Shown here: piece by piece, positions 1 through 62,394 of the stretch
Numbering within the stretch: the first letter of the stretch is position 1
Layout: each line of letters opens with the position of its first letter
From: Spartobacteria bacterium
Lineage (GTDB): Bacteria > Verrucomicrobiota > Verrucomicrobiia > Chthoniobacterales > UBA6821
Assembly (NCBI GenBank): GCA_947487385.1
Contig: CANKWU010000011.1
Span: 1 to 62,394 of the forward strand
Direction of reading: 5' to 3'
Length of the DNA stretch: 62,394 bases
Translations under genes and position numbers: made by a program
Notes under the pieces: model-generated
Told to the model about the DNA's origin: nothing
Databases searched by the model: none
The model's input: the letters and a program-made list of their open reading frames with translations, nothing else

Positions 1-81
1 GGCGTGAATTTTGATGAATTCGCCTTTATCGGCGGCGGACTTCTGCTTCCAGAGTCTGAGATGAAAATCCATGGTGCTCAT
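1..81 (-). CDS. sdhB: Succinate dehydrogenase iron-sulfur subunit (N-terminus only)
   Basis: Only the first 27 codons are inside the window; the gene continues past the left edge. The visible product starts MSTMDFHLRLWKQK and contains GEFIKIHA, which resembles the first beta strand of the ferredoxin-like domain of SdhB/FrdB. The iron-sulfur cysteine clusters lie outside the window. It follows sdhA by 27 nt on the same strand, and sdhC precedes sdhA, so the order sdhC-sdhA-sdhB fits the subunit that carries electrons from FAD to the membrane anchor of respiratory complex II. The call rests mainly on context plus the short N-terminal match. Confidence 0.8.
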   Translation of the reverse strand, partial: MSTMDFHLRLWKQKSAADKGEFIKIHA

Positions 82-108
82 AGTCGTAAATCGTAGGGTT
101 ATCGTCGA

Positions 109-2022
109 TTACTTGTAGCTGCGGGTGGCGAGGTGGACGGCCTCGTAATGAAGCGGTTCCCTGATAAGCTCCGGTTCGCTACCCTCACCTTGGAACATCC
201 AGGCGTAGACCTCTGCGAATTTATCATCATGGCGCAGCGCCTCGCCCTCAGGGGTCTGATGCTCCACACGGAAGTGACCTCCGCATGATTCCTCACGTGT
301 CAATGCATCGATACACATGAGCTCGCCAAACTCCAGGAAGTCGGCGACGCGGCCGGCACGCTCCAACGACTGATTCAGCTCGGCACCAGTGCCGGGAATC
401 GCGACTTCTTTCCAGAAACGCTCACGCAAAGCCCTGACATCAGCAATTGCCTTTTTGAGGCCCGCCTCGCTACGGGCCATGCCACACTCATCCCAGATAA
501 TGAGTCCGAGTTGGCGGTGAAACTCATCGACGGGCACGTTACCCTTGACCGCCAGAAGTCTCTCAACGCGATCTCGGACTTCCTGCTCGGTCTTCTTGAA
601 CTCGGGCATGTCGGTCGAGATTTTTTTCCCGAACTGCGTGGAGAGATACTCACCGAGTGTATTCGGGATCACGAAGTAGCCGTCGGAGAGTCCCTGCATG
701 AGGGCCGAAGCACCAAGGCGATTCGCGCCATGGTCGGAGAAATTAGCCTCACCGAGAACATGAAGTCCCGGGATGGTGCTCATGAGATTATAATCCACCC
801 AGAGCCCACCCATCGTGTAGTGAACAGCTGGATAGATGCGCATCGGGCGTTCGTAGGCGCTCTCTCCTGTAATATTGCCGTACATCTCGAAGAGATTGCC
901 GTAGCGTTCGCGGATGGTCTTCTCACCGAGACGGGCGATGGCGGCTGAGAAGTCAAGGTAGACCCCGAGTCCCCCGGGGCCAACACCGCGTCCTTCGTCA
1001 CAGACTTCCTTGGCACTACGGGAGGCGATGTCGCGAGGGGCAAGGTTGCCGTAGCTGGGATACTTCCTCTCGAGATAGTAATCGCGTTCCTCCTCTGGAA
1101 TCTCTTGCGGGGCGCGGGTGTCACCCTTCTTCTTCGGAACCCAGACGCGTCCGTCATTGCGGAGGGACTCGGACATGAGGGTTAGCTTGGACTGGTAGTC
1201 GCCAGCGACGGGAATGCAGGTGGGGTGAATCTGGGTGTAGCAGGGATTCGCGAAGGCGGCACCACGCTTGTAGGCGCGCCAGGTGGCGGTGACATTCGAC
1301 CCACGGGCGTTCGTCGAGAGATAGTAAACATTGCTATAGCCGCCCGTGCAGAGGAGCACTGTGTCGGCTGCATGGGTCTTGATTTCACCAGTGACCAGAT
1401 CACGGGTGACGATCCCCTTCGCGTGTCCATCGACGAGAACAAGGTCGAGCATCTCGGAGTTCTCATGCATCTTGACCCGACCAAGGCCGATCTGAGCACT
1501 CAGGGCGGAGTAGGCCCCGAGCAAGAGCTGCTGGCCGGTCTGCCCTTTGGCATAGAATGTTCTGGAGACTTGGGCTCCCCCGAAAGAACGATTCGTAAGT
1601 TCTCCACCGTATTCACGGGCAAAGGGAACGCCCTGGGAGACGCACTGGTCGATGATGGTGCCGCTGACTTCAGCAAGACGGTAGACATTTGCCTCGCGGG
1701 CGCGGAAGTCCCCTCCCTTGATGGTGTCGTAGAAGAGGCGCCAAACACTATCTCCATCGTTCTGATAGTTCTTGGCGGCATTGATGCCACCCTGCGCTGC
1801 GATCGAGTGGGCGCGGCGGGGGCTGTCGTGGAAGCAGAAGGTCTCCACCTGATACCCAAGCTCCGCGAGTGTAGCAGAGGCCGAGGAACCGGCTAGTCCC
1901 GTGCCGACGACGATGACCTTGAACTTCCGCTTGTTCGCCGGGCTGATGAGCTTGGCATTGTTCTTGAAAGAGGTCCATTTCTTCTCAATCGGACCTTCGG
2001 GGATTTTGGCATCAAGAATCAT
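109..2022 (-). CDS. sdhA: Succinate dehydrogenase flavoprotein subunit
   Basis: Catalytic subunit of respiratory complex II, oxidising succinate to fumarate at the inner face of the cytoplasmic membrane. The product is 637 aa. It has the dinucleotide-binding motif [13 protein letters not shown] near residues 38-50, the [10 protein letters not shown] segment around 72-81 whose histidine is the usual covalent FAD attachment site, and the HYTMGG active-site segment near residue 400. Length and the N-terminal extension before the FAD motif fit the b558-linked SdhA/FrdA type of Bacillus, Bacteroidetes and related groups. It lies between sdhC (24 nt upstream) and sdhB (27 nt downstream). No Shine-Dalgarno sequence precedes the ATG; the spacer is pyrimidine-rich. 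Confidence 0.96.
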
Positions 2023-2046
2023 GGTCAGGAAAGTTAGGGCTAGAAA

Positions 2047-2802
2047 TTAGTGGCAGAAGGAGCAGGAAGGCATGCTGGTGGAGTACTTCACTAACCCCAG
2101 AAGGACGGCCGTGGGGATAGAGGCGAACCCGAGGAAAATGATCCAGGCCACGATCAGACCACCCTTTTCAAAAACAGGACGTAGCTTCTCGGTCGTGAGC
2201 CCCAAGGTCTGGAAGAGGCTGGCAATCCCATGGCTCAAATGCATGCCGAGCAGACCAACTGAAAGGATGTAGAAGCCGCTCACAAGGGGGCATTCGAAGG
2301 CGGTCACCACCATGCGATAGACATCATGGCGTCCCTGAGGATCAATCCAAGTCTTGTACTCTGGATTAAAAGCCTGCCAGGTGAACTGGGCCAGATGGTA
2401 GAGAACGAAGGAGAGCACGGTCAGACCCGAGATCCTCATGAGGCGCGCGTAGACTGTGGTGCCGAGGTCATTCTTTACTGCGTACTTCTGAGGACGGGCT
2501 GCGAGATTCTCACGCCATAGAGTGATCGTAAGCCAGATATGAAGCACCACGCAGGTGAGCAGGACAATGCGCACAACCCAGAGAAGCTCACCGGTGCTCT
2601 TGAGGAAGGCTGCGTAGGCATTCATCGCATCCGGACCAACGAAGATCGAGAGGTTGCCCAAGAGATGCCCGATCACGAAGAGAACCAACACGATGCCGGT
2701 GATGGCGACGATCCATTTGCGTCCGATCGATGAGGAAAATAGAGGTAGGCAGCAGCCACAGTTTTTTTTCGCCGCTTTCGATGGATTTACCGGACTGGTC
2801 AT
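2047..2802 (-). CDS. sdhC: Succinate dehydrogenase cytochrome b558 subunit
   Basis: Membrane anchor of complex II, expected to carry haem and pass electrons to quinone. The 251-aa product has five hydrophobic segments and several membrane histidines (for example VIGHLLGN, VLHIWLTI, LYHLAQFTW, GMHLSHGI), as in the single-subunit b558 family. I chose the ATG at 2802 (MTSPVNPSKAA) although the frame stays open further upstream. A good promoter ends 10 nt before this ATG, and the upstream part encodes no hydrophobic or conserved sequence. The short N-terminal segment contains NCGCCLP. First gene of sdhCAB. Confidence 0.93.
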   Translation of the reverse strand: MTSPVNPSKAAKKNCGCCLPLFSSSIGRKWIVAITGIVLVLFVIGHLLGNLSIFVGPDAMNAYAAFLKSTGELLWVVRIVLLTCVVLHIWLTITLWRENLAARPQKYAVKNDLGTTVYARLMRISGLTVLSFVLYHLAQFTWQAFNPEYKTWIDPQGRHDVYRMVVTAFECPLVSGFYILSVGLLGMHLSHGIASLFQTLGLTTEKLRPVFEKGGLIVAWIIFLGFASIPTAVLLGLVKYSTSMPSCSFCH

Positions 2803-2811
2803 AAAATAAAA

Positions 2812-2840
2812 TATATAGAGGGAATCCATGTCAGGTTCAA
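2812..2840 (-). promoter_or_regulatory. Sigma70-type promoter of sdhCAB, nearly leaderless
   Basis: On the minus strand TTGAAC (2840-2835) is followed after exactly 17 nt by TATATA (2817-2812). The sdhC ATG begins at 2802, so a normal start of transcription would leave a 5' leader of only a few nucleotides. The hexamers are close to consensus, but the call is by eye only. Confidence 0.5.
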
Positions 2841-2949
2841 ATCGGAAACACGAATAAGGAAAAAAAACATGTGGCCTCCTGAAAATCCAAAATTTCCTCG
2901 GAAAGCGTTTCCCCGATTTCCCGCCTGCTGTTAAGTAAATTGTGCTCCC

Positions 2950-3546
2950 ATGACCGCCGACTTGGATTCTCCCCTCAACAACGACATGGAATTGGTCGCG
3001 CGCACCCAGGGGGGTGACCCGGAAGCGTTCGACGAACTGATCGTCAAGTACACACCACGACTCTACGGACTTGTCTATCACATGACCTCCAACCACGAGG
3101 ACACGAACGATCTGCTCCAGGATATTTTTTCAAAAGCCTACCGCTCGATGGCGAACTTCCGAGGCAACTCGAGCTTCTACACCTGGATGCACTCGATCGC
3201 TGTCAACATGACGATCAACTTCCTCAAGAAGCGCAACCGACGACAGCATCCCAGCCTGAACGACCCCGATAGCAATATCGAAAACGACCCGGACTTTATC
3301 GCAGCAACGAGCAATGGAGATCCGACCAAGGAGGTTTCAATCCATGAACTGCAAAAAAAATTGAACGCCGCCATGCAGAAGCTGTCTCATGACCATAGAA
3401 TCGTCGTAACCATGTTCGATATTCAAGGAATAGCCCATGCCGAAATTGCAAAAATCCTCAAGATCTCCGAGGGTACCGTGCGTTCCCGACTCTTCTACGC
3501 TCACCGCCTGTTGCAAAACTCCCTGCATGAGTTTAAGAGGAATTAA
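2950..3546 (+). CDS. ECF-type RNA polymerase sigma factor
   Basis: A 198-aa group 4 (extracytoplasmic function) sigma factor. Region 2 covers about residues 13-90 and includes the typical core DLLQDIFSKAYRSMANFRG, with a tryptophan-containing TWMHSIAVNM segment. Region 4 covers about 135-195 and has the helix-turn-helix AEIAKILKISEGTVRSRL. A polar linker of about 40 residues joins them. It is divergent from sdhC and followed 23 nt later by a membrane-anchored protein and then a DegP-like protein, an arrangement that suggests envelope-stress signalling. Its target promoter is not known. Confidence 0.93.
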   Translation: MTADLDSPLNNDMELVARTQGGDPEAFDELIVKYTPRLYGLVYHMTSNHEDTNDLLQDIFSKAYRSMANFRGNSSFYTWMHSIAVNMTINFLKKRNRRQHPSLNDPDSNIENDPDFIAATSNGDPTKEVSIHELQKKLNAAMQKLSHDHRIVVTMFDIQGIAHAEIAKILKISEGTVRSRLFYAHRLLQNSLHEFKRN

Positions 3547-3569
3547 TCTAGGATTCGAAAAGAAACAGT

Positions 3570-4031
3570 ATGAATCACGAACCGATGCACAAGATCATTA
3601 AACTCAAGCGGTACGAACAACCCCCCGAGGGATACTATCAGGATTTTCTGCACGAGTTTCATAGAAGGCAGCGGGCCGAACTTCTCAACCTGCCGCTCTC
3701 GACCCTAATTATGGAACGCCTATTAGGACTGATCCCGGAGTTCCGCGTTCCCGCCATGGCTTTTGCCGGCGCAGCAGCCGTTGCGATCATCGCAAGTCTA
3801 GCCATCATCCGTGAGACACCGAGAAATGAGATGGCCCGTGCCTATTCGGCCTCTTACACCCCGACCCGTCCTTATTCCCAAGCGCCGGTGACTATCCATA
3901 ATATTCAGCCCGTCTCACTCCGGATTAATATGGATCAGCAAATTCAACCGCAGAATGCATCCACACTCTTTCCTCCATCTTACCTCTTGCAAGCCCGACC
4001 GGTGAGCCATGAATCGCCGCTTAGCTTCTGA
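3570..4031 (+). CDS. Membrane-anchored putative anti-sigma partner
   Basis: A 153-aa protein with a charged cytoplasmic N-terminus (about residues 1-60, including KLKRYEQPPEGYYQDFLHEF), one transmembrane helix at about 63-80 (VPAMAFAGAAAVAIIASLAI) and a proline/glutamine-rich outer tail. I recall similar KRxEQPPxGYF segments in small membrane proteins beside ECF sigma genes in Verrucomicrobiota. The topology and position fit an anti-sigma factor, although no classical zinc anti-sigma motif is present. Its 3' end overlaps the next gene by 23 nt, suggesting coupled translation. Function is inferred from context. Confidence 0.6.
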   Translation: MNHEPMHKIIKLKRYEQPPEGYYQDFLHEFHRRQRAELLNLPLSTLIMERLLGLIPEFRVPAMAFAGAAAVAIIASLAIIRETPRNEMARAYSASYTPTRPYSQAPVTIHNIQPVSLRINMDQQIQPQNASTLFPPSYLLQARPVSHESPLSF

Positions 4032-5091
4032 TCCGGCCTCTCATGGGGTCATGGCATCAGGGCGCCTGAAACGACTGCCGTTACTTTCCCTTCTCACTTT
4101 TTTTGTTGCAGGCTCCGTCACTTCATACGCCAGAGCCTCCAGAGGAGGCTCATCGGGAGACTGGCCCGGGACGTCATCAGGAATGTCCCCACTCTCCTCC
4201 ATGGCCGCCTCGGCGATCAGTAGTGCGAGCATTCAAAGCACAAGAGCGGTTGTCAGGGTACGCGGCTCCGATACCCGTGGTGAACTCAATGGAACAGGTT
4301 TCTTTGTCGATCCTGCAAGCACGATCTGCACAGTTGCCGACCTGGTCAAGGGATCGGACTCCATCGTTATTGTGAAGGATGGAAAGGAGTATCCCTGCAA
4401 TGTTCTGGCTATCGATGAAGGAAGTGGGGCCGCTTTTCTCAAACCCATCGGGGAAATGCCTCACTCCGGAGAAAATTTCTTTTCACCTCGAGCCCTTCCC
4501 ACTCCATCACCCTTCACTCCGGCTCTAGCTATCGGATGTTCCAGAGATAAGGATCCCGCCATCTCGGTTGGAATGATCACGGGAACGAAAAGCCATGAGG
4601 GGGACTTTTATTTCCGTCTGCCGCAGCATATGGCCAAAATCTCCCTCACGGAGGGTGAGGCTGGAGCCCCTGTCTTCGATCTTGATAGGCACCTTATCGG
4701 AATGGTTCTTTCAGGCAACTCACAGGCCGGTGATTGCCGAATCCTACCTGCCGGAGCAATCGAAAAACTCCATACCGATCTACTCCGTTTCGGAAAAATC
4801 AACCAAGGATGGGTCGGTGCGGTGGTGGAGGAAGCTGCTGTGCCTGAGGACAACTCCACCACCCGGATCGCTTCGGTGGAACCGGGTAGCCCCGCCGAAT
4901 CTGCAGGGCTGAAATCCGGAGACATCATTCTTGCGCTTGGCAGCCGACCGATCACTCAGCCCGATAAGCTGCTCGAAGCCTCATTCTATCTCACAGCCGG
5001 TGAGAGCATTCCCATGACCATATGGCGCAGCGGAAAAATCAACCATGTTGTCATCCATTGCGTTAATCCCCCGAAGGCAAACGACCACTAA
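4009..5091 (+). CDS. DegP/HtrA-like pseudoprotease with PDZ domain
   Basis: A 360-aa protein with a signal-like N-terminus (hydrophobic about residues 22-40), a trypsin-like fold of the HtrA family (about 75-260) and one C-terminal PDZ domain (about 267-355, core SPAESAGLKSGDIILALG). The HtrA landmarks align but the catalytic residues do not. The histidine position in TNxH is aspartate (TVAD, residue 111), the catalytic aspartate is glycine (about 140) and the serine of GNSGG is alanine (GEAGAP, about 218). It is therefore probably a periplasmic binding or sensing protein and not a protease. It overlaps the putative anti-sigma gene by 23 nt. An internal start at residue 15 is possible. Confidence 0.8.
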   Translation: MNRRLASDPASHGVMASGRLKRLPLLSLLTFFVAGSVTSYARASRGGSSGDWPGTSSGMSPLSSMAASAISSASIQSTRAVVRVRGSDTRGELNGTGFFVDPASTICTVADLVKGSDSIVIVKDGKEYPCNVLAIDEGSGAAFLKPIGEMPHSGENFFSPRALPTPSPFTPALAIGCSRDKDPAISVGMITGTKSHEGDFYFRLPQHMAKISLTEGEAGAPVFDLDRHLIGMVLSGNSQAGDCRILPAGAIEKLHTDLLRFGKINQGWVGAVVEEAAVPEDNSTTRIASVEPGSPAESAGLKSGDIILALGSRPITQPDKLLEASFYLTAGESIPMTIWRSGKINHVVIHCVNPPKANDH

Positions 5092-5228
5092 GCTGCGCCG
5101 TGACTCTGATCTCTCGTTTCTTCAAAGAGGTGATCGCGGTATTTTAAGGATGACCAGCGATGCAATTCAGGGATAGATTAGAGGTTCTTTTTTAGATATT
5201 TCAATTTTCCAAATTTTCACTTTCTCAG

Positions 5229-5301
5229 GGGGGTATAGCTCAGCGGTTAGAGCAGCCGGCTCATAACTGGTTGGTCCCTGGTTCAAATCCAGGTGCCCCT
5301 A
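5229..5301 (+). tRNA. tRNA with CAT anticodon, probably tRNA-Ile2
   Basis: A full cloverleaf folds. The acceptor GGGGGTA pairs with TGCCCCT (including wobble pairs), the D arm is GCTC/GAGC, the anticodon loop CTCATAA puts CAT at 5262-5264, and the T arm is CCTGG/CCAGG around TTCAAAT. CCA is not encoded. The body, including the TTGGTC variable loop, resembles bacterial tRNA-Ile2 whose CAT anticodon is modified by TilS to read ATA. Elongator tRNA-Met remains possible. The C1-A72 mismatch and the anticodon-stem G-C pairs of initiator tRNA are absent. Confidence 0.9.
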
Positions 5302-5353
5302 CTTCACAAGACTCACTTATCTAAAGACCCGCTTATCCAAAGGCCTGTAGCCC

Positions 5354-6412
5354 ATGAACTCCCGTCTCCGTCGGAAGAAACGCTCCGGCTTCCGGTTGAT
5401 CATCACATGGACGCTGATCTCCCTCCTGCTCCTGGGTACAGCGGGACTCTTCACGGAGTGGAAGAAGACACGCCTTGACGATCTCGAGTCTGGCAGCAGC
5501 TTGGTACTCCTGCCCCAGGGGGTGATGGAGTTTGCCGATCGCGGTGATGGCCCCGTTGCGCTCGTGATCCACGGATCTCCCGGCGGCTATGATCAAGGTT
5601 TGGTCTATGGGAAGGAACTCTCCAAGCGCGGCTTCCGCATCCTCTCGATCTCCCGACCAGGATACCTGCGTACTCCCTTGCTCACAGGTCTTACCGCAGA
5701 GGATCAAGCGGATGCGATTGATTCACTCCTCCAGTATCTTAATATCCGTCGCTGTGCCGTGCTAGGAGTCTCGGAGGGATCACCTTGCGCCCTTCAACTG
5801 GCGCTCCGTCACCCAGATAAGGTGGGCTCCCTGGTCTTGCTCTCTCCTCTAGCGGTTAGTCTCGGATTTAACCCGATTGCCTCGATAGGCTACAAACTCT
5901 TCCATGATCTCACCGGGGACTGGGGGTGTTGGCTCCTGATGCTCCGTCTCAAGATGAATCCCTCACAACTCTTTGCCGAGATGATGAAGATCGGATCGTC
6001 ACTCAAACCAAGTGGATGTAACGCTCTTGCCTCAGAGGCCATGGCCTCCCCAGACCAGCGAGCCTTTCTTGGAGATCTTGCCCGGAGCATCACTCCCCTC
6101 TCGCCGCGCGAACCTGGAATTCTCAACGACAATGCTCAACTCAAGGACATCCCGGTAATCGCCAAGGATTCCATCCAGACCCCCACCCTCCTGCTTGTCG
6201 GAGAGCACGATGACTCTTCCCCCTATGAAGCCCAACTCCGGTTGGCCTCACAGATCCCAGGTGCCAGAGTGCTTCTCATTGAGCGGGCGGGACATATTCT
6301 GCCCATCGGATCAAAAAGTGCTCAAACTTGGGATTCGATTGCAAATTTCATGAAGGCTCCCTCCCTTTCCTCAATCCAGCGATCCCTGATACCTGCTGAA
6401 AAATCAGAATAG
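5354..6412 (+). CDS. Membrane-anchored alpha/beta hydrolase
   Basis: A 352-aa alpha/beta-hydrolase-fold protein with an N-terminal membrane anchor or uncleaved signal (about residues 14-33). The fold landmarks are the oxyanion loop VIHGSPGG (about 72-79), the nucleophile elbow GVSEGS (serine near residue 140), the acid in GEHDDSSP and the histidine in RAGHILPIG. The triad appears complete, so the protein should be an active esterase, lipase or similar enzyme at the membrane face; the substrate cannot be told from sequence. It lies between the tRNA and nuoD, with 52 and 70 nt spacers. The start codon follows a C-rich stretch with no Shine-Dalgarno motif. Confidence 0.8.
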   Translation: MNSRLRRKKRSGFRLIITWTLISLLLLGTAGLFTEWKKTRLDDLESGSSLVLLPQGVMEFADRGDGPVALVIHGSPGGYDQGLVYGKELSKRGFRILSISRPGYLRTPLLTGLTAEDQADAIDSLLQYLNIRRCAVLGVSEGSPCALQLALRHPDKVGSLVLLSPLAVSLGFNPIASIGYKLFHDLTGDWGCWLLMLRLKMNPSQLFAEMMKIGSSLKPSGCNALASEAMASPDQRAFLGDLARSITPLSPREPGILNDNAQLKDIPVIAKDSIQTPTLLLVGEHDDSSPYEAQLRLASQIPGARVLLIERAGHILPIGSKSAQTWDSIANFMKAPSLSSIQRSLIPAEKSE

Positions 6413-6482
6413 TTATCAGCAATGCCAAAATCACCCAAAGAGAGCTGGAAAGAAGTTCCTGCATCCTCTTTAATCTAGCCCC

Positions 6483-7745
6483 GTGAGCACGAGTACTATC
6501 TACGAAGCACCAGACGCACTTGGTCGAACCCAACAAGCTATCCAGGAGCATGGAGCCCATCTTCCTGCGAGTGAACTGCTGGGAGAAACGATGTCGCTGA
6601 ACTTCGGTCCCTCCCACCCCTCCACGCACGGGGTATTCCGCATCGTTCTTGATCTTGACGGCGAGTTGATCACCAAGGCAAAGCCCGAGGTAGGCTACCT
6701 GCATCGCGGTGATGAAAAGATCGCCGAGAACATGCAGTACAATCAGTTTGTTCCCTACACGGACCGACTCGATTATCTCGCCCCACTTGCCAACAACGTT
6801 GCCTACGCCCTTGCGGTCGAGAAGCTCATGGGATGGGAACTCCCTCCTCGGGGCAAGGCCATCCGCGTTATCTGTTGCGAGCTTGCTCGTATCTCCGCCC
6901 ACCTGCTCGGGCTGGGCGCCAGCTCCATGGATATCGGAGCGATCTCCGTCTTCCTCTATACCTTCACCGAGAGGGAAAAGATTTATAATCTCTGCGAGCT
7001 CCTGACTGGCGCCCGATTCACCACCAGTTTCACCCGCGTAGGTGGTCAGGTGCGCGATCTACCCGAGAAATTTCCGGCGCTTCTCCGTGAGTTCCTTGAT
7101 TCCTTCCCGATCGCGCTCAATGAGATTGCCAATCTCCTGACCCGCAATCCGATCTTCATCGATCGCACTCGCAACATCGGCATCATTTCCAAGGAGGATG
7201 CCATCGCCTATGGACTCACGGGCCCGATGCTCCGCGGTTCTGGCGTCGACTACGACGTTCGCAAGGCCCATCCCTATTTAGACTACGAGAAGTATGATTT
7301 TGACATCCCCGTTGGCACGGTGGGTGATTGCTACGACCGCTATCTGGTCCGCATCGAAGAGATGCGCCAGAGCCTGAGCATCCTCCGTCAGGCGATCGAC
7401 ACGATTCCTGACGGCCCCATCAATGTGGTTGACGGCAAGAGCACCCTCCCTCCCAAGGAGGAGGTCCTCAAGGAAATGGAGCAGCTTATCCATCACTTCA
7501 TCATCACCACGGAGGGAATCGATGCACCCGCGGGTGAAGTCTACTCCAGCTGTGAGAACCCCAAGGGAGAGCTTGGATTCTATATTCACAGCTTGGGAGG
7601 AGGAGTTCCCAATCGCTTGCACATCCGCGCCCCGTCGTTCGTGAATCTCAGCATCGTTCCGAAACTGCTACCCGGCCATATGGTGGGCGATGTCGTCACG
7701 ATCCTCGGATCGATCGACATGGTCTTCGGCGAGTGCGATCGTTAA
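6483..7745 (+). CDS. nuoD: NADH-quinone oxidoreductase subunit D (standing alone)
   Basis: A 420-aa 49-kDa subunit of respiratory complex I, which helps form the quinone site in the peripheral arm. The family hallmarks are NFGPSHPSTHGVFR near residue 39, YLHRGDEKIAE, the TRVGGQVRDLP segment, and the C-terminal RAPSFVNL and GSIDMVFGECDR end. The start is GTG at 6483. It is unusual that no other nuo gene is nearby: its neighbours are a hydrolase and, convergently, ppa. The protein looks intact, so this is either a dispersed complex I gene or an extra copy. Confidence 0.95.
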   Translation: MSTSTIYEAPDALGRTQQAIQEHGAHLPASELLGETMSLNFGPSHPSTHGVFRIVLDLDGELITKAKPEVGYLHRGDEKIAENMQYNQFVPYTDRLDYLAPLANNVAYALAVEKLMGWELPPRGKAIRVICCELARISAHLLGLGASSMDIGAISVFLYTFTEREKIYNLCELLTGARFTTSFTRVGGQVRDLPEKFPALLREFLDSFPIALNEIANLLTRNPIFIDRTRNIGIISKEDAIAYGLTGPMLRGSGVDYDVRKAHPYLDYEKYDFDIPVGTVGDCYDRYLVRIEEMRQSLSILRQAIDTIPDGPINVVDGKSTLPPKEEVLKEMEQLIHHFIITTEGIDAPAGEVYSSCENPKGELGFYIHSLGGGVPNRLHIRAPSFVNLSIVPKLLPGHMVGDVVTILGSIDMVFGECDR

Positions 7746-7924
7746 CCGCCGAAATCAGGCAATAGGTACTCGGCACTAGAAAAAAAGGGGTTTATTCCCC
7801 AAGATGGGGAAAATCAATGAAAGGCCTCCTTCCATGATCCTTGCTATTTTGTAGCCTATAGGGTCAGCGAATCCTCTCTCTGCAACACTATCGGTCACCC
7901 AGGACCAATCAGGAATTTCCTAAC

Positions 7925-7955
7925 AATGGGGCTGGCTAAGACCAGTCCCCATTTT
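7925..7955. terminator. Hairpin between convergent nuoD and ppa
   Basis: ATGGGGCTGG pairs with CCAGTCCCCAT around a short loop (one bulged T), followed by TTTTA on the plus strand. It sits at the meeting point of nuoD and ppa and overlaps the ppa stop codon, so it can serve nuoD and perhaps both genes. A second small GGGG/CCCC hairpin lies near 7789-7802. Not tested for folding energy. Confidence 0.5.
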
Positions 7956-8550
7956 ATGCCTGCTGGTTGAGAATCACCTGCTCGCCGGCTCTCCATTTTG
8001 CATATGTCGCAATGGACTCGGCAATGACAGGGAGAGCCTCTTTAGCGGGAAGGATGTCATCCACAACGACCGTTTTTTTCTCAAGGATCTTGTAATCCTC
8101 AAAGAAACGCTTCAGCACAGCAAGCCGGTGCGGAGGAAGATCGTGCACATCTTTGCAGTTGTGGTACTCGGGATCACCCACGGGAACCGCGATCACCTTG
8201 TGATCGAGTTCATCCTGATCCTTCATGATCATGATGCCGATGGCCCGCGCCTTGACCAAGGTCAGGGGATACACAGGGCCACCACCAAGAACAAGGATGT
8301 CAAGTGGATCTCCGTCATCGGCCAGGGTCTGGGGGATGAACCCATAATTCGCTGGGTAATAGACTGCGGAATAAAGCACACGATCCAGGCACAACATCCC
8401 GCTCTCCTTGTCCATTTCGTATTTATTGGAGCTACCCATCGGGATCTCGATGATGCACTGAACGATGCCTTCGGAGGATTTATCTCCAGCGGACACATCG
8501 TGCCAAGGATTCGGTCTGGTCTGCTCGTAAGGTGCGGGTATTTTCGTCAT
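7954..8550 (-). CDS. ppa: Inorganic pyrophosphatase (class I)
   Basis: A 198-aa soluble class I (family I) pyrophosphatase, which splits pyrophosphate to two phosphates and so pulls biosynthetic reactions forward. It contains the metal-binding signature DGDPLDI (PS00387 type), preceded by YPANYGFIPQT, and further acidic residues in DELDHKVIAVP. The length is within the family range. It stands alone, 88 nt downstream of the K+ channel gene on the same strand and convergent with nuoD. An AT-rich stretch, TATTAAT, lies 12 nt before the ATG and could be a -10 element; no Shine-Dalgarno sequence is seen. Confidence 0.95.
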   Translation of the reverse strand: MTKIPAPYEQTRPNPWHDVSAGDKSSEGIVQCIIEIPMGSSNKYEMDKESGMLCLDRVLYSAVYYPANYGFIPQTLADDGDPLDILVLGGGPVYPLTLVKARAIGIMIMKDQDELDHKVIAVPVGDPEYHNCKDVHDLPPHRLAVLKRFFEDYKILEKKTVVVDDILPAKEALPVIAESIATYAKWRAGEQVILNQQA

Positions 8551-8638
8551 GATTTTTTATTAATACGGAGGGTTGGTGATCATTACAGAAGCGAAGAGGG
8601 CTTTCCAAGACTTCTTGGAGAAAATGAGAGATACTTTG

Positions 8639-9427
8639 CTAAATCGAGTCGGTAGAAGAGGGAGGACGTGCCTTATCCTTCCGCACCGAGGAATTGTCCT
8701 TTGGGTGCGGGATATTCTTGTCGACATGGTGTCCCAGATCCTGAATCCAGAGATTGAGAATATAGGTCAGCACCACCGCCACATAGAATTGTCCAATCAT
8801 AGCTTGGGTGATAGCCAGGGCTCTGGCCAGATGGGAAACAGGAACAATATCACCGTAACCGAGGGTCGTCTGGGTACAGAAACTGAAATAGAAGAGTTGA
8901 TTGAAGTTGCTCATCATCTCTTTCGCATTGAAGCCCTTGACTAGTTGATGCTGAAGTTGAAAAGCGTTCACATTAAATTTGGAAACGATCGTGTAGAGGC
9001 AGGCATAGATGACAGCGATCCAAATATAGAGATTGAAGGCACCGAGCACTTCGTCGAAGCCGGCCTTTCTTGACTGCAGGATCGAGCGAACCCAAAGAAA
9101 TGATCCGAACAACATGCAGCAGAAAACACTGCTCTCCAAGCAGAGTTCCAGTGAATCGGAAATACCGACAAAAACCCCATCGGCTGATTTAAAGTGCCTT
9201 GAGAAAAGATGGATGAACGATAAGAAAAAGGATCCACAGGAAATCGCGACCGCACTCCTGAATCCTGAAAAAGAATAAACCCCCATCAATGCCACACAAA
9301 GCATCAGCAGTAGGCAAAAGTTGATGGGAAGATAATTTCCAAAAAAGACCAGGCTAAGCAGCACGATCCCACCGATGAGATGGCGGCGCTCTTCGAATCT
9401 TTGCTTACTGAGGGATTTAAAATCCAT
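8639..9427 (-). CDS. Potassium-channel family membrane protein
   Basis: A 262-aa membrane protein whose C-terminal half has the two-helix pore architecture of K+ channels, with the selectivity filter TTLGYGDIVP between the last two helices. The N-terminal half has additional hydrophobic segments. The C-terminal tail is short and charged, with no RCK/TrkA-N domain, so gating is unknown. I chose ATG 9427 (MDFKSLSKQRFEERR) because it starts 2 nt after the stop of the TPM-domain gene. It is the last gene of the leuA/lemA/TPM/channel run, and coupling to that pair suggests a cell-envelope or ion-homeostasis role (inference). Confidence 0.85.
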   Translation of the reverse strand: MDFKSLSKQRFEERRHLIGGIVLLSLVFFGNYLPINFCLLLMLCVALMGVYSFSGFRSAVAISCGSFFLSFIHLFSRHFKSADGVFVGISDSLELCLESSVFCCMLFGSFLWVRSILQSRKAGFDEVLGAFNLYIWIAVIYACLYTIVSKFNVNAFQLQHQLVKGFNAKEMMSNFNQLFYFSFCTQTTLGYGDIVPVSHLARALAITQAMIGQFYVAVVLTYILNLWIQDLGHHVDKNIPHPKDNSSVRKDKARPPSSTDSI

Positions 9428-9429
9428 GA

Positions 9430-10218
9430 TTACCAATCACCGCTGGCACCGCCGCCTCCACTATCCCCTCCACCGCCAGAGAAGCCCCCGGAGTCTCCAC
9501 CGCCGCCTTCACCCCGACCTCCTCCAAATCCGCTTCCCAAACCGCCCAGAATGAAGCCCGTGGCAGCAGCGGAACCGATACCCATTCCGTTACCCGATCC
9601 CGGCCCGACATCACGGCGGTTGCGCCCAGCGATCATAAGCACCAGGATGACAAATAGGAAAAACCCGAGCGGAGAAAAAAGAAAATCCTTCCAGGTGGTG
9701 GGCTTCCCGTTCGCAGGCCCCGTTCCCTTGTACTCTCCCTTTGTGGCCTGCATCACTGCAGTGATCCCTGAAGCAAGGCCGACCCCGTAATTTCCGGCAC
9801 GGAAGGCGGGGGCCATCGTTTCGCGGATGATCCTGCTGCAGAGGGCATCAGGCATCGCCCCCTCCAACCCGTAACCCGGTTGAATGCGGATCTTGTGATC
9901 TTGAATGAATGTCAGGATCAGGACCCCGTTGGAGGTCTTTTTCTGACCGATCTTCCAAGTCGTATAAAGCTGCTGTGTGTAATCCTCCAGCGAGGTTCCC
10001 TCGGGGAGCTTCGGATAGACCACCACGACGATCTGGCTTGAAGTCTGCTTCTCAAATTTTGCAAGACGCTGATTAAGCTGTAACACGAGAGCCGGAGCAA
10101 TCACCCCAGCTTCATCGGTCACATACTGCGTAGGGGCAGGCGGCAACGACTCCGCCATAACCTTCACTCCACCCATCCCAAGCAGGAGCAGCAGAGCAAG
10201 GGAAAGGCGATAGAACAT
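9430..10218 (-). CDS. TPM-domain envelope protein with Gly-rich tail
   Basis: A 262-aa protein with a signal peptide (about residues 1-22), a TPM domain (about 30-150, starting YVTDEAGVIAPALVLQLNQR), a transmembrane helix (about 180-200) and a glycine/serine-rich tail. TPM (TLP18.3/Psb32/MOLO-1) domains occur in membrane-anchored proteins often encoded beside lemA, as here; the TPM gene begins 18 nt after lemA. One of the few genes in the window with a strong Shine-Dalgarno sequence: AAGGAG, 7 nt before the ATG. Biochemical activity is not settled for the bacterial members. Confidence 0.88.
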   Translation of the reverse strand: MFYRLSLALLLLLGMGGVKVMAESLPPAPTQYVTDEAGVIAPALVLQLNQRLAKFEKQTSSQIVVVVYPKLPEGTSLEDYTQQLYTTWKIGQKKTSNGVLILTFIQDHKIRIQPGYGLEGAMPDALCSRIIRETMAPAFRAGNYGVGLASGITAVMQATKGEYKGTGPANGKPTTWKDFLFSPLGFFLFVILVLMIAGRNRRDVGPGSGNGMGIGSAAATGFILGGLGSGFGGGRGEGGGGDSGGFSGGGGDSGGGGASGDW

Positions 10219-10236
10219 GATGAAGCTCCTTCGAAC

Positions 10237-10854
10237 TTATTTTGCAGGTGTCGGAGCTGCCCCAAAGTCGAACTTCACAGCAGGAGCGGTTTCAGCCCCG
10301 GCGGTTGCCTGGAAATAGGGCTTCGGCTGGAAGCCGAGGAATCCGGCAAAGAAGACGGTTGGCAGGGTCTTGATCTTCGTATTGTAAGCCTGCACGGTGG
10401 CGTTGAAACGACTACGCTCGACAGTGATCCGGTTCTCAGTTCCTTCAAGCTGGGCCTGCAGGTCACGGAAGTTTGCAGTCGCCTTCAGGTCAGGATAATT
10501 CTCCGCCACGACCAAGAGACGGGAGAGCGCGGTGCCGAGCTGCCCCTGTGCCTGCTGGTACTGGGCAAGTTGTGCGGCATCGGTGGGTGCCTGGTTCTGG
10601 TTGATGTTGACCTTGCCAACGGAAGCACGGGCCTCCGTGACTTGAACGATGGTTGACTTTTCGAAATTTGCAGCCCCCTGCACGGTCTGCACTAGATTCG
10701 GGATCAGGTCAGCGCGGCGCTGGTAGACATTCTGGACTTGAGCCCAGGAGGCATCGACGGCTTGGGAACTACCAATCAGGCCATTGTAACTTCCGACAGC
10801 AGCAAGAATGATGAGAACGAGAATGCCAAGGATGATGAGGAGTGTTTTGTTCAT
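10237..10854 (-). CDS. lemA: LemA family protein
   Basis: A 205-aa LemA-family protein: one N-terminal transmembrane helix (about residues 4-25) and a long alpha-helical domain with the typical YQRRADLIPNLVQTV and LKATANFRDLQAQLEGTEN segments (the latter diagnostic). LemA proteins are membrane-tethered helical bundles of unclear function, commonly paired with TPM-domain proteins. Followed 18 nt later by the TPM gene and preceded by leuA with an 88-nt repeat-rich spacer. The start codon is preceded by the heptamer repeat, with no Shine-Dalgarno motif. Confidence 0.93.
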   Translation of the reverse strand: MNKTLLIILGILVLIILAAVGSYNGLIGSSQAVDASWAQVQNVYQRRADLIPNLVQTVQGAANFEKSTIVQVTEARASVGKVNINQNQAPTDAAQLAQYQQAQGQLGTALSRLLVVAENYPDLKATANFRDLQAQLEGTENRITVERSRFNATVQAYNTKIKTLPTVFFAGFLGFQPKPYFQATAGAETAPAVKFDFGAAPTPAK

Positions 10855-10942
10855 GGGATGATGGGCTATGGGCTATGGGCTATCAGGAATAGGTAATGGG
10901 GTTTTAGGGTGCTGAATTATCTCAGGTTTTAGGGTTCAGATC
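10855..10942 (-). repeat. Heptamer-type repeat spacer between leuA and lemA
   Basis: The whole leuA-lemA spacer is low-complexity. GGGCTAT is repeated three times without error at 10863-10883 (plus strand), and further degenerate 7-nt units continue to about 10904. GTTTTAGGGT occurs at 10901-10910 and again at 10926-10935. Read on the coding strand, the array is a pyrimidine-biased CCCATAG-type tract that ends a few nucleotides before the lemA ATG. Confidence 0.7.
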
Positions 10943-12502
10943 TCAAACTCTTGGCATCTCAATCTCAATGCTGGGTATGGTTTGCTGCATTACGAGCACG
11001 CGGTTGATCGCGTTCACGTAGGCGCGGGCGGAGGCCTCGATGACATCCGTGGAGGCGCCCTTCCCTGTGATGAGTCGCCCGTCTCCGAAATCAACCTTGA
11101 GCGTGACCTCACCAAGTGCATCTTGGCCCTCGGTGACAGCCTCGACCAGGTAGACCACCAAATGACCGGTCTTGTTCACAATCAGGTCGATCGCCTTCAT
11201 GGCAGCATCGACAGCTCCGTTGCCGGGAGAAGATTCCTCAAGAATTTCTCCACCGTGACGCAGTTTGACCGTGGCAGTCGGGACCGTGCTTCCACCACAA
11301 ACGACATAGAGCGATTCCAGGGCGTAAGCACCTGTCTCGCCTGCAACGGCATCACCTGCAAGGGCCACCAGATCGTCGTCGTAGACGAACTTTTTCTTGT
11401 CCCCGAGTTCCTTGAAGCGAATGAAGATCGGGGCAATCTCTGCCTCGGTGAGGGTCAAGCCAAGTTGTTCGAGACGAGCCACCATGGCGTGGCGACCACT
11501 ATGCTTGGTCAGCGGCAGATCAGTACCTCCCCAACCGACATCACGCGGATCCATGATCTCGTAGGTCTCGCGCATCTTCAAGATGCCGTCTTGATGGATG
11601 CCGGATCCATGGGCGAAGGCATTCTCACCGATGATCGCTTTGCTGCGAGCAACCTGAAGTCCGCTCAGTCTGCTGATCAAACGGGAAGTCTTGAGGATCT
11701 CCTTAGTGGCTATCCCCGTGAAGAGTCCGGCATAGACGTCGGGGCGTGTTTTGATCGCCATGACAACCTCCTCAAGCGCTGCATTGCCGGCCCGCTCGCC
11801 AATACCGTTGAAGGTTCCCTCGACTTGCCGGGCGCCGGCTTGGACTGCGGCCAATGAGTTGGCCACCGCCATGCCGAGATCATCGTGGCAATGGACGCTG
11901 ATGACCGCTTTCTCAATATCGCGGACATGCTTGCGCAGATAGGTGATCAGGTCGGCGTACTGGCCCGGCATGGCGTAGCCGACCGTATCGGGGATATTCA
12001 CCGTGGTGGCGCCGGCCTCGATGGCAGCCTGAACGACCTCGGACAGGAACTCCGGTTCAGTGCGCGAGGCATCCTCGGGGGAGAACTCCACATCAGAGAC
12101 CATCGATTTGGCCTGACTCACTCCCTCAACGGCCAGACGGATGATTTCCTCATTGGCCTTCTTGAGCTTGTGTTCGCGATGAATCTTGGAGGTAGCCAGG
12201 AAGACATGGATGCGAGCTCGGTCACCTGCGGGTAGCAGGGCAAGACCGGCCGCCTCGATATCCTTCGGAACGCAACGTGCAAGTCCGGCGATGACGGGCC
12301 CCTTGATCTCCCCTGCAATCACCTTCACCGCTTCGAAATCACCGTCACTTATAACAGGAAACCCTGCTTCGATGATGTCGACCTGCAGGCGCTCTAGCTG
12401 GCGGGCAATCTCCAGCTTCTCACGAAGATTCATGGAGGCTCCGGGGCACTGCTCGCCGTCGCGCAGCGTCGTGTCGAATATAAGAACTCTGTCGTTGTTC
12501 AT
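10943..12502 (-). CDS. leuA: 2-isopropylmalate synthase
   Basis: First committed enzyme of leucine synthesis: condenses acetyl-CoA with 2-oxoisovalerate. The 519-aa product has the HMGL-like catalytic barrel, with FDTTLRDGEQCPGASM near residues 8-23, the metal-binding HCHDDLGMA segment and NGIGERAGNAALEE. It also has the C-terminal LeuA regulatory domain that binds leucine (about 390-510, including GKGASTDVIEAS). I chose ATG 12502 (MNNDRVLIFDTT); an upstream in-frame ATG adds 19 non-conserved residues. leuB lies elsewhere in the window, so the leucine genes are not clustered. No Shine-Dalgarno sequence; TTTCCC precedes the ATG. Confidence 0.95.
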   Translation of the reverse strand: MNNDRVLIFDTTLRDGEQCPGASMNLREKLEIARQLERLQVDIIEAGFPVISDGDFEAVKVIAGEIKGPVIAGLARCVPKDIEAAGLALLPAGDRARIHVFLATSKIHREHKLKKANEEIIRLAVEGVSQAKSMVSDVEFSPEDASRTEPEFLSEVVQAAIEAGATTVNIPDTVGYAMPGQYADLITYLRKHVRDIEKAVISVHCHDDLGMAVANSLAAVQAGARQVEGTFNGIGERAGNAALEEVVMAIKTRPDVYAGLFTGIATKEILKTSRLISRLSGLQVARSKAIIGENAFAHGSGIHQDGILKMRETYEIMDPRDVGWGGTDLPLTKHSGRHAMVARLEQLGLTLTEAEIAPIFIRFKELGDKKKFVYDDDLVALAGDAVAGETGAYALESLYVVCGGSTVPTATVKLRHGGEILEESSPGNGAVDAAMKAIDLIVNKTGHLVVYLVEAVTEGQDALGEVTLKVDFGDGRLITGKGASTDVIEASARAYVNAINRVLVMQQTIPSIEIEMPRV

Positions 12503-12702
12503 GGGAAAGTGATCCGGAACGACCGGACCAAAGGCCGCCCCTACTGAATTAGAGGTCAAGAAGAAGTGAGGCGCCAGCGCGGAATGCGTAGTCCATGAAA
12601 GCGATTGATATGCTGATCACGATGAAATCATCCCACAACTCATCCCGCTTTGCAAACTCAACCCCCGATAACAAGGTCGATGACTCCCTTGGATTTGAGA
12701 GT
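12503..12702. other. Spacer between pqiB-like gene and leuA
   Basis: Two hundred bases with no convincing gene. A minus-strand frame reads through part of it (ending near 12549 with MDYAFRAGASLLLDL) but begins out of frame inside the MCE gene and has no good start, so I do not call it. No clear terminator was seen. Confidence 0.5.
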
Positions 12703-14277
12703 TTAAGGAAGAGCCCACTGGAGCCACTCTTTTTTCGGGGAATCGTAAAGATCGAATTGATAGCCCTCCTTGATCGCACCGCCGGCGGCATCCCCGGATG
12801 GCGTCGAGAATTCAACACCCCCCAACCCCTTTGATTCCAAAACAGAAGACTGCACGTTCAAGGAAATGAGTCCACCCGAAATCTTCATGGAAGCGGCGTT
12901 CCAAAAACGGCTATTCTGACGCAGGAGCGATGCATATCTAGGTTTGATCGAGGCGGTCAACCTGACCGCACCTCCGCCGGGGGCCAAATCCTTCCTGGTA
13001 ATCTTACCAACAATAACTCCTCGATAAATCACCGGAGTACTCACTCCGATTTTTGAGGATGGGGCAACGAGAACGACTTCAAATCCATCCTTTTGGTAAT
13101 CAATCATCTCGGAATCCTCCTGATTGATGCCGCTGAACCGCGAACTCTCGGGGCCTTTCGGTCCGGGATTGCAGTCAATGTAGACACCGCTCACAAGAGA
13201 CTCGATCCCGCTGAACTTTTGCAGCGAGAGGGTTGGACGCACGACAGAGAAGAGGGACCCCTTGCGGCGCAATAGGTCGTATCCGGGCTGCAGCCTGGCC
13301 TCGACGACAACCTTGCCTTCCCTTGGTGTGACTTTTTCCACGAAACCGACTGGGATTCCCAGGTAACGCAACTGCGTGTCACCCTCCGAAATTCCCTGGC
13401 CATCCTTGAACTCCAGCGTGATCGGTGTGGAAGTGGCTTTGGCTGCAGAAGAGCTGGCAAACAACTGAAACTCCGGAGATCCGCTAATCACATCACCTTG
13501 AGCACCGAAAAAGTCGAACGAAATACCGCCGAAGAGCAGTGTCTTGAGCCCGGTGAAGTCGATTTGCAAGATGCCTGAGCCGACTTTGACATCGGTGGGT
13601 TTCATGACCCAGAATCTCGCGTTGGTGCGGAGAAGATCTTCATACTGTTCGTCGATAAGAACATCAAGATAGGGCTGCTTGTGTTCGTCCAAGCCCTTTG
13701 TCTTGACGACACCCACAGCAACTCCACGGAAGTAGACCGGTGACCCTGCATCCAAATAAGGAGCGATGGCCCCTCGTAACCTGATCAGGTCATGGATCTT
13801 GTTTAGAGAGACGACCGGAGCATTTTCAGACCCTGTGAAACGGGCACAAAATGAGCCTTTACCCATCGATGCTTGGATGGAGTTTCCGTTGATAAGCGAG
13901 TCGATCCCGGAAGCGCCGCTCAAGCTGATCACCGGCTGATCGATCCAGAAAGTAGACCCTTCGCAGGCAATTCCCTCGGCAGATTTTTTCAACCGTACGT
14001 GAACCTCAACCTTTTCAAGTTTTGAATCGAGATCCACCGCGTTGACCTCACCGGCGACAACCCCTCGGTAGATCAATGCTGTCTTTCCGGCCCTGATTCC
14101 AGGAGCATTTAAAAAATTAATCGTGATTTCAGGCCCCTGGCTGAACCACTCGTGGGCGAACATATATCCCGCAGCCGAAGCAGCCATGACTGGAAACAGC
14201 CAGACCCAGGAGATCTGAAAGCGTTTCTTCGGCACGATAACCCCGTGGTCTTTCTGTGGATGAGACGGAGTGTTCAT
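12703..14277 (-). CDS. pqiB: PqiB-like MCE-domain protein
   Basis: A 524-aa inner-membrane-anchored MCE protein: N-terminal transmembrane helix (about residues 24-42) followed by a periplasmic chain of MCE-type repeats. Four copies of the characteristic turn are visible (ALIYRGVVAG, PVYFRGVAVG, QLRYLGIPVG, PVIYRGVIVG), against three MCE domains in E. coli PqiB. Such proteins form hexameric tubes thought to carry lipids between the inner and outer membranes. It starts 5 nt after the second pqiA gene, as in the pqiAB/letAB pairs. The fourth repeat may be a divergent MCE domain; modelling would decide. Confidence 0.88.
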   Translation of the reverse strand: MNTPSHPQKDHGVIVPKKRFQISWVWLFPVMAASAAGYMFAHEWFSQGPEITINFLNAPGIRAGKTALIYRGVVAGEVNAVDLDSKLEKVEVHVRLKKSAEGIACEGSTFWIDQPVISLSGASGIDSLINGNSIQASMGKGSFCARFTGSENAPVVSLNKIHDLIRLRGAIAPYLDAGSPVYFRGVAVGVVKTKGLDEHKQPYLDVLIDEQYEDLLRTNARFWVMKPTDVKVGSGILQIDFTGLKTLLFGGISFDFFGAQGDVISGSPEFQLFASSSAAKATSTPITLEFKDGQGISEGDTQLRYLGIPVGFVEKVTPREGKVVVEARLQPGYDLLRRKGSLFSVVRPTLSLQKFSGIESLVSGVYIDCNPGPKGPESSRFSGINQEDSEMIDYQKDGFEVVLVAPSSKIGVSTPVIYRGVIVGKITRKDLAPGGGAVRLTASIKPRYASLLRQNSRFWNAASMKISGGLISLNVQSSVLESKGLGGVEFSTPSGDAAGGAIKEGYQFDLYDSPKKEWLQWALP

Positions 14278-14282
14278 GCGAT

Positions 14283-14789
14283 TTATTCAGTGGTTTCCCA
14301 AGTATCTTCCCAGATCAGGCGGGGTTTGTAAATTTCAGCGGCCACAAGACTACAAAGAAGCACCAGGGCAAAAACAACGCACCCCGGCTCCGCCCGCACG
14401 GAGGCCAGTGCCCCTAATTGGCCGACTGCGGCGAGGACAGCAAGAAGGAAAATGTCGATCATCGACCAGCTTCCGATCATGTGGACGATCTTGAAGACCT
14501 TGCTTCGTTCACGCCGCAAGGAAGGTGAACCATGCAGAAAAAGAACCCATGCCAAAGCCGCCAGTTTTGCAAGGGGCAGGATGAAACTGGCCAAAAAGAC
14601 CACTCCCGCAATGAGCGTCAGACCGGAGTCGTAGAGTTCCACAACTCCTCCAAGGACAGTCAAGGGCTCAACGTGTCCGACGATCGACATCGTCATGACG
14701 GGCATGACGTTCGAAGGAATATAGAGAATCAACCCAGTGACAACAAGGGATCGGGAGAGATGAACGCGCGATCGGTCTGACAGGTTCAT
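14283..14789 (-). CDS. pqiA: PqiA-type membrane protein (second half)
   Basis: A 168-aa four-helix membrane protein of the PqiA family, with the conserved opening LILYIPSNVMPVMTM and the LPLAKLAALAWVL and GSWSMIDIFLLAVL segments. In E. coli PqiA these features occur twice in one protein; here the two halves are separate genes. This half lacks the cysteine-rich zinc ribbon. It overlaps the preceding pqiA gene by 4 nt (ATGA) and is followed by the MCE gene after 5 nt, so the three should be made together as one lipid-transport complex. Confidence 0.88.
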   Translation of the reverse strand: MNLSDRSRVHLSRSLVVTGLILYIPSNVMPVMTMSIVGHVEPLTVLGGVVELYDSGLTLIAGVVFLASFILPLAKLAALAWVLFLHGSPSLRRERSKVFKIVHMIGSWSMIDIFLLAVLAAVGQLGALASVRAEPGCVVFALVLLCSLVAAEIYKPRLIWEDTWETTE

Positions 14790-15442
14790 TCTTTCTTCAG
14801 GATTCCCATTTTCTTCAATTGTTCGATGGCCATTTGCCTATTCGAGATTTGCTCGCAAAGAATCGACATGACCGCCACTCCGAGAATATATCGTGCTCCC
14901 GGCTGCCAAGCTACATTTCCAAGCATCTCTAGTTTGACCACCGCAACCACCGTGGCGATTGAGTAAACCGGGATCAGATTCCAGGGTCTCACGGCAAGGG
15001 CGATGGTGGTGACAAAGCTCAAACCCGGGGGCCGCATGTTTAGGACGACCGCAAACCCAAGATAGAAAGCACAAAAAAGAAACAGGGCGGGAGCAATAAT
15101 CCCGCAGAAACAGACCAGAAGACCGATGGGGAAATATCCCTGACGGCATAACTCGATGACACCGGTGATCATATAGTCGGCCTGCGATCTTCCCACGACT
15201 TCGAACGTTAGAATGGGTGTCGTACTGGCAAGCAGCAGGAGAAAAAGACCGGTAAGCGAAAGCGCAAAGGGAGGCTGCAATGAACGCCTGGGGATGTGAA
15301 TCATCACCGTTGTATCACATCGACTGCAGATGAGCTCCTGTCCCGGGAGAAGTTCCCTCTCAAGGCAGGGCGCCTCGCAATAGGGACAGGCAACCCAGTT
15401 GCCCTCAAAAACTACGGTCTGATTGGCGACAGTCTCGTTCAA
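14786..15442 (-). CDS. pqiA: PqiA-type membrane protein with zinc ribbon (first half)
   Basis: A 218-aa PqiA-family protein: an N-terminal rubredoxin-like zinc ribbon with two CxxC pairs (CPYC and CSRC, about residues 19-43) followed by four membrane helices including LLASTTPILTF. The start is TTG at 15442, overlapping the rpiB stop by 4 nt (TTGA). Together with the next pqiA half and the MCE protein it forms a PqiAB/LetAB-like module that probably feeds lipid into the MCE tube. Paraquat inducibility is known for the E. coli genes and cannot be inferred here. Confidence 0.87.
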   Translation of the reverse strand: MNETVANQTVVFEGNWVACPYCEAPCLERELLPGQELICSRCDTTVMIHIPRRSLQPPFALSLTGLFLLLLASTTPILTFEVVGRSQADYMITGVIELCRQGYFPIGLLVCFCGIIAPALFLFCAFYLGFAVVLNMRPPGLSFVTTIALAVRPWNLIPVYSIATVVAVVKLEMLGNVAWQPGARYILGVAVMSILCEQISNRQMAIEQLKKMGILKKE

Positions 15443-15891
15443 ACCTTTCTTGAATCTAGAAGGGCCACCTTGGCAAGACGGCGCAGGTGGCGGGGTTCCT
15501 GACTGTACTCGGCATTAAGAAACGTCTCCACAAGATCCCAGGCCACGCAAGGACCGACCGTGCGGCCACCCATGCAGAGGATATTCATGTGGTCGTCCTC
15601 GACCCCTTGCTTCGCTGAGAAATGATCATGAATCAGGCAGGCATGCACTCCCTCGATCTTGTTGGCGCAGACCGAGGCTCCGACGCCGCTGCCACAGATC
15701 GCAATGCCGCGCTCTACCTCTCCGGCCACCACGGCATGGGCGAGAGGTGTTACGTAATCCGGGTAATCATCGCCCTGGTTCAACTCATGGGCCCCGAAGT
15801 CGACAACCTCATGCCCGGCAGCCTTAAGCTGGGCTACCAGCTCTTCCTTAAGTTCGAAGCCACCGTGATCTGTTGCAAGTCCTACGCGCAT
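15439..15891 (-). CDS. rpiB: Ribose-5-phosphate isomerase B
   Basis: A 150-aa RpiB/LacAB-family isomerase that interconverts ribose-5-phosphate and ribulose-5-phosphate. Typical features are the N-terminal GLATDHGGFELKEEL, DFGAHELNQGDDYPD, the catalytic-cysteine segment GIAICGSGVGASVCANKIEG and CMGGRTVG. The length is normal. It is oddly placed between a FUSC-type efflux gene (49 nt upstream) and pqiA (4-nt overlap), so it is co-transcribed with envelope genes; no functional link is evident. Confidence 0.95.
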   Translation of the reverse strand: MRVGLATDHGGFELKEELVAQLKAAGHEVVDFGAHELNQGDDYPDYVTPLAHAVVAGEVERGIAICGSGVGASVCANKIEGVHACLIHDHFSAKQGVEDDHMNILCMGGRTVGPCVAWDLVETFLNAEYSQEPRHLRRLAKVALLDSRKV

Positions 15892-15940
15892 GATAAAACT
15901 TTAGTTTCCCCGAGCCCCAAAGCAAGGGGGAAGCCATCGA

Positions 15941-17533
15941 TTAGATAGGACTGAGACGCGGCGCGGCGGCAGGTTCCACTCCACGGATGTATTTGGGCGT
16001 CCACCAGATAAAGGCGTAGCGCATCGCCACAAGCCCAAGAAGAATCCCGACAAGACGGTCCCTGATTATCGTGAACTCCGTCGTGGCATGCGGGTCCTGG
16101 GCGATGAGCATCACGACGGCAATCCCCATCTGCAGGCCCACGTAGGAGTACTTTTCACGACCCATGGAGACCCAGGCACTGATTCCCACGGCCACACCCA
16201 TGATCAGCAGAACCCCCATGAGATTGTCCATGTAGGGGATTAAGAACATCGCTAGGAATCCGATCAGTCCCCCGATTGAGGCTCCGATGATGCGAAGCCG
16301 CTGCTTGAAGACCTGCGAATCGACATTGTTCATGGCTGAGACGGCGCAAGTGATCATGCAGGTGTGGATGCCGCTCCAGTCGGTCATGCTGGCGAACATG
16401 TAGCAGGCCATCGTCGCAGCGGTCGCCCTAGTGGCAAACTCCGCATCAGTGAAATCTTTTCTAGCTGGCGCAGCAGGTTCTTCGGAAACCTTGGCATCCT
16501 TGGTTCCGGGTCCTGATGCATCGAGACATGCCTCGGCATCCAGTAATGCCCTCATCGCTCCATCAAGCTTCGTGTCGGTAATGGCACCAACCCCCTGACC
16601 TTCCCGATCCATCTCCCCAAGAGACTCCGAATGGTGCGCAACGGGTTTGAAAAGACGCTTCCGAAGCTGATGCAGATGGGTCGCCACACGAAGCCAATCG
16701 TTCTGAGTCGTGGCATCGGGGGGTAGGGAGAGATCTCCCTCGAAGGCCATCCGGTCGATTGCCCCCACCGCTTTTAGGATCCGGTGGCAGTTCTCTCGCT
16801 GGAGGGGGGTCAGGACACCGAATTTCATGAGCATCTTGGCCTGATCCTGGGCTACGCCCGCGTTCACCCCCAGCGTGAGTGGAGAGAGTTTCCCGGCGGC
16901 TCTTTTCAGGCAATGGGTTTCGACACGGTTCAGCCCCCTCCGCACTTCGGACCGCAGCAGATCCATCGCGGTTGGAGCACCGAAGAGATACTCGACCAGA
17001 AAAGAGCCCAAAATCGTCAACCCCACGGCGCACCAGACCCATCCGAGCTGGCTGATGATGGTGTTCGGGTTGGGATCTTGGTCAAAGCTGAAGCAGAAGA
17101 TCGATGCGAAAGAGATCGGAAGCATGAACACGATGCTCAGCTTCGGGAGGCGGCTCATGAGGTAGTAATTGAGCCAAAACATCCCCCCCCAGAGCAGAAT
17201 CCTGAGCCATGAGATATTCCAAGAGAGACAGGCGATCGCGAAAATCCAGAGCGAGGCGACGATCAGGGCGAGAATCAGGAAGACCGCCACAAGCCGGGAC
17301 AGCGTCTTGTTCCTCTGCAGCAGAATAAAGACCAGGAACACGCTGAAGTCTCCCATCGGGTTACGGAAGGTCAGCACGATGACCCAGACCAGCAGGCAGG
17401 CAATAACTGTCCTCATCGTCCCGCCCCAGCGGTCGGGTAACGGCCTCAACTCCTCGAGGACCTGCCGAAAAAATCCGGCTATGGTGAATCCGCCACTCCC
17501 CGACCGGAGCATCGTGCCGATGGGAGATCCCAT
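15941..17533 (-). CDS. FUSC-type inner-membrane efflux protein (MdtO/AaeB-like)
   Basis: A 530-aa membrane protein with two blocks of hydrophobic helices (about residues 40-170 and 370-510) separated by a soluble region, the layout of fusaric-acid-resistance/AaeB/MdtO pumps. ATG 17533 (MGSPIGTMLRSGSGG) was chosen because it lies 5 nt after the HlyD-type gene's stop; the open frame extends further upstream over that gene. The order ytcA, HlyD adaptor, FUSC protein matches E. coli ytcA-mdtN-mdtO. It probably exports aromatic acids or similar small molecules together with the adaptor and an outer-membrane channel; the substrate is unknown. Confidence 0.85.
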   Translation of the reverse strand: MGSPIGTMLRSGSGGFTIAGFFRQVLEELRPLPDRWGGTMRTVIACLLVWVIVLTFRNPMGDFSVFLVFILLQRNKTLSRLVAVFLILALIVASLWIFAIACLSWNISWLRILLWGGMFWLNYYLMSRLPKLSIVFMLPISFASIFCFSFDQDPNPNTIISQLGWVWCAVGLTILGSFLVEYLFGAPTAMDLLRSEVRRGLNRVETHCLKRAAGKLSPLTLGVNAGVAQDQAKMLMKFGVLTPLQRENCHRILKAVGAIDRMAFEGDLSLPPDATTQNDWLRVATHLHQLRKRLFKPVAHHSESLGEMDREGQGVGAITDTKLDGAMRALLDAEACLDASGPGTKDAKVSEEPAAPARKDFTDAEFATRATAATMACYMFASMTDWSGIHTCMITCAVSAMNNVDSQVFKQRLRIIGASIGGLIGFLAMFLIPYMDNLMGVLLIMGVAVGISAWVSMGREKYSYVGLQMGIAVVMLIAQDPHATTEFTIIRDRLVGILLGLVAMRYAFIWWTPKYIRGVEPAAAPRLSPI

Positions 17534-17538
17534 GGGAA

Positions 17539-18618
17539 TTAACGGCCTGTCTTGACGGTGGCGGCAGCCGTGGTCCCAACTCGCAGGATTTCCGTAGGAA
17601 CGCCGTCGGCTAGCCTTATCCTCACGGGAAAGCGCTGTTCCAACTGAACCCAATCCAGCGCCTGCGGGATCACGGGTAGGATGCTATTCTGCAAGGTCTG
17701 CGGAGTGGCACCCCATCCGATGCTCTCCACCGTCCCATTGAAGAGTTTACCTGCGGCAGTTTTTAGCTCCACGGACGCAGGGTCACCAATCTTCATCCGC
17801 TGGAGCTGCCCTTCGCGAAACGGCTCGCAGACCCACCAGGAGTGAATATCGATCAAGGTAAAGACTTGGCGCCCCTCCATCGCGAAGGCACCTCTGGAAA
17901 TACTCATCTGCGAAATCAAGGCATCAAAGGGAGCCTTTACGGTGCAATATTGAAGATTAAGCTCGGCTTGAGCGAGTGCCGCAGCGGCGACATCACGCTT
18001 GGCCTGGGCCTCCGAGATGTTGAGTACGGAAGATTGAGCTGAGAGAATCTGAGCCTGAGAGACCGCTACTCCTGCCTGAGCAGCCTGCACGGAGTTCTTC
18101 GCATCGGTTACATCCTGGGCGCTGGCATAATGCTTTGCCAGCAGCGGGGCGATGCGGTCGTAGTTGTCCTTGGCGGTTGCAAGCTTTGCCAGAGCCTGAG
18201 CCAAGGAGGCTTCGGCAGACTTGACCTGATCCCCCTGAGCGGCAATCTGCAAACCCGCATTGGTGAGCGCTCCCTCAGCCATAGCCAAGTTGGCCTTAGC
18301 CGATTGCACGGCTATTTCATAAGGGGCGGGGTTGATCTCAAAAAGTAGATCACCGCGCTGGACGAATTGGTTGTCTTTGATTGGAAGTTCCTTGATCGGG
18401 CCAGTGACACGCGGGGCGATTCCGATCATGTCAGCCATAAGTACGCCGTTGTTACAGCGGGGATTTCGGGAGTTCCAAAAATAGGTGATCACTGCGGCAA
18501 TGATCGCCAAGATCACGAAACTCCAACCGATCACTGCCCCTAGAACAGCCTTTCGGGAGTGACGGTCCTCAGGGTCTTGAGCCAAGCCAGTAGGATTCAT
18601 TTTCTCTTCGGTAGTCAT
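17539..18618 (-). CDS. HlyD-family periplasmic adaptor (MdtN/AaeA-like)
   Basis: A 359-aa membrane-fusion protein: one N-terminal transmembrane helix (about residues 25-45), a biotinyl-lipoyl-like half (VTGPIKELPIKDNQFVQRGD), a long coiled-coil hairpin rich in Ala/Gln/Lys (about 95-205) and a C-terminal barrel domain (about 215-355). It should bridge the FUSC inner-membrane pump to an outer-membrane channel. ATG 18618 (MTTEEKMNPTG) lies 5 nt after the ytcA stop. The TolC-like gene at 20321 is the obvious channel candidate. Confidence 0.9.
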   Translation of the reverse strand: MTTEEKMNPTGLAQDPEDRHSRKAVLGAVIGWSFVILAIIAAVITYFWNSRNPRCNNGVLMADMIGIAPRVTGPIKELPIKDNQFVQRGDLLFEINPAPYEIAVQSAKANLAMAEGALTNAGLQIAAQGDQVKSAEASLAQALAKLATAKDNYDRIAPLLAKHYASAQDVTDAKNSVQAAQAGVAVSQAQILSAQSSVLNISEAQAKRDVAAAALAQAELNLQYCTVKAPFDALISQMSISRGAFAMEGRQVFTLIDIHSWWVCEPFREGQLQRMKIGDPASVELKTAAGKLFNGTVESIGWGATPQTLQNSILPVIPQALDWVQLEQRFPVRIRLADGVPTEILRVGTTAAATVKTGR

Positions 18619-18623
18619 GGCAT

Positions 18624-18884
18624 TCAGTGGGTGAAAAAGATCAGGTAGACCAGCAGGGTGAAGAAAACATTCAGGCAGGGATAGCCGATAGAGCGAGGCC
18701 GGATCCATCCATCAAGGCCCACCTTAACCATAATAAACCGTACGATCATGGAGAGAACCCAGCCGATGAGAATCGAAAGAAGCCACGCAGGAAAATAAGC
18801 CCCTCCGATTGCCGGAATGCAGGAGCATCCGGTCATCATCAGAAGGCTTCCGGGAAGCAATAGAATAGAGATCTCTCTTTTCAT
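18624..18884 (-). CDS. ytcA: YtcA family lipoprotein
   Basis: An 86-aa protein with a lipoprotein signal (lipobox LMMTGC, cysteine near residue 20), the motif CSCIPAIGGAYFPAWLL and two later hydrophobic segments. This is the YtcA layout, found in E. coli directly before mdtN-mdtO, as here. Function is unknown; it is presumably a small accessory of the efflux system. It begins 9 nt after ndh and ends 5 nt before the adaptor gene. Confidence 0.85.
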   Translation of the reverse strand: MKREISILLLPGSLLMMTGCSCIPAIGGAYFPAWLLSILIGWVLSMIVRFIMVKVGLDGWIRPRSIGYPCLNVFFTLLVYLIFFTH

Positions 18885-18893
18885 GGAATACGA

Positions 18894-20189
18894 TTAAGAC
18901 AGCCGCTTCATGACGTTCCTGGAGGCATTAACGATGGTCTGACCCGCGCGTTTTCCGGTGACAAGCCACCACAACCACTTGAGGAACGTTCCGACACGGT
19001 TTTCGGATGAAGGAAGGAACTGAATGTGGATCAGGGCCCAAATGAGGAAGGCAAAAAATCCTGCGGACCGCACACCCATCGAATCGACTACTGAATAAAA
19101 CCTGCCGATCACGGCAAGATTGCCTTTGTTGAAATAAACGAACGGCTTCGGGGCGGGGGTTCTCGTGATCTTACTCTCAATCAACCTGCCAACATAAGCC
19201 CCCTGCTGCATGGCCACTTGGGCTACTCCTGGTAGGATACCACCCTTTCGATCTGGGTAACTGGCGGCATCGCCGATCACATACAACTCGGGGAAACCCG
19301 GAACGGAGAAATCGGGATTTACAAGAATCCGACCTCCCTTGTCCGTAGGTGCTCCAAGTTGCTCGACAATCGGGTTGGGACGAACGCCGGCTGTCCAGAA
19401 AACATTCTTAGAGCGGATCAGTTCCCCACCGATCCAGACCCCCTCGTCATCAACCTTGGTGACCCGGGTGCGCAGCCGAACATGCACTCCCAGTTTTTCA
19501 AGATGCTTCTTGGCTTTATCGGATAGTTCCGGAGGAAATGATGAGATAAGGCGATCACCACCATCCAAAATGATGACCTTGAGTGAAGTTGGGTCAAAAC
19601 GCCTGAATTGAGTGGCAAGGGATTGACGGGCAAGTTCGGAGATCGCCCCAGCAAGTTCCACTCCGGTGGGCCCTCCCCCGACCAGAACAAAAGTAAGCAG
19701 TTCCGGATGAGCAGTTGGCTCAAGCTGACACTCGCAGGTTTCAAAGGCCATGAGGATCTTGTCCTTCAGGATCTCGGCATCCTCCAACGTCTTGAGACCC
19801 GGCGCGTAGGGGGCGAATTCGTCGTGACCAAAGTAGGAATGCCTAACACCGGTGGCCAGTACCAGATAGTCGTAGGGTTCAGGAATCTGCTCGCCACTCA
19901 CCGTTATCATTTTTTTGACCGGATCGATTGCGTTTACCTCCCCGAGAAACACCATCGTGTTTTTCTGATTGCGGAACTTCTCACGGAGAGGGGTAGCGAT
20001 ATCCGATGGGGTCAACGAGGAGGTGGCCACCTGATAAAGCAGGGGCTGAAAAACCTGATGATTCGTCCGGTCGACCAACGCAATCCGGGCAGGGGCTGAC
20101 CGGAGTTTGTGAACCAGAGACGTTCCGCCGAATCCACCGCCCACGACAACGACCAAAGGAAGCTCCGATTGATTAATTTCGATGGCCAT
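18894..20189 (-). CDS. ndh: Type II NADH:quinone oxidoreductase
   Basis: A 431-aa single-subunit FAD-containing NADH dehydrogenase, which passes electrons from NADH to quinone without pumping protons. It has the FAD motif VVVGGGFGGTS (about residues 13-23), VFQPLLYQVAT, the NADH motif FVLVGGGPTGVELAG (about 165-179), the third FAD segment YVIGDAASYPD, and a C-terminal hydrophobic/amphipathic region for membrane binding. It ends 9 nt before ytcA and may head the efflux/pqi operon. It is divergent from the TolC-like gene with a 131-nt shared spacer. Confidence 0.93.
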   Translation of the reverse strand: MAIEINQSELPLVVVVGGGFGGTSLVHKLRSAPARIALVDRTNHQVFQPLLYQVATSSLTPSDIATPLREKFRNQKNTMVFLGEVNAIDPVKKMITVSGEQIPEPYDYLVLATGVRHSYFGHDEFAPYAPGLKTLEDAEILKDKILMAFETCECQLEPTAHPELLTFVLVGGGPTGVELAGAISELARQSLATQFRRFDPTSLKVIILDGGDRLISSFPPELSDKAKKHLEKLGVHVRLRTRVTKVDDEGVWIGGELIRSKNVFWTAGVRPNPIVEQLGAPTDKGGRILVNPDFSVPGFPELYVIGDAASYPDRKGGILPGVAQVAMQQGAYVGRLIESKITRTPAPKPFVYFNKGNLAVIGRFYSVVDSMGVRSAGFFAFLIWALIHIQFLPSSENRVGTFLKWLWWLVTGKRAGQTIVNASRNVMKRLS

Positions 20190-20320
20190 GAAAATAGTTT
20201 TAAAAAAAGGGGCGAATAATGAACTCTTTTATGCTTCGCAAGCTAGGATGCCTTCGGAGCGAGTAGCAAGGTAAAACGGGACTCGACAGGTAAACTGGAT
20301 CACCGTTACCTAACCAGCTG

Positions 20321-21817
20321 ATGAGGAAACTTTTCTTAGTCTGCATGGCCTTACTGATCATGACGTGCGTCATGAATCACTCAATGCTTCGGGCATCAGC
20401 AGGCCCTTCGGGCGAGACAGTCTCCATCCCCTCCTCCAAAGAGAAGCAGACTGCAGTTACCTCTTCAGCGGAGATGACACGACAAATGGAGCTCATGGCA
20501 AAGCTCCATGATTACAGCTTTATCGATCCAAAAAAGAGCTACTCACTTCCAGAGTTAGTCGACCTAGCCCAGCGACATAATCCATCCACAAGAATCTCAT
20601 GGGAGACCGCTGTCCAGGCCGCTGCTTCCACAGGCATGACCGAGGCTCAGTTTTATCCAACACTCACAGTGACGAGTAGTTACGGCGGAGGGTACTGGAG
20701 CCAAGACCTCACGGGAGCAAGAAGTCAGTCCGGTATCGTTGTACCCGTGAATTTCAACGATAATGCAAGTGGTACCTACAGCAACCTGAGTGCGGGGGTG
20801 AACCTGCGCTACACCCTCTTTGACTTCGGCCAGAGGATCGCTAACACAAAGGCCGCAAAGCGCACCCAGACCGCCGCCAATCTCTCCTTCAACGCCACAC
20901 ACCAGCAAATCACCTTCCAAGTCACTCAGGCATACTACACGCTCGAGACCGATCGGCGACTGATCGAAACTGCCGAGATCTCCGCAAAGTCAGCGGAAGA
21001 TATTCTGGCTTCCACACAGGCGAAGTACGACCAAGGACTGCTGACTGAACCCATCCTGCTTCAAGCCAAACAGGCCAGAGCTCAAGCCGCATTCGATCTC
21101 GTCAACGCTCGTTCCAACTGGGAGGTGGCAAGGCTGAATCTAATCCAAATCATCGGTGCACAACCGGAATGCGGATTACAAGTCGCCAGTTACGATTTCT
21201 CCCGTCTGGACGGTCGCCTTCAGGCCCCCCTTGACCAATTCGTGCAGGCAGCCTTGAAGCAGAAACCAGACTTACTGGCCAAGGTCGCCAAGGCTCAGGC
21301 AGCCGAGCAATCCTTTCGCGCCACGAAAGCAGGCACCCTCCCTCAATTCTCGATCAAAGGAGTACAAAGCTACCAAAATTTCAACACCACGATCAACGGG
21401 GCAGAAATTCGCGATGTCGGGTTGAGTTTCCAAAACTACGGGGGATCTGTGAATGTCGAATGGCCCTTCTTTGACGGCGGTCTCAACCGAAGCAAGGTCA
21501 AGCAGGCGGCCTCATCGTGGAGGGAGGCCAACGAGGCTGTCCTCCAAGCACGAGAGGAGGCCCTTGCCACCGTCTGGCGCTCCTACACCACCGCAAAGTC
21601 CTCAATCCAGAAAAAGCAGTCTGCGGATGATCTCCTTTCTGCTAGCCAAGCTTCCTACAACGCACTCATGGCCAGCTTTGACCTGGGCAGGACATCTATT
21701 CAGGATGTGCTTATGGCACGCACGTCACTGGCTCAGGCCATGGCTAGCAAGGCACAGTGTGACCAGTCGATCGCAGCGAGTCTGGCGACCCTTGCCTACG
21801 CCAGCGGGCAGCTCTGA
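20321..21817 (+). CDS. TolC-family outer-membrane efflux protein
   Basis: A 498-aa outer-membrane channel protein with a signal peptide (about residues 1-27) and two copies of the OEP domain (about 70-275 and 285-490), rich in long helices and with small-residue strands such as YSNLSAGVNLRYTLFDFGQR and SVNVEWPFFDGG. It should form the exit duct of a tripartite pump. The nearest adaptor and pump are the divergent HlyD/FUSC genes, giving an MdtNOP-like set. Ends in a short CTGAAA/TTTCAG hairpin without a U-run. Confidence 0.9.
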   Translation: MRKLFLVCMALLIMTCVMNHSMLRASAGPSGETVSIPSSKEKQTAVTSSAEMTRQMELMAKLHDYSFIDPKKSYSLPELVDLAQRHNPSTRISWETAVQAAASTGMTEAQFYPTLTVTSSYGGGYWSQDLTGARSQSGIVVPVNFNDNASGTYSNLSAGVNLRYTLFDFGQRIANTKAAKRTQTAANLSFNATHQQITFQVTQAYYTLETDRRLIETAEISAKSAEDILASTQAKYDQGLLTEPILLQAKQARAQAAFDLVNARSNWEVARLNLIQIIGAQPECGLQVASYDFSRLDGRLQAPLDQFVQAALKQKPDLLAKVAKAQAAEQSFRATKAGTLPQFSIKGVQSYQNFNTTINGAEIRDVGLSFQNYGGSVNVEWPFFDGGLNRSKVKQAASSWREANEAVLQAREEALATVWRSYTTAKSSIQKKQSADDLLSASQASYNALMASFDLGRTSIQDVLMARTSLAQAMASKAQCDQSIAASLATLAYASGQL

Positions 21818-21892
21818 AAGCCATCGGTTTCAGAATCTATTTCCCTAAAACACGAAATTGCCACCTGGCGACTCTGAGGATAGTTTCAGGCG

Positions 21893-23599
21893 ATGCTACG
21901 CCGCTGGATCCTGCCGACTATTCCCGATGCGATCCTGACACGTCGCCTGGCGGTGGAACTCGGGATTCCTGATGTCGTGGCAACCCTCCTGGGTGCTAGG
22001 GGATTCTCGACTCCTGATGAGGCAACTCTCTTTCTGGACCCACGTCTCGCGAGCCTGCGTCCACCCGAGGAGATTCCGGGAATTGTGGAAGCTGTAGCCC
22101 GCCTGATTGAAGCCATCCAATCCAAGGAACGGATCACCCTCTACGGAGACTATGATGTCGACGGCGTCTCCTCGCTGACGATCCTCTGCCGCTACCTTCG
22201 TGCCGCGGGAGGCATTGTGGAATGCTTTATTCCCGACCGTGCCTCCGAGGGTTATGGACTCAGCACGGCAGGCGTCGCCCGCTGCCTCCAGGAAACAATT
22301 CCGAGCCTCGTTGTGGCGGTCGATTGCGGAACGAACTCTCGCGTCGAGGCGGAACAGCTCCGGAAGGCAGCTTGTGAACTTGTTGTGCTCGACCACCATG
22401 AGCCCGATCAGGAAACCGTGAAATCTCTCTCCGCCGCTCTAGTGAATCCCAAATTGGGAGAGGACTTTCATTATCTCTGCAGCGCTGGGATCGTCTTCAA
22501 AATCTGCCATGCGATGCAAAAAGCATCTCCTGTGAAGGGACTCGATCTACGCGACTTCCTTGATCTTGTGGCCGTCGGCACGGTTGCCGACATCGTCCCC
22601 TTATCGGGTGAAAACCGAATCTTTGTGAAGGCAGGGCTACGCCAGCTTGCCCGCTCCCGCTGGACTGGCCTCCATGCCTTGCTCCATGTGTCGGGCGCCG
22701 TCGCACCCTATGATCCCTCGGATATCGGCTTCAAACTCGGCCCCAGGATCAATGCAGCAGGGCGGCTCGGAAGCGCCTCCGAGGCTCTCCGCCTACTACT
22801 CACAGACGATGCGAATGAGGCGACGCGGATCGCAGCAGGACTGGAGCAGCAGAATAGGGAGAGGCAGGCTGTCGAGCGCGATGTCACCCAACAGGCCGAG
22901 GAGTGGGTCTATGCACACTTTGATCCCGAGCGCCATGCAACCATCGTGGCAGGAAAGAAGGACTGGCATCAGGGTGTGGTCGGCATTGTCGCCTCGCGCA
23001 TTTCCCGCCGCTGGCATCGTCCAACCCTGATCATCGGGTTCGACGATATTGGTGCCGGCAAGGGAAGCGGACGCAGTATCGAAGGGCTGCCACTCGTCGA
23101 TGCTCTTGGCAGATGCTCCGACCTGCTCGACACCTATGGCGGCCATGACATGGCAGCAGGACTGAGTCTTCAGGAATCGCGGCTGGAGGAATTGAGAAAT
23201 CGCTTCGAGACCGCGACTCGGGAAATCATCAGCGAAGAGGATCTGATTCCGAGGCTCCGTCTGGATGCAGAACTCGATCTGGGGCTTGCCGATGAGGAAT
23301 GGTTGGAAACCCAAGACAGGCTCGCCCCCTTCGGCACTTCAAACGCTCAACCCCTGCTCTTTTCACGGGGAGTCACTCCCTCCTCGACCCCACGCGTTCT
23401 CAAGGAGAAGCACCTCCGACTGGAACTCAAAAGCTCCGGAAAAAAACGTGATGCCATCTGGTTCAACGCCTCGTTGGAAGAACTGCCGCGCCCCCCTTGG
23501 GATGTCGCCTACACCGTCCACCGTAATACCTGGCAGGGACGCGATGAGGCCCAGGTACAGATCGTGGCCATCAGGAGTGCCTCGGGTGGCGCAGGCTGA
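21893..23599 (+). CDS. recJ: Single-stranded-DNA-specific exonuclease RecJ
   Basis: A 568-aa 5'-to-3' single-strand exonuclease used in recombination and mismatch/base-excision repair. DHH-family motifs are present: YGDYDVDGVSSL (about residues 82-93), AVDCGTNS, the DHH of VVLDHHEPD (about 166), the GTVADIVPLSGENR segment and the DHHA1 part with GAGKGSGRSIEG and YGGHDMAAG. The RecJ OB fold follows. Length is normal. recG starts 2 nt after its stop, so the two repair genes are co-transcribed. Confidence 0.95.
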   Translation: MLRRWILPTIPDAILTRRLAVELGIPDVVATLLGARGFSTPDEATLFLDPRLASLRPPEEIPGIVEAVARLIEAIQSKERITLYGDYDVDGVSSLTILCRYLRAAGGIVECFIPDRASEGYGLSTAGVARCLQETIPSLVVAVDCGTNSRVEAEQLRKAACELVVLDHHEPDQETVKSLSAALVNPKLGEDFHYLCSAGIVFKICHAMQKASPVKGLDLRDFLDLVAVGTVADIVPLSGENRIFVKAGLRQLARSRWTGLHALLHVSGAVAPYDPSDIGFKLGPRINAAGRLGSASEALRLLLTDDANEATRIAAGLEQQNRERQAVERDVTQQAEEWVYAHFDPERHATIVAGKKDWHQGVVGIVASRISRRWHRPTLIIGFDDIGAGKGSGRSIEGLPLVDALGRCSDLLDTYGGHDMAAGLSLQESRLEELRNRFETATREIISEEDLIPRLRLDAELDLGLADEEWLETQDRLAPFGTSNAQPLLFSRGVTPSSTPRVLKEKHLRLELKSSGKKRDAIWFNASLEELPRPPWDVAYTVHRNTWQGRDEAQVQIVAIRSASGGAG

Positions 23600-23601
23600 T
23601 T

Positions 23602-25737
23602 ATGACTCTTGAAGCAAAGCCCGCCAAGGTGGCCAAGGCAAAGAGTCCCCAAAAAAATAAAAAGGAGAAGAAGCAGGTATCACTTCCTCCCCATGATCCG
23701 CAAATCAGGCTTGAGGAGCTCGGCTGGATCAGGAGGCCACAACTCACAGCACTGGGCAAACTCGGTATCACCAGCCTGCGCGACCTACTCGAACACTATC
23801 CCCGTCGCCATGAGGATAGGAAGCGCTTCGATTATTTTCCGGACGCGGAGGTTGATCGTTCCTACTGCCTGAGTGGCATCGTGGGAAAGACGGTCTTTCG
23901 TCGGTTCGGAGGAATGCGAAGCTTTGAGGCCGAGATTGAGGAGACGCCCGGATCTCCTCTCACCGCTCGCATCATTCTCCGTTGGTTTAATCTCTTCCAT
24001 GTTCAGAAAACCGTCACGACCGGCGTCCGGGTGATCGTTTATGGTAAGGTCCGCCTTCGCGGGAAGCGCCTCTGCATGGAGCATCCCGAGTTCGAGGTGG
24101 TGACTGATGAGGATCGCCAGAGCATTCATCTCGACCGGATTGTGCCCGTCCATCCTGCGGGAGAAGGAATCAGCGTGAGGATCATCCGGGGATTGATTCA
24201 TCGAGCCTTGGATGAGACCGATTGGGACCGTTGGATCGATCCATTGCTGCACCAAGAGAGCGACTGGAGTTCGGCGCTTCGCACCATTCACTTTCCGGAA
24301 TCGCTGCCGGAACTGGAGCCAGCCAGACGGTCACTCGCACTACGAGAACTGCTAGGGATTCAGATGCTTGTCACTATCCGCAGAAACGAGTCACGAAAAC
24401 CGCGCGGTGCCGCGAAATCATCCAAGGGTGAATTTCTTTCGGTTTTTTTGAACGGGCTCCCCTTCACGATGACCGGCGCACAACAAAGGGCCATCGCCGT
24501 CATCCAAAAGGAAATGGGGCTCCCACACAGGATGCATCGCCTCCTTCAAGGTGACGTCGGCTCCGGCAAGACCGTCGTGGCTGCGGCAGCCATGCTTGCA
24601 TCCGTCGAGTCCGGACACAGGGCCATCCTCATGGCACCGACACAGATCCTGGCAGAGCAACATTTCAGGAATTTTGAGCGATGGATGAACCCACTCGGTA
24701 TTCCGGTGGAGCTTCTGACAGGAGCTAAAAAACCGAAGACATCAAAGCCTCCAGCCGGCGCAATAAACCCCGCCGTACTGATCGGCACCCATGCACTGCT
24801 TCACCATGAATCGGCCATGCTGGGAGCCGGTCTGGTCGTGATCGACGAGCAGCACAAGTTCGGGGTCCTTCAGCGGACGCAATTGGCTAACTCACCCTCC
24901 GCTCCCGACGTCCTTGTGATGACTGCGACTCCCATCCCCAGAACGCTGGCACAGACCATCTACGGCGACCTCGATCTCTCCATTCTGGATGAAAAGCCCT
25001 CCGGACGCGGCGCTCTGCGCACGGCGGCACGCACCAGCGAAAAGCTCCCCGATATCATCTCCTACCTCATGGGCGAACTGGAAAAGGGACGACAGGCCTA
25101 TATCGTCTACCCCTTGATCGATGAGTCTGAGAAACTGGCAGCGAAGGCCGCTGAAGCAGAGTTCAATACTTGGAAGGAACGACTTGCCCCCTACCCTTGC
25201 GCCCTGCTGCATGGAAGAATGAATGCCGAGGAGAAAAAGTGCGTCATGGAGAGCTTTGCCCAGGGAGATACCAAGGTCCTGGTGACCACTTCGGTGATCG
25301 AAGTCGGTGTCGACGTCCCGAACGCCACCTTCTTACTTGTCGAGAATGCGGAGCGATTCGGCCTTGCCCAGCTTCACCAACTCAGGGGTCGCATAGGACG
25401 CGGCCGCCACATCTCCACCTGCGTCCTCATTGAGGGGAGTGGGAACCTGGAATCCATGGAGCGCCTGCGGATTTTGGAAAAGAGCAGTGATGGATTCGTG
25501 ATTGCCGAGGAAGACCTACGCCTTCGCGGTGCAGGGGATATCTTGGGCACAGCCCAGAGCGGGCTTCCTCCTCTCCGTATCGCGGATCTATACCGCGACG
25601 CGGACTTAATCGCCGTAGCCTCTCGGGAAGCCGATCGGATTCTCAAGACCGATCCCGCTCTTGTTCAGTCCCACCACGCTCCCCTGAGGCATCTGCGGGA
25701 GGAGTACGCCCTCCGACTAGCAAGCACCGGCGGGTAA
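23602..25737 (+). CDS. recG: ATP-dependent DNA helicase RecG
   Basis: A 711-aa branch-migration helicase that remodels stalled forks and Holliday junctions. A Lys-rich N-terminal tail precedes the wedge/OB domain (about residues 70-180). Helicase motifs follow: Walker A GDVGSGKTVVA, the RecG-type DEQH box (VIDEQHKFG), TATPIPRTLAQT, VTTSVIEVGVDVPNA and QLHQLRGRIGRG, and the C-terminal RecG wedge-contact region with DLRLRGAGDILGT. It is immediately downstream of recJ (2-nt spacer). Confidence 0.96.
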   Translation: MTLEAKPAKVAKAKSPQKNKKEKKQVSLPPHDPQIRLEELGWIRRPQLTALGKLGITSLRDLLEHYPRRHEDRKRFDYFPDAEVDRSYCLSGIVGKTVFRRFGGMRSFEAEIEETPGSPLTARIILRWFNLFHVQKTVTTGVRVIVYGKVRLRGKRLCMEHPEFEVVTDEDRQSIHLDRIVPVHPAGEGISVRIIRGLIHRALDETDWDRWIDPLLHQESDWSSALRTIHFPESLPELEPARRSLALRELLGIQMLVTIRRNESRKPRGAAKSSKGEFLSVFLNGLPFTMTGAQQRAIAVIQKEMGLPHRMHRLLQGDVGSGKTVVAAAAMLASVESGHRAILMAPTQILAEQHFRNFERWMNPLGIPVELLTGAKKPKTSKPPAGAINPAVLIGTHALLHHESAMLGAGLVVIDEQHKFGVLQRTQLANSPSAPDVLVMTATPIPRTLAQTIYGDLDLSILDEKPSGRGALRTAARTSEKLPDIISYLMGELEKGRQAYIVYPLIDESEKLAAKAAEAEFNTWKERLAPYPCALLHGRMNAEEKKCVMESFAQGDTKVLVTTSVIEVGVDVPNATFLLVENAERFGLAQLHQLRGRIGRGRHISTCVLIEGSGNLESMERLRILEKSSDGFVIAEEDLRLRGAGDILGTAQSGLPPLRIADLYRDADLIAVASREADRILKTDPALVQSHHAPLRHLREEYALRLASTGG

Positions 25738-25798
25738 CTCAGTTCATTGTACCCTCATCTTTTTTATGCATAATCTCTACCAATCAATGGTGATTGAT

Positions 25799-25873
25799 GG
25801 CGGGGTAGCCAAGTGGTAAGGCCGGGCTCTGCAAAAGCCCCATGCGACGGTTCGATTCCGTCCCCCGCCTCCA
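25799..25873 (+). tRNA. tRNA-Cys (GCA)
   Basis: A complete cloverleaf: acceptor GGCGGGG with CCCCGCC, anticodon stem GGGCT/AGCCC around CTGCAAA giving anticodon GCA, T loop TTCGATT, discriminator T and encoded CCA. Its 3' end is the left boundary of the adjacent genomic island. Confidence 0.97.
25853..25872 (+). repeat. Left attachment-type repeat (tRNA-Cys 3' end)
   Basis: The 20 bases CGATTCCGTCCCCCGCCTCC at the tRNA-Cys 3' end recur perfectly at 29415-29434. This is the usual footprint of site-specific integration into a tRNA gene, in which the incoming element restores the tRNA. The flanking bases differ on both sides. Confidence 0.85.
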
Positions 25874-25910
25874 TTCCCTAGAGCCTCATAAACAAAGGCT
25901 CTAGAGGTAG

Positions 25911-25934
25911 CGGACACCAAAACGGACACCAAAA
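25911..25934 (+). repeat. Two CGGACACCAAAA repeats near the left island end
   Basis: Two tandem copies of the 12-mer CGGACACCAAAA, 38 nt inside the left att-type repeat. Three tandem copies of the same 12-mer lie near the right end (29285-29320), in the same orientation. Paired clusters like this suggest integrase arm-binding sites or another end-recognition signal (inference). Confidence 0.7.
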
Positions 25935-25981
25935 AAAACCGTTTTGAGGCTAGTCACCAAGTACGGGTGATGACTCGCCCA

Positions 25982-26113
25982 CTACTCGGTAACAACCCCG
26001 GGATCAACTCCCTCCGCATCAGCGGTGCGTTTACGGGAGTTCTTGTCCCTCCAGTACTTGGTGAGCACCCGGGTAGGAACCCGTCGCTCGAAATCCAAAA
26101 AATAATTCCTAGG
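25982..26113 (-). pseudogene. Possible gene remnant in the island's left end
   Basis: A 43-codon open stretch without a convincing start, reading in part RVPTRVLTKYWRDKNSRK and ending GVDPGVVTE. It lies where an integrase gene often sits in tRNA islands, and it is bracketed by a 10-bp inverted repeat (CACCAAGTAC at 25955-25964, GTACTTGGTG at 26054-26063). I cannot assign it to a family; it may be a fragment of a deleted gene or chance. The rest of 25874-26164 holds only the repeats described. Confidence 0.25.
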
Positions 26114-26164
26114 CTACCATGAGTCTCAGAAGCCGCGCTTTGAGAGAGATAGATCGGTGCCTTT

Positions 26165-27394
26165 CTAACCAGTTTGCAGTACTTTCTCCCGGATTCTGGA
26201 GAACCTCTCGCTGATCTCCCTGACCTTTACCTCAGGTATTTCATGCTCCTTCGCCAACTCCGGCCACTTCTGGAGCGAAGACTCCACCGCCTCGAAGATT
26301 TCGCGGTATTTATCACGACTCAGACCGGCATCAAGACAGAGCGCCTCCATGGTCGCGGCAGAAGGCCAGGTTTCATCGGACACCGTCATCCCTCGCGCAA
26401 GAAGCCCAGGAGAGAAAGTCATGTCATAGGCGGGAGTAAGACTCCAGAGCCCTGATCCCTCATCCAGCTGGAAGGCATGGTTCTTAGGATGGTCATCCAT
26501 ATTGGAGGCCATCACATTGAATATCATCCGACGCGCGATCTCTCGGAGCTGGGAGGGAGCAGTGTGGAGGCGCAGAGCTAGGCGGAATAAGTCCCGATAG
26601 TCTAGGTCGGTTGGTTCTTTGTGGAGCAAACCACTGACCGTATGAAAATGCCTCCTCTGGTCCTTAAGCAAGGAGCTAGGCGAATCGGTAATATCAAAGC
26701 GCTTCACCAGGAGATGCCGTCTTAAAGAGTCACTTGATTCAACGATGAGGCTCGTCTCCACCGCTTCAATGCCACACCCTCGGGCCATCCGGGCAAAGAC
26801 ATGCTCGCAGCGGGCATAAACACCATCTTCGCTTGCATCAAACTTCAGCAGGCTTGGTGTTCCTTCCCCATTAGGTTCTCCCACTCGGAGAGTCCCATCG
26901 GGATAAGAGAGAACAATGGACTTTGGCAGGGCTCCTCCCGCAGTTCCTCCTCGGACCAACTGCGGCAAGACCTCCGAGGGGTTTCCTCGATCAATTTCAG
27001 CGGCTCCCTTGGCCAAAGCTTTAGCACTGACCTGTTCCAGTTTTGAATCACCCGATTCCGTTGCCGGTTCGAATCCAAGTGCTCCGAGTCCTCGCCTCCC
27101 CCTCCAAGCGAGAAGCGACATGATGCTTGGTTCACCCCATTTTCGGGCTGCGAATTCGGCGCGGGCCACTTTTTTTCCCCAAGCATCGGGCAAGCAATCA
27201 GCGATAAGACCAGGAAGTCCATCAATCCCCTTGCTCCCATTAAATGCCACATCGGAGAATGGCAGGCTGATTGGCGAGAGATTCAGCCCGCGCCGCAGCC
27301 ATGATTCATCATAGACGAAATAAACGGCCCCCCGATGGACCAGATGCCCCACGATGGATCCATCCCACCAGCGGACTTGAAGTTTATTCTCCAT
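26165..27394 (-). CDS. hipA: HipA-type serine/threonine kinase toxin
   Basis: A 409-aa HipA-family kinase. The N-terminal HipA domain (about residues 1-120) includes LSPISLPFSD and GLIADCLPDAWG. The kinase-like C-terminal domain has the glycine-rich GGTAGGALPKSIV loop (about 149-161), HLLVKRFD, the catalytic-loop segment NMDDHPKNHAF and the metal-binding LTPAYDMTFSP. In E. coli HipA phosphorylates glutamyl-tRNA synthetase and induces persistence; homologues target other tRNA ligases, so the target here is unknown. The ATG directly abuts the hipB stop codon (TAAATG). All key motifs appear intact. Confidence 0.93.
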   Translation of the reverse strand: MENKLQVRWWDGSIVGHLVHRGAVYFVYDESWLRRGLNLSPISLPFSDVAFNGSKGIDGLPGLIADCLPDAWGKKVARAEFAARKWGEPSIMSLLAWRGRRGLGALGFEPATESGDSKLEQVSAKALAKGAAEIDRGNPSEVLPQLVRGGTAGGALPKSIVLSYPDGTLRVGEPNGEGTPSLLKFDASEDGVYARCEHVFARMARGCGIEAVETSLIVESSDSLRRHLLVKRFDITDSPSSLLKDQRRHFHTVSGLLHKEPTDLDYRDLFRLALRLHTAPSQLREIARRMIFNVMASNMDDHPKNHAFQLDEGSGLWSLTPAYDMTFSPGLLARGMTVSDETWPSAATMEALCLDAGLSRDKYREIFEAVESSLQKWPELAKEHEIPEVKVREISERFSRIREKVLQTG

Positions 27395-27670
27395 TTATTT
27401 GGAAGTTCTCGGGGATGCCTTTAATCGTTCAGGCGCAAGCAGATCGTTCAGCTTGAGATTAGTTTCCGGCTCCGGAATCAGATTGTGCAGAGCCTCGCTG
27501 AATCCAAGGACTCCAAGAGCTCTTGCCACATGGCGGAATTCCACACTTCCCACCCCAGCCTCAATTTTGCGGTGCGTAGGCAGACTGATCCCCACAAGAT
27601 CAGCAACATGTTGCTGGGAGAGATTCTGCTTCAAGCGATGGAGCTTGAGCCTTCTGCCCAGCTCTTTCAT
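27395..27670 (-). CDS. hipB: HipB-type antitoxin with Xre-family HTH
   Basis: A 91-aa helix-turn-helix protein (LGRRLKLHRLKQNLSQQHVADLVGIS region, with helix-turn-helix at about residues 15-40) that should bind HipA and repress the operon. I chose ATG 27670 because AGGGGAG lies 9 nt upstream and the other in-frame ATG at 27700 falls inside a perfect palindrome that looks like the operator. A longer start (ATG 27718) is open but less likely. The stop abuts the hipA start, typical of hipBA. Confidence 0.9.
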   Translation of the reverse strand: MKELGRRLKLHRLKQNLSQQHVADLVGISLPTHRKIEAGVGSVEFRHVARALGVLGFSEALHNLIPEPETNLKLNDLLAPERLKASPRTSK

Positions 27671-27689
27671 CGCCTCTTTCTCCCCTAAG

Positions 27690-27709
27690 ATAGAAATCAT
27701 ATTTTCTAT
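27690..27709 (-). promoter_or_regulatory. hipB: Probable HipB operator
   Basis: Perfect inverted repeat ATAGAAA-N6-TTTCTAT placed 19 nt before the chosen hipB start, in a very AT-rich stretch. Position and symmetry fit autoregulation by the HipB/HipA complex. Binding is inferred, not shown. Confidence 0.6.
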
Positions 27710-27770
27710 AAATAGCATTTATAAGCATTAAAGCAAATTATAGTTTCTTTTATAAAATTTGATATATTTC

Positions 27771-27992
27771 CTATGCTTCTCCCAAAAGTATCGGGGGGTG
27801 TGCCTGCTTGAAGGTTAGCCAGTAGGGGGATTGGAACTCGCTTCCACCGAGGATGAGGGAGTTGATCCCACGGTAGGGCTTCTTGGGGACGATGTTCTGA
27901 ACGCCAGTCCATGGTTTTTGCCATGGGGCGGTGCCCTTCTTGAGCTGCTCGATGAATCGCTCGGTGATGATCTCGTAGATGTCCTTACTCAT
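27771..27992 (-). pseudogene. ardC: Truncated ArdC-like antirestriction / ssDNA-binding protein
   Basis: The 73-aa product matches the N-terminal domain of ArdC proteins of conjugative and integrative elements (IYEIITERFIEQLKKGT, PWQKPW, PYRGINSLIL, SPYWLTFKQA). The family match stops abruptly after KQA, where the frame runs into nine unrelated residues and a stop. The remaining ArdC region and its metallopeptidase-like domain are missing. It overlaps the preceding small gene by 4 nt (ATGA). Probably a remnant cut by the deletion or insertion that brought hipBA next to it. Confidence 0.8.
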
Positions 27993-28210
27993 AGGATCAC
28001 CTCCTCGCGTGCATGGACCAGGTGGAGGATGGCTTCATGTTCCGAGAGACCGAAGCGGCGCCCCACAGCTGACGAGAGGTCTTCTCCCTCAAACACACCT
28101 GTGAAGAGCGGGGTGGCCCCCACGGCAACACCCCGATCAACCCAGCTGAAAAAGTACTCCTCTAGCAGCCGGTCGTGCAGATCAGAAGGGACTATACCGG
28201 CGATCTTCAC
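27989..28210 (-). CDS. Small island protein of unknown function (73 aa)
   Basis: Starts at GTG 28210, overlapping the stop of the preceding gene by 4 nt (GTGA), and overlaps the ardC fragment by 4 nt (ATGA). The acidic product contains SDLHDRLLEEYFFSWVDRG and GLSEHEAILHLVHAREEVIL, with no membrane segment or recognised domain. The tight overlaps show it belongs to one translated unit with its neighbours, probably once part of a mobile-element operon. Confidence 0.55.
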   Translation of the reverse strand: MKIAGIVPSDLHDRLLEEYFFSWVDRGVAVGATPLFTGVFEGEDLSSAVGRRFGLSEHEAILHLVHAREEVIL

Positions 28211-28527
28211 TTCCAGTTAATGGCATGAGAGAAATCGAGAACGAGTTCCTCCACCTCGCTCTCAGTGTAACGGAGCGAGAAGGCGAGGTCCTCAAGGCTC
28301 TCCTTGCCGACTAGATCAGAACGGACACAATAGAGCACCACAGCGGCACGGAGGCCTTTCTCTGAGGGTTCCTCCGCCTCGGCGACCCACTCAAAGGTTC
28401 GCCCAAGGACCTCACAGATGCGCTCAATGCTATCGTCCCCCCTCTCTGGTAGGGGTTCGATGTAATCAACGGGGTGCCGGGTCTCGGCGTTCTGGATGTC
28501 GTTTTCGGGTGATTGGGGTGTATTCAT
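28207..28527 (-). CDS. Small island protein, possible HTH (106 aa)
   Basis: ATG 28527 is preceded by a run of G; an upstream in-frame GTG adds three residues. The acidic product has SIERICEVLGRTFEWVAEAEE and ends with ESLEDLAFSLRYTESEVEEL, a pattern compatible with a helix-turn-helix but not identified with any family. First of three overlapping genes leading into the ardC fragment. Function unknown. Confidence 0.5.
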   Translation of the reverse strand: MNTPQSPENDIQNAETRHPVDYIEPLPERGDDSIERICEVLGRTFEWVAEAEEPSEKGLRAAVVLYCVRSDLVGKESLEDLAFSLRYTESEVEELVLDFSHAINWK

Positions 28528-28633
28528 CCCCCCCACGCTGAATGATCAAGACGGTCTCCACGCTCCCGGTTGGGAGCGAGATTTAGAAGCAATCAAACTC
28601 AAACTGCTGTGAAAACTCAGTGCAGTACCGAAA

Positions 28634-28846
28634 TCAATTTTTACTCAAAAACTTTTTGCAGTTCTTTACTGCTTCACGCCGGAAATCATCATAAGAGCTC
28701 TGCGGGGCATGCGTACAATGCAAAGAGCCGAGTTTTTTCCAAAAAAGTTCTTCAGCCTTGTCTCTATCTGCTGACTCAGGATCCAATGCATTCGCAAATC
28801 TATCGTATAGATTTGCAAGAACCTCTAATTCACTGCCAGGTATCAT
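28634..28846 (-). CDS. Small island protein of unknown function (70 aa)
   Basis: Begins immediately after the stop codon of the 115-aa gene (TAGATG), so the two are translationally coupled. Predicted largely helical and charged, with LEVLANLYDRFANALDPESA and a lysine-rich end (VKNCKKFLSKN). No family recognised. Codons look ordinary for the island. Confidence 0.5.
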   Translation of the reverse strand: MIPGSELEVLANLYDRFANALDPESADRDKAEELFWKKLGSLHCTHAPQSSYDDFRREAVKNCKKFLSKN

Positions 28847-29194
28847 CTATGCATGCAACATACGAAGCCGCTCACACTTATTTCTGATATCAAGAACCTT
28901 ATCGTGAGATGCGGAGCAATAAGGATGCTTTTCAAGCAGTCCTTGAAGATGAGTTGCAAATGAATCGCAGATATGAGTCATGGTTTTCCAGATCTCTGCG
29001 ATTTTGGATAAATCATCTTCATTTTTGGCCATTCGAGCAGCAATGGCGTAAAATTGAACAAGCTGAGACTCCAAACGGGAAACCTCCGTGTCAAATTCCC
29101 AGCACATATTGGGATCAGTTAGAGACACCCTACTATCAAAGGCCCTGAGTGCCTCGTCTTTAAGGGCCTCAAAGTCTGTTGTGGTTAAGGTCAT
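28847..29194 (-). CDS. Helical island protein of unknown function (115 aa)
   Basis: A soluble helix-rich protein (EALKDEALRAFDSRVSL, VSRLESQLVQFYAIAARMA, WKTMTHICDSFATHLQ) with several cysteines and histidines. It overlaps the upstream frame by 4 nt and abuts the downstream 70-aa gene, giving a two-gene unit nearest the right island end. No known domain recognised; the size and arrangement resemble, but do not prove, a toxin-antitoxin or accessory cassette. Confidence 0.5.
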   Translation of the reverse strand: MTLTTTDFEALKDEALRAFDSRVSLTDPNMCWEFDTEVSRLESQLVQFYAIAARMAKNEDDLSKIAEIWKTMTHICDSFATHLQGLLEKHPYCSASHDKVLDIRNKCERLRMLHA

Positions 29195-29448
29195 TCTTGT
29201 ACTTCAACCCCATCCTTCTGATAGTCAAGGTCAATTATTCTTAAAGCCGTTTCACTACACAATTTCTCCAATGATCCCCACGAGCGGACACCAAAACGGA
29301 CACCAAAACGGACACCAAACAGTAGTTTTGGGGTAGTTTTGGAAACGCGCCGAGAAGTCTTGATTACTCTGTAGAAGGTGCTATTTAGACCCTGTAGACG
29401 CGACAGACGCCGCCCGATTCCGTCCCCCGCCTCCCTCGCTGTTATCAC
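29191..29448 (-). CDS. Open frame crossing the right attachment repeat
   Basis: An 85-codon frame starting at a GTG outside the island and reading through the att repeat and the three 12-mers (which encode a repeated FGVR) to an ATGA overlap with the 115-aa gene. Because its start lies outside the island, an intact gene is unlikely. The C-terminal part (RIIDLDYQKDGVEVQE) may be the end of a gene truncated by the integration junction. Confidence 0.25.
   Translation of the reverse strand: MITAREAGDGIGRRLSRLQGLNSTFYRVIKTSRRVSKTTPKLLFGVRFGVRFGVRSWGSLEKLCSETALRIIDLDYQKDGVEVQE
29285..29320 (+). repeat. Three CGGACACCAAAA-type repeats near the right island end
   Basis: Three tandem 12-mers (the third ends in C), about 95 nt inside the right att-type repeat and identical to the pair near the left end. 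Possible recombinase arm sites (inference). Confidence 0.7.
29415..29434 (+). repeat. Right attachment-type repeat
   Basis: A perfect 20-bp copy of the tRNA-Cys 3' end (25853-25872), lying in a sequence that otherwise does not fold as a tRNA. It marks the far end of the inserted segment. Confidence 0.85.
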
Positions 29449-29516
29449 AACTTTTTCAGAAATAGAATGTTCTTCGGATCGACAGATGAGGGGATTTTTG
29501 GCATTAGTAAAAATCT

Positions 29517-29669
29517 ATGAAACACCTCCTCAGCTTCTCACTACTCGCCATCGTTGCCTTCTCCCTCTCCGCTTGCCACACCGTCAGTGGTGTTGGTCAG
29601 GATGTCAGTGCTGCAGGTCGCGATGTCACCAAGGCCGCCAACAAGGTCGAGCAGAAGATCAATAACTGA
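29517..29669 (+). CDS. Entericidin-like small lipoprotein
   Basis: A 50-aa lipoprotein: signal LSFSLLAIVAFSLSAC with lipobox LSAC (cysteine at residue 20), then HTVSGVGQDVSAAGRDVTKA, closely resembling the short acylated helix of the entericidin EcnA/EcnB family (CNTxxGxGxD type). In enteric bacteria these are small membrane lipoproteins, EcnB being bacteriolytic and EcnA its antidote. Only one such gene is seen here, so a toxin/antidote pairing is not supported. Followed 28 nt later by a strong terminator; it lies just outside the tRNA-Cys island. Confidence 0.8.
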   Translation: MKHLLSFSLLAIVAFSLSACHTVSGVGQDVSAAGRDVTKAANKVEQKINN

Positions 29670-29697
29670 TTTTCCTAGTAGTATTATTCATTTCAGA

Positions 29698-29729
29698 GGC
29701 CGCGCTGGGCAACCGGTGCGGCCTTTTTT
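29698..29729 (+). terminator. Intrinsic terminator after the entericidin-like gene
   Basis: GGCCGC pairs with GCGGCC around a 14-nt loop and is followed directly by six T. A clear rho-independent terminator for the small lipoprotein gene. Confidence 0.85.
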
Positions 29730-29778
29730 CTTACCCAGACTGATTGCCTTGCACCCACCTACCCTTTAAGTTTCCCCC

Positions 29779-30798
29779 ATGAGCAACACCGGCCCCATCT
29801 CCAACTTCATCGAGCATCACTACCGTCACTTCAATGCCGCCGCCCTGAAGGATGCAGCGCATGGCTATACAGAGCATCTAACCAAGGGGGGATCGATGTT
29901 CCTGACAATGGCGGGAGCCATGAGCACGGCTGAACTCGGCCTCTCCCTGGCTGAGATGATCCGCCAGGATAAAGTGCACGCCATCTGCTGTACGGGTGCG
30001 AATCTTGAGGAGGATGTCTTCAACCTCGTTGCACATGATTTTTACGAGCGAGTGCCGAACTACCGTGACCTTACTGGTGCCGATGAGGTGGCCCTGCTCG
30101 AGCGTCACATGAACCGCGTCACCGACACCTGCATCCCCGAGATGGAGGCCATGCGCCGCATCGAGTCGGCTGTCCTAGCCGAATGGGAAGCTGCCGACAA
30201 GAAGGGTGAGCGTCTCTTCCCTCATGAATTCATGTACCGGATCCTGCTTAGTGGGAAGCTGGAGTATCAGATCGACGTTAAGAACAGCTGGCTCATGGAG
30301 GCTGCAAAAAAGAATCTCCCGATGTTCGTCCCCGGTTGGGAAGATTCGACACTTGGCAATATGTTTGCAGGACACGTGATCAGCGGTGACGTGAAGAACG
30401 TCCATACTGTCCGCACCGGCATCGAGTACATGATCGCACTCGCCGACTGGTACACGAAGAACTCGAAGCCCCTCACCTCCAGCGCGGGAACGGGCCGTCA
30501 TGCCGATTCACCCGATGGATCGATTGGATTTTTCCAGATCGGCGGCGGTATTGCCGGCGACTTCCCCATCTGCGTCGTCCCGATGCTCCACCAGGATCTC
30601 CAGCGCCCCGAAGTTCCTCTCTGGGGCTACTTCTGCCAGATCAGCGACTCCACCACGAGCTACGGTAGCTACTCAGGTGCGGTTCCCAACGAGAAGATCA
30701 CCTGGGGCAAGCTCGGCATCAACACGCCGAAGCACATCATCGAGTCCGACGCCTCGATCGTCGCACCACTCGTCTTTGCTCTGATCCTAGGCTGGTAA
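29779..30798 (+). CDS. Deoxyhypusine-synthase-family protein
   Basis: A 339-aa protein of the bacterial deoxyhypusine synthase family, NAD-dependent enzymes that transfer the aminobutyl group of spermidine. Segments typical of the fold are GSMFLTMAGAMSTAELGLSL, VHAICCTGANLEED, PDGSIGFFQIGGGIAGDFPI and the C-terminal SDASIVAPLVFALILGW. The lysine of the SWGK motif that forms the covalent intermediate in the human enzyme is present (ITWGK, about residue 311). Bacteria lack eIF5A, so the acceptor is probably another amine (homospermidine-type chemistry) or unknown. The gene stands alone and is convergent with guaB. Confidence 0.88.
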   Translation: MSNTGPISNFIEHHYRHFNAAALKDAAHGYTEHLTKGGSMFLTMAGAMSTAELGLSLAEMIRQDKVHAICCTGANLEEDVFNLVAHDFYERVPNYRDLTGADEVALLERHMNRVTDTCIPEMEAMRRIESAVLAEWEAADKKGERLFPHEFMYRILLSGKLEYQIDVKNSWLMEAAKKNLPMFVPGWEDSTLGNMFAGHVISGDVKNVHTVRTGIEYMIALADWYTKNSKPLTSSAGTGRHADSPDGSIGFFQIGGGIAGDFPICVVPMLHQDLQRPEVPLWGYFCQISDSTTSYGSYSGAVPNEKITWGKLGINTPKHIIESDASIVAPLVFALILGW

Positions 30799-30828
30799 TC
30801 CGCCGCAGAGGCGGCTGGTAGAAGACAT

Positions 30829-32394
30829 TTAGTTCCGGGTCTTGAGTTCCACCACGTCATGGGGGGAGGCCTCTCTCTGGCCGGCTGGGCTGACTCGGAT
30901 GTAGCGGGCTTTCTCGCGGAGTTGCTCAAGATTTTCGGCACCTAAATATCCCATGCCACTCTGGATACCGCCAATGAGACTCGCGAGCACACGGTCCACG
31001 GGCCCGCAGGCCTCTTTGAGCGCCTCGACCCCCTCGGCAGCCACCTTGCGGGTGGTGTCCCTCTTATCGTGGCCGTAACGGGCTGCGCTACCCGCATTCA
31101 TGGCGGCATGGCTACCCATGCCGCGGTATTGCTTGAACAGCTTGCCTCCAATCTCGACGACTTCACCCGGGGACTCGGTGCACCCGGCAAACATGCCGCC
31201 GCAGATGACCCCTTGCGCCATGGTCAGTGCCTTCACGATGTCGCCGGACTTGGTGATGCCGCCGTCGGCCAGAATGGATACCTTCTTCTTTTCCGCTGCC
31301 TTCGAGCAGACATAGAGGGCTGTCATTTGCGGAATGCCCACTCCTGCCACGATGCGGGTGGTACAGATGGATCCGGGCCCCTGCCCGATCTTGATGATAT
31401 TCGCGCCGCAGTCGGCCAGATACTCGACGCCTGACGCACTAGTGACGTTCCCAGCGATGATAGGCAGTTTCGGAAACGCATCGCGCAGCACCTTCACAGT
31501 GTCTCCCACCCCCTTGCTATGTCCGTGGGCTGTAGAGACAGCGACAACATCGATACCTCGTTCGATGAGCGCACCGACATGATTCAGGATTCGTTCCCTA
31601 TCAAGCTCCCCAAAAGCATTGCGCGTCGCAGAGACGGCAGCCCCACAGATTAGGCGAAACTGGGAGTCGCGGGCGGGCTTGAACTGCGCCTTGCGTTCCT
31701 GGGTGATTTTCTCGACATCGCTCATGGTGATGAGGCCGTGGAGGCGATCCTCATCATCCACCACAAGCAGCTTGTGGATACCCACATGCTCCGTGAAGAA
31801 TTTGTCAGCTACGGCAATCGGATCCTTTCCGAGTTCCTTTCGAGAAAGAGTACGGACCTGATTGCGCGGCGTTAGCGCCTCGGAGACCATTTTAGAAGCA
31901 TAGCGCGGCTTGACCACATGACCGGAGAGCAGGCCAACGAGTCTGTCGCTCTCATCGACAACAGGAAACGTGCTGAAGCCGAAGTTCTTCTCTTCGATGA
32001 GCTGGAGGACGTCCCCGATGGATTGATCGGGCGATACCTTAATGGGATCCTGGATCAGTCCCTGAACATGGTATTTCACACGGCTGACATGCCAGAGTTG
32101 GTCCTTCTCGGGCATATTGTAATGAATGAGTCCGAGACCCCCGTTCAGCGCCATGGCAATCGCGAGGCGTGATTCGGTGACTGTATCCATGTCGGCTGAG
32201 ACGACAGGGATGTTGAGTTGTAGGGAGTCGGCTAGGCGTGAATCGAGCTGAGTCTGACTCGGCAGAATATCCGAATAAAGGGTTGCCAGCGTGACGTCGT
32301 CGAAGGTCAGCCCGATGTCCGAGCTGGCCGTGAAAAAGGAATCCGCTCCTCTGTAGAAAGTCTCGTCGAGATTGGAATTGAGTGCAGCTGCCAT
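30829..32394 (-). CDS. guaB: Inosine-5'-monophosphate dehydrogenase
   Basis: A 521-aa IMPDH: oxidises IMP to XMP with NAD, the rate-limiting step to guanine nucleotides. A catalytic barrel is interrupted by a CBS-domain pair (about residues 115-235, including the [19 protein letters not shown] core) that usually senses adenine/guanine nucleotides. The catalytic cysteine lies in [13 protein letters not shown], followed by [17 protein letters not shown] and the flap region [13 protein letters not shown]. Slightly longer than usual because of an N-terminal extension. No Shine-Dalgarno sequence is seen. Confidence 0.96.
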
Positions 32395-32471
32395 GAAAGA
32401 AATTGCCCTTCACGAGGCGACTTTGGCAAGAGTTTTTACCGAAATGGCTCTGACAGAGAAGAAGGTAGGGT

Positions 32472-33050
32472 TTAGGATTTGGATTTTCTCAACCTGAAAA
32501 GATTTAGTCCAACCCAGGCGATAATCGCAACATGAATCCCTATGGCACTACCCAGGCCCAGTAGATGATACCCTACAGTCACTGATTCTGACCTGATAAT
32601 ATAAGCAAGGGCTAATCCACCAACCGGGAAAAAGAGAACAAGGGCCGACACCAATCCCGGATTATAGCTCCTGAGACGAATGGCTTGGGCCACATGGACC
32701 AAGCCGTTGACTAGGGTCAGATAGACACCGATCAAGCCAAATCCAAGATCAACGGAAAAGGCCAAGAGGATGGAGAGGAGGTTCACCCCCCAAACTCCGG
32801 GAACATTGATGACAAAAACCGCCCCTTTGGAGAGCACATCACGTCCTCCTCCGATCAGATGATTGATAAACCGGCGGAACCTGTCGTCATCGTGCTCTTC
32901 AAGTTGATGGAGCATGTAGACCGGCAACTGGAGGTACACAAAGATCAGCGGTAGATCCCATAAATGAATGAAGACCGGCATCAGGCCGAGCAGTAAAAAG
33001 GCCGTAAGAAAGCCCCCGTAGACCCAGTAAGAAATAAGTCGGTTGATCAT
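32472..33050 (-). CDS. HXXEE-domain membrane protein
   Basis: A 192-aa integral membrane protein with about six hydrophobic segments and the HxxEE motif HQLEEHDDDRFRRF (about residues 48-61) that defines the HXXEE family; asparagine and histidine residues (INHLIGGG, LVHVAQAI) follow as in the family. No activity is established for this family; the conserved polar motif suggests a metal-dependent membrane enzyme or transporter. Lies between kup (63 nt upstream) and guaB (77 nt downstream). Confidence 0.75.
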   Translation of the reverse strand: MINRLISYWVYGGFLTAFLLLGLMPVFIHLWDLPLIFVYLQLPVYMLHQLEEHDDDRFRRFINHLIGGGRDVLSKGAVFVINVPGVWGVNLLSILLAFSVDLGFGLIGVYLTLVNGLVHVAQAIRLRSYNPGLVSALVLFFPVGGLALAYIIRSESVTVGYHLLGLGSAIGIHVAIIAWVGLNLFRLRKSKS

Positions 33051-33113
33051 CGCAGGGCATCATGTTCCCACCAAATTGGAGATCAAGAACGGAACCTCTG
33101 ATACGACGCCAAG

Positions 33114-35033
33114 TTACGCTGTCACTTCGCGCTCCCCCGAAGAAACGACTCCCTGACTATCCGTGTTAATGTAGGCTAGATAGACAATCAGACGCTCCGG
33201 AGGAATCCCCATCAGGTTGACAAGGAATCCGACATTCCTGACAAGGAATGCGAAGATCTTTCTCTGTAACGGCCACAATTGGCCCCCATCCGAAGCTAGA
33301 AACTCTTTTGGAAAGATGTAAAAGGTATCATTCGGTTCAAAGCTAAAGGCTCCACCACTTGCCGCTGCCGCTGCCCTCAGGCTTCCAGGTGCATCAGCAT
33401 CAACCATGTATCCGTGCGGAACCATGATTTCCCAGAGCCCTCCGTCATGTTTTTTAACAATGGGTTTACCGATAACTTCGTAAGGATCAGACCAGTTTGC
33501 CGGAAGCATCAGGATGACCACTTTCTGGGCTATCGACTTGGTTCTCCGCTGAAACTCCAGAATCGACCCCACCGAGTGCTCAGGGGTGTGTTCACGAGTG
33601 AGGTAGACCCTTGTCCCCTCAACATGGGGGAGATTGCTAATAGCAAGTTGCCTACCAAGTTCTTCCGGCGAGATAAAACTCGTCTTCATGGACTCGTTGA
33701 TGACTTTCCTGCCACGATACCACGAGAACATCAGTGACATAATTCCAATCGCTAGGAAAAAGGGGAAAAAGCCACCGTCAAAGAATTTCGTCAGGCAGGA
33801 TGAAAACAAAGTGATATCCAGAACTAGTAACCCGCAGAGGATGAGCGAAGTCTTCCATCGGGAAATATCAGCTCGAGAGAACATCACCATTCCCCAAAGG
33901 GTGGAAGTCACCATCATGGCCCCCGTCACTGCCACCCCGTAGGCGTTTGCCAGCGAAGGCCCAGTGCGGAACATGGCTATCAAGAGAACGGAAAATAGCC
34001 CCAGGATGAAATTGATGGCCGGGATGTAAATCTGTTCACGGACATGCGAGTTAGTGTGCCTGCTGATGAAAGGGGGGAGGATGTCGAGTGACTTGCCTTG
34101 CCGAACCAGGGTGAAAACGGCGCTAATCAGCGCTTGTGAAGCAATGACAGTGGCTGCCGTGGCCAGCAACACGAGAGGAACGCGCATTGCCATCGGACTC
34201 AGCAGGAAGAAAAGCCTCGTGTTGGAGCAGGCAGAGGAATTGACATCCAGATAGGCAGCCTGCCCAAGGTAGTTCAGAAGGAGCGCTGGAAGAGCGATTC
34301 CATACCATGCAGTGAGGATCGGCCCCTTGCCGAAATTGGACATATCGGCATAGAGAGCCTCGGCACCCGTCACAGCAAGAGCCACCGCACCCATGATCAC
34401 AAATCCATGCCAACCGGATTGAGCCAGTAACAAAAGTCCAAGGTGGGGATCAAGCGCCCGCAACACCGATGGATGCCGCACAATCTGGACAGCCCCCATC
34501 AGTCCAATACATAGGAACCAGAGGAGCATCACGGGACCGAAGACCGCGCCCAACTTACCCGTTCCAAATCTCTGGATCGTAAAGAGCAGGATCAGAATCG
34601 CAATGGCGGCTCCGGGTGCAAAAGCGGAGAGAGCGGGATGGATCGTCACAATACCCTCGACAGCACTGAGTACCGAAATGGCGGGTGTTAGGGTGCCATC
34701 ACTCAGTAAAAGGGCGGCACCGAAGGCAACGACTCCAATCATTCCGATTCCCATTGATTTCGGAGCGCGCGCCATCTTCAACAGCTCAAACAGAGCAAAA
34801 ACACCCCCCTGGCCCTTGTAATCCTCCCTCATCATGATGAAGGCGTACTTCACACTGACTACTAGGATGACCGTCCAGATGATCAGTGAAGCAACCTCAA
34901 TGGCATGGGCGGCCCCCGTCAGGGCGACCGCCGTCTGAAACGCATAAAGGGGGCTTGTCCCGATATCCCCAAAGACAACTCCCAGCGCACCCAACCAAAT
35001 TAAGGAGGGGGTCTTGCGAGGGAGCGCACTCAT
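33114..35033 (-). CDS. kup: KUP-family potassium uptake protein
   Basis: A 639-aa low-affinity K+:H+ symporter with about twelve transmembrane helices and a C-terminal cytoplasmic domain. Family segments are visible: LGVVFGDIGTSPLYAFQTAV (about residues 17-36), EGGVFAL-like GQGGVFALFELL, LLLSDGTLTPAISVLSAVEG and GAEALYADMSNFG. The start lies 12 nt after the leuB stop, so it is probably co-transcribed with the biosynthetic genes upstream. Confidence 0.95.
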   Translation of the reverse strand: MSALPRKTPSLIWLGALGVVFGDIGTSPLYAFQTAVALTGAAHAIEVASLIIWTVILVVSVKYAFIMMREDYKGQGGVFALFELLKMARAPKSMGIGMIGVVAFGAALLLSDGTLTPAISVLSAVEGIVTIHPALSAFAPGAAIAILILLFTIQRFGTGKLGAVFGPVMLLWFLCIGLMGAVQIVRHPSVLRALDPHLGLLLLAQSGWHGFVIMGAVALAVTGAEALYADMSNFGKGPILTAWYGIALPALLLNYLGQAAYLDVNSSACSNTRLFFLLSPMAMRVPLVLLATAATVIASQALISAVFTLVRQGKSLDILPPFISRHTNSHVREQIYIPAINFILGLFSVLLIAMFRTGPSLANAYGVAVTGAMMVTSTLWGMVMFSRADISRWKTSLILCGLLVLDITLFSSCLTKFFDGGFFPFFLAIGIMSLMFSWYRGRKVINESMKTSFISPEELGRQLAISNLPHVEGTRVYLTREHTPEHSVGSILEFQRRTKSIAQKVVILMLPANWSDPYEVIGKPIVKKHDGGLWEIMVPHGYMVDADAPGSLRAAAAASGGAFSFEPNDTFYIFPKEFLASDGGQLWPLQRKIFAFLVRNVGFLVNLMGIPPERLIVYLAYINTDSQGVVSSGEREVTA

Positions 35034-35045
35034 GAATGGAAAAGA

Positions 35046-36273
<1,228 letters not shown>

Positions 36274-36936
36274 TTAACCGTTCATGGCGTTCGCTATGAA
36301 CGAACTCACCTTTTCTGGATCTTTTTGCCCCGGAGCGGACTCGACACCGCTCGCGACATCCACAGCATGTGGACGGACGGATCGCACAGCCTCAGCGACA
36401 TTGGAAGGATTTAATCCACCGGCAAGGATGACATGGGTCTCCGGGTGAGCGCTCACGAACTCCGATCCCAAATCCCAATCGATCATATGACCGCTTCCTC
36501 CATAGGTTCCGGGCACCGCCGCATCAAGCAGAAGGAAGGAGGTCTTGAAAGCCGTGGCGGCCACGAGATCGCTTTGAGAGCGGATCCTTAGCGCCTTGAT
36601 CCAACGGGGAAACCGGTGCCCCGCCGCAGCACAGAATTCCGGAGACTCATCCCCGTGGAACTGGATCGCATCGAAACATTCCGCCTGTTCCAAGCGTTTC
36701 AAGAGTTCCTCATCCGGATTCACCACCACCGCTACCATGGCGATATCCGGATAGTCGGTCTTCAGTTTAGAAATCCACCTCATGTCGCCTTCACTGGAAA
36801 TCGCTCTCGGCGAAGGTGGGTAGAAATTGAATCCCAGCGCTCCCGCTCCTGAGTCGATCGTCCGAAGAGCATCCTCGTGCGACGTGATGCCGCAGATCTT
36901 AGGCGCAGCCGGGGTGTGATCGAAAAAGGGAAGCAT
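36274..36936 (-). CDS. trpF: Phosphoribosylanthranilate isomerase
   Basis: A 220-aa (beta/alpha)8 enzyme of tryptophan synthesis that isomerises phosphoribosylanthranilate. It has the conserved KICGITSHEDAL start with the catalytic cysteine (about residue 15), LGFNFYPPSPR, VVVNPDEELL, IQFHGDESPEFC, the phosphate-binding ILAGGLNPSNV and VDVASGVES. It stands apart from other trp genes, between a 4-TM membrane protein gene and leuB on the same strand. Confidence 0.95.
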   Translation of the reverse strand: MLPFFDHTPAAPKICGITSHEDALRTIDSGAGALGFNFYPPSPRAISSEGDMRWISKLKTDYPDIAMVAVVVNPDEELLKRLEQAECFDAIQFHGDESPEFCAAAGHRFPRWIKALRIRSQSDLVAATAFKTSFLLLDAAVPGTYGGSGHMIDWDLGSEFVSAHPETHVILAGGLNPSNVAEAVRSVRPHAVDVASGVESAPGQKDPEKVSSFIANAMNG

Positions 36937-37060
36937 GGAGAACAGTTAAAAAGTGAAAGGTGAAAAAGTGAAAAGGACGGAGAGAAGAAAGAACTTAACC
37001 ATCAGGATCACTCTTTAACTCTTTTAACCCTTCAACGTTTTTAACGCTTACACATCCCTC
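36937..37060 (-). repeat. Repeat spacer with inverted arms upstream of trpF
   Basis: On the coding strand the first half (37050-37009) consists of 8-9-nt purine-rich units of the type GTTAAAGA. The second half (36976-36944) consists of 7-8-nt pyrimidine-rich units of the type CTTTTCAC that end just before the trpF ATG. AGTTAAAGAGTG in the first arm is complementary to CACTTTTTAACT in the second at 11 of 12 positions, so the spacer could fold as a long imperfect hairpin. Confidence 0.65.
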
Positions 37061-37477
37061 TCATTCCTTCGAGACCACACGCCCCTCAACCTGCTTCATC
37101 TGCTGATGGTGGGTGACGGGATAGACGCGCCCGTCGCTTGCACGGAAGAAGCTGCTTAGGATCCAGCTGATTATTCCGATGATGATTCCCGCAAAAAGAG
37201 CGCTCCAGAAGCCCTCCACATGGAATCCAGGAACCACCGCGGAGACAAAGAGCAGTAAGAGCGCATTGATCACCAAGATGAAGAATCCCATGGTGACGAT
37301 AATGAAGGGGAGACTGAGCAGGAGTAGAACCGGTCTCACCAAAGCATTGATGATTCCGAGAAGTAACGCTGCTCCGACAAGAGTCTCCGTGGAGCTGTAG
37401 GAGATTCCTGGGATGAGATGGGAAGCAGCCATAACGGCGAGGGTCGTGATCAGCCAACGGATGAGGAATTCCTTCAT
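37061..37477 (-). CDS. Four-helix membrane protein (YvlD/phage-holin-4 family)
   Basis: A 138-aa membrane protein with four hydrophobic helices, starting KEFLIRWLITTLAVMAASH, containing LLGIINALVRPVLLLLSLP and INALLLLFVSAVVPGFHVEG, the pattern of the PF04020 (YvlD-like, 'mycobacterial 4-TMS holin') family. ATG 37477 was chosen for the typical MK-F-LIR start; ATG 37492 is an alternative. The much longer open frame upstream lies opposite the DUF2934 gene and is not coding on this strand. Function of the family is uncertain, with envelope-stress links in Firmicutes. Confidence 0.85.
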   Translation of the reverse strand: MKEFLIRWLITTLAVMAASHLIPGISYSSTETLVGAALLLGIINALVRPVLLLLSLPFIIVTMGFFILVINALLLLFVSAVVPGFHVEGFWSALFAGIIIGIISWILSSFFRASDGRVYPVTHHQQMKQVEGRVVSKE

Positions 37478-37574
37478 GGAGAGAGAATACATCAGTTGAT
37501 GTCGAAATCGGCATAAAAATCCTATCGACCTTTTGGGCAGTCGGCATACCTTTTGCTTGTACCAAGTAACACCT

Positions 37575-37937
37575 ATGGCCACAAAAAAAACTCCATCCAC
37601 AGTTTCCAAGTCTTCTTTGAAAGTTCCTTCGAAAAAGATTGCTTTAAAGAAGCCAACTTCTCCGAAGTCATCTCTTACGGAGAAACCAAAAACTACCGTT
37701 CGCAAGACACGGGCGACTGTAAAAAGCACCCAGAAGATGGCTCCAACGCTGACCTTGAAGCCGAAGCCCAAAATGACCAAGCCGGAATTTTCCCACGAGG
37801 AGATCTCCCTGCGCGCCTATTTTATCGCTGAGCGCCGCCATCAAATGGGCTGGGATGGCAACTCCCATACGGATTGGGAGGATGCCTTGAACCAACTCAT
37901 CACCGAGGCACTCGAGAAGCCGCTTAAGAAACGGTGA
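37575..37937 (+). CDS. DUF2934 protein with histone-like basic tail
   Basis: A 120-aa protein whose N-terminal 70 residues are almost entirely Lys, Ser, Thr and Pro (for example KPTSPKSSLTEKPKTTVRK), followed by a C-terminal DUF2934 domain (about 74-115: ISLRAYFIAERRHQMGWDG, DWEDALNQLI). The basic tail resembles histone H1-like tails and probably binds nucleic acid; DUF2934 has no known function. ATG 37575 was chosen because the tail begins there. It is convergent with livF, 34 nt away. Confidence 0.8.
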   Translation: MATKKTPSTVSKSSLKVPSKKIALKKPTSPKSSLTEKPKTTVRKTRATVKSTQKMAPTLTLKPKPKMTKPEFSHEEISLRAYFIAERRHQMGWDGNSHTDWEDALNQLITEALEKPLKKR

Positions 37938-37971
37938 TCTTCCTCGCGCTTGCCAGAGCACAAGACCCCGA

Positions 37972-38691
37972 CTACTGGCCCAAATAGGCGGAACGGATCT
38001 TGGGGTTCTCCAGAAGTTCCGCGCCGGTCCCGGTGAGTATGATTGACCCAAGCTCTAACAGGCAGGCTCGGTGGGCAAGTCGGAGCGCCATGACGGCGTT
38101 TTGTTCGACAATCAGGAGCGTCACTCCCGCCTTGTTGATGTCCCGCAGGATGGCAAAGATATCCAAGACAAGTTTGGGAGCCAGTCCCATGGAGGGCTCG
38201 TCTAGCAGCAGGATCTTGGAACGGCTCATGAGGGCGCGCCCCACGGCCAGCATCTGCTGCTCACCTCCGGAGAGGGTTCCTGCCATCTGATCCCTGCGCT
38301 CGCGAAGACGGGGAAAGAGGCCAAACACTTTCTCTAGATTGACATCAAACTCCTTCCTGTTGGTCCATGCGCCAAGACGGAGATTCTCCTCGATGGAGAG
38401 ATTGGCAAAGATTCCCCTTCCTTCGGGAACCAAGGAGAGTCCCTTTCTGACGATCTCCTCGGGATGAACCGTGCGGATCACCTCTCCTCCGAGTCGAATG
38501 ACTCCGGCATGAGGAATCGCCCCGGCGATAGCACGGAGAGTGGAGCTCTTTCCGGCTCCGTTAGCACCGATCATGGCGACAATTTCCCCCGGATTGACTG
38601 AAAAAGAGATCCCGCGGACAGCCTGAATGCCTCCGTAGCGGACCTCAAGATCCTGCACCTCGAGAGCGATTCCTTCGTTGTTTATTGTCAT
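37972..38691 (-). CDS. livF: Branched-chain amino-acid ABC transporter ATPase (LivF)
   Basis: A 239-aa ABC ATPase: Walker A GANGAGKSS (about residues 38-46), signature LSGGEQQ, Walker B ILLLDEPS and an H-loop-type region IVEQN, the glutamine-rich variant typical of LivF. It powers uptake with LivG through the LivHM permease. The start overlaps the livG stop by 4 nt (ATGA). Last gene of livJHMGF. Confidence 0.95.
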   Translation of the reverse strand: MTINNEGIALEVQDLEVRYGGIQAVRGISFSVNPGEIVAMIGANGAGKSSTLRAIAGAIPHAGVIRLGGEVIRTVHPEEIVRKGLSLVPEGRGIFANLSIEENLRLGAWTNRKEFDVNLEKVFGLFPRLRERRDQMAGTLSGGEQQMLAVGRALMSRSKILLLDEPSMGLAPKLVLDIFAILRDINKAGVTLLIVEQNAVMALRLAHRACLLELGSIILTGTGAELLENPKIRSAYLGQ

Positions 38692-39464
38692 GGGAGTTCC
38701 CCCTCCGTACCTAGGTAAGCCTCGACGACACGCGGATTGGCCTTCACCTCATCGGGCTTACCCCCCGCAATGCGAACACCAAACTCCAAGACCTCTATCC
38801 TGTCGCAGAGATCCATGACCATCTGCATGTGATGCTCGATCAGGACAATCGTAAGGGAAAATTTCCCATGCACCCAGCGAAGGAAGTCGGTGAGCTGCAT
38901 TGCTTCGTAAGGATTCATTCCCGCAGCCGGCTCATCCAGCAGGAGTAGAGTGGGCTTGAGCGCAAGGGCGCGGACAATCTCTAGCCGTCTCTGCGAGCCG
39001 TACGATAGATCACCTGCGCACTCATTCGCCATTGATCCAAGCTCGAAGAGTTCAAGTAACTCCATGGAGGCATCGATAGATTCCCTCTCCCTGACGCGTG
39101 CACGGGGAGTGCGCAGCAAGGCGTCTACCGGTGAGTAAGGCAGCTGGGAATCATAGGCGATCCGGGTATTTTCGAGAACACTGAGGCGGCGGAAAAGCCG
39201 GATATTCTGGAAGGTTCGAGCCACCCCGAGACGCGCAATCTGGGAGGGAAGCAGTCCGACAATCGAGTTTCCCTTGAAGAGAATGTCACCCGAACTCGGC
39301 GGGTAAATGCCAGTGAGGAGATTAAAGAACGTGGTCTTGCCGGCGCCATTTGGCCCTATTACACCCAGGATCTCTCTCCGATTGACCGAAAGGGAAAGAT
39401 CACCGATGGCCCGGAGCCCACCAAATTGGCGGGTCAGATTGCAGGTTTCCAGCAGCGCGCTCAT
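38688..39464 (-). CDS. livG: Branched-chain amino-acid ABC transporter ATPase (LivG)
   Basis: A 258-aa ABC ATPase with Walker A GPNGAGKTTF (about residues 37-46), signature LSYGSQRR, Walker B LLLDEPAAGMN and H-loop VLIEHHM. The AxGMN context and length fit LivG. It begins 7 nt after livM and overlaps livF by 4 nt. Confidence 0.95.
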   Translation of the reverse strand: MSALLETCNLTRQFGGLRAIGDLSLSVNRREILGVIGPNGAGKTTFFNLLTGIYPPSSGDILFKGNSIVGLLPSQIARLGVARTFQNIRLFRRLSVLENTRIAYDSQLPYSPVDALLRTPRARVRERESIDASMELLELFELGSMANECAGDLSYGSQRRLEIVRALALKPTLLLLDEPAAGMNPYEAMQLTDFLRWVHGKFSLTIVLIEHHMQMVMDLCDRIEVLEFGVRIAGGKPDEVKANPRVVEAYLGTEGELP

Positions 39465-39471
39465 CGGGCGT

Positions 39472-40467
39472 TCATTGTAGGGGTGCTTGCTTTGATTTTT
39501 CTAGCCGAGGCTTGGTGAAGATCCGTGGCTTGAGCCAGTTCCAGTCGCGGTAGCCCATGATACCGGCAGGCCTGAAAAGCATCAGGAGGACGAGTAACGC
39601 CGGCAGCACCACCATGCGCCATGTGCCGAGGGGTTGCAGGCATTGGGTAAGAATGGTCACCACACCGGCACCCAGAAGCGACCCGCCCAGGGAGGCGACA
39701 CCGCCGAGATAGACCATGACAAGGATCTCAGTGGATTTGAGGATGTCGAAGGAGGAGGGATTGATGAACTGGAGTTGATGGGCAAAGAGGGCACCTGCGA
39801 CACCGGCGAAGAACGAGGAGGTAACAAAGGCGACAAGCTTCGCAGTGCGGGTATTGACTCCCATTGCCTCAGCGGCGATTTCATCTTCGCGGATCGCCGC
39901 GATACCCCGACCATACTTGGAATAGACAAGATTCCTGATCACCCAAAAGGCAACCACACACCAGAAATAGGCCCAAGCCACCGTCGTGAGCCGAGGGATG
40001 CCGAGCAGCCCTCTTGGACCGCCGGTATAGGGAATATTTTCAAGACCCGATTTTACGATCATGAGGAAAGCGAGCGTGATGATGGCGAGGTAATCCCCCC
40101 GGGTCTTGAAAGAGAGAATTCCAACGGGAATCCCTGCCAGACCCGCGACACATCCACCAATCAGAACGGCTATTGGAAAAAGCAGGATGTCAGGGGCAGC
40201 GGGAAAAAGCTTCACCGTCAGGATCGCAGAGGCGTAGGCCCCAAGCGCCATAAAGCCCGCGTGCCCGACGGAGAACTCACCCATCCAGCCATTCACAAGA
40301 TTCAGACTGACGCAGAGAATGGCGTTGATCGCCACCGAAACGAGGACGAACTGCAGGTAGTCGTTCAGGAGTCCGGTGGCGGGAAGGATCGCTGTGACAA
40401 TCAATCCTGCAAAGAGGACCACCGATGGGAGATAACGGCTCTTGGTCCAGTCATTCATGCCACTCAT
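39472..40467 (-). CDS. livM: Branched-chain amino-acid ABC transporter permease (LivM)
   Basis: A 331-aa permease with about eight to ten helices and the LivM landmarks LNLVNGWMGEFSVGHAGFMALGAY and the cytoplasmic coupling segment GRGIAAIREDEIAAEAMGV. The start is ambiguous: ATG 40467 (MSGMNDW) or 40458 (MNDWTKS). The long frame upstream overlaps livH and is not used. It begins 5 nt after livH. Confidence 0.93.
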   Translation of the reverse strand: MSGMNDWTKSRYLPSVVLFAGLIVTAILPATGLLNDYLQFVLVSVAINAILCVSLNLVNGWMGEFSVGHAGFMALGAYASAILTVKLFPAAPDILLFPIAVLIGGCVAGLAGIPVGILSFKTRGDYLAIITLAFLMIVKSGLENIPYTGGPRGLLGIPRLTTVAWAYFWCVVAFWVIRNLVYSKYGRGIAAIREDEIAAEAMGVNTRTAKLVAFVTSSFFAGVAGALFAHQLQFINPSSFDILKSTEILVMVYLGGVASLGGSLLGAGVVTILTQCLQPLGTWRMVVLPALLVLLMLFRPAGIMGYRDWNWLKPRIFTKPRLEKSKQAPLQ

Positions 40468-40472
40468 GCCCT

Positions 40473-41348
40473 TTATGCTTTGTGAAGAGTCGGTTTTCCC
40501 AGAAGTCCGTGCGGCTTGAAGACCAGAATGAGTAGAAGCAGAGAGTAGGAGATGAGGTCGCGGTACGTGGAGGGAAGCACGGCCACGGTCATCACCTCCA
40601 CGGCACCAAGAATGAAAGCGCCAAGCACGGCTCCGCGCATGTTTCCTATCCCGCCAATCACAGCGGCAACGAAGGCTTTCCACCCCACGGTGATACCCAT
40701 TCCCGCACTGACCACCGGATAGGCCATACCGTAAAGAAGCCCCGCTGCGCCTCCGAGAGAGGCCCCGATGGCGAAGGTTATCGCGATAATCTCGTTGGCA
40801 GGCACTCCGAGAAGCGACACCGTGGCACGGTCAGAGGCGACCGCCCTCATGGCCATTCCGAAGGAGGTCTTTCGAATCAGAAAATCCAACACCATCATCA
40901 AACCCACCGAGACTCCGATAATGATGATCTGGAGAGTAGTGACGGTGAGTCCTCCAAACTGATAGGTAACATTGTCCAGAAGATGAGGCATTGGACGTGC
41001 ATAGGGACTGATGCCGAGCGTCGTGTTCTGGATGACCAGTCCGCAACCGAGTGCGGTGATGATCGCAGAGACGCGTGGAGCGTCACGAAGTGGCCGGTAG
41101 GCGAAGCGCTCGATCAGGGTACCGAGAATCGCGGTGGCCCCCATCACCACGATGAGCGCCACCCAGAAGGGGACGGGAACGATCGCGATCAGCAGCAAGC
41201 AGAAAAAGGCTCCGAGCATGAAGACATCGCCATGGGCGAAGTTGATCATGGTCAGGACTCCATAGACCATGCTGTAGCCAAGCGCAATCAGGGCGTAGAT
41301 GGAGCCCAATTGGAGGGCATTGATCGCCTGCTGAGCCAGATACTTCAT
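40473..41348 (-). CDS. livH: Branched-chain amino-acid ABC transporter permease (LivH)
   Basis: A 291-aa permease with the conserved start LQLGSIYALIALGYSMVYGVLTMINFAHGD-like segment (here about residues 10-40), the coupling loop FGMAMRAVASDRATVSLLGV and the C-terminal GGIGNMRGAVLGAF. ATG 41348 gives the standard N-terminus; an in-frame upstream start adds an arginine-rich stretch of low plausibility. It follows livJ by 36 nt. Confidence 0.94.
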   Translation of the reverse strand: MKYLAQQAINALQLGSIYALIALGYSMVYGVLTMINFAHGDVFMLGAFFCLLLIAIVPVPFWVALIVVMGATAILGTLIERFAYRPLRDAPRVSAIITALGCGLVIQNTTLGISPYARPMPHLLDNVTYQFGGLTVTTLQIIIIGVSVGLMMVLDFLIRKTSFGMAMRAVASDRATVSLLGVPANEIIAITFAIGASLGGAAGLLYGMAYPVVSAGMGITVGWKAFVAAVIGGIGNMRGAVLGAFILGAVEVMTVAVLPSTYRDLISYSLLLLILVFKPHGLLGKPTLHKA

Positions 41349-41384
41349 GAGAGGGAGACGGCGTCCGGAACGACGGCGCCGCAA

Positions 41385-42554
41385 CTATGGCTCCACCGTG
41401 CTTACCCAATGGAAGCCGCCGTCCTTGATCTGCATGATCACGGCGCTCTTGGCGGGTTCACGGGCACCCTCAGGATAGACAAAGTGTCCCGTCACCCCAT
41501 CAAAGGTACGCATGTTGGCCATTGCATCACGCACCTTGGAGCGATCAGCCTTGCCTGCCGAAGCAATGCTGTTCGCAGCAAGAGTCATGGCATCATAAGT
41601 GAGGGCCGCAACGTCATCGGGAGCGTTACCGTAACGAGCCGTGTAATCTGCAATGAACTGTTTTGCCTTCGGACTGGCAGCCTCGGTCGAGTAATGGTTA
41701 CAAAAATAGGAACCCTCAAGATTCTTGCCCGAGTCGAGCTTGATGATGTCGGGAGAACTCCAGGCGTCGCTTCCGAGGAAGGGGGCTTTGATTCCAAGCT
41801 GACGCGCCTGGGCCGCAATGAGAGGAGTATCGTTGTAGGGGGCTGGCAAGTAAATGATGTCCGGTGAGGATTCACGAATCTTGGTCAGCTGAGCCGCAAA
41901 ATCACGGTCGCCGGTCGAGTAGGTCTCCATAGCGACCACCTTGCCGCCCGCTTTTTCAAAGGCCTCCTTAAAGAGTGCACTTTGACTCGTTGGGGCCTCG
42001 GAGGAGACATCGTAGAGAACTGCTGCCGTCTTGGCGTTAAGGTTCTTGGTGGCGAAGGCTGCAAGGACCGGCGACTCGAAACGGTCGGTGAAGCAGGCCC
42101 TGAAGACATTCTTTTTTGGCTTTCCTGTCTGGGAATCCTGGGTGGTCTTAGGATTCGTGGACCAAGGAGAAATCATCAGGCAACCGAGGGACTCTGCAAT
42201 CTCTCCCGCTGGAATCGCACAGGAGCTGGCATTGGGTCCGACCATCACCAGCACCCCGTCTTGGGAGATGAGACGCTGGGCGGCAGCTGCTGATTGATCA
42301 GCCTTGCAGGAGTTATCGATGACAGAAAGTTGGATCGGTAGTTTCACGTTTCCCAAGATTAGACCACCCGCCTTGTTAACCTGCTCGGTAAAAAGCTCCG
42401 CAGCCTGCTTGCAGGAGGCACCCACGGCTGGCATCTCACCGGTGAGTTCGGCATTGATCCCTATCTTAACCGCAGGTTTGGTCGGCTGGCAGGAGGTTAG
42501 CAAACATCCACTGAAAACAAGCGTTGTGAGGATTAAACGTGCGTGAAGTTGCAT
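41385..42554 (-). CDS. livJ: Branched-chain amino-acid-type substrate-binding lipoprotein
   Basis: A 389-aa periplasmic-binding protein of the Leu/Ile/Val family (type 1 fold), first gene of the transporter operon. A lipoprotein signal ends in LLTSC (cysteine near residue 22), so it is probably tethered to the membrane. Family segments include KIGINAELTGEMPAVG, VMVGPNASSCAIP and YLPAPYNDTPLIAAQARQLG. Ligand could be branched-chain amino acids, other amino acids or amides; sequence alone does not decide. ATG 42554 was chosen over a TTG two codons upstream. Confidence 0.93.
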   Translation of the reverse strand: MQLHARLILTTLVFSGCLLTSCQPTKPAVKIGINAELTGEMPAVGASCKQAAELFTEQVNKAGGLILGNVKLPIQLSVIDNSCKADQSAAAAQRLISQDGVLVMVGPNASSCAIPAGEIAESLGCLMISPWSTNPKTTQDSQTGKPKKNVFRACFTDRFESPVLAAFATKNLNAKTAAVLYDVSSEAPTSQSALFKEAFEKAGGKVVAMETYSTGDRDFAAQLTKIRESSPDIIYLPAPYNDTPLIAAQARQLGIKAPFLGSDAWSSPDIIKLDSGKNLEGSYFCNHYSTEAASPKAKQFIADYTARYGNAPDDVAALTYDAMTLAANSIASAGKADRSKVRDAMANMRTFDGVTGHFVYPEGAREPAKSAVIMQIKDGGFHWVSTVEP

Positions 42555-42627
42555 TATCAATAACTACCGATCAGAAGGACTCCTCGCAAAGCAATTTCCT
42601 CCACAAACTGAACGACTTTTTACGAGG

Positions 42628-43572
42628 TCACCCTTCAGGACTTAAGGACTTAAGGCCTGTAACCAGGATTGTCTGGAAATTCGGTGCCTGTTGTTCGCGG
42701 GCCACAACACTCACCTCGAGGTCGGTGAAGCCGACCTTCTCAAGCATGGCATGGAGTTCCACCCCGGAGAAGCCAAGCCAGACATGGGCGTAGAGTTCCT
42801 TGGCCTGTTCGTAAGTATGGCTGGCCAGATCAAGAATCAAAATGCGTCCGCCCGGCTTCAGAATCCTGAAAGCGCTTTCCACAGCGCGCTGCGGACGGGC
42901 CGCATGATGGAGAGCCTGGCTGAAGAGAACCATATCGACTGAGCCGGACTCGATCGGGGGCTCCTCGAGATCACCAAGCCGGTATTCAAGATTCGCATAG
43001 CCGTTTTCCGCAGCGATGCGGGCGCCGTACTCGACCATCTTGGGCGAGTTATCGATCGCGATGACTTGCCTGGCGGTGCGTGCCAGAAGCTGGGAAAGCG
43101 TCCCCTCCCCCGCTCCCATGTCAGCGATGACCATGGGCGGCATGAGACGGAGCAGCCCATGGGCAAGTGCCTGCCAGGAGCGGCCGGGAACGTAGGTGCG
43201 ACCGAACTTTCCGGCGAGCTTGTCAAAGTAATCCGCCGCACGGTCTCGGCGTTTGCTGAGCACGAGCTGCAGAGCATGCCGATCGCGCTCTCCTTCTGGG
43301 AGCTCCGAGACGGCTGCGGTCACTGCATCACGGAGCGGGGCAATCGCAGAAACAACGGCTGCATAATAGATATTCTTTCCGACACGACGGTCGAGGACGA
43401 GCCCTTGACGGCGAAGCATTCCAAGGCTTGCTGAAATTCGTGACTGCCCCATCCCGAGAGCCTCCTGTAACTCGGCAACGGAGAGTTCCTCTTGGAGCAG
43501 AAGTGCCAGAAGACGCAGGCGGGTAGGTTCGGAGAGCGCACGGAGGGATTGGAGAATTGACGCCATATCCAT
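42628..43572 (-). CDS. ArsR-type regulator fused to SAM-dependent methyltransferase
   Basis: A 314-aa protein with an ArsR winged helix-turn-helix (about residues 1-80; SVAELQEALGMGQSRISASL) and a class I methyltransferase domain (about 125-300; SAM-binding ADMGAGEGTLSQLL, acidic AIDNSPKM, DMVLFSQALHH). The same domain pair defines SahR, the proteobacterial repressor that senses S-adenosylhomocysteine and controls metK and ahcY. Here it is divergent from metK with ahcY next, so it is a strong candidate for an analogous SAM/SAH-cycle regulator. An enzymatic methyltransferase role is not excluded. Confidence 0.85.
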   Translation of the reverse strand: MDMASILQSLRALSEPTRLRLLALLLQEELSVAELQEALGMGQSRISASLGMLRRQGLVLDRRVGKNIYYAAVVSAIAPLRDAVTAAVSELPEGERDRHALQLVLSKRRDRAADYFDKLAGKFGRTYVPGRSWQALAHGLLRLMPPMVIADMGAGEGTLSQLLARTARQVIAIDNSPKMVEYGARIAAENGYANLEYRLGDLEEPPIESGSVDMVLFSQALHHAARPQRAVESAFRILKPGGRILILDLASHTYEQAKELYAHVWLGFSGVELHAMLEKVGFTDLEVSVVAREQQAPNFQTILVTGLKSLSPEG

Positions 43573-43574
43573 TT

Positions 43575-43600
43575 ACATATATATATATCTTGATAAGTAA
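43575..43600. promoter_or_regulatory. AT-rich palindromic control region between ArsR-MT gene and metK
   Basis: An alternating AT tract runs into TATC-TT-GATA (43586-43595), a perfect small inverted repeat, in the 84-nt divergent spacer. TATATATCTTG here (43582-43592) is repeated exactly just upstream of mqo (46545-46555). Plausible operator or promoter for the divergent pair. Confidence 0.45.
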
Positions 43601-43656
43601 AGTCAGCGCTCCGCAGACTTTGCTTGGAAAGCAAGAAAATTCAACCCCACGATCCC

Positions 43657-44868
43657 ATGTCACGCAGTTACATCTTCTCATCCGAATCCGTCGGCGAAGG
43701 ACATCCCGACAAAGTTTGCGATACCATTTCCGATGCCATTCTCGACGCCTGCCTGACGCTGGATCCGACCAGCCGCGTCGCCTGTGAAACCTATGCCAAG
43801 AGCAACATCGTGGTGATCGGAGGCGAGATCACGGTTCCCAAGCTTAAGAACGCCCCCCTCGAATCCGCTCTGAATCTTGGAAAGATCGTCCGCGATGCAA
43901 TCCGCGAGATCGGTTATTACCACAACGACGATGTCTTTCACGCTGACACCGTCTTCATCAACAACATCATCACCTCGCAGAGCCCCGACATCGCTCAGGG
44001 CGTCGATGCCAAGAAAGCCGAGGGAAAGAAGACCGCCGAACAAGGTGCCGGTGACCAGGGCCTCATGTTCGGCTATGCCTGCGATGAGACTCCCGAACTC
44101 ATGCCCGCACCGATCATGTACGCTCACCGCCTCGGTCGCGAGCTCACCCGCCTCCGCAAGAGCGGTGCGGCCAAGTGGCTCCGACCCGACGCAAAGAGCC
44201 AGGTCTCCGTCGAGTATGTCGATGGAAAGCCGACACGCATCGTGAACGTGGTTATTTCCACACAACACGCGGAGGGAATCTCCCACAAAGAGATCGAGAA
44301 TTTCTGCATCGAAAAGGTGATCAAAAAAGTCCTTCCCGCCAAGATGCTCACCAAGAATACCGAATTCCTCATCAACCCGACCGGTCGTTTTGTTATCGGT
44401 GGACCTCAAGGAGACACCGGCCTCACCGGTCGCAAGATCATCGTCGACACCTATGGTGGAATGGGACGTCATGGGGGTGGAGCTTTCTCTGGAAAGGATC
44501 CCACAAAGGTCGACCGCTCGGCCGCCTACATGGGCCGCTATGTCGCCAAGAATGTCGTTGCCGCCGGCCTAGCCGCACGCTGCGAAGTTCAGTTCGCCTA
44601 TGCAATCGGCTATCCTGATCCCGTCTCGATTCACATCGACACCTTCGGCACCGCCACCGTCCCCGAACAAGCGATTGAGATTGCCGTGAAGAAAACCTTC
44701 GGCTTCAAACCTGCCGAGATCATCAGCCAGCTCAAACTGCGCCGCCCGATCTACTCCAAGACCACCAACTACGGTCACTTCGGAAAAAACGATGCCGACA
44801 TCACCTGGGAGAAGACCGACAAAGCAGTAGCCCTCAAGAAGGCTGCTCTAGCCGCAGCAAAACGGTAA
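43657..44868 (+). CDS. metK: S-adenosylmethionine synthetase
   Basis: A 403-aa enzyme making SAM from methionine and ATP. All hallmarks are present: [16 protein letters not shown] near residues 7-22, [33 protein letters not shown] and the phosphate-binding [22 protein letters not shown] 43657 ([12 protein letters not shown]) was chosen; an upstream in-frame TTG adds eleven unlikely residues. It is followed by ahcY, so both halves of the SAM cycle are together. Confidence 0.97.
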
Positions 44869-44880
44869 AGAAGATAAAAC

Positions 44881-44908
44881 CGTTGCAACGTTAAAAAAAG
44901 TTGCAACG
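44881..44908. promoter_or_regulatory. Twin GTTGCAAC palindromes between metK and ahcY
   Basis: CGTTGCAAC (44881-44889) and GTTGCAACG (44900-44908) form a 9-bp inverted repeat around an A-rich loop, and each half is itself the palindrome GTTGCAAC, with centres about 18 bp apart. No T-run follows, so it is unlikely to be a terminator. It could be a tandem operator or an mRNA hairpin. Confidence 0.5.
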
Positions 44909-44941
44909 CCCAGAACGACATCATTGCAGCAATCACCTTTT

Positions 44942-44980
44942 AACCCATCTCCCATCTCCCATCTCCAATTACCTAAAACC
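44942..44980 (+). repeat. CCCATCT heptamer repeat before ahcY
   Basis: CCCATCT occurs three times without error at 44944-44964, followed by a CAATTACCTAAAACC tail that ends at the ahcY ATG. Nearly the same tail precedes the leuB ATG. No Shine-Dalgarno sequence is present. Confidence 0.75.
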
Positions 44981-46393
44981 ATGACCAACACCACCGATTA
45001 TAAAGTAGCCGATATCACGCTCGCCGACTGGGGCCGCAAGGAGATCAACATCGCCGAGCAGGAGATGCCCGGTCTCATGTCGATCCGCAAGAAGTATGCC
45101 CAGGAAAAGCCCCTTAAGGGCGTTCGTATCACCGGATCTCTTCACATGACCATCCAGACGGCTGTTCTCATCGAGACTCTCACCGATCTCGGAGCCGATG
45201 TGCGCTGGGCCAGCTGTAACATCTTCTCGACCCAGGATCAGGCCGCAGCAGCGATCGCCGTCACCGGCGTACCTGTCTTCGCATGGAAGGGCGAGAGCCT
45301 TGAGGAATATTGGTGGTGCACCTACAAGGCCATCTCCTTTGATGGCGGTAAGGGCCCTCAGATGGTCGTTGATGACGGCGGTGACGTGACCCTCCTCCTC
45401 CACAAGGGCTACGAACTCGAAGATGGTGACGACTGGGTCAATACACCCTCTGGCAATCACGAGGAGCAGGTCATCAAGGACCTCCTCAAGCAGGTCTACA
45501 AAGAGAATCCGACCCGCTGGCACGACATGGTCAAGGAATGGCGCGGCGTCTCCGAAGAGACCACCACCGGCGTCCATCGTCTCTACAAGCTCCACGAGAA
45601 AGGCAAACTACTCGTTCCTGCCTTCAACGTGAACGACTCCGTCACCAAGTCGAAGTTCGACAACCTCTACGGTTGCCGCCACTCCCTAGTCGACGGACTG
45701 AACCGCGCCATCGACGTCATGATCTCCGGCAAGGTCGCCGTCATCTGTGGCTATGGCGATGTCGGCAAGGGAAGCGCTCAGTCGCTCCGCGGACAGGGAG
45801 CACGTGTCATTATCACCGAGATCGACCCAATCAACGCACTCCAGGCCGCCATGGAAGGCTATGAAGTCACCACGATCGAGGAGACCCTCGGACGTGCCGA
45901 CATCTATGTCACCACTACCGGCAACGTCGGCGTCATCAGCTTCGAGCACATGAAGCGGATGAAGGACCAGGCGATCATCTGCAATATCGGACACTTCGAT
46001 AACGAGATCGAGGTCGACAAGCTCCAGGCGGACAAAGCTGTCAAACACACCAACATCAAGCCGCAGGTTGACAAGTACACCTTCCCCGAGGGCAACGAAA
46101 TCTTCCTGCTCGCCGAGGGACGCCTTGTGAATCTTGGCTGCGCGACCGGTCATCCTAGCTTCGTCATGAGTGCCAGCTTCAGCAACCAGACCCTAGCTCA
46201 GCTTGAGCTCTGGAAGAACCGCGAGACTTACAAGCCCGGCGTCTATGTCCTTCCCAAGAAGCTCGACGAAGAAGTCGCCCGTCTTCACCTCGACAAGATC
46301 GGCGTGAAGCTCACACAGCTCACCAAAGAGCAAGCTGAGTACCTAGACGTCTCCCTTGAGGGACCCTATAAGCCGGCACACTACCGCTATTAA
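44981..46393 (+). CDS. ahcY: Adenosylhomocysteinase
   Basis: A 470-aa SAH hydrolase that splits S-adenosylhomocysteine to adenosine and homocysteine, relieving inhibition of methyltransferases. It shows [31 protein letters not shown], the catalytic-region [20 protein letters not shown], the NAD-binding [23 protein letters not shown] and the C-terminal KPAHYRY. ATG 44981 was chosen because the family N-terminus starts there; a frame-open extension runs through the heptamer repeat. Downstream of metK by 112 nt. Confidence 0.97.
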
Positions 46394-46565
46394 CAGCCAA
46401 AGGCTCTTAGTAGAGTCGAAAGGTGAAAGGTTTCAAAAAAAGAGCTTTGGTTAGAATGGCCAAGGCTCCTTTCATCACCTGAGACAGGAATTGCTTCGTG
46501 CATCCATGGGACAACTCCTCCGTGTTCCTCGGCATCATGAGAGGTATATATCTTGCTAGATTTTT

Positions 46566-48083
46566 TTGAAGACTTTGAAAGTTTATAACACGACCACCAA
46601 TCCTGACATCGTCCTCATTGGTGCAGGAATCATGAGCGCCACGCTCGGCATCCTACTCAAGGAGTTGGCACCTGATCTCACTATTGAGATTTTAGAGACG
46701 CTCGATGATGTCGCCCTTGAAAGCTCCGATGCTTGGAACAATGCAGGCACGGGACACGCAGCCCTCTGCGAGTTGAATTACACGCCGCAGCGGAACGATG
46801 GCTCCGTCGACTGTTCCAAAGCGATCGTGATCAATGAGTCCTTTCATCTCTCTCTCCAGCTCTGGTCGTACCTCGTTGAGGAGGGAAAGATCAAATTGCC
46901 AGGTAACTTTATCCGCTCCATTCCCCACATGAGCTTTGTAAAGGGTGATGCTGATATTGATTACCTCAGAAAACGGCATGCGGAACTGACCCGCTCCCAT
47001 CTCTTTGAGGGGATGGAATTCTCTGATAAACCCGAAAAACTGGCTGAATGGATGCCTCTGGTCATGGAGGGACGCAATCCCTCAGAGCCAGTCGCGGCAA
47101 CCTTCTTTGCCGAGGGTACCGATGTGAACTATGGAGCCCTGACCCGCAGCATGATCTCCTTCCTGAAGGAGCAGGCCAATATTAACCTGCATCTGAAGCA
47201 TGAGGTGACTGATCTCAAGCGCAACAAGGACAACTCCTGGCGTGTCGAGGTCAAGGACAAGAGCGCCGGCAGCAAGCGGTTTATTAATGCAAAATTCGTC
47301 TTTCTCGGCGCTGGAGGCGGAGCGCTTCCCCTCCTGCAAAAATCCCGGATTTCGGAGGGAAAAGGATTTGGCGGTTTTCCTATCAGTGGACAATGGCTTC
47401 GCTGCACCAATCAGGAACTCATTGAAAAGCACGAAGCCAAGGTCTACGGCAAGGCCCCCGTAGGGGCTCCACCAATGTCCGTTCCCCATCTTGACACGCG
47501 CATGATCGACGGGGAAAAGGGTCTTCTCTTTGGTCCCTTTGCAGGGTTTACCACCAAGTATCTCAAAAATGGTTCCCTACTCGACTTTCCGCTCTCCATG
47601 CAACCGAACAATGTCATTCCGATGACGGCGGCAGGATTGCAAAACATCCCGCTCACCACCTACCTCATCGCTCAGGTACTCCAATCACCACAAGACCGCA
47701 TGGATGCCTTGAAGGAATTTTTCCCGGAAGCAAAACCGGAAGATTGGGTGCTGGAGCATGCTGGGCAGCGCGTTCAAGTCATCAAGAAAGATTCCAAGAA
47801 AGGGGGTATTCTCCAGTTTGGAACCGAGGTAATCTGTGCTGCCGATGGCTCCCTTTCCGCCTTACTTGGAGCATCACCCGGAGCTTCCACCTCAGTCGCC
47901 ATCATGCTCGCCCTGCTGGACGACTGCTTCCCTGAGAAAATCGGGTCGGAGGAATGGAAGGGAAAACTCCAGCAAATGATTCCCTCCTATGGGCAATCTC
48001 TTGCTGAGGATGCCGAACTTCACGCCCGCATCACCGAATGGACCCATGAGGTTCTCAACCTTCGGAAAGCCGTGATGGCGTAG
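46566..48083 (+). CDS. mqo: Malate:quinone oxidoreductase
   Basis: A 505-aa FAD-dependent membrane-associated enzyme that oxidises malate to oxaloacetate and passes electrons to quinone. Family features are IVLIGAGIMSATLGILLKEL (about residues 14-33), SSDAWNNAGTGHAALCELNY, NFIRSIPHMSFVKG and the C-terminal LLGASPGASTS. The only suitable start is TTG 46566, with no Shine-Dalgarno motif; TATATATCTTG lies just upstream. With sdhCAB and ndh it gives three quinone-linked dehydrogenases in the window. Confidence 0.95.
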   Translation: MKTLKVYNTTTNPDIVLIGAGIMSATLGILLKELAPDLTIEILETLDDVALESSDAWNNAGTGHAALCELNYTPQRNDGSVDCSKAIVINESFHLSLQLWSYLVEEGKIKLPGNFIRSIPHMSFVKGDADIDYLRKRHAELTRSHLFEGMEFSDKPEKLAEWMPLVMEGRNPSEPVAATFFAEGTDVNYGALTRSMISFLKEQANINLHLKHEVTDLKRNKDNSWRVEVKDKSAGSKRFINAKFVFLGAGGGALPLLQKSRISEGKGFGGFPISGQWLRCTNQELIEKHEAKVYGKAPVGAPPMSVPHLDTRMIDGEKGLLFGPFAGFTTKYLKNGSLLDFPLSMQPNNVIPMTAAGLQNIPLTTYLIAQVLQSPQDRMDALKEFFPEAKPEDWVLEHAGQRVQVIKKDSKKGGILQFGTEVICAADGSLSALLGASPGASTSVAIMLALLDDCFPEKIGSEEWKGKLQQMIPSYGQSLAEDAELHARITEWTHEVLNLRKAVMA

Positions 48084-48139
48084 TGGTCCTAGGCCGAAAG
48101 AGTGACACCGTCGCTAGGGCTTAAAATCCCAGCCAGAGT

Positions 48140-48871
48140 TTACTTGATGGCTGTCCAGACGCGGTGCACATCATCGTGCTCTTCGAGAGACTGAAGAAAT
48201 TCCCCGACCTCGGTACGCTGTTCATCGGTGAGAGTCGGGTAATTCTTCGCCACATAGCCAATCTCGCTGGTGACAATTTTCCAGCCATTCTCCTTGAGCC
48301 AATTGGTAACGGCAGCGGTGGCAGTACGGTCGGTTATGAAACGGGCTCCCTTCTTATCAGACGGGATATCGTCATTCTGCTCGTGGCTGAGAGCCTCGAC
48401 CTCGTTGGCACCAGCCTCGATAGCGGCCTCTTCAGGATCAACAGAAACATTATCCGTGTAGGCTTCCACAAGACCGACATGGTCGAAGAGAAACTTGTTG
48501 CTGCCTGGAGCTCCGAGTTGCGCGTCGCGGAAGAGGACCCGGATCTCGGGGGTCGTGCGGTTGGTGTTGTCGGTGTAAACCTCGACGATCACCGGGACTT
48601 TGTGGGGGGCATATCCCTCGAAGGCGATGTGATCAATGACGATCTTGTCCTCACCAATACCGGCTCCCTTGTTAATGGCCCGGTCGATGACATCCTTGGA
48701 AACGCTCTCGGCACGGGCTTTTTCCAACGCGGCAAAGAGGCGGGAGTTCGTGGCCGGGTCAGCACCACCCTGCTTTGCGGCGATAGTGATTTCTCGGACG
48801 AACTTTCCCGTCGACTTCGACTTCTTAAGCGATGTGACCTCGCGTTTTGCGAGGAGCCATTGGCGACCCAT
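48140..48871 (-). CDS. yebC: YebC/PmpR-family protein
   Basis: A 243-aa YebC/TACO1-family protein, with KFVREITIAAKQGGADPATNSRL, VIDRAINKG and VIVEVYTDNTNRTTPEIR. Members act as transcription regulators or, as shown recently for several, help ribosomes translate difficult motifs such as proline stretches. The latter would be of interest because TonB here has a 12-proline run (inference). It follows typA through a repeat-rich spacer. Confidence 0.93.
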   Translation of the reverse strand: MGRQWLLAKREVTSLKKSKSTGKFVREITIAAKQGGADPATNSRLFAALEKARAESVSKDVIDRAINKGAGIGEDKIVIDHIAFEGYAPHKVPVIVEVYTDNTNRTTPEIRVLFRDAQLGAPGSNKFLFDHVGLVEAYTDNVSVDPEEAAIEAGANEVEALSHEQNDDIPSDKKGARFITDRTATAAVTNWLKENGWKIVTSEIGYVAKNYPTLTDEQRTEVGEFLQSLEEHDDVHRVWTAIK

Positions 48872-49002
48872 AGTGAATTAGAAGTTAGAAACTAGAAGTT
48901 AGGAGTTGGGGGCTGGGAATCAGGGAAAATCATAAGGAACAGGTACCGAGCAATCAAACTAGCTTATCCCTAGCTACCAGCTTCCATCTCCAATCTCCTA
49001 AT
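48872..49002 (-). repeat. Converging heptamer arrays between typA and yebC
   Basis: Two degenerate 7-nt arrays fill the ends of this spacer. Next to yebC, six units of the type TTAGAAG run at 48878-48919 (plus strand). Next to typA, five units of the type CTCCTAA/CTCCAAT run at 48967-49001, starting one base from the typA stop. Seen from the coding strand the first arm is purine-rich and the second pyrimidine-rich, so they are inverted relative to each other and could pair as a long imperfect hairpin around a loop of about 47 nt. Confidence 0.75.
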
Positions 49003-50832
49003 TTACTCGTCGGCAATAACCGGCGTCGAGCTGGCGCGCTTGCGGGCCGTGGCGTCGAGAAGTTTCTTGCGCAGACGGATGCTGAGCGGAGTCACCTCGA
49101 CATATTCGTCGGGGGCGATGTACTCAAGCGAGCGCTCAAGGCTCATCTTGAGCGGTGGGGAAAGGGAGACTCCCTTACCGTCTCCCGAGCTACGCATATT
49201 GTTCAAGGTTTTGGCCTTGCAGACATTGACCGGCATGTCGTCAGCGCGGGAGTTTTCACCAACGATCATTCCAACATAGACGTCATCCTGAGGAGAGACG
49301 AAAAGACGTCCGCGCTCCTGGATTTTCTCCATCGAGTAGGCCATTGCAGTTCCTGCCTCCATGGCGATCAGGACACCGTTATTGCGGGTCGGGATCTCAC
49401 CCTTGTACTCCGCGTACTCCTTGAAGATGTGCGACATGATACCGGCTCCCTTGGTCAGGTTGACCAAGTCCGTCTCGAATCCGATGAGACCTCTGGTCGG
49501 AGCCTCGGCCTGGACAGTCACGCTCTTGGTCTTGTGATCCATGTTGATGATCTCGGACTTGCGTCCGGCAAGACTCTGAAGGATATCGCCGAGGTTCTCA
49601 GGCGGGACATCAATATAGACGGTCTCGATAGGCTCCAGAAGCTTTCCACCCTCACCCCGCTTGTAGATGACCTCGGGACGGGAGACGAGAAGCTCGAAGC
49701 CCTCGCGGCGCATCTGCTCGACGATAACGGCGATCTGCATCTCTCCACGTGCCTTGATCTGAAAGTGACCGGCCAACTCCGTCTCCTTCACCTCGATGGA
49801 GACATTCGTACGGGTCTCACGAGTGAGGCGCTCCTTGATCTGACGGGCAGTAACGAGCTTACCTTCCTTGCCGACGAGCGGCCCGTCGTTGATACAGATC
49901 TTCATCGTGATGGTCGGAGGATCGATATCGACGAAGGCGAGTGGCTCGCGGGTGTCGTTATCGGTGATGGTCTCACCGATGTAGACTTCCTCAAAACCGC
50001 AGATGCCGATAATGTCACCGGCACTGGCTTCCTGAAGCTCGATCTTCTGAAGCCCCTTGTGACCGAAGATCGCCGTGATCGGCTTCTTTTCTTTCTGTCC
50101 GTTCTTGTGAATGGCGACGACCTGCTCACCCATTTTCACCTTACCGCTAATGATACGGCCGAAGGCGATACGACCGAGGTAGTCGCTGTAATCGAGGTTG
50201 GAAACGAGCATCTGGAAGTACTCGACATCCGACTTCTTCGGGGCAGGGATGTGCTTGATGATCGCTTCATAAAGCGGCTCCATCGTGGTGCTCTCCTGAT
50301 CGATCTCATTCTTCGCAAAGCCCGCCTTGGCGCTTGCATACACGACAGGGAAGTCGAGTTGCTTATCGTTGGCACCAAGTTCCAGGAAGAGTTCGAAGAC
50401 CATGTCGAGCACCTTGTGCGGGTCGGCGTTGTCGCGGTCGATCTTATTAATCACCACGATCGGCTTGAGACCGTTCTCCAGAGCCTTCTTGAGCACGAAC
50501 TTGGTCTGGGCCTGGGGGCCGCCGAAGGCATCGACGACAAGAAGCACGCCGTCCACCATCTTCATGATGCGCTCCACCTCCCCGCCGAAGTCGGCGTGGC
50601 CCGGAGTATCAACAATATTGACATGATACTCATTCCACTGGAAGGCAGCATTCTTGGCCTTGATGGTGATGCCCTTCTCACGCTCCAGATCCATGGAATC
50701 CATGATGCGAATCTCGGTAGCCTTAGCCTCGTTGGCTCGGAAAGTTCCCGACTGCTTCAGAAGCTGATCGACGAGTGTGGTCTTACCGTGATCGACGTGA
50801 GCGATGATGGCGATGTTGCGAATGTGGTCCAT
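49003..50832 (-). CDS. typA: Ribosome-associated GTPase TypA/BipA
   Basis: A 609-aa translational GTPase related to EF-G/LepA, involved in ribosome assembly and stress adaptation. G1 [15 protein letters not shown] (about residues 11-25), G2/switch [21 protein letters not shown]3 [14 protein letters not shown] and G4 NKIDR are intact. Domain II and the BipA-specific C-terminal region ([35 protein letters not shown]) follow. Length is standard. Upstream of yebC on the same strand. Confidence 0.97.
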
Positions 50833-50915
50833 GGTCTTTTTAAGTAGCCGGCTACTATCTACTCACAAGTTCCCCCTGTCAACGAGGCACGCGTTTTGCT
50901 ACGATTTTGTTACGT

Positions 50916-51608
50916 ATGAATATTCTACTGATTCAACACGATCCCCTTGATGGTCCAGGCGTCTTACTGGAGTGGGCTGTGTCCCGGGGACATTCGATAG
51001 CTTTTTACCCGATCAGCGAAGGGGCCCCACTCCCCTTATTGGAGAGCTTTGACCTTCTGGTCAGCCTCGGAGGTCCAATGGGAGCCTATGAGGAGGAGAA
51101 ATATCCGTGGCTTAAGACTGAGAAGGACTATCTAAGACAGGCAACTGCGTCCGGGAAGAAAATACTAGGACTCTGCCTCGGCTGCCAACTACTGGCAGAG
51201 GCCCTGGGGGGGAAAGCCTTCCGACATACCCGCAAGGAATTCGGTTGGCAACCGATCGAACCTCTATCCGAAGGGGCGACATGGTTCGGGACGAACGATC
51301 CTTTCCAAGCTTTCCAGTGGCATGGCGACACCTACAGTCTGCCGCCGGGAGCAGTGAACCTAGCACGCAACGAAGCCACCGAACAGCAGGCCTTTCTTCT
51401 AGATGGCCCCTCCGGAAATCAGGCTCTAGGACTCCAATTCCATCTTGAATGGACCGAACAGATGACCCGTGATGCATTGAAAGAACCGGATGTCGCACCC
51501 CCGAAATCCGATTTTATTCAGACCCCAGAGGAAATTTTCAGCGATCTCTCCCTCTTTTCAAAATCAAAAGAGCGATTTTTTCTACTCTTGGACCGCTTCA
51601 CGCAATAA
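50916..51608 (+). CDS. Class I glutamine amidotransferase-like protein
   Basis: A 230-aa protein with the GMP-synthase-like GATase1 fold: VSLGGPMGAYEE (about residues 49-60), the nucleophile elbow LGLCLGCQLLAEALGG (about 85-100) and the LGLQFHLEWT segment supplying the catalytic His and Glu. It has no synthetase domain, so it either works with a separate partner or acts on gamma-glutamyl compounds. ATG 50916 was chosen over an upstream TTG. Divergent from typA and followed by tRNA-Arg on the other strand. Confidence 0.85.
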   Translation: MNILLIQHDPLDGPGVLLEWAVSRGHSIAFYPISEGAPLPLLESFDLLVSLGGPMGAYEEEKYPWLKTEKDYLRQATASGKKILGLCLGCQLLAEALGGKAFRHTRKEFGWQPIEPLSEGATWFGTNDPFQAFQWHGDTYSLPPGAVNLARNEATEQQAFLLDGPSGNQALGLQFHLEWTEQMTRDALKEPDVAPPKSDFIQTPEEIFSDLSLFSKSKERFFLLLDRFTQ

Positions 51609-51634
51609 GCCCTCACCCCCCCAGTCTTTAAAAA

Positions 51635-51711
51635 TGGTGCACCCGGCGAGGGTCGAACTCACAACCTCTTCCTTCGGAGGGAAGCGCTCTATCCAATTGA
51701 GCTACGGGTGC
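51635..51711 (-). tRNA. tRNA-Arg (CCG)
   Basis: Minus-strand cloverleaf: acceptor GCACCCG/CGGGTGC, anticodon stem CTTCC/GGAAG around CTCCGAA giving anticodon CCG, T loop TTCGACC, encoded CCA. It reads the arginine codon CGG. Confidence 0.95.
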
Positions 51712-51803
51712 CTGACCAAGAAAATTTGAGGGGAAGGCGGCACCGGGTCAATATCCGTTTGCCCCATGGGATAAAAAGGAATCGTTAAGTAGCGGTTCGG
51801 AGC

Positions 51804-51829
51804 AAAAAAAAGGCCGGATTACTCCGGCC
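51804..51829 (-). terminator. Terminator of the eight-gene envelope operon
   Basis: On the minus strand GGCCGGA-GTAA-TCCGGCC is followed by eight T, 26 nt after the stop of the last operon gene. A textbook intrinsic terminator. Confidence 0.93.
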
Positions 51830-51855
51830 GTTTTATGAAAGGAGCTGCAACTCCC

Positions 51856-52230
51856 TTAGTTCTTGGGCTTGATTGGCGTGGAGGTAGGAGCCGCAAGAGT
51901 CTCGTTAGTGCCACGAGCTGCCTGCTGGGCTTGGATCTGCTGGGCAAGGTTCTGAACGGCCTGCTGAAGATCGACGAGAGGCACCCAACCTATGAGATTG
52001 CCATTCTGTCCGGTGGCCTTGTCAGCGAAAGAGGCAGCGTTCAGCAGTCGAGCCTCACCGGTCTTGGTGTTCCACTGGACAACGGAATCAACCTGCTTTT
52101 CAGCGATAGTAATCTTGGCTGATATGCATTGGAAGGTGGGTTGCTCGACAGAGGCGGTGGTGCTCTTTTCATTGCAACCGGTCAATACAAGGGCGACGGC
52201 TGCAAGGAGGGTCAATAATGTATACTTCAT
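51856..52230 (-). CDS. Small lipoprotein of unknown function
   Basis: A 124-aa protein with a lipoprotein signal (TLLTLLAAVALVLTGC, cysteine at about residue 18). The mature part (FQCISAKITIAEKQVDSVVQWNTKTGEARLL-like region, then VDLQQAVQNLAQQIQAQQAARG) ends in a Thr/Pro-rich tail. ATG 52230 was chosen because the signal peptide begins there. Last gene of the envelope operon, 76 nt after the PpiC gene and directly before a strong terminator. I do not recognise a family. Confidence 0.75.
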   Translation of the reverse strand: MKYTLLTLLAAVALVLTGCNEKSTTASVEQPTFQCISAKITIAEKQVDSVVQWNTKTGEARLLNAASFADKATGQNGNLIGWVPLVDLQQAVQNLAQQIQAQQAARGTNETLAAPTSTPIKPKN

Positions 52231-52306
52231 AAGATATTGAATGTAGGGGCTTACCTTTAGGATCTCAACTGAAAATAAATAGTAACGAGAAGCAGATTTA
52301 AAGGGT

Positions 52307-53215
52307 CTATTTGGCCTTGGTGTCCTTGGTGTCGATGAGTTTGGAAACTTCGATCTCATTCAAGGTCACGGGATTTTGTTGGAGCAGTTTGGCCAGATAT
52401 GTCTTGGCCAGAGCCTGTGCCTTTTCTTTGCGAAGTTCGTTGGTCAGGGAGACCTTCACCTCATCGAGGGTGGCGGTGTAGGGATCCTTGACCTCAAGAA
52501 CCCGAATGATGTGCCAACCGTCATTCATCCGGACCGGATCGCTTGTTCCGTTCTTGGGGAGCGAGGAGACAGCGGAGCGAATCTCAGGCTGGATCTGTGT
52601 CTCACCGATCGACCCCAGATCCCCACCGCGCTGGACGCTGGCCTGGTCCTCGCTCTGGGACTTGGCCACGGTGCTAAAATCACCGTTCTTGAGGGCCTTC
52701 TGCACGGAGTCGAGTTTGGACTGGGCCCTATCCTCCGTGGCTTTATCAGCCCCCTTGGGGCAAGCGATGTAGATCTGGGCAAGATGATATTGTTTCGGGA
52801 CCTGAAGGGCGTTGTTCTTCTTCAGAATTTCGTAGGCAGCTTCTAGGTCGGACTGCGAGGGGAAGTCCTGAGGAGGAATCGCCTGAGACTGAAGATAGGA
52901 CTGGGTAATTGCCTGTTGACGAATACGATCAAGCTCTGCGGTGATCTGGGGTTGTTGCTCCCATTTCTTGGAGAGTGCTTCCTTGAAGACGAGCTGCTGG
53001 ATGATGAGTTCGCGGACAAGGTTATTGAGCGCAGTAGGATCCTTAGAGAGCGTTAGCTGATCGCGAAGCGGGAGCTTCTCGATAAGGGGCCTGATGTCGT
53101 CGGCCTTCACTTCGCTATCGCCAACCTTCGCGATAACTGTGGTGTCCGCCTGTGAGGGTGAGGTGAAACCGAGGATGCTGAAAGCGATGAGGGGGATAAT
53201 CTTAAGAAAGTTCAT
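52307..53215 (-). CDS. Periplasmic PpiC/SurA-type peptidyl-prolyl isomerase
   Basis: A 302-aa chaperone-like protein: signal peptide (about residues 1-23), SurA-type N-terminal helical region (VGDSEVKADDIRPLIEKLP to about 120), a parvulin domain (about 140-245, QYHLAQIYIACP, GGDLGSIGETQIQPEI, DGWHIIRVLEV) and a helical tail. Such proteins assist folding of outer-membrane barrels, which suits an operon encoding a porin and a POTRA-barrel protein. Spacer of 68 nt from the coiled-coil gene; the start is preceded by a pyrimidine-rich tract. Confidence 0.88.
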   Translation of the reverse strand: MNFLKIIPLIAFSILGFTSPSQADTTVIAKVGDSEVKADDIRPLIEKLPLRDQLTLSKDPTALNNLVRELIIQQLVFKEALSKKWEQQPQITAELDRIRQQAITQSYLQSQAIPPQDFPSQSDLEAAYEILKKNNALQVPKQYHLAQIYIACPKGADKATEDRAQSKLDSVQKALKNGDFSTVAKSQSEDQASVQRGGDLGSIGETQIQPEIRSAVSSLPKNGTSDPVRMNDGWHIIRVLEVKDPYTATLDEVKVSLTNELRKEKAQALAKTYLAKLLQQNPVTLNEIEVSKLIDTKDTKAK

Positions 53216-53283
53216 AATGGAGAGGAAATGTGTGGTTGGAGCTGTTAGATAGCGGTTGAGAGGTTTTCGTTCAAAAAATCGGC

Positions 53284-53982
53284 TTAGTCTTGCTTCTTTG
53301 CGGAGCTGGCAGCATCCCCTGTCTTGGCTGTGGCGAGGTTATCCGGCTTGATGGTCTGATCAGTTAACTTATTTTGGTAATCCTGAAGAAGGGTCTGGAA
53401 CTTCACTTTTGTGATCCCGACAAAGGGCTCACGAGCCGAGATTGCCGTCCCGAGTCCGAATTGGGCGTAGCGGTCGAGCACCTCGTTGCCAAGACGATAC
53501 ATCTCGGCATTCTTCACCTGCTGTTCGGCGATGCGGCGATCAAGCAGGATGATTTTGGAAGCTATTTCGGCACGCTTTCCCTCGGTGGCCTTCGCGTACT
53601 CGGCAAGCTTGGCATAGCCGAGCTTCCACTTGGCAAGTGATTCGGTGAGGTGGTTCACCTGAAGTTCCGAGGCTGTTAGTTTTGTCTTGAGATCATCAAT
53701 GGTCTCGTTGGCGGCTTTCTTTTCGGCGGAAGACTTTTTGGTCAGTTCTTCAAACTGTCCCTGGAGTTCCTTCAGCTTCTCCTCAGTCTCCGCCTGGGCG
53801 GTCTGCACTGTTGCAATTTTTGCATTGGCATCACGAAGCTGGATCATCGTGTTGCGGATGGTCTCCCTCATTTTCTGCTCGGCGGGGTTAACACCTTTTT
53901 TTTCCGCAGCTCCTGCAGAGGCAGCGATCATAAGTGAGAGCCCCATTAGCAGGTAGTGGAGGATTGTGTGGTTCGTCTTCAT
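53284..53982 (-). CDS. Secreted coiled-coil protein
   Basis: A 232-aa protein with a signal peptide (about residues 1-25) followed by a long predicted coiled coil (about 35-155, with ETEEKLKELQGQFEELTKKS) and a C-terminal part containing LGNEVLDRYAQFGLGTAISA and VKFQTLLQDYQNKL. Probably periplasmic. Its position 12 nt after the porin gene suggests it works with the porin or the TonB system, perhaps as a spacer or anchoring protein. No named family recognised. Confidence 0.75.
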   Translation of the reverse strand: MKTNHTILHYLLMGLSLMIAASAGAAEKKGVNPAEQKMRETIRNTMIQLRDANAKIATVQTAQAETEEKLKELQGQFEELTKKSSAEKKAANETIDDLKTKLTASELQVNHLTESLAKWKLGYAKLAEYAKATEGKRAEIASKIILLDRRIAEQQVKNAEMYRLGNEVLDRYAQFGLGTAISAREPFVGITKVKFQTLLQDYQNKLTDQTIKPDNLATAKTGDAASSAKKQD

Positions 53983-53994
53983 GTCGGGATCTGG

Positions 53995-56241
53995 TTAGAA
54001 TCTGGAGTTAATATCCAGCTGAATAATGTCAGCCTTGTACTGTGGACCGGCAATTCCCGTTGCGCTGAGCCAGCGCATCCCGATGAAGACACTCTTGGAA
54101 AGGGCAAGGTTGCCACCCACCGAAAATCCCTTGAGGTTGGTGCCTCCTCCTCCGAAGTCGGAATCACAGAAGCCGTCGATCACGGCGTCTGACTCAACGT
54201 AGCGATAAGCGACACCAAAGTCCCAATCCCATCGTTTCTGAAGGGCCCCGGATCCGATCTTTGTCTGGACGATCCAGGCATTGTTTCCCCCGCCGTAACC
54301 CGTTCCATCAGATCCGGGATTGTTAATGTTACCCTTGAGCTGAGTAGGGCCATTGTTTGCAATGTTCTGAGCATTCCATGCAAGGTTTTGATCCCATTCT
54401 CCGGAGAGTGAAATAACAAACGGCTCCCAATGTCGGTACTCAAGGCGGGCATTTGCCGAGAGGATCTGGAATGGAGTGGAGAGACCGAAGTATTGGAATT
54501 GGTTGATCGTACCATCTTCATTACCTCCCTGCGCCGCTGAGCCAGGAACAGCTGGTATTTCTCGCAGGGCCATGTAGGTGTTTCCTTTCTGGGAAAAGGT
54601 GGGTCGGCTGTCATCCGTACTAAACTGAGTGTTTTGGTCGTATGCAACTTGAGAGTCTGACACCTGCCCCTGAACATTTTGAAAGTTGTAGTACCCAACA
54701 GATCCCTTGTAGTAGAGATCCTTGGTGATCTTCCAATCGATTCCCGTCTGCGCAGCATAGAGATACTTGTCATAACTAGATACTTTAGGTTGCTGTTGAG
54801 CTGGAAAATTCAAGTCGGTGTTGAAAATTGGAAAAATTCCTGCTGTAGCAAAGGGTGTCATTCCTTTGAAGACCTTATACCTCGCCTGCGCAGCGATACC
54901 ATCAAAGGCGATATCATTAGCCCACATGATGGTGGTGGGGGTGTAGAATGGGTTATCAAAGCGTCCAAAGGTAATGGCAGCCATCCGATCAGGGTCATCA
55001 CCCAGTTCGTATTTCAGGAAGGCGCGATCCAGCCAGATGGCGTAGTTGCTGAAATTACCACCTGCCCCTCCAAATTGTCCATTATTCGCAGCCCCAAGGG
55101 TCTGATTTTCCGAAACTGGACTTCCGTTCTGACCAGTGCCAAGTCGAAATCCGCCAGTGAAGTTATCCCCAAGGTTCATATCCGCACCAAAGCGGAATCG
55201 GATACGCATCTGTTGACGATTTTGGGTCGTATCGTACGTCGGATAACCGATGGGAGGAGACTGGTTTCCGTTAGCCTGTGAGATATTGAATGGCTGCCCC
55301 GTGTTGATGGCGTTGAAGTTCAGGGTGTCTAGCGGATTATCGGAATTCCCATCTGGAAAATAGATCCCCTGGTAACGGAAGCGGAAATCCATGAAGGGCC
55401 GGAACTTTTTGGTCCACTCCGGCACGTTGGATTGAGCCCATCCCTCGGATTGGGCGGCCGCGATGACGTCCCGTTTGATCTCATCGCGCATCTCCGACTT
55501 CACGATCTCGGGGACATAGGAGACGCTGACCGCCTCGTCGGAAGAGGGAGGGGCCGCGGCTTCCATGGCCATCTGCTGGGCAGTTGCCGCCTGGGTGGCG
55601 GCCTGCTGGGCAACCTGGGACTGCTGGGATGCACGCTGTGCATCTTCCTTCGCCTGACGAATGAGATCACCGGCATCTTCTTTCGTGAGAATGCCCCGTT
55701 GGACGAGACGATTGATGAGGTTCAGAGTGACATTCTCGGACGGTGTAACCGGAGGTGGAGCGGAAGCCGCCATCACATCGGGAGGTTGGTCCAGGTTCGG
55801 AGGCTGGTCGATCGGAAGACTTGGAGCAGCGGCTTGGGACTTTGCACCGACCGGTTGGACATCCTTGAGTGAAGCATCCTTTATCGGGGCATCCTTGGGC
55901 TGAGCATCCTTTGTCGGCGCTGCTTCCTGCGTGCTTAGGCTTGGAGCAGCGGCGGCCGGATTAGCCATTGTGGGAGAGGGAGGGACAGCTGGGTCCACCG
56001 CAATCGGAGGGACGCTCGATACGGCTGCCACTGCCTCAGCCATGGCTGCCGTATCAGCTGTAAGGGAAGGTTGACTGACTTGTGAAGCAGCTAAAGGGGA
56101 GGCTGAGGATGCAGGGGATACAGGCTCGGGAGCAAAGAGATCATCTGCACCACGTGCCGTGATCGTAGCCAAGATCAGCAGGAGCAAAATTCCGGGGAAC
56201 ACCGGGAACTTTGTCATCAATGAATGGATAGTTCGAACCAT
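53995..56241 (-). CDS. Large putative porin with coiled-coil N-terminus
   Basis: A 748-aa outer-membrane protein. The N-terminal signal (about residues 8-30) is followed by a long Ala/Pro-rich linker, a helical segment (LINRLVQRGILTKEDAGDL, then a coiled coil about 195-235), and from about 270 a repeated amphipathic-strand barrel rich in aromatic residues that ends in LDINSRF, the terminal-aromatic signature of outer-membrane barrels. It resembles the 'putative porin' family of PVC and related bacteria. Lies 33 nt after tonB and 12 nt before the coiled-coil gene. Confidence 0.85.
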   Translation of the reverse strand: MVRTIHSLMTKFPVFPGILLLLILATITARGADDLFAPEPVSPASSASPLAASQVSQPSLTADTAAMAEAVAAVSSVPPIAVDPAVPPSPTMANPAAAAPSLSTQEAAPTKDAQPKDAPIKDASLKDVQPVGAKSQAAAPSLPIDQPPNLDQPPDVMAASAPPPVTPSENVTLNLINRLVQRGILTKEDAGDLIRQAKEDAQRASQQSQVAQQAATQAATAQQMAMEAAAPPSSDEAVSVSYVPEIVKSEMRDEIKRDVIAAAQSEGWAQSNVPEWTKKFRPFMDFRFRYQGIYFPDGNSDNPLDTLNFNAINTGQPFNISQANGNQSPPIGYPTYDTTQNRQQMRIRFRFGADMNLGDNFTGGFRLGTGQNGSPVSENQTLGAANNGQFGGAGGNFSNYAIWLDRAFLKYELGDDPDRMAAITFGRFDNPFYTPTTIMWANDIAFDGIAAQARYKVFKGMTPFATAGIFPIFNTDLNFPAQQQPKVSSYDKYLYAAQTGIDWKITKDLYYKGSVGYYNFQNVQGQVSDSQVAYDQNTQFSTDDSRPTFSQKGNTYMALREIPAVPGSAAQGGNEDGTINQFQYFGLSTPFQILSANARLEYRHWEPFVISLSGEWDQNLAWNAQNIANNGPTQLKGNINNPGSDGTGYGGGNNAWIVQTKIGSGALQKRWDWDFGVAYRYVESDAVIDGFCDSDFGGGGTNLKGFSVGGNLALSKSVFIGMRWLSATGIAGPQYKADIIQLDINSRF

Positions 56242-56274
56242 GAGAATTGTGTCTTAATGAGTGTTGGAAAGAAA

Positions 56275-56952
56275 TTAGCCGGGACGCTTTGCGTTGAATT
56301 TCATCACGATCGGCATCGGCATGCCCTGAGGGGGCGGTTCGCTCAGCACGACATCGGCCAGCACCTCGTTCTTGATCGCGGCATCCAGTTCCGGGTTTCC
56401 GGTGGATTGCGCAAGGGTTACTTTGCTGATGCGACCCGTGCTATCCGCCCAGACGCGCACTTGGACGCACATGACGGCGCTTCGTGTCTTCTTGTGTGAT
56501 CGGAGGGCCTCGGCCACACGGGTCTGCACCTTGCCGGCATACCAGCCGTATTTGCTGCCTCCGCCACCGCCTTTACCGCCGAAGCCGTTACCACCCATGC
56601 CACCGCCGTTACCGGCGGCAAGACCCGAGGCATCATTACCCTGAATGCTGGTGCTCAAGGGAGCGGCTTCCGGTTCGGGAGCTTTGTCTGGCGGCTTCTC
56701 CTCGCTCGGGGCCTCCTCTTTCTGGAATTTCGGCTCCTCCGGCTTCGGAGGTTCCTGCTTCGGTGGTGGCGGCGGTGGCGGCGGTGGTGGAGGTGGGAGA
56801 CTCACCATCCTGACCTCATTCTTAGGGGCGGGTGCACTCTCCTCACCATCGGAATGGAAGAGGAAGAAGGCGGCAACGCCAGCAACAAGCACAATACCGC
56901 CGATGATGAGCGGCAGGGGGGACTTTTTCTCTTGTTGGGAGTTGTCAGCCAT
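56275..56952 (-). CDS. tonB: TonB-type energy transducer
   Basis: A 225-aa inner-membrane protein: one N-terminal helix (about residues 13-31), a proline-rich spacer with a run of 12 prolines (about 52-63) and Pro/Glu repeats, a Gly-rich stretch (about 112-132), and a C-terminal TonB/TolA-like domain (about 135-225, YAGKVQTRVAEALRSHKK, VQVRVWADSTGRISKVTL). It should carry motor energy to the outer membrane. No TonB-dependent receptor gene is present nearby. It is 39 nt after exbD. Confidence 0.9.
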   Translation of the reverse strand: MADNSQQEKKSPLPLIIGGIVLVAGVAAFFLFHSDGEESAPAPKNEVRMVSLPPPPPPPPPPPPKQEPPKPEEPKFQKEEAPSEEKPPDKAPEPEAAPLSTSIQGNDASGLAAGNGGGMGGNGFGGKGGGGGSKYGWYAGKVQTRVAEALRSHKKTRSAVMCVQVRVWADSTGRISKVTLAQSTGNPELDAAIKNEVLADVVLSEPPPQGMPMPIVMKFNAKRPG

Positions 56953-56991
56953 GTAAGTGGAAGATGGAGTGTCGGTTAAAGAGGAATGGAA

Positions 56992-57393
56992 CTATTGACG
57001 CTTCTGGGTAGCCAGACCGACCTTCTCCATGCCGATGCGCCCGATCACATCGAGAACATCCATGACCCCCTGATACTGAGTGGCACTGTCTCCACGTACT
57101 ACGACTGGTGTGTCAGGATTGGCCGATTTGGCCTCCTGAAGCTTCTGCTCAAGTTCGGGAAGGGTTACTGGAAGAGTATTAAGAAAGATCGCTCCCTCGG
57201 TGTTCACGGTCACGGCCTGAGTCTTAGGACCACCCATGCTGGGCGCGGAACTCCCCTTGGGAAGGTTCACCTTCACCCCCTGAATGCCGGCGCTGGTCAT
57301 AATGATAAAGATCAGCAGGAGAACTAGGTAGAGATCGACCATCGGCGTGACATTGATGTCGGCGATTGCTTCTCCTCCGGAGTCGGCTTGCAT
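56992..57393 (-). CDS. exbD: ExbD/TolR-type proton channel subunit
   Basis: A 133-aa ExbD-family protein with one transmembrane helix (about residues 18-36, INVTPMVDLYLVLLLIFIIM) containing the conserved proton-carrying aspartate of the PMVD motif, and a periplasmic domain (VNLPKG, VVVRGDSATQYQGVMDVLD). Works with ExbB to use the proton gradient. Between exbB (37 nt) and tonB (39 nt). Confidence 0.94.
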   Translation of the reverse strand: MQADSGGEAIADINVTPMVDLYLVLLLIFIIMTSAGIQGVKVNLPKGSSAPSMGGPKTQAVTVNTEGAIFLNTLPVTLPELEQKLQEAKSANPDTPVVVRGDSATQYQGVMDVLDVIGRIGMEKVGLATQKRQ

Positions 57394-57430
57394 GGCAGGT
57401 CAGTAGGTTAGGTTGAAAAGACGGTCCCTC

Positions 57431-59299
57431 TTAGTGGGATGATCCTCCGGCACTTTTATCCGGATAATTCTCAGCCATCTTGGTGATGAACTCCTCCACA
57501 AAGAGGTGCAGATCAGTCGTGATGTCCTTCACCTGAACACTCAGGTAATTATATCCGAAGAGTGCTGGAATGGCGACCACAAGGCCCGCCACAGTAGCAA
57601 GCAATGCCGCTGCAATACCTGGGGCGATGGCATTGATATCAACCTCCCCCAACATCGCGATCTCACCAAAGGTAATCATAACCCCGATGATCGTACCAAG
57701 CAGTCCGACGTAGGGTCCACCGGCGATACAAATCGTGAGGAGCACCATCATGCTACCCAGTTTCGATGACTCACGCGTGATCTGACCCTCCATCACTGAC
57801 TCAATGGTTTCAATAGCGCGGTGGCTCAGTCCATTATTCAAGCCCTCTTTTGTGCGCTGACGGATCTCACCACAACCAAGATGATACACCCTGTAGATCG
57901 GTGTTGAGTGAATGAACCGGATGTGAGCCGGATCAGCCAATCCCCCAAGTGAGGCGATCTTCTCAGCATCATCGGTATCAAGGGCCGTGATGTCCTTGGA
58001 AAGATGGTGCCACTGATTGGTGAACTCCTTGGAGCCTCGGGCAAGGCTTGCGATGTAGCGGTACTTCACCACCATTACGAACCAGCTGATGGCCGACATG
58101 ATACCCAAGATACCTATTACCACCCACGCATCGACCGTGACTGATTTGATCAGATAGCCGAAAAGGCCCAAGCTATCCAAGAAGCTGACCTTGGCTGGCT
58201 CTGGCTTGCCGGCTACGAGAAGCTTCGCGTTCTGCTGGCCCTGACCCAGCGCCGCGAGCTTAATCAAGGCGGCGCTTCTCGCGCTCTTGGAGATCTCCAT
58301 TTCGTCGATCTCACCGCCGAAAGAGCCTTTCCCCTCCTCCCCGCCAATGAATGCGGGACCATTCAGGGCGGGCATGGCGACAGGCAGATTGGCCACAGCA
58401 TTACCGTCCACATAGAGCGTCGTGCGGGTGCCATCTGAGACCATGGCAAGATGCTTCCATGTGCCGGCGGCCAGAGGAGCCGCAGGGGCCGAGCGCTGGG
58501 TACCAGTGGGACCTATGATCTCGAAGAAAGGAGCTCCATTGTCGAGGCCGATTTTCAAGGCTGAAGATCCATCCTTGCGACTGTACAGGATTGATTCAGG
58601 TGCAAGGACGGTGGGCTTAACCCAGCACATCCATGTGAAGGGGGCAGCCTCGAGAACAGCGGCGTTGGGATTGGCTGCGATACTGATCGGCTTCTTGCCG
58701 TCGAGCTTAATACCGCCTCCTATCATCGAGCCCTCAACAGGAATTCCCGGTGTCTCTGCCCTCACACCTTCGCCAGAGGAGTCTCCGGGAGGAGTTCCAT
58801 GCTCGTTGAAATGATAGACGGTAATGGTGTCGGCATCGTAGGCGGTCTTGGGCAGGTCGGTCTTCTCACCCTTGGCAGGCTTCTTCTTCTCATTGCGAGC
58901 CGAGTAGAGGTAGATGTCACGCGCGGCTCCGGCCTTGACGTCCGGGATCTTCACCCAGACGAAGCCCTCGTTCATCACCGGGTCGAATTTCTCGATTTGG
59001 GAGGCGAGCATGGTCTTGTCATCGCTGTCCACGAAGCGGATATCGCTCCCATCCTCCTTAGCCGAGGCGAAGTCGAAGTTCCCGTCATGAAGCCTCACGA
59101 CGACCGTGGCAGTGCCGGCCGCATCGGGAAGAGAGACACCATTGTCGGAGGTGTCGACGGTGAACTTGGTACGGGTGCCCCAGGCCTCGTTCCACCAGGT
59201 GCGGGCTTCAAGAGGCAGGCTGCCCACAATCAAGAGAGCAAAGGTCAGGAACATTGCGGCCCGCTTGGGATTCCGCGATAAGAAGAGGGATGCAGTCAT
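57431..59299 (-). CDS. exbB: ExbB/TolQ proton channel with DUF2341-LamG ectodomain
   Basis: A 622-aa fusion. Signal peptide (about residues 14-32); DUF2341-like domain (about 60-135, VVVRLHDGNFDFASA, FVWVKIPDV); concanavalin A/LamG-like domain (about 155-345, HFNE, FTWMCWVKP, WKHLAMVSDGTRTTLYVDG, GGEIDEMEIS); transmembrane helix (about 390-412); and a MotA/TolQ/ExbB channel region (about 480-600, GLLGTIIGVMITFGEI and a final helix pair). Ordinary ExbB has about 240 residues and no such ectodomain. The extra part should sit in the periplasm, where it may bind a glycan or protein. It starts 36 nt after the POTRA-barrel gene. Confidence 0.92.
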   Translation of the reverse strand: MTASLFLSRNPKRAAMFLTFALLIVGSLPLEARTWWNEAWGTRTKFTVDTSDNGVSLPDAAGTATVVVRLHDGNFDFASAKEDGSDIRFVDSDDKTMLASQIEKFDPVMNEGFVWVKIPDVKAGAARDIYLYSARNEKKKPAKGEKTDLPKTAYDADTITVYHFNEHGTPPGDSSGEGVRAETPGIPVEGSMIGGGIKLDGKKPISIAANPNAAVLEAAPFTWMCWVKPTVLAPESILYSRKDGSSALKIGLDNGAPFFEIIGPTGTQRSAPAAPLAAGTWKHLAMVSDGTRTTLYVDGNAVANLPVAMPALNGPAFIGGEEGKGSFGGEIDEMEISKSARSAALIKLAALGQGQQNAKLLVAGKPEPAKVSFLDSLGLFGYLIKSVTVDAWVVIGILGIMSAISWFVMVVKYRYIASLARGSKEFTNQWHHLSKDITALDTDDAEKIASLGGLADPAHIRFIHSTPIYRVYHLGCGEIRQRTKEGLNNGLSHRAIETIESVMEGQITRESSKLGSMMVLLTICIAGGPYVGLLGTIIGVMITFGEIAMLGEVDINAIAPGIAAALLATVAGLVVAIPALFGYNYLSVQVKDITTDLHLFVEEFITKMAENYPDKSAGGSSH

Positions 59300-59335
59300 G
59301 AGGTTCAGGTAGAATGAGTGGGTGACAGTGAGGTT

Positions 59336-61090
59336 TTAGAACTCGCCGAAAATACGGAAGGTGATCAGTGGGGAATATGCAATCACTGGCTGCTGAGAGA
59401 TCGTTGGGATGCCGACGTCAATGGAGCCGTTGAGGTGGTTGAACATTCGCAGGCGTGAACCAAACCCATAAGACGCCAAGTTGAAAAGGGATGTCTGCCC
59501 AGGGAGGGGATCATTCAAGGTCACCGTGCCACCATCCATGAAACCGTAGAGGCGCCATTCATTAACGCCTAGATGACCGCCGAGCAGGGAAGGACTCCGT
59601 AGCTCAACACTCCCGAATACGGCATTGTCCCCGGCCACGGTCCCCTCGAGATAACCGCGGCAGCTATCGAGTCCGCCTCCGGCAAACTGTTCACTGTAGA
59701 CCAGCGGATTCGGTGAAATTTGACCCTGCGCTTTCCCGAAAATCTGGAATCCGCCGGGAAGATCATGCGTATGGGAGAGATCACCCTTGACGACGAAGAA
59801 CCCACCGTCCGCGTTGTATCGCAGATCTGCAAACTGTTGCTCATTGCCATAGGTCCCCATGTTATAGACAGGAAGGATCGCCCCTCGGATTCCGAAAGAG
59901 ATACCTGCATCGAAGATCGTCACCGAGTTCTTCGGCGCCCATACCGCATTGTAGTTCATGCGAACCGGGGCATAGTCAAGTGGTGTGGGGGGCAACTCCG
60001 CCACCGCAGGATCCACGGTCGTCTGGTTGACCGCCTGATTGAGGTGCTTGAAATCCATGCCGGCGCTGACCGAGTGACTGAAGTCCTTTTCATTAGGAAG
60101 CCCGGCGAGAAAGCGGAAGGCCGCCGTCTGACCAGCGCCGTTGACAGCGGTGCCGCCGAGCGTGGAGACATTGCTGTTCTGCTCTCCGTAAGAGAGGTTC
60201 AGGCGTAGCCAGTCGATCCTAGGAAAGCGGGCCGTGTAAAAGACATTCCAGTTAAGAGCATTCGAGGGATCCTGAGGAGCAACCTGGAAAGAGCCCCCGA
60301 GCGAGTGTCCCAACTGCCAGAGATTGTCGTAGCTCGATGCGAGATTGATGCGGTAGGGAACGGTGTTGGGATTGTAGCGGTTGTTGAACTCCGCGCTCCC
60401 GTGCCATGGAAGGGTATCCTTCACCTGGAGGTTCACATCGACCGTGCCGGGCTCAAAGCCCGGGGTAAGCGTTGGCGTCACCTGCCTGTCGCTCCATTGG
60501 TTGAGGGCCAAGATCTCGCTGGAGACCTTGTTGAAGTCGGGGACTGATCCGGGTTGAAGCGACGGCACCTTTTTCTTGATCGCATCCAGTGAGAAATAGC
60601 GCGCCCCCTCGACATTGAGTCGGCCGATCTTACCCTCCATGACTTGGAGAAAAACTATGCCTCGTTTGCCGGTCTGCTGAGGAATCTGGACATTCACAGT
60701 CTGGAATCCCTTGTCCTGAAAAGCCTTTTCCAGCGCAGCCCTTGCCTGCTCCACATCCTCAGGAGTCCGCTCCGGGCCCATGAAGGGATAGACCGCCTTC
60801 TCGATTTCAGCCCGGTCGAGTTGGTGGGAACCGATCACCCGGAACTCCCGGATGTAGAGCATCTGGCTCCTGTCCACGGCGTTCGTAGAGACTCCGGGTG
60901 GAGTAGCTGCTACCGGAGGAACAGGCGGGGGAACGTCATCAGAGTAAGAGGGCGAAGTTGTCGAGTTCGAGGCCATTAACTGCCATTGTCCCAAACCAGC
61001 CGTGACTACCACACAAAGCAACATCAACTGACAACGCAGAGACGAAGCAGGATGATTTCTTAGCAAAAAATGGAGATGAGATCTTGTCAC
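59336..61090 (-). CDS. ShlB/TpsB-type POTRA-barrel outer-membrane protein
   Basis: A protein of about 584 aa with a signal-like hydrophobic stretch (LMLLCVVVTAGLG), a Pro-rich linker, POTRA domains (including YIREFRVIGSHQLDRAEIEK, then VMEGKIGRLNVEGARYF) and a C-terminal barrel of the haemolysin-activator (ShlB/FhaC) type ending ITFRIFGEF. Such proteins export large TpsA partners, but no TpsA gene is adjacent. The start is uncertain: GTG 61090 gives a basic n-region; ATG 61024 is the alternative. The frame is open up to 61282, but that stretch contains the palindrome and looks non-coding. First gene of the operon. Confidence 0.85.
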   Translation of the reverse strand: MTRSHLHFLLRNHPASSLRCQLMLLCVVVTAGLGQWQLMASNSTTSPSYSDDVPPPVPPVAATPPGVSTNAVDRSQMLYIREFRVIGSHQLDRAEIEKAVYPFMGPERTPEDVEQARAALEKAFQDKGFQTVNVQIPQQTGKRGIVFLQVMEGKIGRLNVEGARYFSLDAIKKKVPSLQPGSVPDFNKVSSEILALNQWSDRQVTPTLTPGFEPGTVDVNLQVKDTLPWHGSAEFNNRYNPNTVPYRINLASSYDNLWQLGHSLGGSFQVAPQDPSNALNWNVFYTARFPRIDWLRLNLSYGEQNSNVSTLGGTAVNGAGQTAAFRFLAGLPNEKDFSHSVSAGMDFKHLNQAVNQTTVDPAVAELPPTPLDYAPVRMNYNAVWAPKNSVTIFDAGISFGIRGAILPVYNMGTYGNEQQFADLRYNADGGFFVVKGDLSHTHDLPGGFQIFGKAQGQISPNPLVYSEQFAGGGLDSCRGYLEGTVAGDNAVFGSVELRSPSLLGGHLGVNEWRLYGFMDGGTVTLNDPLPGQTSLFNLASYGFGSRLRMFNHLNGSIDVGIPTISQQPVIAYSPLITFRIFGEF

Positions 61091-61416
61091 AATGACCGGT
61101 TGCCCTCTTTTGTTAACGGTGCAAATACCAATGTAATTTATCAGATCCCTTGAGAGGGAAGGAATACATAATTGTGACGATTTCGTCACATTACACGGGG
61201 TAAACATTCCAAAAAGTCCGACAAGCTGCATTTTTACCACAACGCCGAATGCCCGCCTGGACACGGAGACAGCCAAGGACATGGAAAGGTTTCCCGAAAA
61301 GGAACTGAGTAGGGAAGACGGAGGTCGAGGGCTTGACCTGTGTTACCGATGTCCTGACCCGTGCCCCCCGTGCCGCACTCCATCTATTCTCTATCTTCCG
61401 ACATGAAACCTTCTAC
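61091..61416. other. Intergenic control region upstream of the envelope operon
   Basis: 326 bases between the rmuC stop and the chosen start of the POTRA-barrel gene. It holds an 18-bp palindrome (61173-61190), a small TCCCT/AGGGA hairpin near 61145-61158 and a further TTGTCACAATGAC half-site at 61084-61096. I see no gene; a minus-strand frame is open from 61282 but lacks conserved content. Confidence 0.5.
61173..61190. promoter_or_regulatory. 18-bp perfect palindrome, probable operator
   Basis: TGTGACGA-TT-TCGTCACA is symmetrical over all 18 positions. It lies 82 nt before the chosen start of the envelope operon, and a related TGTGAC half-site lies at the start codon. The symmetry suggests a dimeric regulator; the spacing differs from the TGTGA-N6-TCACA of CRP. 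Confidence 0.6.
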
Positions 61417-62394
61417 TTAATCAGCTTCCTCGTTCTTGAGCAGATCTTCGAATCCGATGGCCTCAATAGTAGAGGGCTGACCGGGAAGAGTCTCCACATT
61501 ACGGAGGCTGCGTTCGATGGCCCGAGAACGGGTGCCGACCGACTCGATCTTGTTACTGGCTTCCAAGAGCTTCTTTTTCACAGCGTCCAAGGAGTCACCG
61601 AATTTGGCGAACTCAGCCTTCACATCGCTAAGCGTCTTCCAGACCTCGCTTGACTGCTTCTGGATCGTGAGTGTCTTGAAGCCCATCTGGAGACTGTTCA
61701 AAAGCGCGGCGAAGGTCGTGGGGCCTGCCAGAACGACTCGGTGCTTGCCCTGCAAATCCTCGATGACTCCCGGAATGCGAATGATCTCGGCAAAAAGTCC
61801 CTCGGTCGGTACGAACATGACACCGAAGTCGGTAGTGTGGGGGGGATTGAGGTATTTGGAGGAGATGTCCTTGGCACACTTGAGGACGGCGTCACGCAGT
61901 GCCTTAGTCGATTCCTCGATAGCAACAAGATCGGCTCTCTCCTGGGCCTCGTGAAGGCGCTTGAAGTCCTCAATAAAGAACTTGGCATCCACAGGCAGCC
62001 AGACGACGGAATCATCCTCTCCCTTGCCGGGGAGCTTGATCGCGTACTCGACGATCTCCCCGGAGGCGGGGTTCGTCTTCACGTTCTTCTCGTACTGCGC
62101 CGGCGTGAGCATCTGCTCCAGCAACGCTCCGAGCTGGACTTCTCCCCAACCGCCGCGTGTCTTAACATTGGTGAGGACTTTCTTGAGGTCGCCAACACCA
62201 ATGGCGAGGTTCTGCATCTCGCCGAGTCCGCGGTGCACCTGCTCAAGGCGATCGGAAACCTGCTTGAAGGATTCCCCAAGGCGCTTCTCCAGGGTCCCCT
62301 GGAGCTTCTCGTCAACAGTGCGGCGCATCTCCTCAAGGCGGAGGGCGTTGTCATCACGGAGCTCTTTGAGCTTGGTCTCCATGGTGGCGCGGAT
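61417..62394 (-). CDS. rmuC: DNA recombination protein RmuC (partial)
   Basis: The C-terminal 325 codons of an RmuC-family protein; the frame stays open through the window edge, and family members are about 400-500 aa with an N-terminal anchor and coiled coil. Visible are the coiled-coil end (KRLGESFKQVSDRLEQVHRG) and the PF02646 domain with NVKTRGGWGEVQLGALLEQML, VVWLPVDAKFFIEDFKRL and FVPTEGLFAEI. RmuC limits certain inversions and is a nuclease-like protein linked to DNA repair. Confidence 0.93.
   Translation of the reverse strand: MRATMETKLKELRDDNALRLEEMRRTVDEKLQGTLEKRLGESFKQVSDRLEQVHRGLGEMQNLAIGVGDLKKVLTNVKTRGGWGEVQLGALLEQMLTPAQYEKNVKTNPASGEIVEYAIKLPGKGEDDSVVWLPVDAKFFIEDFKRLHEAQERADLVAIEESTKALRDAVLKCAKDISSKYLNPPHTTDFGVMFVPTEGLFAEIIRIPGVIEDLQGKHRVVLAGPTTFAALLNSLQMGFKTLTIQKQSSEVWKTLSDVKAEFAKFGDSLDAVKKKLLEASNKIESVGTRSRAIERSLRNVETLPGQPSTIEAIGFEDLLKNEEAD

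What the first reader, a model, noticed from the sequence alone, without database searches (positions are those of the whole stretch)
51804..61190. Eight-gene TonB-ExbBD operon built around a POTRA barrel and a porin, not a TonB receptor
Seen: eight same-strand genes with spacers of 12-76 nt, a perfect palindrome before the first and a strong terminator after the last. Order: ShlB-type POTRA barrel, DUF2341-LamG-ExbB, ExbD, TonB, large coiled-coil porin, coiled-coil periplasmic protein, PpiC isomerase, lipoprotein. Known: ExbB/ExbD/TonB normally energise 22-strand receptors with plug and TonB box; ShlB proteins normally export an adjacent TpsA; neither partner is present. Inference: the operon may encode a self-contained energised outer-membrane transport or export machine in which TonB acts on the porin or POTRA barrel, with the isomerase helping barrel folding.
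Basis: partly seen in the sequence, partly recalled or inferred. Interest (0 to 1): 0.78.

Follow-up and report, generated by a model that had tools for sequence, protein, structure and literature searches.

The report
Two-partner secretion operon with TonB motor
This gene cluster from a freshwater Verrucomicrobia relative is a widespread but little-studied secretion locus for giant proteins that nearly always comes with its own ion-driven TonB motor and a porin, which raises the question of what that motor pulls on when the usual TonB receptor is missing.

Summary
The eight genes are real and the order is conserved: 72 of 75 distinct loci with enough flank keep TpsB, DUF2341-LamG-ExbB, ExbD, TonB, Porin_5 and the coiled-coil protein together, in Verrucomicrobiota and some Pseudomonadota. 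The claim that no secreted partner exists fails. In most relatives a giant TpsA (about 3,900 aa) lies beside the operon; it occurs in 65 of 70 sampled genomes with the full-length porin and 2 of 127 without. The window's genome keeps its last 161 residues at another contig's end. A PstS-like binding protein travels with the set (59 of 70 versus 4 of 127). The locus matches the published, uncharacterised Pseudomonas aeruginosa pdtB-exbB2-exbD2-tonB4-PA0696..PA0699 cluster. The one TonB receptor found in the genome has its own motor. The porin is predicted as a 16-strand OmpM1-like barrel with a conserved TonB-box-like peptide in a disordered linker. Best guess: TonB acts on this porin to take up a ligand, perhaps phosphorus-containing, captured by TpsA; energised TpsA export is the main rival. 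The mechanism is inferred, not shown.

The parts
59336..61024 (-). TpsB-like outer-membrane transporter (POTRA_2 + ShlB barrel); reading frame open to 61282, start codon uncertain
   Evidence: Pfam; AlphaFold model mean pLDDT 83.6, nearest solved folds CdiB 6wim and FhaC 4ql0/4qky; invariant R458-G459 in alignment A4; sequence 61000-61440 read
57431..59299 (-). DUF2341 + Laminin_G_3 region fused to an ExbB/TolQ-type channel
   Evidence: Pfam; both parts in 85 of 87 distinct loci with enough flank; ExbB signature GL[LF]GT in 87 of 88
56992..57393 (-). ExbD
   Evidence: Pfam; 89 of 92 loci; P-x-x-D motif in 91 of 93
56275..56952 (-). TonB (TonB_2 C-terminal domain, proline-rich linker)
   Evidence: Pfam; 94 of 97 loci
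53995..56241 (-). Porin_5 outer-membrane porin with long N-terminal extension
55558..55743 (-). Predicted N-terminal helices of the porin (stalk-like)
   Evidence: model residues 18-79
55510..55539 (-). TonB-box-like peptide DEAVSVSYVP of the porin, in a low-confidence (disordered) linker
   Evidence: motif in 105 of 112 operon porins, 0 of 21 weak Porin_5 paralogues
53284..53982 (-). Coiled-coil protein with signal-like N-terminus
   Evidence: 106 of 107 loci
52307..53215 (-). PpiC-type peptidyl-prolyl isomerase
   Evidence: Pfam; 50 of 92 loci
51856..52230 (-). Small lipoprotein, restricted to the window's clade
   Evidence: recognised in 5 of 112 distinct loci
51812..51829 (-). Terminator-like hairpin with T tail
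61173..61190 (.). Perfect 18-nt palindrome, not found in congeners

Best explanation
The operon is the outer-membrane and motor half of a two-partner secretion locus of the kind known from the Pseudomonas aeruginosa pdt (PUMA3/VreI) region. TpsB is expected to export a giant TpsA encoded nearby in relatives and, in this genome, on another contig. A dedicated ExbB-ExbD-TonB motor is nearly always kept with a 16-strand porin and a coiled-coil protein, and, in this order of Verrucomicrobiota, usually with a PstS-like binding protein in the genome. Shown by computation: gene content, order, co-occurrence with TpsA and the binding protein, conserved motor motifs, the porin fold, a conserved peptide in a disordered porin linker, and a separate motor for the one TonB receptor found. 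Inferred: TpsA is displayed at the surface and captures a ligand, by analogy with HxuA. TonB pairs with the porin's linker peptide and uses the ion gradient to open or cycle the porin (or to release TpsA-bound ligand), so that the ligand, perhaps phosphorus-containing, enters and is bound by the PstS-like protein. I put the identity at about 0.95 and the porin-directed uptake mechanism at about 0.4.
For: Order conserved in 72 of 75 loci. In Pseudomonadota 14 of 398 sampled genomes, the Reyranella centre included, have the full porin, and 14 of their 15 places have LamG-ExbB and ExbD beside it. Giant TpsA in 65 of 70 genomes with the porin, 2 of 127 without. TpsA fragment in the own genome. A plasmid record annotated by others, Methylosinus sp. 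C49, shows the same set with STN, sigma-factor and FecR genes (PUMA3-like) just upstream; Bradyrhizobium and Reyranella have STN+TonB_2 and FecR genes. Published P. aeruginosa order and co-regulation. The one TonB receptor found in the genome has its own motor. Porin box 105 of 112, with an acidic residue within three before it in 101, none in 5,600 shuffled sequences; it lies in a low-pLDDT linker. PstS-like protein: 59 of 70 versus 4 of 127 genomes, profile matches PstS structures at E 2e-5. PA0690, PA0696 and PA0698 are among the proteins most raised under phosphate limitation in P. aeruginosa. OprO/OprP are among the listed fold matches.
Against: No interaction or transport was tested. The box differs from classical TonB boxes (as recalled) by its invariant proline, and 7 of 112 porins do not match the pattern: Methylosinus, Bradyrhizobium, Cupriavidus, Variovorax and Aquabacterium loci, the motorless Methylomagnum locus, and one broken frame. 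In L129 the motor genes lie roughly 28 kb from the porin; in L279 (Pseudomonadota) and L189 (Methylomagnum) no motor genes were found beside the porin, not followed up. The PstS-like protein is poorly recognised by Pfam (1 of 13 members matches PBP_like_2), was not found in 11 of 70 porin genomes, and lies within 30 kb of porin or TpsA in 41 of 60 genomes tested of 63. OmpM1 and general porins fit the fold better than OprP. Transposon mutants of PA0690, PA0692, PA0695 and PA0696 showed no loss of zebrafish virulence in VreI-induced P. aeruginosa, which says nothing on uptake.
Confidence: 0.5

Rival explanations
1. Energised secretion: TonB-ExbBD drives or resets TpsB (or a TpsB-porin complex) so that giant 3,600-4,200-residue TpsA proteins can be exported, with the coiled-coil protein and PpiC as periplasmic chaperones.
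For: The motor genes follow tpsB directly in most loci. One machine may serve several TpsA genes: two in G057 and G036, four DUF3739 proteins in Reyranella. A PpiC isomerase with a weak SurA_N_3 match below cut-off. In the model the window's TpsB leader between signal helix and POTRA1 is unstructured, and leaders are mostly short (median 28.5 residues in 36 of 37, rough estimate); no helix is seen where, as recalled, FhaC has its plug helix.
Against: A review holds that no energy source drives type V translocation (PMC5422565 passages). It leaves the porin and the PstS-like protein unexplained. The conserved disordered peptide is in the porin.
Confidence: 0.3
2. Envelope attachment: the porin is an OmpM-like tether whose stalk contacts the coiled-coil protein, LamG region or TonB, and the operon mainly organises or anchors TpsA at the outer membrane.
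Against: No SLH match by Pfam at E up to 1. An ion-driven motor is not needed for a static tether. The full-length porin is tied to TpsA rather than universal in the order.
Confidence: 0.15
3. Tol-Pal-like envelope maintenance: the ExbB/ExbD pair is a TolQR-type motor.
For: Best NCBIfam matches are tolQ and tolR.
Against: Both matches are below the curated cut-offs; no TolB or Pal match in the eight proteins; the full-length porin and giant TpsA are both missing from 125 of 197 genomes of the order.
Confidence: 0.04

Closest known systems
Pseudomonas aeruginosa pdtB-exbB2-exbD2-tonB4-PA0696-PA0697-PA0698-PA0699 with pdtA (PUMA3/VreI regulon)
   Same: Same order TpsB, ExbB, ExbD, TonB, putative porin, unknown protein, PpiC, with a TpsA nearby (PMC2729926, PMC7035377, PMC4971064 passages). 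Relatives in Burkholderia, Cupriavidus, Variovorax, Methylosinus and Bradyrhizobium match our profiles.
   Different: The window's nearest neighbours are rmuC and a GATase gene, and no YbjN match is in the operon, whereas P. aeruginosa has PA0698 (YbjN) and the vre genes in the region. The PstS-like family was found here in Verrucomicrobiota; it was not looked for in P. aeruginosa. P. aeruginosa sequences themselves were not compared.
Hxu system (HxuA, HxuB, HxuC) of Haemophilus influenzae
   Same: Two-partner secretion pair plus a TonB-energised outer-membrane channel; the authors suggest a TonB-powered dissociation step (PMC4873976 passages).
   Different: HxuC is a TonB-dependent receptor; here the channel is a predicted 16-strand porin, and the TpsA is about 3,900 aa.
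OmpM1 attachment porin of Veillonella
   Different: No SLH match; 15% identity over aligned residues; operon context not compared.
ExbB-like A subunits with DUF2341 appendages
   Same: Domain named as an N-terminal appendage of unknown function (PMC12505986 passages).
   Different: That paper does not link it to two-partner secretion or a porin in the passages seen; the word porin does not occur in its text.

Membership tests
Two-partner secretion (type Vb) | TpsB with POTRA domains and FhaC-type barrel | tested here: met
   Pfam; model with CdiB and FhaC as nearest folds; RG motif invariant
Two-partner secretion (type Vb) | Cognate TpsA with N-terminal TPS domain | tested here: inconclusive
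   In relatives 67 of 70 genomes with the porin have a TPS domain. In the own genome only the last 161 aa of a TpsA at a contig end, no TPS domain
Two-partner secretion (type Vb) | TpsB exports TpsA | not testable with these tools
   needs experiment
P. aeruginosa pdt/PUMA3-type locus | Gene order TpsB-ExbB-ExbD-TonB-porin-unknown-(YbjN)-PpiC | tested here: met
   window against the published order; YbjN absent from the window operon; named proteobacterial loci
P. aeruginosa pdt/PUMA3-type locus | Sequence similarity to the P. aeruginosa proteins themselves | not tested
   no P. aeruginosa sequence was fetched
P. aeruginosa pdt/PUMA3-type locus | VreA/VreI/VreR-like regulators beside the operon | not tested
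   window flanks not fully scanned; STN, sigma factor and FecR annotated in Methylosinus, STN and FecR found in Bradyrhizobium and Reyranella loci
TonB-dependent receptor (22 strands, plug) | Plug domain and 22-strand barrel in the operon's channel | tested here: not met
   no Plug match in any operon protein at E up to 1; 16 long strands in the model
OmpM family | SLH domain plus 16-strand barrel | tested here: not met
   barrel fold matches but no SLH match at E up to 1
TonB box | Conserved short hydrophobic peptide in a flexible N-terminal segment that binds TonB | tested here: inconclusive
   conserved and in a disordered linker; binding not tested; invariant proline is unlike recalled TonB boxes
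PstS phosphate-binding protein (accessory) | Family profile match | tested here: inconclusive
   profile matches PstS chains at E 2e-5 over about 100 residues; Pfam PBP_like_2 in 1 of 13

The most novel reading that the evidence does not exclude
A TonB-driven outer-membrane machine whose TonB partner is not a 22-strand receptor but a 16-strand OmpM-like porin with a TonB-box-like peptide in its N-terminal linker, working with a giant two-partner-secretion protein; this would extend TonB dependence to a second class of barrels and give type V secretion loci an energy input.
Probability: 0.4. Interest if true: 0.85.

Novelty: new member of a known kind. Interest (0 to 1): 0.6.

Why it matters
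Two-partner secretion is described as needing no energy source, and TonB as acting on 22-strand receptors. Here is a set kept together across two phyla in which a two-partner secretion pair is coupled genetically to its own ion-driven motor and to a porin. It was seen in P. aeruginosa in 2009 and its motor was still called uncharacterised in 2020. The wide verrucomicrobial distribution, the porin peptide, the PstS-like partner and a genome with a separate motor for the one TonB receptor found make the question of what TonB pulls on directly testable.

Tried and rejected
Rejected: no TpsA partner (TpsA adjacent in most relatives, fragment in own genome). Rejected: the motor serves a distant TonB receptor (the one receptor found has its own exbB-exbD-tonB). 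Rejected: L129 lacks the motor (it lies roughly 28 kb away on a contig of the same length, near its TpsA). Not resolved: L279 and L189, porins without motor genes beside them. Rejected as support: the palindrome (in none of six informative congener loci). Corrected on the way: a note put TpsA 20-45 kb upstream in congeners; that was the distance to its N-terminal domain, and its 3' end is about 4 kb from tpsB in G057 and G036. Led nowhere: Porin_5 profile against PDB sequences (one OmpW match at E 0.034); one weak paralogue against PDB (none). Paper searches listed no paper that by title and start of abstract describes this operon in Verrucomicrobia; of those listings only PMC12505986 was opened. 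TonB receptors do not appear among the 50 listed fold matches of the porin, which does not exclude them.

Dropped rows: one search counted as full-length porin the 70 genomes whose match included the N-terminal part or was cut by a contig (E 3e-33 or better); weaker matches were put with the rest. Giant-type TpsA was sorted by eye (long or contig-cut frames). The 63 TpsA lengths leave out shorter, mostly contig-cut frames and one of 4,942 aa. One search left three genomes with the binding protein but no porin (G011, G117, G125) out of the distance count. One search removed duplicate loci by the last 300 aa of the porin. Seven of eleven plasmid hits were fetched. Fisher values ignore kinship of genomes.

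Full report
Observation. Families were confirmed by Pfam. The palindrome and terminator are there, but the palindrome was in none of 11 congener entries, six of them distinct and informative.

Conservation. A family search for Porin_5 over 197 genomes of the order matched 125, of which I counted 70 as full-length type. Sixty loci were fetched and annotated with profiles grown from the window proteins. A scan of genome contigs returned the best 80 named loci, nearly all Verrucomicrobiota, plus Reyranella, Bradyrhizobium and a few other records with non-verrucomicrobial names. With seven plasmid loci these make 112 distinct loci. Where the contig reaches far enough, TonB is present in 94 of 97, ExbD in 89 of 92, LamG and ExbB each in 85 of 87, TpsB in 76 of 78, the coiled-coil protein in 106 of 107, PpiC in 50 of 92, and the six-gene core in 72 of 75. 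The loci were selected for the porin, so these are conditional counts. The porin tree (quick method, midpoint root) keeps the verrucomicrobial rows together, with alphaproteobacterial ones next to them.

TpsA. In L165 and most other loci a giant frame with a TPS domain follows the coiled-coil or PpiC gene: 58 of 81 loci with at least 4.5 kb downstream. Pfam finds TPS near the N-terminus and DUF3739 near the C-terminus of a 3,934-aa protein of G057. Sixty-three listed long frames have a median of 3,898 aa, range 3,602-4,222 (lengths typed). Over the order, giant-type TpsA occurs in 65 of 70 genomes with the full porin and 2 of 127 without. In the window's genus its 3' end lies about 4 kb upstream of tpsB in G057 and G036. 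The window's contig ends 1.1-1.4 kb upstream of the operon. The own genome gave no TPS domain, but its contig C37 ends inside a frame whose 161 residues are 88% identical to the C-terminus of a congener's TpsA. So a partner gene exists in part and the assembly cut it.

Accessory binding protein. A protein family whose profile matches PstS structures occurs in 59 of 70 genomes with the porin and 4 of 127 without, and lies within 30 kb of porin or TpsA in 41 of 60 genomes tested of 63. Pfam recognises it poorly.

Known relatives. The P. aeruginosa PUMA3 region has the same order (passages read in PMC2729926, PMC7035377 and PMC4971064). The 2020 paper calls exbB2-exbD2-tonB4 a still uncharacterised putative TonB system and PA0696-PA0700 of unknown function. 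PA0690, PA0696 and PA0698 rise by about 6 log2 units under phosphate limitation (PMC9769906 passages). The Methylosinus plasmid carries annotated STN, sigma-factor and FecR genes beside the operon; Bradyrhizobium and Reyranella loci carry STN and FecR genes. In Pseudomonadota 14 of 398 sampled genomes have the full porin; 14 of their 15 places have LamG-ExbB and ExbD beside it, and at the exception (L279) only TpsB and the coiled-coil gene were recognised beside it. Paper searches for the verrucomicrobial form listed nothing that describes it.

TpsB. The model (mean pLDDT 83.6) reads as two POTRA-like units and a barrel of about 16 strands, nearest to CdiB and FhaC. After the signal helix the window's leader is unstructured, and leaders in relatives are mostly short by a rough estimate; there is no helix where, as I recall, FhaC has its plug helix.

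Reading. The identity of the locus is well supported. For the mechanism, the porin peptide, the PstS-like protein and the phosphate link of the P. aeruginosa locus favour a TonB-gated porin that takes up a ligand caught by TpsA, comparable with HxuABC (PMC4873976 passages). Energised export of TpsA remains open and is the main rival. Every mechanistic step is inference.

Noticed in passing
L188 3572-5247 and 11334-12354 (Klebsiella pneumoniae plasmid): The tpsB-like and ppiC-like frames each appear as two overlapping pieces, so these genes look broken in this record; described only.
   Followed up: no
L097 5167-11400 (G084): Several operon genes are split into short frames in one genome, with in-frame stops in the porin match; decay or sequencing error.
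   Followed up: no
L165 2080-3171: A gene that by eye looks like an integrase lies upstream of the porin in a record named Bacteroidetes; the porin tree puts it, L148 (named Betaproteobacteria) and L104 (named Proteobacteria) among Verrucomicrobiota rows, so the names are probably wrong.
   Followed up: partly
L144 genome (Reyranella, G198): Four DUF3739 giant frames of 3,740-4,006 aa and one full-length Porin_5 in one genome, so one machine may serve several TpsA proteins.
   Followed up: partly
L041 2078-3320 and L098 1717-2950: A small DUF2292 protein (L041) and a protein of about 290 aa without Pfam match sit between the PstS-like gene and tpsB in the window's genus.
   Followed up: no
L129 16428-21709: Several PstS-like frames in a row downstream of the coiled-coil gene.
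   Followed up: no
L189 15887-17626 (Methylomagnum plasmid): A full-length porin without motor genes beside it, next to cax and phoU and close to a TpsB-TpsA pair; its peptide lacks the VxV part but keeps YVPE.
   Followed up: partly
L279 5436-9900 (unnamed Pseudomonadota genome; coordinates after turning the locus): TpsB, porin and coiled-coil gene together, with no motor genes recognised in the 18 kb held.
   Followed up: no
window 61417-62394: rmuC lies just upstream of tpsB here but was not found in the congener stretches searched (26 loci given), so the flank may be rearranged.
   Followed up: partly
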